The position numbers and the translations under genes are program-made. This document shows, piece by piece, positions 1 through 45,883 of a DNA stretch of 45,883 nucleotides. The notes beneath the pieces were generated by a model. The model saw only the letters and a list, made by a program, of their open reading frames with translations, made no database searches and was not told the origin of the DNA. Source of the stretch: Erysipelothrix sp. (lineage in GTDB: Bacteria > Bacillota_I > Bacilli_A > Erysipelotrichales > Erysipelotrichaceae); the NCBI GenBank assembly GCA_012735275.1, contig JAAYHR010000003.1, positions 1 to 45,883 on the forward strand. Direction: 5' to 3'. Within the stretch, counting starts at the first letter, position 1. Each line of letters opens with the position of its first letter.

Positions 1-380
1 CACCAAATCGCATCTTAATGATAATTTTAACAGCTGGATTAGCTTACTTTACTTACACTAATTTCTTTAAGTCACTAGCTGGATCAATCGCTAAGCGTAC
101 GAAAAAAGAAGTGGCTTCAGGTCGCTTCAATGATACGCTTAAATCAATTGAAACTACTTTTGATGAAGTTGGAATTACACAAGGTAAAGCTAGTAATAAG
201 TTACTGCAAAAATGGGAAGGTGTTTCAAAAGTCTTTTTTGAAAAGGATGCACTCTACATTTATGCTGGCGACATGGCACTTGTTTATCCTTATCGTTTCT
301 TTAGTGAGGATGAGCAAGCTGAATTAATTGAAATAATTAATCGACATGTTAATAATGATTTTATTATAAATAATCTATAA
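1..380 (+). CDS. YcxB-like C-terminal domain protein, 5'-truncated by window edge
   Basis: Frame is open to base 1; C-term 'VSKVFFEKDALYIYAGDMALVYPYRFFSEDEQAELIEIINRH' resembles YcxB-like domains. Confidence 0.55.
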   Translation, partial: PNRILMIILTAGLAYFTYTNFFKSLAGSIAKRTKKEVASGRFNDTLKSIETTFDEVGITQGKASNKLLQKWEGVSKVFFEKDALYIYAGDMALVYPYRFFSEDEQAELIEIINRHVNNDFIINNL

Positions 381-382
381 GA

Positions 383-409
383 GAAGGTGGTTTAATTACA
401 CCTTTTTTC
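383..409 (+). terminator. Rho-independent terminator
   Basis: AAGGTG..CACCTT stem followed by TTTT right after the stop at 380. Confidence 0.6.
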
Positions 410-434
410 TATAATTAGTATAAGGGGCGATACT

Positions 435-902
435 ATGAAACTTTACTTTAAACAAAAAGCATTTAAATAAAAAGAAGATATTAAGATATTTGATGAGAAT
501 GAAGCAGTAGTTTTCAAGATCGTGGGTACTTTCTTAGAGATACCAAAAACTTTTAAAGTCTTTGATAACAATGATCAAGAACTTGCAAGTATTGAAACTT
601 ACTACATTGGGCTGCGTCAATATTATCAGGTTAAAACTTTAGATGGCGAGTTTAATATTAAAAAAAGTTTTAATCCCTTTAAACTTAAATTATGGATATT
701 AGAGAATGATTGGGAATTAAATGGTTATGTTGGATTCTTAGATTTTGAACTATTTAGTCAAGAGACTTTACTAATGGATTTAAACAAAGTCTATCCATCG
801 ATTAGTGATCGCTATGAACTGACACTTAAAAATGAAGAAGATGCGCTACTCGCTGTGATAATTTCTATTATCGTTGATCGAATTGCATCTAGTGGGAGGT
901 AG
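435..902 (+). pseudogene. LURP-one/YxjI-like protein, paralog of the next gene, with in-frame TAA at 468-470
   Basis: ATG at 435 reads MKLYFKQKAFK*KEDIKIFDENEAVVFKIVGTFLEIPKTF..., collinear with MKLYIKQKVFALTEDFTVTDESGQIVYRVSGSFMRIPKKF of the downstream gene. Confidence 0.7.
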
Positions 903-903
903 T

Positions 904-1395
904 ATGAAACTTTATATAAAACAAAAGGTATTTGCACTTACCGAGGACTTTACTGTGACTGATGAGTCTGGTCAGATTGTCTATCGTGTCTCTGGATCTT
1001 TTATGCGGATTCCTAAGAAATTTGAAATCTATGATACTAGTAATAATTTAGTCTGTGAAATTGAAAAAGAATTATTTCGTATGTTCTCACACTTTAATAT
1101 TAGAACGAGTACGCATGATTTAGTCGTTAAGAAAAATTTTTCTTGGTTTAATCATTCAATTTCAATAGTTGGAAGTAATTGGCGATTAGAGGGAAATATC
1201 TTAAATCGAGACTTTAGAATCGTTTCGGGATCACACCCAATACTATCTTTTAGTAAGGCTTTCTTCTCATTTCAAGATTCTTATGAATTAAATATTGCGA
1301 ATGAGAATGATGCTGTACTCTGTTTAGCAATAGTTATTGTAATTGATCGGCTAATTGCTGAAAGTAGTAGCGCTAATAGCAGCGTTCATACCTAG
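904..1395 (+). CDS. LURP-one-related/YxjI-like family protein
   Basis: ORF with ATG at 904 just after the upstream stop; family-like pattern of short beta strands. Confidence 0.6.
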   Translation: MKLYIKQKVFALTEDFTVTDESGQIVYRVSGSFMRIPKKFEIYDTSNNLVCEIEKELFRMFSHFNIRTSTHDLVVKKNFSWFNHSISIVGSNWRLEGNILNRDFRIVSGSHPILSFSKAFFSFQDSYELNIANENDAVLCLAIVIVIDRLIAESSSANSSVHT

Positions 1396-1422
1396 GATTA
1401 ACTTTAAAGTTAGTCCTTTTTT
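1395..1422 (+). terminator. Rho-independent terminator
   Basis: GGATTAACTTTAAAGTTAGTCC followed by T6. Confidence 0.75.
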
Positions 1423-1539
1423 ATTCTTGATATTCATCAATTATTTTTAATAAAAAGTTTGTTAAAATTTGCATTAATAAGCATTTTTTTAGCAAGTGTT
1501 TTTTCAATGTGTAAACCCTTTATAAATGGGGCGTATTTA

Positions 1540-1593
1540 TTGAATACTTTAAAATATAGTGGTAATATTTTAATGATGTTAGCGTATGCTAAC
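1540..1593 (+). promoter_or_regulatory. Promoter of lplA-pdh operon with downstream palindrome
   Basis: TTGAAT (1540-1545), 17 bp, TAATAT (1563-1568), then GTTAGC-GTAT-GCTAAC at 1578-1593. Confidence 0.5.
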
Positions 1594-1627
1594 TCGAAAT
1601 ATGTACTAAATAAAGTAAGGAGGTTAC

Positions 1628-2614
1628 ATGAGATATATTATAAACACATCCACGGATCCTTATTATAATTTAGCTTTGGATGAATTTGCGATGCGTCATA
1701 TCGATACAGATGAAGATTTTTTCTTTCTTTGGAGAAATGCGCCGGCCGTAATTATTGGTAAAAATCAAAATACGGTTGAGGAAATTAATCAGGATTTCAT
1801 TGATAAGAATGGTGTTAAAGTTGCTCGCCGAGTTTCTGGTGGGGGCGCTGTTTATCATGATTTAGGTAATTTAAACTTTACCTTTATTATTAATGTTGAT
1901 GATCCTGGAAAAGTAGACTATAAGAAATATGTCCAACCAATTATTGATGCACTTGCTTCAATGGGGGTCACTGCTGAGGCATCGGGCCGTAACGATATAT
2001 TGATTGATGGTTTAAAGATTTCGGGCAATGCCCAAAGAGTTAGTAACGGTAAATTAATGCATCATGGAACATTGTTATTTGATGTTAATATCGAAAACAT
2101 GGTTCAAGCGTTAAATGTTACACCAGATAAATATATTTCTAAAGGTGTTAAGTCAGTAAGATCGCGCGTGACGAATATTAAAGAGCACTTACCAGAAGGA
2201 ACGACAATCGAGAAGTTCTGGGAAGCACTCCACTATTACTTATCAGACAATGGTAAAGATAGTGAGATCGTCCTATCAGATACTGATTTAGCAAAAATTG
2301 AGTATGAGGCACTGAACCGGTTTAGTACGTGGGATTGGGTATATGGAAACTCCCCAGAATTTAACCTAAGTGCTGAGAATCGCTTCCCTGGTGGAAGATT
2401 AGAAGTTAAGCTGACTGTGGATAATGGAAACATTGAAGAAGTAAGATTCTTCGGAGATTACCTTGGGGTAAAAGATGTTTCTGTTATAGAAGAGCGACTA
2501 AAAAATACACGCTTTAAATTAAGTGATGTTGAGTCGATCTTAGATACGTTTGACTTGAAACTGTATTTCGGAAGTATTACAAAAGAGGAAATACTTTCGT
2601 TAATTTTTGAATAG
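1628..2614 (+). CDS. lplA: Lipoate-protein ligase A
   Basis: RRVSGGGAVYHDLGNLNFTFI and GLKISGNAQR motifs; upstream of PDH genes. Confidence 0.93.
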   Translation: MRYIINTSTDPYYNLALDEFAMRHIDTDEDFFFLWRNAPAVIIGKNQNTVEEINQDFIDKNGVKVARRVSGGGAVYHDLGNLNFTFIINVDDPGKVDYKKYVQPIIDALASMGVTAEASGRNDILIDGLKISGNAQRVSNGKLMHHGTLLFDVNIENMVQALNVTPDKYISKGVKSVRSRVTNIKEHLPEGTTIEKFWEALHYYLSDNGKDSEIVLSDTDLAKIEYEALNRFSTWDWVYGNSPEFNLSAENRFPGGRLEVKLTVDNGNIEEVRFFGDYLGVKDVSVIEERLKNTRFKLSDVESILDTFDLKLYFGSITKEEILSLIFE

Positions 2615-2628
2615 GAAAGGTGAGATTT

Positions 2629-3741
2629 ATGGCAAAAAGTAAAAAGAATGTTTTAGACTTTGAACTTCATTTAAAATCAGTTGAAGAAAACTTTGAGATG
2701 ATTCAAGTTTTAGATGAAGACGGAAAAGTTGTTAATGAAGATTTGTTACCAGATTTAAAGGATGAAGAACTAGTTTCTTTATTTGAAGATATGTTATGGT
2801 CAAGAGCATTAAACGATCGTTCGACGATTTTAGCTCGTCAAGGCCGTTTAGGTTTCTTTGGTCCAACAGCTGGTCAAGAAGCGAGTCAAATTGGTTCTTA
2901 CTATGCATTTGATAAGGGAGATATCTTATTCCCAGGTTACCGTGATATTCCACAATTAGTATTACACGGCTTACCATTAGACAAAGCGTTCTTATGGTCA
3001 AGAGGACACGTTTTAGGAAACGATTATCCAGAAACACTAAATGCTATGCCTCCACAAATTATTATTGGGGCTCAATATATTCAAGCAATTGGTGCAGGAT
3101 TAGGGCTTAAAAAACGTGGTAAAAAACAAGTATCATTCACATACACTGGTGATGGTGGATCATCACAAGGGGACTTCTATGAAGGAATTAACACAGGTGG
3201 AGCATTCAAAGTAAATACTGTATTCTTTATTCAAAATAATGGATATGCTATTTCTACTCCAAGACACAAACAATCAGCAGCTAATACATTAGCTCAAAAA
3301 GCAGCAGCTGCAGGTATTCCAGGATTCCAAGTAGACGGAATGGACGCTTTAGCAGTATATGCAGTTTCTAAAGCAGCACGTGAATGGTCAATTGCTGGAA
3401 ATGGTCCAGTTTTAATTGAAACTATTACATCAAGATTCGGTGCTCACTCAATGTCAGGTGACGATCCAAAACGTTACCGTACACAAGCAGATATGGATGC
3501 ATGGGACAAAAAAGACCCATTAATTAGAATGCGTAAATATCTTGTAGCTAAAGGTCTATGGGATGAGGAAAAAGAAGATGAAGTGGTTGCACGTTATGAT
3601 GAAGAAATCGTTGAAGCAGTAGCTAAAGCGGACGCAGCACCAAAACAAAAAGTTTCAGAATTCTTAGAATCAATGTTTGAAACTGCTGACCCAATTACAC
3701 AAGAACAAATTGACAAATATAAAGCAAAGGAAGGTAAATAA
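2629..3741 (+). CDS. pdhA: Pyruvate dehydrogenase E1 component alpha subunit
   Basis: TPP-binding region GDGGSSQGDFYEGIN; E1 alpha architecture; ATG at 2629 with RBS. Confidence 0.95.
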   Translation: MAKSKKNVLDFELHLKSVEENFEMIQVLDEDGKVVNEDLLPDLKDEELVSLFEDMLWSRALNDRSTILARQGRLGFFGPTAGQEASQIGSYYAFDKGDILFPGYRDIPQLVLHGLPLDKAFLWSRGHVLGNDYPETLNAMPPQIIIGAQYIQAIGAGLGLKKRGKKQVSFTYTGDGGSSQGDFYEGINTGGAFKVNTVFFIQNNGYAISTPRHKQSAANTLAQKAAAAGIPGFQVDGMDALAVYAVSKAAREWSIAGNGPVLIETITSRFGAHSMSGDDPKRYRTQADMDAWDKKDPLIRMRKYLVAKGLWDEEKEDEVVARYDEEIVEAVAKADAAPKQKVSEFLESMFETADPITQEQIDKYKAKEGK

Positions 3742-3744
3742 TCA

Positions 3745-4731
3745 ATGGCACAATTAACAATGGTACAAGCGATTACTAACGCCTTAGATAACGCACTAGA
3801 AAAAGATAATAATACTTTAATTTTCGGAGAAGACGTCGGAGTTAACGGAGGAGTTTTCCGTGCTACTGAAGGATTAAACGAAAAATATGGTGATGATCGT
3901 GTATTCGATACACCATTAGCTGAATCAGCAATTGGAGGACTTGCAATTGGTCTATCATTAGAACAATACCGTCCAATTATGGAAATTCAATTCTTCGGAT
4001 TCGTATTCGAAGTTATGGACTCAATCTCAGCGCAAATGTCTCGTACAAGATACCGTATGGGTGGAACACGTAACATGCCAATTACTGTAAGATCTCCTTA
4101 TGGTGGTGGGGTACATGCTCCAGAGTTACACTGTGACTCATTAGAAGGATTAATGGCACAAACACCTGGTGTTAAAGTTGTTATTCCATCAAATCCATAT
4201 GATGCAAAAGGATTATTATTAGCTTCAATTGAAGATAACGATCCAGTTATTTTCTTAGAGCACATGAAATTATATAGATCATTTAGAGATGAAGTACCTG
4301 AAGAATACTACACAGTACCTTTAGGAAAAGCAGCAGTTGCACATGAAGGAACTGACGTTACAATCGTTACTTACGGTTATATGGTTAGAGAAGCATTAGC
4401 AGCAGCTGAAGCAATGAAAGAACAAGGTATCTCAGTAGAAGTTATTGACCTTCGTACAATTCAACCATTAGACGTTGAAACAATCGTTGCATCAGTAACT
4501 AAAACTGGACGCTTAGTAGTCGTTCAAGAAGCACAAAGACAAGCTGGAGTTTCAGCAAACGTTATGGCAGAAGTCGCAGAAAGAAGAGAAGCAATCCTAG
4601 CTCTTAAAGCGCCAATTGCAAGAGTTGCAGCACCAGATACAGTATACGCATTCGGTTTAGCAGAAAACGACTGGTTACCAGGTGCAGAAGACATTCAAGA
4701 AGAAATTCTTAATGTGATGAAATTCGACTAG
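3745..4731 (+). CDS. pdhB: Pyruvate dehydrogenase E1 component beta subunit
   Basis: [17 protein letters not shown], transketolase beta-type motifs. Confidence 0.96.
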
Positions 4732-4741
4732 GAGGTATATA

Positions 4742-6340
4742 ATGTCATTTATATTTAAAATGCCTGATGTGGGCGAAGGAATTAACGAAGGTGAAATCGT
4801 AAAGTGGAACGTAGCAGTTGGAGACAATATTGCTGTTGATGAAACTTTAGTAGAAATTCAAAACGATAAATTAGTACAAGACGTACCATCACCAGTCAGT
4901 GGAAAAGTATTAAAAATCTTTGTAGAAGAAGGAACTGTTTCAACAGTTGGAGATAACTTAATTGAAATCCTAACTGATGGACCAGTAGCAGCAGAAGAAG
5001 CACCAGTTGTAGCAGAAACTGCAGCACCAGCACCAGCTGCAAGCACAGGATCAAACGTATTCACAGTAACTTTACCAAATGTTGGTGAAGGTATTATGGA
5101 AGGTGAAATCGTATCTTGGGCAGTTTCAGTTGGCGATAAAATTAACATCGATGAAACATTATTAGAAGTTCAAAACGATAAATTAGTTCAAGACGTACCA
5201 TCACCAGTTACAGGAGTTGTTGCTAATATCTTAGTACCAGCAGGAACTGTATCAATGGTAGGGGACGCAATTGTTGAAATTACAGTCGAAGGTGATGTAG
5301 CCGGAGCAACTCCAGCAACAGCAGCACCAGTTACAGCAGCACCTGCTGTTGAAGCAAAAGCAGTAGTAAACAATACAGGAAACTCAGTAGTAGCAGGACG
5401 CGTACTAGCTATGCCTTCTGTTCGTCAATATGCTCGTGATAAAGGAGTAGACATCTACTCAGTAGTAGGATCAGGATCATACGGACATATTACTAAAGCT
5501 GATATTGATGGATTTAATGGAGTTGCTACAGAAGTTGTGACAGAAATCCCAACACAACCACAAGTATCACCAACAGTTCCAGCACCAGCAGTTACTGCAC
5601 CAGCACCAGTTGCTCCAGTAGCAATTGCACAATCAGCAGATACATACAGAGAAGCTATGACACCAACGAGAAGAGCAATTGCAGCAGCAATGGTTAACTC
5701 AAAAACTCAAGCTCCTCACGTTACATTATTTGATGAAGTAAACGTTACTGAATTAATGGCACATAGAGATAAATACAAAGTTATTGCAGCTGATCAAGGT
5801 GTAAAATTAACTTACTTATCATACATGGTAAAAGCTGTTACAACAGTATTACGTAAATACCCAATCTTAAATGCTCAAGTAGATTCAGCATCAAACGAAA
5901 TCGTTTATAACAATTTCTTCAATGTTGGAATTGCTGTTGATACACCAGCTGGATTATATGTCCCAACTATTAAAGAAGCAGACCGTAAAGGTATCTTCAC
6001 AGTAGCAAGAGACATTACTGATTTAGCAGGTAAAGCACATGATGGTACATTAACTCGTGCAGAAATGACTAATGGTTCTACAAGTATTTCAAACATTGGT
6101 TCAGCATGGGGTCAATGGTTCACACCAATTATTAACTTCCCAGAAGTTGCAATCTTTGGTATGGGACGTATTGATAAAAAACCAATCGTATTAGAAGATA
6201 ACACAATCGGAGTCGGAAACGTACTTTACTTATCACTAAGCTTCGATCACCGCGTAATTGATGGTGCATTAGCACAAAATGCTATGAATGAATTAAAAAC
6301 ACTATTAAGCAACCCAGAATTATTATTGATGGAAGGATAA
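4742..6340 (+). CDS. pdhC: Dihydrolipoamide acetyltransferase E2, two N-terminal lipoyl domains
   Basis: Two lipoyl domains ([16 protein letters not shown] and [16 protein letters not shown]), Ala/Pro linkers, C-terminal [10 protein letters not shown]. Confidence 0.96.
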
Positions 6341-6347
6341 GAGATAT

Positions 6348-7754
6348 ATGGTAGTAGGAGACTTCGCACTAGAATTAGATACAGTAGTTATTGGATCAGG
6401 ACCTGGTGGATATGTTGCAGCAATTAGAGCAGCACAATTAGGCCAAAAAGTAGCTATAGTTGAAAGAGATACAATCGGAGGCGTTTGTTTAAACGTCGGT
6501 TGTATCCCTTCAAAAGCATTAATCAATGTCGGACACAAATACCAAGATGCCTTAAACTCACAAGCTTTTGGTTTAGAAACAAAAGAAGTGACATTAGATT
6601 TTGCTAAAACTCAAGAATGGAAAGATACACAAGTAGTAAATAACTTAACTACAGGTGTTGGAATGTTACTTAAAAAGAACAAGGTAGAAATCATTAAAGG
6701 ATCAGCATTCTTCAATGATAAAAACCAATTTAGAGTAATTGATGGCGATAACGCGCAATCATACTCATTCAACAATGCAATCTTAGCAACAGGATCACGC
6801 CCAATTGAAATCAAAGGATTTAAATTTGGTAAAAGAGTATTAGACTCAACTGGCGCTTTAGCATTAAAAGAAGTACCTAAGAAATTAGTAGTAATTGGTG
6901 GAGGCTATATCGGATCAGAATTAGCTAACGCATACTCTAACCTAGGTTCAGAAGTAACAATCTTAGAAGCACAAGATGATATTCTAATGGGCTTCGATAA
7001 AGATATGATCGCACTAGTTAGAAAAGACTTCGAAGACAAAGGTATCAAAGTAATTACAAATGCCTTTGCTCAAAAAGCAACAGATAATAAAGACTCATTA
7101 ACAGTTACTTACAAAGTAGGCGACAAAGAAGAAACATTAGACACTGACTACGTACTAGTATCAGTTGGTAGAAAAGCTAATACAGATGATTTAGGTCTTC
7201 ACTTAGCAAATGTTGATTTAGATGAGCGTGGACTTGTTAAAGTAGATAAACAAGGACGTACTTCAAACAAAAACATTTATGCAATTGGTGATATTACACC
7301 AGGAGCAGCATTAGCGCATAAAGCATCTTACGAAGGTAAAATTGCTGCAGCAGCTATCTCAAAAGAAAATGCTGAAATTGACTACGTAGCAATGCCAGCA
7401 GTCTGTTTCACAGACGTAGAACTTGCAACAGTTGGAATAACTGAAGCAGAAGCAAAAGAACAAGGACTAAGCGTAAAAGTCGCTAAGTTCCCATTCGCAG
7501 CATCAGGTAGAGCATTAGCACTATCAGCTACAGAAGGCTTCACACGTCTAATCACAGACAAAGAAACAGGAACTATCCTAGGTGGACAAGTTGCTGGAGT
7601 ATCTGCAGGAGAAGTAATTGCTGAAATCGCACTAGCAGTTGAAGCAAGAATGAATATTGAAGATATCGCATTAACAATACATTCACACCCAACAATGGCA
7701 GAAACAATTATGGATGCAGCAGAACTTGCACAAGGAATGCCAATTCATATTTAA
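6348..7754 (+). CDS. pdhD: Dihydrolipoamide dehydrogenase E3
   Basis: [32 protein letters not shown] redox motif, C-term HSHPTMAE. Confidence 0.96.
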
Positions 7755-7765
7755 TAAAAATAAAA

Positions 7766-7812
7766 CCTCTATTTGTAACCAAGTAAATTGGCTACATATA
7801 GAGGCTTTTTTT
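7766..7812 (+). terminator. Rho-independent terminator of pdh operon
   Basis: CCTCTAT...ATAGAGG with inner stem, followed by T7. Confidence 0.85.
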
Positions 7813-7864
7813 ATGCAATAAATCAAATAAACTATTAGTTTAAAAATGTGTCATACAAATAATA

Positions 7865-8044
7865 TTAAACATTCCTTGCTAAAGGATAAGTAAATGCAAT
7901 GGTTACTAGTGTAAGTTCAAAGTTTCGATTCTCAAGCACCTTATAACTAGTAGTTATATAGAGTAAAAACTGGAATGCTGCACTAACTATCAATACTGAA
8001 AGAATTTCAAATAAAAATTTAAAAACTGTTTGATTACTATTCAT
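7865..8044 (-). CDS. Small membrane protein, unknown function
   Basis: ATG (CAT at 8042-8044) preceded by AAGGGGG on minus strand; two hydrophobic segments. Confidence 0.5.
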   Translation of the reverse strand: MNSNQTVFKFLFEILSVLIVSAAFQFLLYITTSYKVLENRNFELTLVTIAFTYPLARNV

Positions 8045-8201
8045 TTCGTCATCCCCCTTATTTGACAATATAATTTCATAATTTGAATATGTTTTACAAG
8101 TTTCTAACATAGTGTCAATTTTTAAAATATCGAAAGAATATGACTAATCTTATCTGTTGATATAAGCAGACTTGTTTGAAATGCCATCTTCAAATACATA
8201 C

Positions 8202-8239
8202 AAAAATCACAGCCATCTGGATAAATGACTGTGATTTTT
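8202..8239 (-). terminator. Rho-independent terminator
   Basis: AAAAATCACAG...CTGTGATTTTT. Confidence 0.75.
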
Positions 8240-8259
8240 ATAATCTACAGCTAGCGCCA

Positions 8260-8478
8260 TTAATTATTTGCTGCCGCTACTACTGTCTGGAAATTAATCG
8301 CAATAACTTGAGAAGCAGCTGTTAAACTATCCGCATTATACTCATATACTTCACGAAGTTGCTTTTTAATTTCAGGGTTAGGTTGAATATAACCTACACC
8401 TTTTCTAGACATCAAGATAGCTAATTCATAACCTTCTTCAGGTGTTTCTGTAATTAATGATGGTAACCAAGTACTCAT
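8260..8478 (-). CDS. Small hypothetical protein (72 aa)
   Basis: Good RBS (GAAGGG) and ATG; followed by terminator. Confidence 0.6.
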   Translation of the reverse strand: MSTWLPSLITETPEEGYELAILMSRKGVGYIQPNPEIKKQLREVYEYNADSLTAASQVIAINFQTVVAAANN

Positions 8479-8552
8479 ATTAATCCCTTCTTTCTATAAA
8501 TACACTATAGAAATTGGTTCAATTATCTTCAAGATAAATAATCATTTGGATA

Positions 8553-9044
8553 TTACTTAGTGAGATTGATTATTCCTTCTTCATCTAAACGATACATAGT
8601 CCAATCGTCCATTGGGGTTGCCCCAAGTTTTAAGTAGAAGTTGATTGAAGACTTATTCCAGTCTAAACATTGCCAATCAATTCGTCCATAATCATTTGCT
8701 TTTGCGATCTTTGCTAATTCTTTAAAGATCAGTTTACCGTAACCAAATCCACGTTCTGCTTCATCGATAAAGATATCTTCTAAGTATAATGTTGGTTTAC
8801 CAGTGAAGGTTGACATTAATAGTCCATAGAGGACAAAACCAATTATTTGACCATGTTTTTCTAAGAAGTAAACTTTTGCAGCATTCTCATTAAAGATTGT
8901 ATTTTCGAGTACTGCTTGTGTTGCAGTTACTTGATCGCTTAACTTTTCGTATTTCGCCATCTTTTTGATATATGTTAATAGTAGTGGAATTTCTGTTCTT
9001 ACTAAGGGTCTTAATATTATTTCTTGTCTTTCTGTTTGAATCAT
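8553..9044 (-). CDS. GNAT-family N-acetyltransferase (diamine acetyltransferase-like)
   Basis: LYLEDIFIDEAERGFGYGKLIFKELAKIA...GRIDWQCLDWNKSSINFYLKLGA. Confidence 0.88.
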   Translation of the reverse strand: MIQTERQEIILRPLVRTEIPLLLTYIKKMAKYEKLSDQVTATQAVLENTIFNENAAKVYFLEKHGQIIGFVLYGLLMSTFTGKPTLYLEDIFIDEAERGFGYGKLIFKELAKIAKANDYGRIDWQCLDWNKSSINFYLKLGATPMDDWTMYRLDEEGIINLTK

Positions 9045-9085
9045 CTTATCATCCTTTATTTTTATTTATTATTATAGCATTTTGG

Positions 9086-9112
9086 AATAAAAAAAGCTGA
9101 ATTATTCAGCTT
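9086..9112 (-). terminator. Rho-independent terminator of ABC exporter operon
   Basis: AAGCTGAATTATTCAGCTT followed by T-run on minus strand. Confidence 0.75.
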
Positions 9113-9116
9113 AATT

Positions 9117-10880
9117 TTATGCGTTATCTGCAAATTGACTATTGTATAAATCAGCATAGAAACCATTTTGTGCCATTAGTTCAGCATGGTTACCCATTTC
9201 AATAATCGTTCCATCTTTCATAACTAAGATCTTATCTGCATTTTTGATTGTTGATAGTCTATGAGCAATCACGAAGGAAGTACGTCCCTTCATTAATTCT
9301 GCCATTGCTTCTTGGATCATAGCATCCAGTCTTGTATCTACTGATGAAGTTGCTTCATCAAGGATTAATATTTTTGGATCGCTTAGAAGTGCTCTTGCGA
9401 TTGTAATTAACTGTTTTTCACCGTTTGAGATATTTGATGACTCTTCATTTAAAATCATATCGTATCCATTCGGTAAGGTCTTAATAAAGTGGTGAATATT
9501 TGTACGCTTAGCTGCGTTAATAATATCTTCATCACTTGCATTTTCAGTACCATAAGCAATGTTGTCTTTGATTTTTCCTGAGAATAACCATGTATCTTGC
9601 AGTACCATTCCAAATAGTGAGCGTAGATCATCACGTTTCATATCACGAATATCAATACCATCAACTGAAATTGATCCTTGATCAACATCATAGAAGCGCA
9701 TTAATAGGTTAATGATTGTTGTTTTCCCAGCTCCAGTTGGTCCAACAATAGCGACCATTTCTCCTGGTTTAATATCGACTGTTAAGTCGTTGATAACTTT
9801 ATTATTACTATTGTAACCAAAGTGAACATCTTTGAATGATACTTGGCCTTGGTATTTATCGATTTCTAATGTTGTTTCAATATCTGCAGTATCATTTTCT
9901 TCTTCTAAATATTCGAAGACACGATCTATTGCTGCAATTGATCCTTGAATTGTCGGTGCTAATTGCGTAATCGTAGCTAATGGTTGGTTAACTTGCCAGA
10001 TGTATCTTATAAAGGCTTGTAAGGAACCAACTAACATTGCCCCTTCCATAATCCTAAGTGCACCAACATATACCGCTATTGCGATTACAATGTATGTTAC
10101 AAGTGATACAGCTGGTGACATTAGACCAGATATGAAGTTTGCCTTAAATCCAACTTCACATAGGGTTTCATTTGCGATATTGAAATCTGCTTTAGCGTTT
10201 TCTTGATAGTTGTATAATTTTATTTCATTAAAGCCAGTAAACTTTTCTTGAACAACTGTAAACATGTTTCCTAGTGTTTCTTGTTGAGTTGTAAATAGGG
10301 TTTGTGACTTGTTCATAACAATTCTTGAAATTAAGTATGCGATTGGTAATATTGAAATTCCGATAATTGCCATTTGCCAATCGATATAGATCATAAAGAT
10401 TACTGCTAAGACGATTCCAAGACTTGCCATTACGACCTGAGCAAAGGCTTGTTGTAGTGAGCCTGAGATTGATTCAATATCAGTTGACATTCTTGCCATT
10501 AAATCACCAGTTGAGTTTTGATCAAAGTATTTAACAGGAAGTTTTGCCATTTTAGCTTTTACTTCCATTCTTATGTCATAGACAGAAGATTGAATTGCAT
10601 CTGAGATTAAATATTGCATTGCCATTCTTGAGGCAGCATTGATGACATAAATAATAAAGAGAATAACAATAATTTTAATAATGATATCAAATTGAATTCT
10701 TGCATTTGGGACCATATTATTAATATCTGTAACATCAAGTTGTAACTGTGTTGTTAGAAGACCTTCAATAAATGGGGCAACTGCAGTTAAGAGCGCTGCT
10801 AGAACTAAGAAGGAAAAGGCTAGAGCAATTTTTACTTTATATGGTTTTAGAAAACGCCATAATTTTTTATAACTATTCAT
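9117..10880 (-). CDS. ABC exporter half-transporter (TMD-NBD), second subunit
   Basis: Walker A GPTGAGKTT, Walker B ILILDEATSSVD, H-loop AHRLST; ATG at 10880 overlaps upstream gene. Confidence 0.93.
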   Translation of the reverse strand: MNSYKKLWRFLKPYKVKIALAFSFLVLAALLTAVAPFIEGLLTTQLQLDVTDINNMVPNARIQFDIIIKIIVILFIIYVINAASRMAMQYLISDAIQSSVYDIRMEVKAKMAKLPVKYFDQNSTGDLMARMSTDIESISGSLQQAFAQVVMASLGIVLAVIFMIYIDWQMAIIGISILPIAYLISRIVMNKSQTLFTTQQETLGNMFTVVQEKFTGFNEIKLYNYQENAKADFNIANETLCEVGFKANFISGLMSPAVSLVTYIVIAIAVYVGALRIMEGAMLVGSLQAFIRYIWQVNQPLATITQLAPTIQGSIAAIDRVFEYLEEENDTADIETTLEIDKYQGQVSFKDVHFGYNSNNKVINDLTVDIKPGEMVAIVGPTGAGKTTIINLLMRFYDVDQGSISVDGIDIRDMKRDDLRSLFGMVLQDTWLFSGKIKDNIAYGTENASDEDIINAAKRTNIHHFIKTLPNGYDMILNEESSNISNGEKQLITIARALLSDPKILILDEATSSVDTRLDAMIQEAMAELMKGRTSFVIAHRLSTIKNADKILVMKDGTIIEMGNHAELMAQNGFYADLYNSQFADNA

Positions 10881-12609
10881 ATTTTTCCATCTCCTCTTCT
10901 GAAAATTGCGATTTAGCAATTTGAATATATACTTCACAGTCTTTCATTAATTGACTATGAGTTCCACTTCCCACGATTTTACCTTCATTTAAGACGATGA
11001 TCTTATCAGCATCCATAATTGAAGATATTCTTTGGGCAACGACCATCATGATCGCATCTTTAGTTTCTGCTTTTAAATTACTTCTAATACTTGCATCAGT
11101 TTTATAGTCTAGTGCTGAGAAACTATCATCGAAGATATAAACTTGTGGTTTACGTACAAGTGCACGAGCGATTGATAGACGTTGTTTCTGTCCTCCAGAA
11201 ACGTTTGATCCACCTTCACTTAACCATTCATCATATTGATTTGGTTTTTCCTCAATAAAGTCACGCGCAGATGCTAGTTCAGCTGATTCAACTACTTCTT
11301 GATCAATTGCCATTTCTTTACCATAACGAATATTTTCTGCAATCGATCCTGAGAATAATAATGATTTCTGAGGAATAAATCCTACTTTGTAGCGGAGATC
11401 ATATAGATCCCACTCACGAACATCAACACCATTAACTAAGACACGACCATTAGTTACATCATAGAATCTAACGATAAGATTAATTAAAGTTGATTTACCA
11501 GATCCTGTTGATCCAATAAAGGCAATAGTTTCACCTTGTTGAACTGAGAAGTTAATATCTTCTAGGACATTGGCTTCACCATCTGGATAAGCAAATGAGA
11601 CATTCTCAAATACGACTGATGGTTTCTCATCACCCTCGCTTACACCATTGATTGGGTTAACGATAGTTGATTCCATATCTAATACTTCTTGAATTCTTGA
11701 AGCAGATACAGCCGCTCTTGGATACATAATAAAGACGACTGCGAATAATAATAGTGAGAATAGCGCTTGGAACTGATATTCTAAGAATGCGACAATTGAT
11801 CCAACTTCTAAAGCGCCATCCGCAACCATAAAGGTTGATGTCCACATAATCGCAATAACTGTTAACTCTAAGAAGAAAAAGAATAGTGGTTCAGCACGTG
11901 ACATCGTTCTAAATAACTTAATTGATGTTTCCGAGTAATCCTTATTTACTTTTTCAAATTTTTCAATTTCATGATTATCTTTTCTAAATGCACGAATAAC
12001 TCTAACTCCAGTAATATTCTCACGTGTTAATCGACTTAGCGTATCCATAAGTTTTTGTTGATATTTACTTAATGGATTAGACTTTTTAATCGTAATATAG
12101 ATAACTAGTAAGATAAATGGAATTGAAGCAGACATAACAAATGCTAATGTCGTCGATGTTTTAAATATCATTACCATTGAGAAGAAAATCATAAATGGTG
12201 AGTGAATTCCCATACGTAGTAACATTTGTGTAAATAACTGTAACTGCCAAACGTCATTAGATACACGCGTAATTAATGATGATACACCAATCTCGTTATA
12301 TTCTGAATGTGATAACTCCTGAGTTTTATCAAACATATCTTTTCTAATATCGCGCGTCATGTATGAAGCGATTCGACTTGAAGTATAGTTTAATAGTATT
12401 GTTCCAAGTCCCCCAAGAACTGCGACCATTAATAACATCGCTCCTTGTTTTTGTAATAATACAAAGTTTTGAGTTTCTACTCCTTCATTAATCATTGTAC
12501 CCATAATCGTTGGTATTCCTAGTTCAACTAAGGTAAATGCTAATAAGGCCACCATATTTAGTGTTAGTAGAAATTTGTATTTTTTTATATATTGAATAAT
12601 TAATTTCAT
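10873..12609 (-). CDS. ABC exporter half-transporter (TMD-NBD), first subunit
   Basis: Walker A GSTGSGKST, VSGGQKQR signature, degenerate Walker B VYIFDDSFSALD and H-loop AQRISS. Confidence 0.93.
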   Translation of the reverse strand: MKLIIQYIKKYKFLLTLNMVALLAFTLVELGIPTIMGTMINEGVETQNFVLLQKQGAMLLMVAVLGGLGTILLNYTSSRIASYMTRDIRKDMFDKTQELSHSEYNEIGVSSLITRVSNDVWQLQLFTQMLLRMGIHSPFMIFFSMVMIFKTSTTLAFVMSASIPFILLVIYITIKKSNPLSKYQQKLMDTLSRLTRENITGVRVIRAFRKDNHEIEKFEKVNKDYSETSIKLFRTMSRAEPLFFFFLELTVIAIMWTSTFMVADGALEVGSIVAFLEYQFQALFSLLLFAVVFIMYPRAAVSASRIQEVLDMESTIVNPINGVSEGDEKPSVVFENVSFAYPDGEANVLEDINFSVQQGETIAFIGSTGSGKSTLINLIVRFYDVTNGRVLVNGVDVREWDLYDLRYKVGFIPQKSLLFSGSIAENIRYGKEMAIDQEVVESAELASARDFIEEKPNQYDEWLSEGGSNVSGGQKQRLSIARALVRKPQVYIFDDSFSALDYKTDASIRSNLKAETKDAIMMVVAQRISSIMDADKIIVLNEGKIVGSGTHSQLMKDCEVYIQIAKSQFSEEEMEKYE

Positions 12610-12628
12610 ATTCGACCTCCTGTTTGTT

Positions 12629-12673
12629 TAGACAACTTATCTATAATAAAGTATAATGTTACCTTATAGTCAA
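12629..12673. promoter_or_regulatory. Overlapping divergent promoters with MerR-type operator
   Basis: Minus: TTGACT (12668-12673), 19 bp, TATTAT (12643-12648). Plus: TAGACA (12629-12634), 17 bp, TATAAT (12652-12657). Dyad ATAAAGTA..TACCTTAT at 12646-12667. Confidence 0.65.
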
Positions 12674-12687
12674 GGAAGGTGTTCAAA

Positions 12688-13512
12688 ATGCAGAAAAAAG
12701 AGGTATTATTAACAACTGGGCAGTTTGCCAAGCTTTGTAAAGTTGAAAAGCATGTGCTATTTTATTACGATGAAATTGATTTATTTAAGCCAGAGGTAGT
12801 GAAAGCCAATGGTTATCGTTACTATGCTTACTATCAGTTCTATACTTTTATTGTTGTTAATTTCTTAAAGGACTTAGGTATGCCCTTAAAAGCAATCAAA
12901 CATTATTTAGATAATCGCTCAGCTGATTTACTTCTTGATACTTTAGCTGATCGTGAGAAAATAATTGATCAACAAATTTTAGAGCTAAAGTTATCGAAAA
13001 TGTTTATTAGTCACTCACGTGAAATAATTAAGATTGCCGAAGCCAATCCAGCCGATCAAGTTTTCATTGTTGAAGAGCCAGAAGAAGAGTTACTAATGTC
13101 ACAAATGTTCTCAGATAATGATAATCGAAGTTTTATTCAAAAGTATAATAGTTTTTCTGAACTTCACTCAATCTATATGATGAACTATGTTGGAATGATT
13201 TTCCATAAAGATTCAGAAGATGTCAATGATGATAAATCCACTGCCTTCCTTTATACTAAATACTTTGGTTTATCAGCAAATCCAGTAAAAACATTTATGA
13301 AGCAAGCTGGTCCATACTTAACCATAAATCATCATGGCTCATATGAAACACTAAGTAAAGCTCATAAAACTTTAGTTGCTTATGCTAATGAACATAAGCT
13401 AGAAATTGATAACTATATTTATGAAAAGCTATTAGTTAATGAGATCTTAGTTAATAGTGAAGATGAATTTGTTATTCAATTATCAGTACTAATTTTGGAT
13501 GGATTAGTATAG
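12688..13512 (+). CDS. MerR-family transcriptional regulator with GyrI-like effector-binding domain
   Basis: N-term '[38 protein letters not shown]' MerR HTH; C-term GyrI/BmrR-like. Confidence 0.9.
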
Positions 13513-13535
13513 AATGTAAAACAAGGAGTGATTAG

Positions 13536-14192
13536 ATGTCAGATTATTTTACTAAAGTACTTGCCTTATGGTTTGTTTATGGAGCTTTTGGTTTTATTGT
13601 AGAAACTACTTATGTATCACTCAATAAAAAGAAATTTGTTCAAAGAGGATTTTAACGGGATCAATTATCCCAATCTATGCTTTTTGGAGCCTTAACGATT
13701 TTATATTTTTTAAGCCCTTGGCATAAATCAGTCTTGCTTTTATTTATAAGTGGAATGCTGGTAGCATCGCTACTAGAATACTTTGGTGGCTATATGATGG
13801 AGAAAATATTTAAGATAAAACTTTGGGATTACTCAGATTATAAATATAATAATAAAGGAAGAGTTTGTTTAAAAAATTCAATCATGTTTGGAGTTTTAGC
13901 AGTCCTTTTAGTCCTATACATTAATCCAGCTGTTGTTGAATTTATAGATAGTATCGATTTCAAAGTCTTATCTTATCTTGTTTCCATAGCCATGATTATC
14001 GCAATTATAGATACAAGTTTCTCCGTCTTTGCACTGATTGATATTAAAAAGATACTGCATGAAACTATTGAAGCAAGTCATATTAAGAGAGTTAAGGGTT
14101 CATACAAAAGATCTAAAGCTAGGCTGCATAAAGCCTATCCGAAAATGCGCGTTGCCGTTAGTGATCGCATAAATAAAAAAAATAAGTATTAA
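13536..14192 (+). pseudogene. CmpB-type putative ABC transporter membrane protein (PF06541-like), disrupted by two compensating indels
   Basis: MSDYFTKVLALWFVYGAFGFIVETTYVSLNKKKFVQRGF* from ATG 13536; adding one T near 13651 and removing one near 13681 restores RGFLTGSIIPIYAFGALTI and joins the 13677-14192 ORF. Confidence 0.75.
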
Positions 14193-14193
14193 G

Positions 14194-14250
14194 AAAAACC
14201 TTACATCAAGCTGATAACAGATAATTAATCAGTAAGAATGTAAGGTTTTT
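14194..14250 (+). terminator. Rho-independent terminator
   Basis: AAAAACCTTACAT...ATGTAAGGTTTTT. Confidence 0.8.
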
Positions 14251-14307
14251 ATCTATTTGTGCTAAAGTACTATCATTTTGACTTCAAATAGTGTAAACTT
14301 AATTAGA

Positions 14308-14322
14308 TGCGAACCATTCGCA
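14308..14322. promoter_or_regulatory. Candidate metal-regulator operator upstream of znuA-like gene
   Basis: Perfect inverted repeat TGCGAA-CCA-TTCGCA, adjacent to the RBS of 14333. Confidence 0.4.
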
Positions 14323-14332
14323 AGGAGGATTT

Positions 14333-15208
14333 ATGCGAAAACTAATAAAAATTACTATTTTTGGACTGCTCTTAATGGGCTGTGCTAACACCAATAATCA
14401 AAACGAACAATTAAAAATTGTGACGACTTTATTTCCCCAGTATGATATTGCACGGGCAATAACTAAAGATAAAGCTGAAGTATCGATGATTTTACCACCA
14501 GGCGTAGAGGCCCATTCATATGAGCCAACACCACAGGATATTGTAAAGTTAGATAATTCTGATATGTTTATTTATACATCAAACCATTTAGAAACTTATG
14601 CTGAAAAAATGGCACAAGGTTTAAAAGAGGAAAACTCAGTCATAATTAATCTTGAAGATTCAATTACCATCAAGGGTGAAGATCCACACTTCTGGTTAAG
14701 TGTAAAAAATATGCTAGCTATGAGTCAAGTTATCTTAGATGAGATTGTACTTCTTGATCCTGATAATCGTGATTACTATTTAAGTAATGCGAAAGACTAT
14801 ATGGATGACTTAAAATTATTAGAAGCAGAATTATTTGATTTATTTGCTAATGTGGATGATCAAGCAATCGTCTTTGCTGGTCATTTCTCATTTGATTATT
14901 TTGCTGAAGAATATGGCTTAAACTATTTATCAACATTTGAATCATTTTCACCAAATGCGGAAGCATCAGCTAAGCAGGTTGCGAAATTAATTGACTATAT
15001 TAATGATCAGAATATCGAATATATTTACTTTGAAGAATTAGTTGATCCTAAACTTGGCCGTATGTTAGCCAATGAAACAGGTGCTGAGTTACTAATGTTA
15101 AATGCTGAGCACAATATTACTAAGGAACAAGCAGAAGCAGGTATTAGCTATGCTGATATTATGCGTATGAATATTGAAAACTTAAAGTTAGGACTAAACT
15201 ATGAATAA
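14333..15208 (+). CDS. znuA: Metal (zinc-type) ABC transporter substrate-binding lipoprotein
   Basis: Lipobox LLMGC; IVTTLFPQYDIARAI, LPPGVEAHSYEPTPQDI, DPHFWLS motifs. Confidence 0.9.
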   Translation: MRKLIKITIFGLLLMGCANTNNQNEQLKIVTTLFPQYDIARAITKDKAEVSMILPPGVEAHSYEPTPQDIVKLDNSDMFIYTSNHLETYAEKMAQGLKEENSVIINLEDSITIKGEDPHFWLSVKNMLAMSQVILDEIVLLDPDNRDYYLSNAKDYMDDLKLLEAELFDLFANVDDQAIVFAGHFSFDYFAEEYGLNYLSTFESFSPNAEASAKQVAKLIDYINDQNIEYIYFEELVDPKLGRMLANETGAELLMLNAEHNITKEQAEAGISYADIMRMNIENLKLGLNYE

Positions 15209-15914
15209 AATAATTGAAATTAAAAACTTATCATATCAAAAAGAAAAGAATCAGATATTAACTGATATCTCTTTTGATGTTGAAGCGGGAGATTTCCTTG
15301 GTATTATCGGTCCTAATGGGTCTGGTAAAACATCATTAATTAAATTATTACTTGGAATTAATAGTCCAAGTTTTGGCCAAATTAATATTGATAAAGACTA
15401 TTTAAAAGATAAGTCTATTTCATTTGTTAGTCAACAAGTCTATTCAGAATATAAGCATTTTCCAATCACAGTCCTAGAAGTAGTTCGTATGGGACTATTT
15501 GCTAAGAAACCAGGACTTAAGTTCTTTAATAAGGAAGATGATCAGCAAGTCTATGCCATGTTAGAAAAGTTAAATATTGAAAACCTTGCTCATAGTCAAA
15601 TGACAAGACTATCAGGTGGAGAAAGACAGCGAGTACTTTTAGGTCGCTCATTAATCTCAAATCCTAAAGTCATTATCTTAGATGAGCCAACTAGTGCTCT
15701 AGATCCTGAGTTTAGAGAAGAGTTCTATAAAATAATTAAAGAAATTAATCAGTTAGGTGTCACGATTATTATCGTCTCACATGACCTTGGCGTCTTAGAA
15801 GCTTATGTTAATAAGATTTTATATATCGATCAAAGTGTAAAATTCTTTGGTAAAACCAGCGATTATAATAATTCACAGTTATACACAAATGAAGTAGGTG
15901 ATAAGCATGCTTAA
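15201..15914 (+). CDS. znuC: Metal ABC transporter ATP-binding protein
   Basis: [39 protein letters not shown]. Confidence 0.92.
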   Translation: MNKIIEIKNLSYQKEKNQILTDISFDVEAGDFLGIIGPNGSGKTSLIKLLLGINSPSFGQINIDKDYLKDKSISFVSQQVYSEYKHFPITVLEVVRMGLFAKKPGLKFFNKEDDQQVYAMLEKLNIENLAHSQMTRLSGGERQRVLLGRSLISNPKVIILDEPTSALDPEFREEFYKIIKEINQLGVTIIIVSHDLGVLEAYVNKILYIDQSVKFFGKTSDYNNSQLYTNEVGDKHA

Positions 15915-16722
15915 TGAAATCTTAAATGCGCTCCAATATACATTCGTAATTAGAGCGCTCTTAGTTGGTTCACTGATTGCCTTATCGGCAGCTTTCCTAG
16001 GTGTCTATCTAGTAATTCTTCGCCAATCAATGATTGGGGATGGCTTAGCGCATGTATCATTTTTAACGATTGCGATTGCTTTACTCTTAAATCAATCAAC
16101 GATTCTGGTTTCACTACCAATCGTAATTGCAGCATCAATTGGGATTATGCACTTAGACGAACAGTATGAAATAAATAATGATTCTGCTATTGGTTTAATA
16201 TCATCGGTCGCCGTCGCTTTAGCAATCTTAATCACAAGTGTTGGCTCAGGTTTTTCAGTTGATCTCTACTCATATTTATTTGGATCAATTCTAGTTATTA
16301 ATGATATTGATATGTACTTATCAATTGCGCTCGCTATCTCTGTTGTTTTCTTAATCGTTATCAACTACAACTCACTATTAATTATGGCTTTTGATCAAGA
16401 GTATGCTCAAGTTATCGGGATTAATGTTAAGGCAATGAAATATTTAATCGCAACACTTACCGCAATTACTGTCGTACTAGGGATTAGAGTTGTAGGAACC
16501 ATGTTGATATCCGCAATGATTTTGTTTCCAACAATTTCCGCAATGCAAATATCTAAAAACTTTAAAGAGGTAATTAAATATGCTTCAATTATTTCAATAA
16601 TCTCAATTATTATTGGTGTCTTTGGATCATACTTCTTAGATATTCCCACGGGATCAACAATTGTCCTCGTTAATGCGATTGCTTTTATCGGCTTTTTAAT
16701 TAGGAAACAGGCTTATGTTTAA
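15907..16722 (+). CDS. znuB: Metal ABC transporter permease
   Basis: ABC-3 permease: LVILRQSMIGDGLAHVSFL; ATG at 15907. Confidence 0.92.
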   Translation: MLNEILNALQYTFVIRALLVGSLIALSAAFLGVYLVILRQSMIGDGLAHVSFLTIAIALLLNQSTILVSLPIVIAASIGIMHLDEQYEINNDSAIGLISSVAVALAILITSVGSGFSVDLYSYLFGSILVINDIDMYLSIALAISVVFLIVINYNSLLIMAFDQEYAQVIGINVKAMKYLIATLTAITVVLGIRVVGTMLISAMILFPTISAMQISKNFKEVIKYASIISIISIIIGVFGSYFLDIPTGSTIVLVNAIAFIGFLIRKQAYV

Positions 16723-17110
16723 GCAAACGTTAAATCAACATGGAATCGTAGCGACTAAGACAAGAGTAGAAATCTTAGAACTAGTTGCGAATAAAAATAT
16801 ATTTATGAATGCCTATGATATTAAGGAATATCTTAATCATCTCGATATTTCGACAATTTATCGCACAATAAATGTTCTTGAAGAGAACAAAATTCTCAGT
16901 AAGCGTTATAATGAAGATAGAAATTGCTTTACATTTAAATATGTGAGCCATTCACACTCGCATAAGCTTACTTGTAGAGCTTGCAATAAAGTAGTAGAAA
17001 TTGATTTTTGTCCAATGAATGTGTTCGATAAAGACAATGAAGTATCAAGTCATTTTATTATAACCGACTATGTCTTTGAACTCTATGGATATTGTGAAAA
17101 CTGTCAGTAG
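16715..17110 (+). CDS. zur: Fur-family regulator (Zur-like by context)
   Basis: STIYRTINVLEENKI, SHSHKLTCRACNKVVE, C-terminal CENC; last regulator of zinc-type ABC operon. Confidence 0.85.
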   Translation: MFKQTLNQHGIVATKTRVEILELVANKNIFMNAYDIKEYLNHLDISTIYRTINVLEENKILSKRYNEDRNCFTFKYVSHSHSHKLTCRACNKVVEIDFCPMNVFDKDNEVSSHFIITDYVFELYGYCENCQ

Positions 17111-17122
17111 AAGGAGAGTAGT

Positions 17123-17611
17123 ATGAATAAATATATTATGTATGAATCAGTAATTGAAAGAATTACCGAGCGTTCTTTATCAGTTGAAACTAAAGATCAT
17201 GGTCAACAAGTTGTCCATACTGGTGAAGTTGTTATCTTAGAAAATGACCAATATACTAAAGTTGAAAATTCATCTTTAATCGTTGGCGACAAAATTTGGA
17301 TCTATCTAAGTGATAGGACACCAATGACAATGAGTCTACCACCACAATTTTCACCATACTTAATTGTAGTAGATCGATCAATTGATTCAAACTTTCAAAA
17401 ATTAGACTTCTTTAACCAAGACTTAGTTTCAGAAGATATGATGCTGAAAATTAATCCTGATGCAATTGAAGTTGTTATTCAAGATGGAGAGGTTGTTAGC
17501 GAATACGATTTAGCAAACAAACACTTACTTGTATTTTATACAGTTTCAACAAGATCAATTCCAGCACAAACTAATCCAAAAGCAGTTGTAATACTACCAG
17601 ATTTAGTTTAG
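17123..17611 (+). CDS. Hypothetical beta-rich protein
   Basis: Long ORF with RBS, codon usage consistent; family not assigned with confidence. Confidence 0.65.
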   Translation: MNKYIMYESVIERITERSLSVETKDHGQQVVHTGEVVILENDQYTKVENSSLIVGDKIWIYLSDRTPMTMSLPPQFSPYLIVVDRSIDSNFQKLDFFNQDLVSEDMMLKINPDAIEVVIQDGEVVSEYDLANKHLLVFYTVSTRSIPAQTNPKAVVILPDLV

Positions 17612-17648
17612 TAAATACACTTCACATTTCGTGAATTAAAATTATCCC

Positions 17649-17681
17649 CAAAATGACGCATGCTATATGTGTCATTTTTTT
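17649..17681 (+). terminator. Rho-independent terminator
   Basis: AAATGACGCAT...ATGTGTCATTT then T-run. Confidence 0.8.
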
Positions 17682-17703
17682 ATTGCAATTAAAGCATTAA
17701 TCC

Positions 17704-17766
17704 TTGACACTTATTAAATGGTGAAGTAAGATTGAATTAAGAGGTTAGTGAGTTAACCAACTAACC
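17704..17766 (+). promoter_or_regulatory. Promoter and candidate GntR/YtrA operator
   Basis: TTGACA (17704-17709), 17 bp, TAAGAT (17727-17732); inverted repeat GGTTAGT-N10-ACTAACC at 17743-17766. Confidence 0.6.
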
Positions 17767-17785
17767 AATCAGGAAGGAGAGACAA

Positions 17786-18166
17786 GTGCGAATAGATAAT
17801 AAATCAACTCAGCCAATATTCATTCAGATTGCTCATCAAATTGAAGAGAATATTCTAGCGGGAGTATTTGAAGAAGAGAGCCAGGTACCTTCAACAACCG
17901 AACTTTCGACGACATTGAAGATTAATCCCCAAACAGTATTAAAAGGCATGAACCTTCTCGTTGATGAAGGCATACTTTATAAGAAGCGGGGATTAGGTAT
18001 GTTTGTAACAGTAGGATCAGTAAATAAAATACATAAAAAACGTAAATCCGAATTTCTTACTAGTTATATCGATGCGTTAATCTCTGAAGCCAAAACACTA
18101 GAAATCTCATCAGAGGAACTAAGGACTGAAATAGAAAAGAGGTATAAGGATGATAGAACTTCATAA
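17786..18166 (+). CDS. GntR-family regulator, YtrA-like
   Basis: QPIFIQIAHQIEENILAGVFEEESQVPSTTELSTTLKINPQTVLKGMNLLVDEGILYKKRGLGMFV; GTG start. Confidence 0.9.
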   Translation: MRIDNKSTQPIFIQIAHQIEENILAGVFEEESQVPSTTELSTTLKINPQTVLKGMNLLVDEGILYKKRGLGMFVTVGSVNKIHKKRKSEFLTSYIDALISEAKTLEISSEELRTEIEKRYKDDRTS

Positions 18167-18859
18167 TGTGAGCAAGCGATTTAGTTCAACGCTGGCAGTA
18201 GATGATGTAAGTCTTGAAATCAAACCAGGTAAAATCTATGGCTTATTAGGTAGAATGCGGCCGGCAAAACTACTTTAATCAAGATTATTTCTAATCATAT
18301 ATTTCCTAATTCGGGACAAGTTCTAATTAATAATCAAAAACTTACTAAAGACTCTAAACTGAAAGATTTAGTACATGTTATGAGTGATGCTGATAACTAC
18401 ATGACATACAAGAGTGTTGAAAAAACATTTAAAAATATTTCTGAATTGAATAATAACTTTTCGATAGATCAAGCTATAGATATAGCCAAAAAGTTTAAAT
18501 TGAATGTTAATGAACCTTATACAAAACTGTCCTTAGGTAACAAAACAATATTTAAACTTTGTATTGCCTTGGCGATGGATGTTCCATATGTTTTCTATGA
18601 TGAGCCTGTCAATGGACTTGATGCTAACAATCGAAAATTATTTTATCAATTACTATTAGATTCATATATAAAGCAAGGAAATACATCGGTTATTTCCAGT
18701 CATTTAGTTAATGATTTAGAACCGGTAATTGAGGAAGTTATACTAATCGATAAGGGAAAGATTGTTCTTAATGAATCACTAGAAAATCTAAAAAGTCTTT
18801 ATGATAAAACACTTTCGGAAATATTTATTGAGAAGGTCGGGGGTAATCTAAATGATTAG
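18150..18859 (+). pseudogene. ABC transporter ATP-binding protein, frameshifted inside Walker A
   Basis: MIELHNVSKRFSSTLAVDDVSLEIKPGKIYGLLGR then frame lost at 'agaatgcggccggcaaaactact'; one added A restores GRNAAGKTTLIK and joins the 18380-18859 ORF. Confidence 0.78.
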
Positions 18860-18947
18860 TACTATTTCATTACTCAAAACTAACATTGATAGCTCAGTGT
18901 TATACTTCTCTTTCATTACAGTTATAAGTAAAAGAATATTTTATTAG
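18852..18947 (+). pseudogene. 31-aa ORF, possible remnant of the permease partner
   Basis: MISTISLLKTNIDSSVLYFSFITVISKRIFY*, located where a permease would be expected. Confidence 0.35.
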
Positions 18948-18959
18948 GGGAGGAGTCAA

Positions 18960-19811
18960 ATGTTAAAAGTATATAATTTATCCAAAAAATTTAGAAATGT
19001 TCAAGCATTAAAAGATATTACTTTAGAGTTTGAAAACAATAGAATCTATGGATTATTGGGTAGAAATGGGGCCGGTAAGTCTACCTTAGTTAAAGCTATT
19101 GGAAATAGGATTTTTTCCAATACGGGATTTATCGAAATATCAGATAATTACAATTCTAAAAATTCCGAATTACTAGATCTAGTTCATATTATGAGTCAGG
19201 AAGAAAATTATGATTTAAATATGAAGGTAATTAATTATTTCGAATTTATAGCAAGTGTAAATAATAGATTTGATATTGATTTGGCTAAGGATTATGCTAG
19301 ACAGTTTGAGCTTAATACTGATATTAAATTGACTAACTTGTCATTAGGTTATCGTACGATCTTTAAACTCTGTATTGCCTTAGCGCAAAATACTCCATTT
19401 ATCATTTATGATGAACCAGTGTTTGGATTAGATCTTATCCACCGAGAACTTTTTTATAAACTCTTATTGGAACAATATTCACGAGGGAATATTACGATAA
19501 TCATCGCAACGCATATTATTGATGAAATTGAAAATCTAATTGATAGAGTAATTATAATCGATCATGGTCAAATAACATTAAATATGGATTATGGTGATCT
19601 ATTAAAAGAAGTCTTTCTATTATCAGGTAATCGCGATGTAATTCTAAAACTTGTAGATCCAGAAAGTATTATCTATGAGGAAAATCTTGGTACATTAACC
19701 AATGCCTACGTTAAAGGACCAGAACTAGATGGAAGTTTAGATAAAGTTCAAATTTCTCACTTAGAACTTAATGAAATTTTTATAGCATTAACTAGCGAAA
19801 GGAATGATTAA
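18960..19811 (+). CDS. ABC transporter ATP-binding protein (paralog of 18150-18859)
   Basis: GLLGRNGAGKSTLVK, TNLSLGYRTIFKLCIALAQ, FIIYDEPVFGLD. Confidence 0.92.
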   Translation: MLKVYNLSKKFRNVQALKDITLEFENNRIYGLLGRNGAGKSTLVKAIGNRIFSNTGFIEISDNYNSKNSELLDLVHIMSQEENYDLNMKVINYFEFIASVNNRFDIDLAKDYARQFELNTDIKLTNLSLGYRTIFKLCIALAQNTPFIIYDEPVFGLDLIHRELFYKLLLEQYSRGNITIIIATHIIDEIENLIDRVIIIDHGQITLNMDYGDLLKEVFLLSGNRDVILKLVDPESIIYEENLGTLTNAYVKGPELDGSLDKVQISHLELNEIFIALTSERND

Positions 19812-20564
19812 ATGCAATCAATTAAGGGATTTACAATTAAGAGGATCAAGAAAATACGTACATTTTTTATCACGATAATTATAATGATTTTAGTACCAAC
19901 AATTATGCTTGCCCTTAACCCAACTTCAAATGCAGTGGTTATATCTAATTTTTATTTTAATCTAATGTCATTTGTCGTTGTAGCATATCTTGTAGACTTA
20001 GGTATCGGACAATCTAGAATCGAGTTGAAAGAATGCCTTCAGCTTGGGTACAATCGCCGAACATTCATTATTAGTCGTTTAATAACAGTAATATTAGGAG
20101 CAGTCCTTTTAGCACTAATACTTACTCCTATATCCAAATACGTAAACTCAATAGGTTTAGTTTATGAACCGGATTCATTTATACCAGGTCTATTATTAGT
20201 AAGTCATCAATCTTTCTTTGGAACAATGTTTGGTTATAGTAATCTTACAATTTTAATCATCATTACATCACTTGGATATTTATTCTTGTCTTTACTTGCT
20301 TTAGTTATATCATTAGTTTTCCTAAATCAAAAGCCAAAAAGATATCTACACCTTTTGATTGGTATAACAACAGTATCTTTTGGGTATTGGCTAATTGATA
20401 CACTCTTCTTCAAAGCTAGAGATATTGATATGATCAATAGATTACTTGGCTTTGGTCTTATGCCAAATCAGGTAAATATTTATTATCCGATAATGACACT
20501 CGCTACACTAGTTTTGATTTTAATAGTAATTTCCTACAACTATGTTGGAAGTATCGAGTTATAA
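19812..20564 (+). CDS. ABC-type transporter permease
   Basis: Multiple TM segments; starts immediately after ATPase stop. Confidence 0.75.
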   Translation: MQSIKGFTIKRIKKIRTFFITIIIMILVPTIMLALNPTSNAVVISNFYFNLMSFVVVAYLVDLGIGQSRIELKECLQLGYNRRTFIISRLITVILGAVLLALILTPISKYVNSIGLVYEPDSFIPGLLLVSHQSFFGTMFGYSNLTILIIITSLGYLFLSLLALVISLVFLNQKPKRYLHLLIGITTVSFGYWLIDTLFFKARDIDMINRLLGFGLMPNQVNIYYPIMTLATLVLILIVISYNYVGSIEL

Positions 20565-20570
20565 AAAATT

Positions 20571-20619
20571 AAAAAAGTTGAATTTTAATCTCCAATGAGA
20601 CTACTATTCAACTTTTTCT
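20571..20619. terminator. Bidirectional terminator
   Basis: AAAAAAGTTGAAT...ATTCAACTTTTT between convergent genes. Confidence 0.75.
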
Positions 20620-20631
20620 TTATAATTAATA

Positions 20632-23232
20632 TTATTCTTGTGCTAAAGCAAGTCTTGCGATTGGAACACGATATGGTGAACAAGAAACATAGTTCATACC
20701 TATCTGTTTAAAGAAGGCAATTGAATCAGGGTCGCCACCATGTTCACCACAGACACCAATTTTAATATCTGGCTTAACTGAACGAGCATCTGTAATTGCG
20801 AGTTTGATTAGCTGTCCAACACCTTTAGTATCTAAGGTTGCGAATGGATCTTTATCATAAATACCGACATCATAGTATGAGTCTAAGAAGGATGCAGCAT
20901 CATCACGGCTAAATCCATAAGTCATTTGTGTTAAGTCATTGGTACCAAATGATAAGAAATCAGCTTCAAGGGCAATGTCTTTTGCTAGGATACAAGCTCT
21001 TGGAAGTTCAATCATCGTTCCAACAGTATAATTAACATTAATACCAAATTCTTCAATTAGCTGATTAGCTAATTTTTTTATTTTACTAGCTAAGTAATTA
21101 AATTCTCTAACATCACCTACGAGTGGAATCATGATCTCCGGTTGTAGAGTAACACCGTCTAACTCTTTGGTGACATTAATTGCGGCCTCAATTAGTGCCT
21201 GTGTTTGCATGAGAGCAATCTCAGGATAAGTAATAGCTAAGCGACAACCACGATGGCCCATCATTGGGTTAAACTCATGGAGACTACGAATAACATCACG
21301 GATTTCAGCAACCGAGATGTCCATGACTGTTGCTAACTCTTCAATGTCTTGCGTTGAAGTTGGCATAAATTCATGTAATGGTGGGTCGAGATATCTAATC
21401 GTTACTGACTTATCTTTAAGGACTCTAAATATTTTCTCAAAGTCTGATCTTTGAATTGGTAGGATCTTTTGTAGAGCATGTTCTCTTTGTAAATCATTAG
21501 TTGCTAAGATCATTTCCCTAACTGATCGAATCCGATCGGCTTCAAAGAACATATGTTCAGTTCTAACTAAACCAACCCCTTGTGCACCAAAGTCGAGAGC
21601 AGTTTGAATATCTTCTGCTGAATCAGCATTAGCATATACTTTTAACTCGGCAATATCATCAGCCCATTCTAGAAGATGATTGAAGTCATTAGAGATTGTA
21701 ACACTTTGGGTATCAAGTTTACCTTCATAAATAAATCCGGTGCCACCATCAATTGATATTTGATCGCCTTCATAGTATTCTTTACCATTAACGATCATCA
21801 CGTCATCTTTAATATTTAAATCATTGGATCCAACAATACAGGATTTACCCATACCACGTGCCACAACCGCAGCATGTGAGGTCATCCCACCACGTGAGGT
21901 TAGAATACCTTGTGAGATATGCATTCCTTCAATATCCTCTGGTGAGGTTTCAGCGCGGACCAAAATAACTTTTTTATTGTCCTTATGATATTCAACGGCT
22001 TTTGCGGCACTAAGTGCAATGACTCCTGAGGCAGCTCCTGGTGATGCTGGTAGACCTTTAGCAATTGGATCGACCTTTTGAAGAGCAGCAATATCAAACT
22101 GCGGATGTAGTAAGCCATCAACAATTCTCAGGTCAATTGAATTAATCGCATCAGCTTTGGAGATAACACCTTCTGCAACCATGTCATTTGCAATCTTTAC
22201 TGCTGCTTGAGCAGTTCTTTTTCCTGATCTTGTTTGCAGGATAAAGAGTTTTCCATCATCAATGGTGAACTCCATATCTTGCATGTCATGGTAATGCTTC
22301 TCAAGCATTTTTGAGAAGTCAACAAATTCTTGATATTGACTTGGCATGGCAGTTTTTAATTGATCCATTGGTAAAGGGGTATGGGTTCCAGCGACCACGT
22401 CTTCACCTTGGGCATTAAAGAGAAATTCTCCGTATAGTTTATCTTCGCCAGTAGCTGGATTTCTTGAGAAGGCAACTCCAGTTGCACAGTTATCATTTCG
22501 ATTACCAAAGACCATTTCTTGGATAGTTACCGCTGTACCCCAATCATCAGGAATCCCATTCATGCGGCGATAGTAAATTGCGCGTGCATTGTTCCAAGAT
22601 TGAAAGACGGCCTCGATGGCTTCAAGTAATTGGCCTTCAGGCTCTTGTGGAAAGGCATGGCCAACCTCACGTAAGTAGGTATCTTTATGCAGATCAACTA
22701 ACTCCATTAGTTGATCGGGTGAGAAGTCATGATCAGATTCAACATGATATTTACTTAGTAGTGTTTCAATATCAAGATCAAAATGTTTCTTATCAATTCC
22801 TTTAACAACATTCGCAAACATTTGAATTAAGCGGCGATATGAGTCATAGGCAAGTCTTTCATTATCAAGGGCCATGGCTTTCGCAACTTCATCGTTTAAA
22901 CCTAAATTTAAAATAGTATCCATCATTCCGGGCATAGAAGCTCTAGCGCCAGATCTAACGGATACTAATAATGGGTTAATAGTTGAATCAAAAGTTTTAT
23001 TGGTGATCTCTTCTAATTTAAACATATTATTTTTAACTTCATCAACTAATTGCTTAGATAGTTTTTCATCTTGGGCATAATAATCAATACATGCATTAGT
23101 GGACACAACAAAGCCTTGTGGCACTGGCAGACCTAACTTAGTCATTTCAGCTAGATTTGCGCCTTTTCCTCCGAGGGTAGATCGCATATTAGCATCGCCC
23201 TCATTAAATAAGTAAACGAGTTGTTTATTCAT
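20632..23232 (-). CDS. ppdK: Pyruvate, phosphate dikinase
   Basis: GGKGANLAEMTKLGLPVPQGFVVST, GGMTSHAAVVARGMGK, C-term GVCGEHGGDP. Confidence 0.97.
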   Translation of the reverse strand: MNKQLVYLFNEGDANMRSTLGGKGANLAEMTKLGLPVPQGFVVSTNACIDYYAQDEKLSKQLVDEVKNNMFKLEEITNKTFDSTINPLLVSVRSGARASMPGMMDTILNLGLNDEVAKAMALDNERLAYDSYRRLIQMFANVVKGIDKKHFDLDIETLLSKYHVESDHDFSPDQLMELVDLHKDTYLREVGHAFPQEPEGQLLEAIEAVFQSWNNARAIYYRRMNGIPDDWGTAVTIQEMVFGNRNDNCATGVAFSRNPATGEDKLYGEFLFNAQGEDVVAGTHTPLPMDQLKTAMPSQYQEFVDFSKMLEKHYHDMQDMEFTIDDGKLFILQTRSGKRTAQAAVKIANDMVAEGVISKADAINSIDLRIVDGLLHPQFDIAALQKVDPIAKGLPASPGAASGVIALSAAKAVEYHKDNKKVILVRAETSPEDIEGMHISQGILTSRGGMTSHAAVVARGMGKSCIVGSNDLNIKDDVMIVNGKEYYEGDQISIDGGTGFIYEGKLDTQSVTISNDFNHLLEWADDIAELKVYANADSAEDIQTALDFGAQGVGLVRTEHMFFEADRIRSVREMILATNDLQREHALQKILPIQRSDFEKIFRVLKDKSVTIRYLDPPLHEFMPTSTQDIEELATVMDISVAEIRDVIRSLHEFNPMMGHRGCRLAITYPEIALMQTQALIEAAINVTKELDGVTLQPEIMIPLVGDVREFNYLASKIKKLANQLIEEFGINVNYTVGTMIELPRACILAKDIALEADFLSFGTNDLTQMTYGFSRDDAASFLDSYYDVGIYDKDPFATLDTKGVGQLIKLAITDARSVKPDIKIGVCGEHGGDPDSIAFFKQIGMNYVSCSPYRVPIARLALAQE

Positions 23233-23277
23233 ACAAACCTCCTATATATGATTATTATAGCCTAAGAAGTTTGTAAA

Positions 23278-23292
23278 TGAAAGCGCTTGACA
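23278..23292 (-). promoter_or_regulatory. cre-like element near ppdK promoter
   Basis: TGAAAGCGCTTGACA, partial match to catabolite-responsive elements; minus -10 TATAAT lies downstream. Confidence 0.35.
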
Positions 23293-23304
23293 TAAAGTAA
23301 AAAG

Positions 23305-23335
23305 AAAGTGATACAATTTGAAATTGTATCACTTT
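23305..23335 (-). terminator. Rho-independent terminator
   Basis: Near-perfect palindrome AAAGTGATACAATTTGAAATTGTATCACTTT followed by CTTTTT on minus strand. Confidence 0.75.
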
Positions 23336-23338
23336 AAC

Positions 23339-24073
23339 TTAATTATTGATAAATCTATTTAAGAAGGCTTTTGTTCTTTCTTCTTTTGGATTGACGAATA
23401 TCTCATCAGGGCTTCCTTCTTCAAGGATTCTGCCATCATCCATAAAGATGATACGATCTGATACATCGCGAGCAAAGCTCATTTCGTGAGTTACAATAAA
23501 CATTGTAAAGTTATCATCGGCCAGCTCACGGATAATTGCTAATACTTCTTCAACTGATTCAGGATCTAAAGCACTAGTTGGCTCATCTAAGAGTAGAAAC
23601 TTTGGTTGCATCGTTAAGGCTCTTGCGATTGCGACTCTTTGTTTCATACCACCGGATAGTGATTGTGGTTTGGAATTAGCATATTCGCTCATCCCAACTT
23701 TTTCAAGATTAGCTAGGGCACGGGCTTCAACACTTGCACGATCTTCTTTTAATACTTTAATTGGTCCAATCGTACAGTTATCTAATACTGATAAGTTATT
23801 GAATAAATTGAAGCCTTGGAAGATCATTCCAACGCGCGAACGATACTCATCAACATTGATGGAAGCATCATCGATATTAATATCTTCGAAAGTAATATTA
23901 CCTTGTTGATATTCTTCTAGTTTATTAATGCATCGCAGTAGGGTTGATTTACCTGATCCGGAAGCACCAATTACCGTTAAGACTTCACCTTCATTAATAG
24001 TAAAGTTAATGTCTTTTAATACTTGATTAGTACCATAGGCCTTACCTAGGTTATTTACTGTTAATAGGCTCAT
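23339..24073 (-). CDS. Polar amino-acid ABC transporter ATP-binding protein (GlnQ-like)
   Basis: [48 protein letters not shown]. Confidence 0.94.
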
Positions 24074-25656
24074 ATGTTTTCTCCTTCGATTAAATCTATT
24101 GGTGTCGTTAATGATGATGGACCACTTGATTGTGGGTGGTCTAATCTTGCTTCAACAATATTTAATATTTTCGTTGAAATGATTGTCATTAGTAAGTATA
24201 GAATAGCGATAATAGTGAATGGTTCTAATTGTCTATAGTAGATACCATTTAAACGGTTAGCTTGGAAGAATAGTTCAGATACTGTAATTACGTTTAGTAC
24301 TGATGAGTCTTTCAAGTTAACGATAAATTCATTTCCAATTGATGGAATTGAGTTTCTTAGAGCTTGTGGTAGTACAATAAATAGCATTGCTTGGGTATTT
24401 GTCATACCAATTGCCAGTGCTGCTTCTCTTTGTCCACTATCAATTGCTTGAATACTTGCTCTAAGGATTTCTGCCATATATGCTGCCGTGTTAATTGAAA
24501 TAATTATGAAGGCAGATAACATTGCGGAAATTGGGATATTGACTGAGTGTAATCCATAGTAGAATAATATCGATTGAACCATCATTGGGGTTCCTCTAAA
24601 GACTTGGATATAGATTGCTACAACTTTAATTCCAATCCATTTTACAGTTTTAACTAATGCTGAATCTGTTTTGTAAATTTCAGTATTTCTAACTAAAGCT
24701 AAGATTAGTCCGATTAATAATCCAAAGACAGTACCGACTAGGGCAATTAGTAAGGTTGAGATTACTCCTGAAATAAATAGTTGGTAGTTGTTTTGTAGTA
24801 GGAAGACAATTCCTGCAAAGAATCCAGTTGGCATTAACATATCGTTACTTGGTTGTCTTTGAATTGCTGCTAGCATAATTTCATCACGATCTTCTGGTGA
24901 TAATTTAGCTAGTGATTCATTAACCTGTGCAAATAACTCAGTTGCTTCTTTTGCCATCCCGATTGAGACTGTGACTTCTTCTTCATCCACTTCAAAGCCA
25001 CTGCCACTGTCAAATTCAATATAAGTTAGATTTGGATTTGATTCTGTAATTGCCATTGCAACAGGTTTCTCTGATACAAAGGCATCAATTGCTGTTGAGT
25101 TTAGGGCAGTTGTTAAAGATGGGAATGAGTCTAGCGGTAAGCTATGATCAACACCTGGAATTTGATCAATTAATTGATCATGAATTGTTCCAATTTGCGC
25201 TGAGACTGTTTTACCAGTAAAGTCAGCTAGTGAGTTTGCATCGACTAAATCAGAATCTTTTCTAACAACTAGGACCATGTCACTTGTATAGTAGATATTT
25301 GAGAAAGCAACTTCTTGTCTTCTTTCTGCTGTATCTGTCATACCCGCAATAATTAGATCAATGTCGCCAACCTTAGCGGCTTCAAGTAATCCAGTAAAGA
25401 CTGCAAAGTTTTGAATTTGTAAATCTCTTCCAATATCATTGGCAATTATTTTCGCAATCGCAACGTCATAACCATCACAGTAAGTTCCCTTTTCTGATAG
25501 TGGCATTGCTTCTTCACTATCAAAGTTCTGTGTCCAGTTAAATGGTGCATAGTTACATTCCATACCAACGACTAGCGGTGGTAGTTCTTCAGTTGGTGCA
25601 CTTGTACATCCAACTACAATAAGTAATATCATAAGTATTGATATAAGCTTTTTCAT
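24070..25656 (-). CDS. Fused amino-acid ABC substrate-binding protein and permease
   Basis: Lipoprotein signal (IVVGCTS), SBP bac_3 domain, then HisM/GlnP-type permease ([35 protein letters not shown]). Confidence 0.93.
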
Positions 25657-25669
25657 TTTATTCCCTCCA

Positions 25670-25885
25670 ATAAAAAAAACCTCATAAAGAAGGCTTATAT
25701 AAAAAAGTTTATATATTTCCTAGCTCCTCTTCGTATGAAGGAGTGCCATAAGTATTTCTTATGACCCCGTATAGTAATTATGTCTAATTATTATACTCGG
25801 CAATGGTTACCTTTCAGTATGTTCATAGTCTACCGACTCCCATACTTACTAATTTGCATTGCTGCCTCTATTCGGTTTTGTAAAT
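25670..25885 (-). ncRNA. Lysine riboswitch (L-box) candidate with expression platform
   Basis: Minus strand TAGAGGCAGCAATG..AGTAAG..TGAAAGGTAACCATTGCCGA..GGGGTCATAAG..CTTATGGCAC; possible terminator AAGCCTTCTTTATGAGGTTTTTTTT before the transporter start. Confidence 0.72.
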
Positions 25886-26343
25886 TAATAATAGCATAAG
25901 TGATTTAATAAGGCAATGAAAACAATTCATTTCCTTTTGAAAAACTTTCATAGATATTTATTTTGGATTAATTATTAATTATCGTTAAAGTAATTACCAT
26001 TAATTGGTAATTATCTTATATTTAACTTTATTATAAGATAATGGTTAAAAATACGCTAATCTTGCTATAAATCTACCTGATTTAGGTGATATTGCTAATG
26101 ATAGGCTTTACATATGATTATAAAATTTAATTATACTCGGATATCCTTTTATGCATTTTTTCTATTTATGCTCCTTTATAATTTTCTTTTAATATTAGTC
26201 CTAATTAATTGCATTATAAGTTCAATACACTTATACTGTTATAGAGAAAAACGCAATTATATAAATCAGTATATTGTTCATAGGAGTTATTCTCCACGTT
26301 TTATTATGATTTAATTAAATTTACAATAGAAAATGAGGTATTT

Positions 26344-27684
26344 ATGAATTTCAACGAATTAGAAATTATTAAGCCGATCGCTAAAGCATTAAGCGATATC
26401 GGTTATGAGGCGGCTACTCCAATCCAGGAAGAGTCGATTCCACATATTTTACAAGGCAGAGACATTTTAGGAACTGCATCAACGGGTACAGGTAAGACAG
26501 CTGCTTTTGCAGTCCCAATGCTACAAAACTTATTTAACAGTAATGTTAGCCATAGAAAAATTAGAGGGCTAGTAATTGCTCCAACACGTGAATTAGCTCA
26601 ACAAATCTTAGACTCTTACAAATCATATAGTAAGCACTTAAGTATTAAGGTTGGCGTAATCTTTGGTGGAGTATCACAAAGAAGACAAGAAACAATGTTA
26701 AAACGTGGTGTCGATATCGTTATCGCAACACCAGGAAGATTAATGGACCTAATGGACCAAGGTTTAGTCGACCTATCTTTCGTAGAAATGTTCGTTCTTG
26801 ATGAAGCTGATAGATTACTTGACATGGGATTTGTTAATGATATCAATAAAATATCTGAAAAACTTCCAGAAACAGTACAAACACTATTATTCTCGGCAAC
26901 AATGCCAAAAGGTGTTATTAAGTTAACAGAAGACTTATTAAAAGATCCAGTTAAAATCGCTACAGCAGTAGTTTCATCAGTCGCAGAAACAGTATCACAA
27001 AAAGTATATTTTGTAGATCCAGATAATAAACGTCTTTTATTAGTCGATATTATTAAAAAAGACTTCAATGATTCAGTCCTAGTATTTGTTAGAACGAAAT
27101 CAAATGCTGAAAGATTAACTAGATTCCTTAATAAAGAAGGTATTACTGCTGGCACAATCCACGGTGATAAGAGTCAAAATCAAAGAATTAGAGCCCTAGA
27201 TGGCTTTAAGAAATATAAGTTCCAAGTATTAGTTGCTACAGATGTCGCAGCACGTGGAATTGATATTGATAAATTAGGTTGTGTTGTTAACTTCAACATT
27301 CCTGATGAAGCTGAAGCATATGTTCACCGTATTGGTAGAACAGGCCGTGCAGGAGAAGAAGGAGTTTCAATCTCATTCTGTGATCATGGTGAAAAAGGCT
27401 TATTAAAAGAAGTTCAAAAATTAATCAAGCAAGAAATCCCAATCGAACACGAACATGACTATCCATTAGAGGATACAACTGTTACTCCACCAAACAATGG
27501 CTCTCGTAAAGGTAGAGGCCGTCGTGGTAATTCACGTCGTGGTGGCGGCGGCGGACAAGGTGGCCAAGGACGTAGACGTTCAGGCGGACCAGGTCGTAGC
27601 CGTAAAGCATCAGGAAAGAATCCAGGTACCAGAAAACAAAGCGGCAATAAATCAGGTAATCGTAAACCTAATCGCGCAAAATAA
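26344..27684 (+). CDS. cshA: DEAD-box ATP-dependent RNA helicase with basic RGG-rich tail
   Basis: ASTGTGKTAAFAVP, VLDEADRLLDMGF, SATMP, HRIGRTGRAG. Confidence 0.95.
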   Translation: MNFNELEIIKPIAKALSDIGYEAATPIQEESIPHILQGRDILGTASTGTGKTAAFAVPMLQNLFNSNVSHRKIRGLVIAPTRELAQQILDSYKSYSKHLSIKVGVIFGGVSQRRQETMLKRGVDIVIATPGRLMDLMDQGLVDLSFVEMFVLDEADRLLDMGFVNDINKISEKLPETVQTLLFSATMPKGVIKLTEDLLKDPVKIATAVVSSVAETVSQKVYFVDPDNKRLLLVDIIKKDFNDSVLVFVRTKSNAERLTRFLNKEGITAGTIHGDKSQNQRIRALDGFKKYKFQVLVATDVAARGIDIDKLGCVVNFNIPDEAEAYVHRIGRTGRAGEEGVSISFCDHGEKGLLKEVQKLIKQEIPIEHEHDYPLEDTTVTPPNNGSRKGRGRRGNSRRGGGGGQGGQGRRRSGGPGRSRKASGKNPGTRKQSGNKSGNRKPNRAK

Positions 27685-27694
27685 TTAAACTAGA

Positions 27695-27724
27695 AGAAGC
27701 TAGCCGCATGGCTGGCTTCTTTTT
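27695..27724 (+). terminator. Rho-independent terminator
   Basis: AGAAGCTAGCC-GCAT-GGCTGGCTTCTTTTT. Confidence 0.85.
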
Positions 27725-27783
27725 AACTTAATTTCTATGTTTTAATTAAAGAAATTGCTAGAAGAAATGAGTGAGAATGACCT

Positions 27784-28458
27784 ATGTATAAAATAATGAT
27801 AGTTGAAGATAATGTTAATATACGCCAAGAGTTATCTTCTTTTTTAACGAACAATGGCTATGAAGTTAAGGCACTTGCTAGTTTTGATAATGCCATCAAG
27901 GATATTCTAGAAGCTGATATTGATTTAATCTTACTAGATTTAACTCTACCGAATATTGATGGACACTATATTGCCCGTGAAATTAGAAAAACATCAGATA
28001 TCCCAATTATTGTGGTGACTAGTCGTGATAGTAAGATGGATGAACTACTGTCAATTAATATCGGGGCTGATGATTATGTAACTAAGCCCTATGATCTACA
28101 AATCCTGTTGGCAAGAATTGAATCATTAATGCGCCGCGTTAATAAATCAGAACAAGTTAACTCCTTAAGCATTGGTAAATTAACAGTTAATCTGGAAACA
28201 GCATCCATTACAAAAGATAACTTCTCAATCGATTTAACCAAAAATGAACTATTAATTATTACTTACTTCATTAAGAACAAGAATCGGATTGTCTCACGTC
28301 ATGAACTAATCCAACATTTATGGGGCGATGATTCTTATATTGATGAAAATACCTTAACGGTAAATGTTAATCGTTTACGCCTGAAGTTATTAGAACTAGA
28401 AGTTGAAGATCTAATTGAGACAAAACGTGGAATGGGGTATATCATCCATGAGTCTTAG
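27784..28458 (+). CDS. OmpR-family response regulator (BceR-like)
   Basis: KIMIVEDNVNIRQELSSFL, LILLDLTLPNIDG, winged-helix C-terminus. Confidence 0.93.
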   Translation: MYKIMIVEDNVNIRQELSSFLTNNGYEVKALASFDNAIKDILEADIDLILLDLTLPNIDGHYIAREIRKTSDIPIIVVTSRDSKMDELLSINIGADDYVTKPYDLQILLARIESLMRRVNKSEQVNSLSIGKLTVNLETASITKDNFSIDLTKNELLIITYFIKNKNRIVSRHELIQHLWGDDSYIDENTLTVNVNRLRLKLLELEVEDLIETKRGMGYIIHES

Positions 28459-29440
28459 AGATTTCATTAAAGATAAACTATACTTAATTGTCGCAAGTAT
28501 TATTATAATTTTTGTCTCCCTAGGTTTTTTCCATTTCTTAGGTATTTCAAAGTCATTAGCTTTTATGATTTTAATTGGCTTAACTTTTCTGCCACTTTTA
28601 GTCTTAATCGTTGAGTTTTATCGTCGTCGTAAATACTACAATAATATTTACATCGAGTTAGAGACAATTGAAGATAAACATTTGATCTATGATGTGATTG
28701 AAGAGAAGAGTTTCATTGATGCTAGAGTTATGCAAGATGTTGTTCGTTTAGGTAATCATTCTATGAACTCGAAGGTCGAATTATATAAGCAAAACCAAGA
28801 AGAGTATCAACATTATATTGAACTCTGGGTTCATGAAGTTAAAACACCACTATCAGCCTTAAAATTAATGATGTCCAATCGAAATGATGACCAGGCTTTA
28901 GAAGAGATTGAACAAGTTAACTACTATATCGATCAAGCACTCTATTATGCACGCTCAACCTCAGTCTATAAAGATTACTTAATTGAGACTGTTGATTTAG
29001 ATCAAATCGTTAAATCTACAATTAAGCAACTATCAAATAACTTTATTAAGAATGATTTATCTTTAGAATTACAGTTAGATAGTCAAACTGTGTATTCAGA
29101 TTCTAAATGGCTTGGATTTATTATTAAGCAAATCTTAATTAACTCAATTCAATATTCCGTTAAATCAGGTAAGGTTATAATTAAAGCTTATGATGATAAG
29201 CAAAATGTTAAACTTGAAATTATTGATAATGGTATTGGAATTTTAGATGCTGATATTGCTCGCATTTTTGAGATGGGCTTTACTGGTGCAAGTGGTCGTA
29301 AATATAATCAAGCAACAGGTATGGGGTTATACTTAGTTAGTAAATTATCAGAATCATTAAATATCTTAATTAAAGTTGATAACTCTGAATTAACAAAAGT
29401 TACCTTAACTATTCCTAAAAGTGACATGCATTTCAAATAA
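28448..29440 (+). CDS. Sensor histidine kinase (BceS-like, intramembrane-sensing type)
   Basis: Two N-terminal TMs with short loop; HEVKTPLSALKLMM H-box; GLGLY-like GMGLYLVSKL. Confidence 0.92.
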   Translation: MSLRDFIKDKLYLIVASIIIIFVSLGFFHFLGISKSLAFMILIGLTFLPLLVLIVEFYRRRKYYNNIYIELETIEDKHLIYDVIEEKSFIDARVMQDVVRLGNHSMNSKVELYKQNQEEYQHYIELWVHEVKTPLSALKLMMSNRNDDQALEEIEQVNYYIDQALYYARSTSVYKDYLIETVDLDQIVKSTIKQLSNNFIKNDLSLELQLDSQTVYSDSKWLGFIIKQILINSIQYSVKSGKVIIKAYDDKQNVKLEIIDNGIGILDADIARIFEMGFTGASGRKYNQATGMGLYLVSKLSESLNILIKVDNSELTKVTLTIPKSDMHFK

Positions 29441-29524
29441 TACAAGAATGTAAGATTAAATACTGATATTTCTATTTCTACATTTTTACAGATGTTTTAA
29501 GATATCTAGGAAGGAAGTGGAATT

Positions 29525-30292
29525 ATGAAAAATATAGTAAAAGTAAATAATGTCCAAAAATATTATGGACGTAAAAATAACATAACTAAGGCTTTAAATG
29601 GTGTTAGTTTTTCAATTGTTGATGGAGAATTTGTGGGAATTATGGGGCCTTCAGGCTCAGGTAAAACAACCTTATTAAATTGTATCTCAACAATTGACTC
29701 ACCAACCAGTGGTGATATTATTATTGCGGATGAGAATATCTCAAAATTATCAACAAAGAACTTGCAGAAATTTCGTAGTCAATCATTAGGTTTTATCTTT
29801 CAAGACTATAACCTACTTGATACAATCACAGGTTCAGAGAATATTGCTCTTCCATTATCAATTGCTAATGTGAAGTATAGTGAGATTAAAGATCGTGTTG
29901 AAAAGATAGCGAAAATCTTAGATATTGAACATGTTATTAAAAAGTTTCCTTACCAGTTATCTGGTGGTGAAAAACAAAGAGTTGCCGCTGCGCGTGCCTT
30001 AGTTAATAACCCTAAGTTAATCTTAGCGGATGAGCCAACTGGATCACTAGATTCTAAGTCTTCGCGAATGTTACTTGAAAACTTACAATCAGTTAACGAA
30101 ACTTTAAATACTACAATTATGATGGTTACACATGATGCTTTCTCGGCTTCTTATTGTAATCGTATCTTATTTATTAAAGATGGAGTTATCTTTAATGAAT
30201 TAAGAAGAGGGAGTTTAACTCGTAAAGAATTCTTTGATGATATTATTTCAATTATGACTCTATTAGGCGGTGACATTGAAGATGTACTTTAA
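29525..30292 (+). CDS. BceA-like ABC transporter ATP-binding protein
   Basis: GPSGSGKTTLLNCISTID, LSGGEKQRVAAARAL, LILADEPTGSLDS. Confidence 0.94.
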   Translation: MKNIVKVNNVQKYYGRKNNITKALNGVSFSIVDGEFVGIMGPSGSGKTTLLNCISTIDSPTSGDIIIADENISKLSTKNLQKFRSQSLGFIFQDYNLLDTITGSENIALPLSIANVKYSEIKDRVEKIAKILDIEHVIKKFPYQLSGGEKQRVAAARALVNNPKLILADEPTGSLDSKSSRMLLENLQSVNETLNTTIMMVTHDAFSASYCNRILFIKDGVIFNELRRGSLTRKEFFDDIISIMTLLGGDIEDVL

Positions 30293-32267
30293 AATCGCCT
30301 TAAAGAATGTTAGAAAGTCTTACTCAGATTATTTTGTTTATTTTCTAACCTTATCAATCTCAGTTGCGCTCTTCTATTTATTTAATTCATTTGAAGCCCA
30401 ACAATCGATATTAGTTAGTGACCCAGAAATTGTCTTTGCTTTTAAAACCTTGGCCATTGCAATGGAAGTATTATCTTATATTGTTACAGTAGTCTTTGGT
30501 TTCTTAATTATTTATGCTAACAACTTCTTAATGAAACGTCGTAAGAAGGAAATTGCTTTGTATACTTTACTTGGTATGAAGAAGCGTCTTGTTTCAAGAA
30601 TTTTAGTTTATGAAACTTTAATTGTTGGGGCTCTATCATTAGTCTTCGGTTTAGCTTCTGGTATTTTATTATCACAAGTTACCGCAGCTTTCTCTGGTTA
30701 TATCTTAGAAGTTGATATGCTTTATCGATTCTTTATTTCAAACTTTGCAATTAGATCAACGATTTTCTCATTTGCTCTAATCTTTGGTATTGTTGGTATC
30801 TTTAACTCTTTAGTTTTACGTAATACTAGGTTAATTGATTTATTTAAAGCCCGTAGTAAGAATGAAGAAATTATTATTAAAAATCCTATCTTGATGACAA
30901 TCATTATGATTATCGCAATCTTAGGACTTGGCTTTGCATATTACTTGGCGCTTGATTCAGATTTATTTTTAAAATTATTCTTCCCAATCGTTATATTAGG
31001 TTCATTATCAACTTTAGGGATATTTTATGCGCTATCTTATTGGCTAATTAGAATTATCTCATTAATGAAGAATTACTATCATAAAGATATTAATGCCTTT
31101 ACGATTCGTCAAGTAGGATCTAAAATATCTTCAACATATAAAATGCTGACAGTAATATCATTACTCCTGTTAGTAGCATTTGGTGGAATTGCGACTGCCT
31201 TCAACATGGTGGAAATATCTACTTCAATGCTTTATGATCAAACATCATCTGACTTTACACTTGCAGCGGATTTAATTGATCAAAGTGATGATACAATCGA
31301 TAAAATATTTGTCCACGATGATTTAGAAGTTGATAAAAGTATTGTTCACTACACGCTTGAAGATTCTACAAATCCGATCTTTGCTAATCTAGAATATTAC
31401 AAAGATTTTTATGCACGTGTAATGGCAATTACGCTAAAAGATTATAATGAACTGAGAGTCTTTAATGATCTGAAAGAAATTACTTTAGCGGATAATGAAA
31501 TAGCGCTATACTCAGCTTTGAATCAAGGAAATATTAATAAGCAACTAGAAGAACTTGGTGGCCAAGATATTGATATCTTTGAAAAGAGTTTTAAAGTAAC
31601 AGAAGCGAAAGATGTATTCTTATCAATATCAGGTGTTTCTTTATATAATGATATTATTGTTGTAATGGATGAAAAAGATCTTCAGACAATTGAGTTAGAA
31701 GTAGTTGCTAACGGTAAACATCAAAATCAAATATACAATATTAACTTTAAAGATGGCGTTGTGCCAGCTGAAGGTAATCAGTTAGTATTTGACTTATATA
31801 ATAGTGAAGACTTAAGTGAAATTGTAAATTACATTGGTTATGGATCACGTCTTGATCTGAAGAATTCAATGAAAGAATCAACGCTACTATTTACTTATTT
31901 GGGATTATATTTAGGTTTAACATTCCTAATAGTTTCGGTAATGGTTATATCCTTACAATTAATGAGTGAGGCCAGTGATAACTATGATCGCTACCTATTG
32001 TTAGATAAAATCGGAGTATCTGAGAAACTTCAGAAGAAATCAATTCTTAAGCACTCACTGATCTACTTTGCGCTACCATTACTATTAGCACTAGTCCATT
32101 CATTTGTTGGTATTCAAGCTGTTAACAATGTAATTGGTAACTTTGGGTTAACTAATGATTCGATTAAAATGATCTTAATTTCCGTTGGTATTTTAGTTCT
32201 TATTTACATTATTTATTTCTTTATTACCTACTTATCGAGTCAAAGAATTATCTTTACGAGAAAATAA
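30282..32267 (+). CDS. BceB-like ABC transporter permease (FtsX-like)
   Basis: MYFKIALKNVRKSYSDYFVYFLTLSISVALFYLFNSF typical of BceB; large extracellular domain. Confidence 0.93.
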   Translation: MYFKIALKNVRKSYSDYFVYFLTLSISVALFYLFNSFEAQQSILVSDPEIVFAFKTLAIAMEVLSYIVTVVFGFLIIYANNFLMKRRKKEIALYTLLGMKKRLVSRILVYETLIVGALSLVFGLASGILLSQVTAAFSGYILEVDMLYRFFISNFAIRSTIFSFALIFGIVGIFNSLVLRNTRLIDLFKARSKNEEIIIKNPILMTIIMIIAILGLGFAYYLALDSDLFLKLFFPIVILGSLSTLGIFYALSYWLIRIISLMKNYYHKDINAFTIRQVGSKISSTYKMLTVISLLLLVAFGGIATAFNMVEISTSMLYDQTSSDFTLAADLIDQSDDTIDKIFVHDDLEVDKSIVHYTLEDSTNPIFANLEYYKDFYARVMAITLKDYNELRVFNDLKEITLADNEIALYSALNQGNINKQLEELGGQDIDIFEKSFKVTEAKDVFLSISGVSLYNDIIVVMDEKDLQTIELEVVANGKHQNQIYNINFKDGVVPAEGNQLVFDLYNSEDLSEIVNYIGYGSRLDLKNSMKESTLLFTYLGLYLGLTFLIVSVMVISLQLMSEASDNYDRYLLLDKIGVSEKLQKKSILKHSLIYFALPLLLALVHSFVGIQAVNNVIGNFGLTNDSIKMILISVGILVLIYIIYFFITYLSSQRIIFTRK

Positions 32268-32336
32268 AGCACTTTTATTGCCCAATAAATATTCTGTGAT
32301 AATATATATTAGTTCGAATTAGGAGGATATTATATT

Positions 32337-32885
32337 ATGAAGAAAATAGCAGTATTAGTAGGTAGTATGCGTGCAGATTCTTTTTCAAGAAAAACTGCCA
32401 ATGAACTGATTTCTATGTTTGGAGATAATGTTGAAGCAAAGATTGTTGAAATCAATAATTTACCTTTATACAACTCAGACTTAGAAACAGCTACGCCACC
32501 TGCAGCTTGGAGTGAGTTTAGAAATTCAATGAAAGAAGTTGATGGAGTTTTATTTGTAACTCCTGAATATAACCGTTCAGTTCCTGCCGTATTAAAAAAT
32601 GCAATTGACGTTGGTTCAATGCCATATGGTAATGCAATTTGGAACGACCTACCAGGAGCAATTGTTTCAATCGCTCAAGGAAATATTGGTGGATTTGGAG
32701 CTAACCATCATTTAAGACAAGCAGTTGTCTTCTTAGATGTTCATGTTATGCAAACTCCTGAAGTATACTTATCAAATATTCAAGATATGTTTAATTCAGA
32801 TGATAAGATTGAAAATCAAGCAACAAGAGATTTCTTAAAATCATTCACTTATGCATTTGAAGCTTGGATTGATCGTTTAAACTAA
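32337..32885 (+). CDS. NADPH-dependent FMN reductase family protein
   Basis: VGSMRADSFSRKTANELI, FVTPEYNRSVPAVLKNAID. Confidence 0.93.
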   Translation: MKKIAVLVGSMRADSFSRKTANELISMFGDNVEAKIVEINNLPLYNSDLETATPPAAWSEFRNSMKEVDGVLFVTPEYNRSVPAVLKNAIDVGSMPYGNAIWNDLPGAIVSIAQGNIGGFGANHHLRQAVVFLDVHVMQTPEVYLSNIQDMFNSDDKIENQATRDFLKSFTYAFEAWIDRLN

Positions 32886-32888
32886 TTT

Positions 32889-32917
32889 AAACTACTAGAT
32901 AATCTAGTAGTTTTTTT
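32889..32917 (+). terminator. Rho-independent terminator
   Basis: AAACTACTAGA-TAA-TCTAGTAGTTTTTTT. Confidence 0.85.
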
Positions 32918-32973
32918 CATTGCCAATCAATATAAAGACGTAAATTTGCTATAATAGGGAAGAGGTAGATAAA

Positions 32974-33327
32974 ATGAGTAATTTATTTTTATGTTATAAA
33001 GGATGTACTACTTGTACTAAAGCTAGAAAACACTTAGAGGCAAGTAATGTTGAATTTGAAAATCGTGAAATTACAGTTGATATTCCAAGTGTTGAAGAAT
33101 TAAAAACTTGGGTTAAATTAGGTAATTTAGATATTAAAACTTTATTTAATACACGTGGTCAGTCTTATCGTGATTTAAACTTAAAAGAAACTTATGATAC
33201 TTTATCAGATGATGAGCGACTAGCGTTATTATCAAAGGATGGGATGTTAATTAAACGACCATTATTAATAACTGATTCAAAGGTATTAGTCGGCTATAAA
33301 GCATCGGACTATGATGATATTAAATGA
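32974..33327 (+). CDS. Spx/ArsC-family thioredoxin-fold protein
   Basis: CYKGCTTCTKARKHLEASNVEFENREI; LIKRPLLI. Confidence 0.9.
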   Translation: MSNLFLCYKGCTTCTKARKHLEASNVEFENREITVDIPSVEELKTWVKLGNLDIKTLFNTRGQSYRDLNLKETYDTLSDDERLALLSKDGMLIKRPLLITDSKVLVGYKASDYDDIK

Positions 33328-34025
33328 AGATAATTTTATCGCCAACTAAAACAATGACTAATAAGGCTTTTGATATACAAGTCAGTGATCCGATCTTTAG
33401 TAAGCAAGCCGATAAGATTAGAAAGATTTTAAAGACCTATTCAAAAGATGACTTAAAGAAGTTATATAAAGCATCAGATAAGATTATTGATAGAACCTAT
33501 GATTACTATCAAGATGCAGAAGCAAGCTGTGCAACCATTAATGCCTATGATGGCCTTGTTTTTAAGCAACTTGCAATCACCAATTATAGTGAAGAACACT
33601 TTGCTTATCTAAATGATAAACTGATTATTCTCTCAACTATGTATGGACTCTTACGCCCATCAGATGCAATTGTGCCTTATCGCTTAGACTATTTAATGCC
33701 ATTTGAAAAAGATATGTATACATACTGGAATGAGCATCTGACTGATCATTTTAAAGATGAAGAATATATTATTAACTTAGCTTCAAATGAATATGCGAAA
33801 TCATTTGAACATAATAATATTATTAATATTCACTTTATTAATGAAGCAGGTAAGTCATTAGCAACCGCAGCCAAAATGGCACGTGGTCAGTTTGTTAACC
33901 ATATGGTCTTAAATAATATTCAAAATCTCAATGAGCTAAAAGCAATAGAAATTCTTGATTATAAATACAATCCAACTTTGTCGGATGAGAATAATTTATA
34001 TTTTCAAATAGAAGTGAGTGATTAA
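33324..34025 (+). CDS. yaaA: YaaA-family (DUF328) peroxide stress protein
   Basis: KIILSPTKTM, YGLLRPSDAIVPYRLD. Confidence 0.9.
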   Translation: MKIILSPTKTMTNKAFDIQVSDPIFSKQADKIRKILKTYSKDDLKKLYKASDKIIDRTYDYYQDAEASCATINAYDGLVFKQLAITNYSEEHFAYLNDKLIILSTMYGLLRPSDAIVPYRLDYLMPFEKDMYTYWNEHLTDHFKDEEYIINLASNEYAKSFEHNNIINIHFINEAGKSLATAAKMARGQFVNHMVLNNIQNLNELKAIEILDYKYNPTLSDENNLYFQIEVSD

Positions 34026-34026
34026 T

Positions 34027-34884
34027 ATGCAGGAGCGAGTAAAAGCTTGGTTAGATAGATACAGTCATATGAAGTTTTATCCATATGCTAAGCAACTATT
34101 TATCCAGTTGAAAAATAATTCGGTTAGTGATTCAGGAGCTATGTTAGCTTACTATTTATTACTATCACTTTTTCCATTTTTCATCTTCCTTTTATCGCTC
34201 CTCAGATTTACACCACTATCAGATTTGAACTTATATGAGAGTGTAATTAATAACTTACCCTTTGAACTGAGTCCCTTACTTAATGCTTTTCTTAGAGAAC
34301 TCTTTTCACTTTCCAATGATACGATTACAATTATTGCGATCGTCTTCGCAACTTATTCAGCTTCAAAAGCTATTTCCGGATTAATCCGCGCTATGAATAA
34401 AGCCTATGACGTTAAAGAAACAAGAAACATTGTTATAAAAACAATCTTATCAATCTTTCTAACTATCTTTTTAGCAACATCAATGATACTAATGCTCTTA
34501 CTTATCGTTTTTGGAAATCTAATTATCAATAAGTTATTTGTCTTTTTAAATATATCTGAATACTTCTATTGGGTCTCCCACTTATTGCGGATTGTAATTC
34601 CAGTTGTATCAATGTATTTGGTCTACTCGGTTCTATACTTAATTGGAGCCAACCGTAAAATTAAATTTCGTTATTCAATTCCAGGGTCAGTCTTTGCCAC
34701 CCTTGGATCAATTCTTGGTTCAATGATCTTTGGTTTCTATGTTAATACTTTTGCATCATATAATATAACTTATGGTTCACTTGGAGGGATTGTTGTATTC
34801 TTAATTTGGATTAATGTTATCGCAACAATAATGATTATAGGTGCCGAAATCAATGGCGTTTATCTAAGAGTATCTGAAAAATAA
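34027..34884 (+). CDS. YihY/BrkB-family membrane protein
   Basis: AMLAYYLLLSLFPFFIFLLSLL; six-TM pattern. Confidence 0.9.
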   Translation: MQERVKAWLDRYSHMKFYPYAKQLFIQLKNNSVSDSGAMLAYYLLLSLFPFFIFLLSLLRFTPLSDLNLYESVINNLPFELSPLLNAFLRELFSLSNDTITIIAIVFATYSASKAISGLIRAMNKAYDVKETRNIVIKTILSIFLTIFLATSMILMLLLIVFGNLIINKLFVFLNISEYFYWVSHLLRIVIPVVSMYLVYSVLYLIGANRKIKFRYSIPGSVFATLGSILGSMIFGFYVNTFASYNITYGSLGGIVVFLIWINVIATIMIIGAEINGVYLRVSEK

Positions 34885-34885
34885 G

Positions 34886-34914
34886 AAAACCTGAATCAAA
34901 TGATTCAGGTTTTT
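34886..34914. terminator. Bidirectional terminator
   Basis: AAAACCTGAATCA..TGATTCAGGTTTT between convergent genes. Confidence 0.85.
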
Positions 34915-34919
34915 ATTTG

Positions 34920-36164
34920 CTAAATTAAATCTTTGTTGATCTTATCCATCATTAGTTCAGCCTGACCTTTTTCAAAAAGACTTGATAAGGCTTCATAAGT
35001 ATTAGCATCAAAGGCTTGCTTATCACAGAGATAAGTTCGATATTGATTAGATAATGATATTGGCCAAACCTTATCTAAATTAAGTTGGCTAACTAAACTA
35101 GTAAAGATTTCTCCCGATAGGTTTAAAAACTTATAACCATCAATCTCAACAATGGAATAATTGAACGGGTAACTCGTCATAGTGTATCCTTGTTTACTAT
35201 GGTGTAAGTTAATCATATTACCTTCAAGCGTTCCACGTAATGCCCTTAAGGCATACTTATCTAGCTTATCAGCAAGCCCATTATTATAGGCAAGTAAACT
35301 TTCATCATATAATTTTTGAGCTCTTTCAATTGATAAGAAATCTTTTACTTTTAAATCATAAGTATAATCGGTAAACTTATAATTTTTTATCTGTTTTGAT
35401 TCTGATAAGTTAGTTAATGTTTTCCTAATATTTTCATAAGCAATCATCCCTAAACGCTCAAGTTCAGCAATCGATGATTCGCGCTTAGTGTAGCGTGTCG
35501 ACATATCACCACATGGTGCATTAAAGAAAAGGTTATAAGTATAATCACTTGCTAATGCTTGACTAATAACGCCAACATAATCAGGTGATATTAATGTACT
35601 TTTTGAATCTAAGATCGTTGGATGACCAGCAAATGAGTAGAGTAAACTCTTATTAGCATCAGCTTGGCTAATCTCAATTACAAGAATATCATCAAAGGCC
35701 TCAGCATCTTTATTGATGCGATTAGTTTGAAAGTTTTCCATCTTGCCATGTGCATATTTATAAGTAAAGTCTTGTTTAGAGTTAATACTAGTTACAATGG
35801 CTGTCTTTGCTTGTTTAAGCAGATAGTCAAAGTAATCTATTTCAGACTGTTTAGTATTAGGACTATTATACTCTGCTTCATTTAAGCATTTAGGCGCTGA
35901 GTGAGTATGACTTGAGAACATTTGAAAATGCTCAATGGTAATTCCATCACTATCGAGTGTTTTTAATAGTTGATCTTGAAAGAAAAGATCAAAGCCTAAG
36001 ATGTCACCTGTGATCCAGGTATAGGTCTTATCATTATCAACTAAAGAAACAGCTTTAACATATATATCTTTTTCGATACCATCACAGTTTCTACTTGGGG
36101 TATATCCAACCATTTCCGTATCCATGATTGGGGTAATAATTGCTTGTCCAAATCCGATTTGCAT
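34920..36164 (-). CDS. Neutral/alkaline ceramidase-like hydrolase, no signal peptide
   Basis: MQIGFGQAIITPIMDTEMVGY, FSSHTHSAP metal-binding motif, FFNAPCGDMST nucleophile-region-like, SFAGHPTIL. Confidence 0.78.
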   Translation of the reverse strand: MQIGFGQAIITPIMDTEMVGYTPSRNCDGIEKDIYVKAVSLVDNDKTYTWITGDILGFDLFFQDQLLKTLDSDGITIEHFQMFSSHTHSAPKCLNEAEYNSPNTKQSEIDYFDYLLKQAKTAIVTSINSKQDFTYKYAHGKMENFQTNRINKDAEAFDDILVIEISQADANKSLLYSFAGHPTILDSKSTLISPDYVGVISQALASDYTYNLFFNAPCGDMSTRYTKRESSIAELERLGMIAYENIRKTLTNLSESKQIKNYKFTDYTYDLKVKDFLSIERAQKLYDESLLAYNNGLADKLDKYALRALRGTLEGNMINLHHSKQGYTMTSYPFNYSIVEIDGYKFLNLSGEIFTSLVSQLNLDKVWPISLSNQYRTYLCDKQAFDANTYEALSSLFEKGQAELMMDKINKDLI

Positions 36165-36175
36165 AAAATCCTCCT

Positions 36176-36574
36176 TTAATCTAAATAAGTTACTTCTAGT
36201 TTTAATCTATCTGGTCCCTCAAAGAAGAGGGAATATGTCGACCCACCAGCATGTGGGTAGTCTTGATCATATAGTAGTTTAATATTTTTAGAAATTAAGT
36301 CTTGTCTAAGTTCATCAATAAGGGCTTTTGAATCTGAGATGAATGCTAAATGGTTAAGACCAATGTTTTTTCGATGATAAGAATTGTTAGCAAAGTCAGC
36401 TTCAACTTGAACAAAGACTAGATAAGTATTATCTAGTTTCAGTGAGAAGCCTAGTTCCCATTCTTGATATAGCTCATAGTTAAACTTAGCTAATAAATAT
36501 GTGTAGAAACTTTTTGCTTCATCTAAGTTTCTGACATTGATTTCGATATGACTTACTTGCCCATGTTTAAGCAT
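36176..36574 (-). CDS. VOC/glyoxalase-family protein
   Basis: VSHIEINVRNLDEAKSFYTYLL, GLNHLAFISDS, FFEGPDRLKLEV. Confidence 0.88.
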   Translation of the reverse strand: MLKHGQVSHIEINVRNLDEAKSFYTYLLAKFNYELYQEWELGFSLKLDNTYLVFVQVEADFANNSYHRKNIGLNHLAFISDSKALIDELRQDLISKNIKLLYDQDYPHAGGSTYSLFFEGPDRLKLEVTYLD

Positions 36575-37755
36575 TAGACTAGTTCACCTTTCATTCTGAC
36601 TTTTAAATATAATCCAATTGAAATTCCAGCAAATCCACATAGTATTGAAATAATAAATGGAGTCGAAACATTAAATCTTGTAATAACTGCTGCCGCAACT
36701 AGTGGATAGATAATCCCTGTTAATCCGTTTACAATTGCTGGACCTGTCATCTGACCGGTTGTTTTTAATTTTTCAGGCGACATCTTTAGTAGTAGATACT
36801 TAATGGAAACCTGATAGAGCGGTACTGAAATTACTTGCCCAATTGTTATAAATAGAATTGCGTTGTTGGATGTTGCAAAGAAGTATCCAAAGAACTGAAG
36901 GGTATGCATTGAGATACCAATTATCGCCATATTTAAAGCACCGATGCGCTTGTAGATACGATCCCCAATTAACATAAGTGGAACTTCAACTCCGGCTGCG
37001 ATCATACCACGATTAGAGATTACAAATTCATTTCCACCAAGTTCTAATATTTTCTCAACAACAACAAAACCGGTTAAGTTAACAGCAAAGTTTACAAAGA
37101 GTAACATGGAGATTGCGATTAGATAATCTTTATCTTTAAATAGTTCAATAATATCTTTAATATTAATTGCTTCCTTAACTTCACTGGTTGCTTTTAAGGC
37201 CTTATCATCAGTAATCGCAATCATAATTACTAAGATAATAATTGATAAGAGTAAGATGCTCATTGCTAAACCTTGATAGCCGAATGCGAAAACGATTCTT
37301 GCTAAAAGGAAAGATCCAATTGACCAACCAGCAGAACCAAATGCCCGAATAAAACCATAATTATTTTTATATGGTCCTTCAGATGCTAAGACCCAAACAT
37401 CGGACAAGTCGGTAATCGCAATTACAAATGATTGTGATAATAGGGCAATTGCGAAATGGAAAATATAAAATTGGACTTGAATCGAATAAAAGAAGTATGA
37501 TGTAATTGCTGAAAATAAGATTAATGGAAGCATTATCTTCTTAACGGTACGATAGCGATCAGAAAAATATCCAGCAATCATCTGCATGGATATTGTTACA
37601 ATCGGGATAATCGCAAAAATGTATGATCTTTGGTTAAGATTATAACCAACATGATTTAAAAATGATTGTCTTTGAGATGAAATTAATGCAAAGCTCGTGT
37701 AATGAACTAAATACATCATGGCAAAATTCATCGTGTAGTTATCTTTTTTCTTCAT
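36574..37755 (-). CDS. MFS transporter
   Basis: About 12 hydrophobic segments; 'AGYFSDRYRTVKK' MFS loop motif. Confidence 0.88.
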   Translation of the reverse strand: MKKKDNYTMNFAMMYLVHYTSFALISSQRQSFLNHVGYNLNQRSYIFAIIPIVTISMQMIAGYFSDRYRTVKKIMLPLILFSAITSYFFYSIQVQFYIFHFAIALLSQSFVIAITDLSDVWVLASEGPYKNNYGFIRAFGSAGWSIGSFLLARIVFAFGYQGLAMSILLLSIIILVIMIAITDDKALKATSEVKEAINIKDIIELFKDKDYLIAISMLLFVNFAVNLTGFVVVEKILELGGNEFVISNRGMIAAGVEVPLMLIGDRIYKRIGALNMAIIGISMHTLQFFGYFFATSNNAILFITIGQVISVPLYQVSIKYLLLKMSPEKLKTTGQMTGPAIVNGLTGIIYPLVAAAVITRFNVSTPFIISILCGFAGISIGLYLKVRMKGELV

Positions 37756-37787
37756 TAATATTTCCTTATCTATAAGTATTCACATAC

Positions 37788-37892
37788 AAAAAAACATAAC
37801 AGTATTCAACTAAATAACTTAGTTGGCCTGATTGACTAATCAGGGAAAATAGCGAAGATAAGTTTCATCGCACAGGTTATTAACCTTCTATT
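37788..37892 (-). ncRNA. Structured 5' leader of MFS-VOC-ceramidase-like operon (class unknown)
   Basis: On minus strand after promoter: AGGTTAATAACCT, GCGA..TCGC hairpin (37852-37871), CCTGATT-AGTC-AATCAGG (37827-37844), CAACTAA-N5-TTAGTTG (37807-37825), then T7. Confidence 0.45.
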
Positions 37893-37898
37893 AATGAT

Positions 37899-37926
37899 AT
37901 TATACTCTTTATTTCAACTAGTTCAA
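37899..37926 (-). promoter_or_regulatory. Promoter of MFS operon
   Basis: Minus strand TTGAAC (37921-37926), 16 bp, TATAAT (37899-37904). Confidence 0.6.
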
Positions 37927-37950
37927 TACTTATTATTAATTTGTGTGAGT

Positions 37951-37964
37951 ATTGTATATACAAT
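37951..37964. promoter_or_regulatory. Candidate HutC/UTRA GntR operator
   Basis: Perfect palindrome ATTGTATATACAAT containing GTNTANAC core. Confidence 0.55.
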
Positions 37965-37998
37965 CTATGTAAATATTGTGTAAATGGGGTCGAAAACA

Positions 37999-38027
37999 TT
38001 GACACTAGCCAAATATGGTGTTATATT
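37999..38027 (+). promoter_or_regulatory. Promoter of SIS gene operon
   Basis: TTGACA (37999-38004), 17 bp, TATATT (38022-38027). Confidence 0.75.
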
Positions 38028-38071
38028 TCAGGGGAAGGTATAAACAAAATAAGGAGGCTAATTAAAAGCTT

Positions 38072-38812
38072 ATGGAAAACAATTTATTAAAAGATTATTT
38101 TGAAACTACTAATAATATCGTTAAACGTTCATTTGAATTATCACAAGATGACATTAACGAATTGGCAGTAAAAGTTTCAGAAGACATGATCAAAGATGGG
38201 GTTATCCAATTATTTGGAGTCGGACATGATCTTGCCTTAAGTATGGAGTTAGGGTTTAGAGCAGGTGGACTCGTTCAATACCACATTATGGACATGCGTG
38301 ATCTACCACTTAGAGGTGTTATTAGCACTGAAGAAACTTTAGCGGAAGATTACTTAAAGCGTGATGACTTAGCTGAGAAATTAATGGCTATGTATAATGT
38401 TGAAGCTAATGATGCATTCTTACTTTATGTTTCAACGGAAGTACATCAGGTAACATTAGATTTAGCAAAACTTGCGAAAGCAAATGGTCATAATGTTTAC
38501 TTAATTACTAACAAGTCAGCTGTCGAAGCTACTAATATAAAAAATGCCCAAGAACTATTTGCAATAGTTGATCACATCGTTGATTTACACATTGCTTATC
38601 CAGACCAAATCTTTAGTTTAGATAACTTACAAGTAAGTCAAGTTTCAAACTTAGTTGCCAATATGTTTGCGCAATCTTTAACAATGGAAATTTATAAATA
38701 TATGAAATCTAAAAACTATGAGCCAGCAGTGTTATGGTCTATGAACATTGAAGGTGCTGATCAGCATAATAAAAATTTAACATCAAAATATGATGGCCGT
38801 TGGAATTCTTAG
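38072..38812 (+). CDS. SIS-domain protein, paralog 1 (divergent motifs)
   Basis: Collinear with next two ORFs; GVGHDLALSMELGFRAGGL; SNSG motif replaced by VSTEVHQ. Confidence 0.82.
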   Translation: MENNLLKDYFETTNNIVKRSFELSQDDINELAVKVSEDMIKDGVIQLFGVGHDLALSMELGFRAGGLVQYHIMDMRDLPLRGVISTEETLAEDYLKRDDLAEKLMAMYNVEANDAFLLYVSTEVHQVTLDLAKLAKANGHNVYLITNKSAVEATNIKNAQELFAIVDHIVDLHIAYPDQIFSLDNLQVSQVSNLVANMFAQSLTMEIYKYMKSKNYEPAVLWSMNIEGADQHNKNLTSKYDGRWNS

Positions 38813-38820
38813 GAGAAACT

Positions 38821-39567
38821 ATGAGAGAGATAAATACACAAGCATTTTTAGAAGATACATTTAAAGTGATTGATAATGTTTTAGAGCAACAAGCTGACAA
38901 CATTAGAGAAGCCGGAGCAATTTGTGCTAATGCCATTAAAAATGGTGGTGTTATTCAAGTCTTTGGAACAGGACACTCAGTTGGATTTGGTATGGAAATG
39001 CAAGGTAGACCAGGATCATTAGTTCCAGTTCATACAATGAACATCAGTGATTTTGTGACATCAGGTATGTACACGTTAGAAGAATTTAGAGATATGGATA
39101 ATATCTTTGAAAGAAGACCAGGCGTTGCTAGTAAGTTTTTTGACTTATATGAAATATCTGATCAAGATGTTTTCATTATTATTTCAAACTCAGGAATCAA
39201 TGGTTTAGTTATTGACTTAGCCGCAGCTGCGAAAGAGCGTAATCATAAAGTAATTGTTGTGACTAGTTTAGATCACACACTTAACTCAGATTCACGCCAT
39301 CCATCAGGTAAGAAGTTAATGGACTTTGGAGATGTTGTTATTGATAACTGTGGACCAAAAGGTGATGCAATGTTAGATTTAGCTGATGGTGGGAAAATTG
39401 GATCAGTCTCATCACTATCAGGTATCTATGTAGCACAAGGGGTTGCACTTGAAACAATTAAAAACTTACAAGATTTAGAAGAGTTACCAGTTCTAGTCTT
39501 TGAAGAAAATGAAGCAAGTAAAAAACAAAATGATGAGTTAAAAGAAAAATACAGAGGGAGAATTTAA
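38821..39567 (+). CDS. SIS-domain (UPF0309-like) protein, paralog 2
   Basis: GTGHSVGFGMEMQGRPGSL; IISNSGINGLVIDLAAAAKERNHKVIVVTSL; SRHPSGKKLMDFGDVVIDNCGPKGDA. Confidence 0.88.
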   Translation: MREINTQAFLEDTFKVIDNVLEQQADNIREAGAICANAIKNGGVIQVFGTGHSVGFGMEMQGRPGSLVPVHTMNISDFVTSGMYTLEEFRDMDNIFERRPGVASKFFDLYEISDQDVFIIISNSGINGLVIDLAAAAKERNHKVIVVTSLDHTLNSDSRHPSGKKLMDFGDVVIDNCGPKGDAMLDLADGGKIGSVSSLSGIYVAQGVALETIKNLQDLEELPVLVFEENEASKKQNDELKEKYRGRI

Positions 39568-39568
39568 G

Positions 39569-40294
39569 ATGGCTAAAAAATTTGAATATATTTCACTAGT
39601 ACAAGATTTATTTGATAAGGTTAATAATGAACAAGCAGAAGAAATTATGACATTAGCAAAAGAAATGGCAACAAATATCCGTGATAACAAAATCATTCAC
39701 GTATTTGGTACGGGCCATTCACACATGATCGGAATTGAATTATTCTGTCGTGCTGGTGGTTTAGCAAACGTTAATGCGATCTTAGATCAAGATACATTAA
39801 CTTCAAATGGAGCAAGAAGATCAGGTGCGCTTGAAAAACTTTCGGGCTTAGCTGATATCATGTATGATCAACACAATATTCAACCTGGTGATATGATGAT
39901 TATTACTTCAAACTCAGGTAGAAATGCTGTACCAATTGAAATGGCAATGCGTGCACAAAAAGAAGGTATTTATACAGTTGCTCTAACAAACTATGAGCAA
40001 AGTAAAAAAACTACTAGCCGCCACCATTCAGGTAAGAAATTATATGAATTTGCGGATTTAATTTTAGACAACTGTGTTCCAGAAGGCGATGCAATGGAAG
40101 AAGTTGGTGGCGTTTTAACGGCTCCAGCATCAAGTCTTTCATCAATGTTAATTCTTAATACAGCAGTTAACGAAGCTTTAAAAATCTTAGCAGCAGACGG
40201 TGTTGAATTACCAATCTTCCAATCACAAAATGTGGATGGCTTTGATAATGATGCCCTATATGCTAAATACGAAGATCGTGTAAAACATTTCTAA
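39569..40294 (+). CDS. SIS-domain (UPF0309-like) protein, paralog 3
   Basis: GTGHSHMIGIELFCRAGGL; ITSNSGRNAVPIEMAMRAQ; SRHHSGKKLYEFADLILDNCVPEGDA. Confidence 0.9.
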   Translation: MAKKFEYISLVQDLFDKVNNEQAEEIMTLAKEMATNIRDNKIIHVFGTGHSHMIGIELFCRAGGLANVNAILDQDTLTSNGARRSGALEKLSGLADIMYDQHNIQPGDMMIITSNSGRNAVPIEMAMRAQKEGIYTVALTNYEQSKKTTSRHHSGKKLYEFADLILDNCVPEGDAMEEVGGVLTAPASSLSSMLILNTAVNEALKILAADGVELPIFQSQNVDGFDNDALYAKYEDRVKHF

Positions 40295-40301
40295 TATAAG
40301 A

Positions 40302-40332
40302 AAAGCAGCACTCGTGTGCTGCTTTATTTTTA
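40302..40332. terminator. Bidirectional terminator
   Basis: AAAGCAGCAC..GTGCTGCTTT then T-run. Confidence 0.85.
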
Positions 40333-41127
40333 GATAATATTTAAATGTTTTAATGCTTTCTCAATGCCATCATCAAGAATATGACTAGTGACATAATCAG
40401 CATGTTCTTTTACTTCATCGTGGGCATTACCCATTGCGACACCAAATCTTGCTTTCTGCAACATTTCAATATCATTATGTGCGTCACCAAATGTAGCGAC
40501 ATTATCCCAAGTTAGGTCTAAGCGTTTTAAGACATCTTCGATATTCTTTGTCTTATCAACATCACAGCGCATTGCTTCAATTGCTGATTGATCAGAAGGG
40601 ACAAAACTTAAGTTAGGGATTAAAGCCGCAACTTCAGCTAGGGTTTCCGTTGGTGCAAAGTAATATACACCTAAGGCATCATTAGTTTTATAGAAGTCAT
40701 TGTGCTCATCAAACTTTAAATATTTAACGCCGGGATGATCATGGCCTACATAATTTTTTACAAAATTATTATAGTCACCATAGACACCGATAAATTTATT
40801 ATATTTAATGCCTAAGTCGTAATTGTTCTTCTGGCAATAATCAATTAGTGTTTTTAACGATTCGTTATCAAATGCGTATGATTGAATTATTTCTCCACTT
40901 GGATCATTTAAACATGCTCCATTAACTGTGACAAAGAAATCAGTATCAATCGATTTCTTAACATCTTCATGTATAAAGAAAAATGATCTACCAGTTGCGA
41001 TTAAAATCTCATAGCCTTTTTCTTTAGCTTGATTAATCGCTGCCTTAGCAGATGCTTCTACTGTTTGCTTACTTCGATCAATTAGTGTACCATCTATATC
41101 AAATACTAATAGTTTAATCTTATCCAT
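40330..41127 (-). CDS. Cof-type HAD-IIB family phosphatase
   Basis: LLVFDIDGTLIDRSKQTVEASAKAAI, ATGRS, FGDAHNDIEML, GVAMGNA. Confidence 0.94.
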   Translation of the reverse strand: MDKIKLLVFDIDGTLIDRSKQTVEASAKAAINQAKEKGYEILIATGRSFFFIHEDVKKSIDTDFFVTVNGACLNDPSGEIIQSYAFDNESLKTLIDYCQKNNYDLGIKYNKFIGVYGDYNNFVKNYVGHDHPGVKYLKFDEHNDFYKTNDALGVYYFAPTETLAEVAALIPNLSFVPSDQSAIEAMRCDVDKTKNIEDVLKRLDLTWDNVATFGDAHNDIEMLQKARFGVAMGNAHDEVKEHADYVTSHILDDGIEKALKHLNII

Positions 41128-41208
41128 AAATTAACCCTCTTTTCTATGTATTATTTTAACACATAGATAATTTAATAGAACAAAATATATAATAGTAAGG
41201 ATGATAAT

Positions 41209-41925
41209 ATGCAAGTATATAGTCAAAAAGATATCGTTAACGATATTATCAATAAAATAAAAGCTGGTCAGTTTAAATATGATCAAAAAATCGATACGGA
41301 AAGAGATCTAATGGACCAATATGGTGTCTCAAGAACAACGATTAGAAATGTAATCTCTGATTTAATTCTGCAAAGATATGTTTACCGTATTCCGGATACT
41401 GGTGTTTTTGTCCAAAAAGAAATCATCCGTAAAACATCATCAATCTTTGGATTTACTTCAATGATCAAAGATTCAGGAAGATTACCTTCAACGCGCATCT
41501 CACGCTTTGAAAAGATTATACCCGATGAGAATATTCTAGAAGCTATGAAACTTGAAGCCAATACGGAAGTTTACTTTACAGAACGTTTTCGTTATGTTGA
41601 TGGTAAACCATTCCTCTTTGAACAATCTTTTATCAATCCACACTTAGTAACTAATCTAGAAAAGTATGATTTTGAAGTTGATTCTATCTATCAAGTTTTA
41701 AGTGATGACTACAATGTTAAAATCCACTACTTACAAGAATTAGTATCGGCGGTAACCGTTGATGGGAAAATATCTGATTTTCTTTATGGAACCTCGACAG
41801 CTTATTCACTAAAAGTTGAAGGTGTCTCATATGATAATAAGGATCAAGTTATTGAATATGGAATATCTTACTATCATGCTGAGGACTTTTCTTTTGAGAG
41901 TGTTCTAGTTAATTTAAAAGGATAA
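41209..41925 (+). CDS. GntR-family regulator, HutC subfamily (UTRA domain)
   Basis: YDQKIDTERDLMDQYGVSRTTIRNVISDLI; UTRA-type C-terminus. Confidence 0.93.
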   Translation: MQVYSQKDIVNDIINKIKAGQFKYDQKIDTERDLMDQYGVSRTTIRNVISDLILQRYVYRIPDTGVFVQKEIIRKTSSIFGFTSMIKDSGRLPSTRISRFEKIIPDENILEAMKLEANTEVYFTERFRYVDGKPFLFEQSFINPHLVTNLEKYDFEVDSIYQVLSDDYNVKIHYLQELVSAVTVDGKISDFLYGTSTAYSLKVEGVSYDNKDQVIEYGISYYHAEDFSFESVLVNLKG

Positions 41926-41964
41926 AACTTTAGTAATCAAGGCCTGTTTAAACAGATAATAAAA

Positions 41965-41993
41965 TTGACTACTTGGCTGGTTTATGGTATTAT
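41965..41993 (+). promoter_or_regulatory. Promoter of hisS-aspS
   Basis: TTGACT, 17 bp, TATTAT. Confidence 0.7.
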
Positions 41994-41999
41994 TTGCAC

Positions 42000-42215
42000 A
42001 TATCAATGATAAAGAATTGAATAGTTAAATATTTTTAGAGAGAGATTGATTTGCTGAAAAATCTTAATGGCTAATTATTCATGACACTTTGGAGTAAATA
42101 TTCTGAAATAAGTAGGAATATTCGTTTAATTGACGTTACCAATTAGAGTGCATTTACTGTTAAGTAAGGTGGTATCGCGCAATTCAGCGTCCTTATATGA
42201 GGGCGTTTTTTTATT
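42000..42215 (+). ncRNA. T-box leader of hisS-aspS
   Basis: AAGGTGGTATCGCG (42166-42179) T-box sequence; terminator CGTCCTTATATGAGGGCGTTTTTTT (42188-42212); specifier region GACAC at 42083-42087. Confidence 0.92.
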
Positions 42216-42230
42216 TCCTAAGGAGGAATT

Positions 42231-43523
42231 ATGAGTAAGTATAGAAAAGTAAAAGGGGTTAAGGATTTATTTGACCAAGATATGTATGAATTTAAAATTG
42301 TTGAAGGCGTCGCTAAACGTTTGTGTGAACTATATAATATTAGCGAAATAAGAATTCCAGAATTTGAATTTACCGAAGTTTTTGCCCGTGAAAATGACTC
42401 GTCAGATGTTGTTAACAAAGAGATGTACACATTCTTAGATAATGGTAATCGCTCATTAACACTTAGACCAGAATGGACAGCCGGAATTATTCGCTCAGTT
42501 GTTGAAAACAAACTGTATGCTAGGCCTGATCTTCCACTTAAATATTATTATTTAGGAACTAACTTTAGATCAGAAAATCCACAAAAGGGTCGTTACCGTA
42601 TTTTTAATCAATTTGGAATTGAGAGTATTGGTGTTAAGAGTCCATTTGTAGATGCTGAAGTAATTTCATTTGGTTATTCATTTATGAAACTATTTAATCT
42701 AAAAGAGTTTGTAATTGAACTAAATACAATTGGTGATCGTGAATCAAGAGCTGCCTATAATGAGGCACTTGTCGCACACTTTACACCGGTAATTGGTGAG
42801 TTATGTGCTGACTGTAAACGTCGCTTAGAACAAAACCCATTAAGAATACTTGACTGTAAAGTTGATCACAAACATGAAGCGATTATTAATGCTCCATTTA
42901 ATTATGAGTATTTAAATGATGAATCAAAAGCATACTATGCTCAAGTTAAAGAAGTATTGGATGAGTTAAATATACCGTACACAGAGAATCACCGTATGGT
43001 TCGTGGTTTAGATTACTACTCACACACTGTCTTTGAATTTATTTCTACACATAAAGATATGGGATCACAATCAACAATTCTTGGTGGTGGACACTATGAT
43101 TATTTAGTTGAACAATTTGGTGGACCAGAAATGGGAGCTGTCGGATTTGGTATGGGAATTGAGCGTTTCTTATTAGCTCTAGAAGCTGAGAATATTGATC
43201 TTGGAGAAATGGTTGGACCTGATTTATATATCTTAGTCTTAGATGAAACTGCCCGTACTTATGCAATGAAAGTCGCAGCGCTATTAAGAGCTAATGGTAT
43301 TTCAGTTGATATGACGATGGAAAAACGTTCAATGAAATCACAATTTAAAACAGTTGATCGCTTAAAAGCTCCACTAGTTGCCCTAATTGGATCAAGCGAA
43401 TCAGATGCAGAAACAGTAACTGTAAAAAATACTGTTAATCAAGAACAAGAAAATATTTCAATTGATAAACTACTAGAGTTAGTTATCAAAATGAAAAATG
43501 ATAATGAAGGAGAAGCTGTTTAA
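42231..43523 (+). CDS. hisS: Histidyl-tRNA synthetase
   Basis: LRPEWTAGIIRSV, MVRGLDYYSHTVFEF, GGGHYDYLVEQFGG. Confidence 0.96.
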   Translation: MSKYRKVKGVKDLFDQDMYEFKIVEGVAKRLCELYNISEIRIPEFEFTEVFARENDSSDVVNKEMYTFLDNGNRSLTLRPEWTAGIIRSVVENKLYARPDLPLKYYYLGTNFRSENPQKGRYRIFNQFGIESIGVKSPFVDAEVISFGYSFMKLFNLKEFVIELNTIGDRESRAAYNEALVAHFTPVIGELCADCKRRLEQNPLRILDCKVDHKHEAIINAPFNYEYLNDESKAYYAQVKEVLDELNIPYTENHRMVRGLDYYSHTVFEFISTHKDMGSQSTILGGGHYDYLVEQFGGPEMGAVGFGMGIERFLLALEAENIDLGEMVGPDLYILVLDETARTYAMKVAALLRANGISVDMTMEKRSMKSQFKTVDRLKAPLVALIGSSESDAETVTVKNTVNQEQENISIDKLLELVIKMKNDNEGEAV

Positions 43524-45277
43524 TGAAAACACATAATAATGGTGAGTTAAGAATAACGCACGTAAATGAAGAAGTAAGATTAGTTGGTTGGGTTGCGAAA
43601 AAACGTAACCTTGGTTCAATGGCATTTATCGATTTAAGAGATCGCTATGGAAAGACACAACTTGTCTTTGATGAAACATTCCATGATCAAGTTCATGATG
43701 TTAGATCAGAATATGTTATATCAGTCTTAGGAAAAGTTGTTGAAAGACAATCAAAAAATCCAGACATGCTAACAGGCGATATCGAAATTGTAGTTGAAAA
43801 ATTAGAAGTAATTAATACTGCTAAAACAACTCCATTAATTATTGATAATGAAACAGATGCACTTGAAGCAGTTCGTATGAAATATCGCTATTTAGACTTA
43901 CGTCGTCCAAATATGCAAGCTAACTTAATTCAAAGATCAAAAATAGCTTCAGTAATTAGAAGATTCTTAGATGAACAAGACTTTGTCGATATTGAAACAC
44001 CAGTTCTTGGTAAATCAACGCCAGAAGGTGCACGTGACTACTTAGTACCTTCAAGAAATTATCCAGGTGAATTCTATGCACTTCCACAATCACCACAAAT
44101 CTATAAGCAATTATTAATGATCTCAGGCTTTGAACGTTACTACCAAATCGCTAAATGTTTTAGAGATGAGGACTTACGTGCCGATCGTCAAATGGAATTT
44201 ACACAAGTAGATATTGAAACTTCATTCTTATCTGATCGTCAAATTCAAGCAATGACAGAAGAAATGATGCAAAAAGTCTTTAAAGAAGTTTTAGACCGTG
44301 ATATTACTGCACCATTCAAACGTATGACATGGAGTGAAGCTATGCACACTTATGGAACAGATAAGCCAGATACAAGATTTGGTTTAGAATTCCATGACTT
44401 AGGTGAAGTATTCGCAAACACTGATTTCAAAGTTCTACAATCAGGCCTTGGTGAAGGTAAAGTTATTAAAGCAATCGTTGTTCCAAACTATGCAAGCATT
44501 ACTCGTAAGGGTATTGATAAAGTATTAGACATCGTTAAAGCACATGGTGGTCATGGTGTCTTAGATATGAAATTTGTTGAAGGTAAACTTGATGGAAGAA
44601 TCTTAAAATTCTTCTCAGAAGCCGAAATTGCTAACTTAGAATCACAATTAAACTTAGTTGAAAACGATCTAGTTCTTGCAGTATCAGGTGACTTTGAAGT
44701 TTCATGTACAGCACTTGGAGCAATTAGATCATACTTAGCAAATGAATTAGAATTAATTGATCACGATGCTTACAACTTCCTATGGGTAACAGAATTCCCA
44801 TTATTAGAATATGATGCAGAAGAAGATCGCTACTTTGCAAGACACCATCCATTCACACGTGCTATGGACGAAGATAAAGATCTAATTGATACAGAACCAG
44901 GTAAGGTTCGTGCTATCGCTTATGACATGATCTTAAACGGTTATGAACTAGGTGGTGGATCACTAAGAATCTATAACAATGAAGATCAAACAAAAATGTT
45001 TGAAGTTCTTGGCTTTACTCATGAAGAAATTCGTAATCAATTTGGTTTCTTTATCGATGCCTTTGAATATGGAACACCACCACATGGTGGAATTGCCTTC
45101 GGCCTTGACCGTTTAGCAATGTTAATTGCAAAAGAGAATTCAATCAGAGAAGTAATCGCATTCCCTAAAAATGCTCAAGCTAAAGATCCAATGATGGACG
45201 CACCATCAAAAGCAAGTGATGCCCAACTTGCTGAGCTATATCTATCAGTTGTCAAAGCGAAAGAAGAAAATAACTGA
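43523..45277 (+). CDS. aspS: Aspartyl-tRNA synthetase
   Basis: GWVAKKRNLGSMAFIDLRDRYG, FRDEDLRADRQMEFTQVDIE, GGIAFGLDRLAML. Confidence 0.97.
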   Translation: MKTHNNGELRITHVNEEVRLVGWVAKKRNLGSMAFIDLRDRYGKTQLVFDETFHDQVHDVRSEYVISVLGKVVERQSKNPDMLTGDIEIVVEKLEVINTAKTTPLIIDNETDALEAVRMKYRYLDLRRPNMQANLIQRSKIASVIRRFLDEQDFVDIETPVLGKSTPEGARDYLVPSRNYPGEFYALPQSPQIYKQLLMISGFERYYQIAKCFRDEDLRADRQMEFTQVDIETSFLSDRQIQAMTEEMMQKVFKEVLDRDITAPFKRMTWSEAMHTYGTDKPDTRFGLEFHDLGEVFANTDFKVLQSGLGEGKVIKAIVVPNYASITRKGIDKVLDIVKAHGGHGVLDMKFVEGKLDGRILKFFSEAEIANLESQLNLVENDLVLAVSGDFEVSCTALGAIRSYLANELELIDHDAYNFLWVTEFPLLEYDAEEDRYFARHHPFTRAMDEDKDLIDTEPGKVRAIAYDMILNGYELGGGSLRIYNNEDQTKMFEVLGFTHEEIRNQFGFFIDAFEYGTPPHGGIAFGLDRLAMLIAKENSIREVIAFPKNAQAKDPMMDAPSKASDAQLAELYLSVVKAKEENN

Positions 45278-45306
45278 TATAACTTTTGTAAACAAGTTTT
45301 ATTTGG

Positions 45307-45460
45307 TATAATGTAATTACTCAAGAGGTATATATATTTTCGAACATTATACTATTTGGATCTCAGAGTCGACTTTGTGTGTTGAATATTAATTCACTAA
45401 TCACTGTCGCAGAGAACCGCCTTGGACTCGTTCCGAGAATAGTTGCCTCTTGGGCTTTAA
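45307..45460 (+). ncRNA. ssrS: Structured ncRNA downstream of aspS, 6S RNA candidate
   Basis: TATAAT (45307-45312) then about 140 nt closing stem CAAGAGG/CCTCTTG, internal ACTATT/AATAGT, GAGTC/GACTC, CTTTGTG/CGCAGAG stems; no ORF. Confidence 0.55.
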
Positions 45461-45487
45461 ATTAACTTAACAGATAGGAGGAATAAT

Positions 45488-45694
45488 ATGAACTGGGCCG
45501 TTATCGGATGGATATTATTAGGAGCTGTGATTGGTGCTATTATCGCATTCTTTGTTACTAAAAAAATGTTTGAGAAGCAACTTAAAGACAATCCTCCAAT
45601 TAATGAATCAATGATTAGAGCTATGTATGGGCAAATGGGAAGAAAACCTTCTGAAGCGCAAATACGTCAAATAATGAAATCAATGAATCAATAA
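45488..45694 (+). CDS. yneF: UPF0154 (YneF-like) membrane protein
   Basis: One N-terminal TM; FFVTKKMFEKQLKDNPPINESMIRAMYGQMGRKPSEAQIRQIMKSM. Confidence 0.93.
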   Translation: MNWAVIGWILLGAVIGAIIAFFVTKKMFEKQLKDNPPINESMIRAMYGQMGRKPSEAQIRQIMKSMNQ

Positions 45695-45713
45695 TTATCA
45701 AAAATAAATTATT

Positions 45714-45751
45714 AAGCACTTAGCTAAGAAATACTTAGCCAAGTGCTTTTT
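45714..45751 (+). terminator. Rho-independent terminator
   Basis: AAGCACTTAGCTAAG..CTTAGCCAAGTGCTTTTT. Confidence 0.85.
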
Positions 45752-45883
45752 ATTTACCCTAGTCTATTTATCCAATGTTGATAGTGAGTTTATCTATTTA
45801 TCTAGCTATGATTTAAATAGTAAAGCAACAAGTAAGATTCTAAGCTTTGACTGGGATATCGAAACGATTGCCTTAAGTCCACA

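Follow-up and report, generated by a model that had tools for sequence, protein, structure and literature searches.

The locus described here, from an Erysipelotrichaceae genome, is on balance best explained as half of a regulon for the catabolism of N-acyl-hexosamines (GlcNAc/GalNAc type), detached here from the other half. In this regulon, a ceramidase-fold hydrolase (CER) would perform deacylation, two SIS paralogues would form a SIS1:SIS2 heterodimer and a GntR protein would exert control. Folds, residue patterns, gene linkage and common palindromes are established by comparison; the substrate, the chemistry, the heterodimer and operator binding are inferred.

Organization of the locus

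The window, meaning the whole stretch of DNA analyzed, comprises 45,883 nucleotides of contig JAAYHR010000003.1. The genes lie at the places given in the original prediction, which was made from the sequence alone. The relevant features are as follows.

34920..36164, minus strand: CER, cytosolic ceramidase-fold hydrolase, 414 aa (PF04734, E = 8e-12); predicted Zn-dependent N-acyl amidase
36176..36574, minus strand: VOC/glyoxalase-fold protein (PF00903); lineage-specific, outside the conserved core
36574..37755, minus strand: MFS transporter, sugar-type MFS_1_like by domain match; conserved in the same genus only
37951..37964, no strand: ATTGTATATACAAT, a perfect palindrome of 14 bp between the divergent promoters; putative operator for GntR
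38072..38812, plus strand: SIS1, UPF0309 SIS paralogue (SIS_2/PRK02947); active site degenerate on its own side, but the donated loop is retained
38821..39567, plus strand: SIS2, UPF0309 SIS paralogue (SIS_2/PRK02947); catalytic residues of its own side retained, Asn228 of the donated side missing
39569..40294, plus strand: SIS3, UPF0309 SIS protein (SIS_2/PRK02947); complete NagS-type site; predicted homodimer
about 40303..40331, no strand: terminator-like hairpin AGCAGCAC-TCGT-GTGCTGCT with a T-rich tail, read from the sequence in the SIS3/HAD convergent gap
40330..41127, minus strand: Cof-type HAD-IIB phosphatase (TIGR00099, 168.5 bits); conserved with the locus
41209..41925, plus strand: GntR/HutC-type regulator with a UTRA domain (PF07702, PF00392)

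Coordinates and domain matches confirmed the predicted arrangement of minus-strand MFS, VOC and CER genes opposite three tandem plus-strand SIS genes. For SIS2, the ATG at 38821, which follows an AGGAG, was preferred as the start over the TTG at 38800. The Cof-type HAD and GntR-UTRA genes said to follow the SIS genes are both present, but the HAD gene occupies the minus strand. It faces SIS3 across the hairpin, is divergent from gntR and therefore does not extend the SIS operon. The HAD protein is 52% identical to its counterpart in the locus of Erysipelothrix sp. HDW6A.

The VOC and MFS genes had also been taken as parts of the system. No VOC homologue was found in any related locus examined, which argues against membership. 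An MFS homologue adjoins CER and SIS3 in one same-genus genome (G001/L032), and no close homologue was detected in related loci outside the genus; a kinase gene is absent beside MFS. Nor does MFS appear to be the usual importer, since relatives use a PTS and the genome of the window has a matching PTS/NagA cluster on a second contig, C58. Thus, the layout and sequence motifs of the earlier observation hold, but the strand of HAD and the core membership of VOC and MFS do not.

CER has the fold and metal positions of neutral ceramidases

CER begins with MQIGFGQAIITP, has no signal peptide and contains the motifs FSSHTHSAP and GDMST, as originally described. The Pfam PF04734 match spans model positions 2-226 only, and the C-terminal (Ig-like) domain family is absent from the 414-aa protein in Pfam. 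Searches with the single CER sequence returned no true homologue from the PDB and no match in a scan of genome contigs; a CER profile did find the structural homologues 4wgk (1.6e-31) and 2zws (6.8e-27). An AF2 model (pLDDT 95.4) compared by Foldseek with 2zxc, 2zws and 4wgk gave TMq values of 0.71-0.76 (prob 1.00), corresponding to the ceramidase catalytic-domain fold.

Residues H86, H88, R149, H181, S222, R224, Y378 and E391 are invariant among 52 homologues. In the profile alignment, the HTHS, CHPT, PGE and Y-x-x-Y positions of CER align with 4wgk and 2zws, and are matched here to the zinc ligands His, His, Glu and Tyr of neutral ceramidase. The invariant S222 is the candidate GDxS nucleophile, in a stretch outside the printed profile alignment with these structures. 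Judged from its sequence, CER is a cytosolic ceramidase-fold enzyme with a conserved metal site, and is probably a cytosolic zinc N-deacylase.

That CER might be a true ceramidase or sphingolipid enzyme, with incidental sugar-gene neighbors, is highly improbable. The catalytic-part fold and the H, H, E, Y metal positions are indeed common to CER and the enzymes of P. aeruginosa (2zws/2zxc) and human (4wgk), but structural identity is 13-16%, CER lacks both the signal peptide and the C-terminal domain, and it is repeatedly linked to PTS, SIS and amino-sugar genes. Two leads were discarded: an apparent TAA inside CER genes of one genus (g3), considered as recoding, reflected inclusion of the natural stop in the match, and the “ceramidase SrfJ” of an inositol paper is a glycosylceramidase-like protein unrelated to CER.

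CER is linked to SIS and amino-sugar genes

Among 89 loci sampled by the CER hydrolase alone, without use of SIS, a UPF0309 SIS gene lay <8 kb from the CER-type gene in 33 and was directly adjacent in 19. This linkage was seen in both deep CER clades, in Bacillota and one Thermoprotei archaeon. The arrangement is far above chance: homologous neighborhoods recur in many genomes. Co-occurrence with (tandem) SIS genes, the test set in the earlier note for the ceramidase-like protein, is thereby borne out, both among relatives and in more distant genomes. CER-SIS neighborhoods contain Man-family PTS, NagA, NanE and NagB genes, and GH84 is also found. The gene order in HDW6A is NagA..SIS4-PTS-CER-SIS1-2-3-GntR-HAD, with a GalNAc-type PTS and NagA directly preceding the remainder. 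In the genome of the window, the matching PTS/NagA half is on contig C58, which carries two genes that score as NagA by the TIGR00221 cut-off, as well as an AgaF-like EIIA.

MurQ (TIGR00274) and PF00144 beta-lactamase-like genes recur near the SIS triplet and, together with the relatedness of the SIS and MurQ folds, are what a muropeptide or N-acetylmuramyl role would lead one to expect, CER acting as a lactyl-peptide bond amidase and the SIS proteins as MurQ-like etherases. We regard this as quite unlikely: MurQ, where present, already acts as the etherase, the EIIA of the PTS is AgaF-like, and the GH84 and NanE contexts point to GlcNAc/ManNAc.

A putative operator linking SIS1 with amino-sugar genes

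The GntR protein, 53% identical to that of the HDW6A locus, combines a PF00392 HTH with a PF07702 UTRA domain and falls below every NCBIfam equivalog cut-off; it is therefore assigned to no named subfamily. Its putative operator is TTGTATATACAA, which occurs exactly once in the 1.07-Mb genome, in the divergent promoter (37951..37964). In HDW6A, the two exact copies lie upstream of SIS1 and at a nagA-like gene. The locus there has three further sites besides the exact copy before SIS1, and 4 of 16 near-copies fall within 21 kb of the 2.04 Mb (P = 2e-5). Operator-like palindromes (TTGTATATACAA) are thus common to SIS1, NagA and PTS genes. In the genome of the window, a search of the C58 half that allowed up to two mismatches returned no site, so joint control there is conjectural.

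Gene linkage and the operator-like palindromes together identify the locus as an amino-sugar regulon. Its substrates are most likely N-acylated amino sugars. The earlier catabolic reading is upheld in this theme, through linkage to NagA, NanE, NagB and the GalNAc-type PTS and through the common palindrome, but not in the roles given to VOC, MFS and HAD.

SIS1 and SIS2 carry complementary active-site losses

SIS1, SIS2 and SIS3 scored 135.6, 235.4 and 258.2 bits, respectively, against PRK02947, SIS1 being barely over the NCBIfam cut-off of 135 bits for UPF0309/PRK02947 membership. Their closest solved structure is BH3325, a “putative phosphoheptose isomerase” (3cvj; 9e-45 with SIS3), which differs from the triplet in being an uncharacterized protein encoded by one gene, its site complete. 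TAL-effector matches of SIS3 in the same PDB search look like repeat artefacts. Family and fold are also those of NagS (SCO4393; PDB 9eol/9f7o/9f7v), the Streptomyces GlcNAc-6-phosphate dehydratase, matched at 2.5e-33, 1.2e-20 and 3.2e-11 by SIS3, SIS2 and SIS1. An AF2 model of SIS1 (pLDDT 92) has the fold of 3cvj and 9eol (TMq 0.83-0.84). Against the Streptomycetaceae orthology threshold of ≥58.7% identity, the three are distant homologues of NagS only, not orthologues.

The active site of NagS is shared by two monomers; H53, R64, E94 and D179 are essential, and S91 and N228 important (PMC12680351). SIS3 retains H53, R64, E94, D179 and N228, together with S54, S119 and S121, whereas SIS2 lacks N228 and SIS1 lacks E94. 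Serine at position 91 is hardly ever seen in SIS1 or SIS2 and, as aligned, never in SIS3.

Residues of 37 SIS1-SIS2 pairs were mapped on the NagS structure, in NagS numbering. SIS2 keeps all own-side active-site residues (37/37) and the partner-donated Asn228 in none of the 37. By contrast, SIS1 has own-side Ser54 in 0/37 and Glu94 in 1/37, has mostly lost Ser121, and retains the donated Arg64 (37/37) and Asn228 (36/37), the latter being Asn225 in the numbering of SIS1. Given that His53 and Asp179 persist in SIS1 (30/37 and 36/37) and Arg64 in SIS2 (36/37), the split is not total. Complementarity held in all five pairs examined after the pattern had been defined, which are included in the 37. 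Three pairs were found without SIS3. Both site halves are kept in SIS3 and in SIS2-like proteins without SIS1, the lone SIS2-like proteins having Asn228 in four of four cases. SIS1 and SIS2 each form one clade, close to complete-site proteins, and SIS1 is frameshifted in HDW6A.

On these residue patterns, opposite halves of one active site appear to have been lost from SIS1 and SIS2. The two are predicted to form an obligate heterodimer that has a single composite site, and probably work only as a pair. Such non-equivalence of the three SIS proteins, as read from their residues, is a point that the original prediction missed. NagS itself is encoded by one gene, in contrast to three paralogues, two with complementary losses. 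Another parallel is the prozyme-type heterodimer, e.g. T. brucei AdoMetDC-prozyme (PMC5201418), in which an active subunit is paired with a dead paralogue, like SIS2 and SIS1; there, however, the dead partner relieves autoinhibition, whereas direct active-site sharing is predicted here.

It is somewhat unlikely that SIS1 is instead a regulatory pseudoenzyme, a sugar-phosphate sensor or allosteric subunit donating no residue, and that loss of Asn228 from SIS2 marks a changed substrate. SIS1 does combine loss of Ser54, Glu94 and mostly Ser121 with a retained fold, its sequence is strongly conserved in its own right (mean column identity 57%, 12 members), and SIS domains also act as sensors, MurR/NanR-like proteins being among the matches of its structure search. 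Nevertheless, kept and lost residues follow the line between the own and donated sides of the NagS dimer, and Asn228 is kept in lone SIS2-like proteins; a sensor role predicts neither pattern.

Retention of nearly all NagS catalytic residues in SIS3 raises the alternative of NagS-like elimination, in which CER would deacylate a 6P-chromogen-I-type enamide formed by SIS through dehydration of an N-acetylhexosamine 6-phosphate. The Streptomyces NagS product is deacetylated by NagA (PMC12680351), and some CER-SIS operons have NanE without NagA (e.g. L080, L087). We nonetheless judge this route unlikely: ∼30%-identical, non-streptomycete NagS homologues of Clostridium, Paenibacillus and Acidothermus were inactive on GlcNAc-6P (PMC12680351), the NagS-type route is toxic in Streptomyces, and NagA is also found in many CER loci.

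Proposed pathway

In the favored amino-sugar regulon, the sugar would be imported by the Man-family PTS (contig C58), perhaps also by MFS, to yield a sugar 6-phosphate, and CER would remove an N-acyl or amide-linked group unserved by NagA. The SIS enzymes would take the resulting or a parallel sugar phosphate through ring opening of the H53/E94 type and abstraction of the C2 proton, leading to isomerization/deamination or to NagS/MurQ-like elimination, and the product would enter the NagA/NagB route. In the obligate SIS1-SIS2 heterodimer, SIS2 would provide His53, Ser54, Glu94, Ser119 and Ser121 of the one composite site, and SIS1 the partner-donated Arg64/Asn228 side; SIS3 would be an ordinary homodimer. 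The GntR protein would control the regulon via TTGTATATACAA. Counting against this scheme are the inactivity of the ∼30%-identical NagS homologues on GlcNAc-6P, the incomplete division of residues between SIS1 and SIS2, the C58 half yielding no palindrome, the lack of a kinase gene next to MFS and the frameshift of SIS1 in HDW6A. The logic of PTS import, N-deacylation and a SIS or deaminase step is likely common to the Aga/Nag pathways (AgaA-AgaS, NagA-NagB, Man-family PTS), which share NagA, NagB and AgaF-like EIIA genes with CER-SIS loci; the differences are the ceramidase-fold deacylase and a UPF0309 SIS triplet in place of AgaS. Literature searches returned no prior report of a SIS heterodimer and nothing relevant on CER-SIS linkage, a weak absence given that most subscription papers lay outside their coverage.

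We suggest tentatively that a UPF0309 enzyme with a complete site was duplicated to give SIS1 and SIS2, opposite half-site losses leading to the heterodimer. With CER they may constitute a route for amino-sugar phosphates (of isomerase/deaminase or eliminase type) that is so far undescribed and Erysipelotrichaceae-wide, other Bacillota and archaea having a simpler form made up of CER and SIS. Three genes annotated as “sugar isomerase domain-containing protein” thereby become a sharp prediction open to single-residue tests, that of a two-subunit enzyme which emerged as duplicated genes underwent complementary losses. A large group of gut-bacterial cytosolic “ceramidases” would likewise be placed in amino-sugar catabolism, not lipid breakdown, which would affect the reading of ceramidase genes in microbiome annotation.

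Gene content and conservation of the locus

Gene calls and family searches bore out the eight genes proposed for positions 34920-41925, together with their families. The HAD gene, originally assigned to the plus operon, in fact lies on the minus strand, divergent from gntR and convergent with SIS3, the last of the three tandem UPF0309 SIS paralogues (SIS1-SIS3), from which a terminator-like hairpin separates it. The host genome (Erysipelotrichaceae) is ∼1.07 Mb and 85% complete.

The neighborhood is conserved in relatives. Relatives of the ceramidase-fold hydrolase (CER) were gathered by sequence alone (89 loci, in two samples that overlap in a few genomes), and a UPF0309 SIS gene was observed within 8 kb in 33 and directly adjoining in 19, against a chance expectation of ∼2%, our own estimate, which takes a 2-Mb genome to contain about two SIS genes. 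In a tree of 83 different CER proteins, SIS was nearby for 32, and the linkage was found again in both deep clades. Man-family PTS genes (28 loci), NagA (13) and NanE (7) also occurred near CER. A SIS-NagA-CER cluster was present in an archaeon, Thermoprotei B15_G16 (L116/L117), where it appears twice on one contig, probably through assembly duplication. A hexapeptide-repeat protein, with a recognizable nucleotidyltransferase domain in some members, directly follows CER-SIS pairs at L033:7456-8799, L072:11963-13339 and seven other loci. In two clusters (L078:685-5247 and L087:7584-12084), SIS and a nucleotidyltransferase-like gene lie between two different ceramidase-fold genes, one from each deep clade. 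SIS-less CER loci often have a PTS of the cellobiose type and a gene resembling ChbG/YdjC as neighbors; in one separate SIS-less subclade (L048, L108, L109, L112, L113 and L114), CER adjoins a PTS of this type together with an RpiR regulator and, in many cases, the ChbG/YdjC-like gene, a context that suggests a chitobiose-like substrate.

SIS1-SIS2-SIS3 or SIS1-SIS2 is present in many Erysipelotrichaceae genera. Among 395 genomes across the class, strong SIS1 matches (>250 bits) amounted to nine copies, all in Erysipelotrichaceae and all with SIS2 adjoining. Of 35 triplet loci, 19 had PTS B/C/D genes, 16 had NagA and 10 had CER within 10 kb. CutC-family genes are repeated neighbors of the triplet (L135:12887-13630 plus 10 further loci), a hint that CutC may have a function connected with sugars.

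A parent locus and a putative operator

At the corresponding locus of Erysipelothrix sp. HDW6A (L066/L128), the genes run NagA ... SIS4, EIIA-like, DUF, EIIB, EIIC, EIID, AgaF-like EIIA, CER, SIS1, SIS2, SIS3, GntR (minus strand) and HAD, with GntR and HAD 53 and 52% identical to those of the window. Given that another contig of the window's genome, C58, carries SIS4 through AgaF-like EIIA in the same order, along with two NagA genes and a gene for a beta-lactamase-like protein, the window locus represents the other half of the HDW6A-type set, with MFS (genus-level) and VOC (seen only in the window among related loci) as additions. Two NagB-family genes lie elsewhere in this genome. In HDW6A, a frameshift splits SIS1 at its conserved FRAGG motif (L066:11255-12075), being either a sequencing error or a real lesion. 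Between EIIA-like and EIIB, a 308-residue protein (L123:10342-11268, L066:5745-6674; near triplets in nine loci) had no significant match in Pfam or NCBIfam. SIS4 has Arg in place of catalytic Glu94 and lacks Ser54.

L123:11777-12511 and L066:4487-5221, SIS4, a fourth divergent UPF0309 SIS protein heading the PTS operon
37951-37964, palindrome ATTGTATATACAAT in the divergent MFS/SIS1 region

The palindrome core, TTGTATATACAA, has one exact copy in the window's genome and two in HDW6A, one between CER and SIS1 and the other immediately 5' of a separate nagA-like gene. Allowing one mismatch, HDW6A contained 16 sites. Four of them, preceding NagA, SIS4, EIIB and SIS1, fell inside the 21-kb locus, compared with 0.135 in shuffles (P = 2e-5 for clustering by position). 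Given that the pattern was chosen after the window site had been seen, it is HDW6A that puts it to a genuine test. No site was found in the C58 half. We infer that GntR binds this putative operator.

The CER hydrolase

The predicted CER structure (pLDDT 95.4) confidently matched neutral ceramidases only, and its metal-site motifs aligned with those of the human and Pseudomonas enzymes. Residues H86, H88, R149, H181, S222, R224, Y378 and E391 were invariant across 52 homologues; phosphate binding by R224, directly behind the presumed nucleophile, is speculation. Given the gene context and the lack of both a signal peptide and a C-terminal domain, CER is best read as a predicted cytosolic N-deacylase of an amino-sugar (phosphate).

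Complementary active-site loss in SIS1 and SIS2

The active site of NagS, whose numbering is used here, is common to two monomers, one providing H53, S54, E94, S119 and S121 and the other R64 and N228 (PMC12680351). In 37 distinct pairs, the own-side set was complete in every SIS2 (37/37), and N228 was retained in none (0/37). By contrast, SIS1 kept S54 in 0/37, E94 in 1/37 and S121 in 7/37, but R64 and A65 in 37/37 and N228 in 36/37. These pairs share ancestry and do not represent 37 independent events. The split is incomplete, with SIS1 still having H53 (mostly) and D179, and SIS2 still having R64. Triplet SIS3 kept every one of these residues in 38-39/39. The pattern held in all five pairs fetched after its definition, three without SIS3 beside them and one with Lys at position 64 of SIS2. 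N228 was present in 4/4 SIS2-like proteins without an adjoining SIS1 (L085, L099, L100 and L118). SIS1 and SIS2 each form one clade, and both group with the complete-site L099/L100 proteins, implying duplication followed by complementary loss. The good predicted SIS fold and own conservation of SIS1 rule out a decaying gene.

In NagS, H53 and E94 open the ring and probably also abstract the C2 proton (PMC12680351 and general SIS chemistry). Given that the same start serves isomerization, deamination and elimination, the reaction type is not readable from the residues. A rival reading, NagS-like elimination, is weakened by the observation that NagS homologues of ∼30% identity did not act on GlcNAc-6P (PMC12680351). 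The plainest reading, by likeness to AgaA-AgaS, is that deacylation by CER would be paired with an isomerase/deaminase step by SIS. The original prediction of a catabolic locus is largely right in outline, and the bigger surprise is the composite enzyme that SIS1 and SIS2 are predicted to form.
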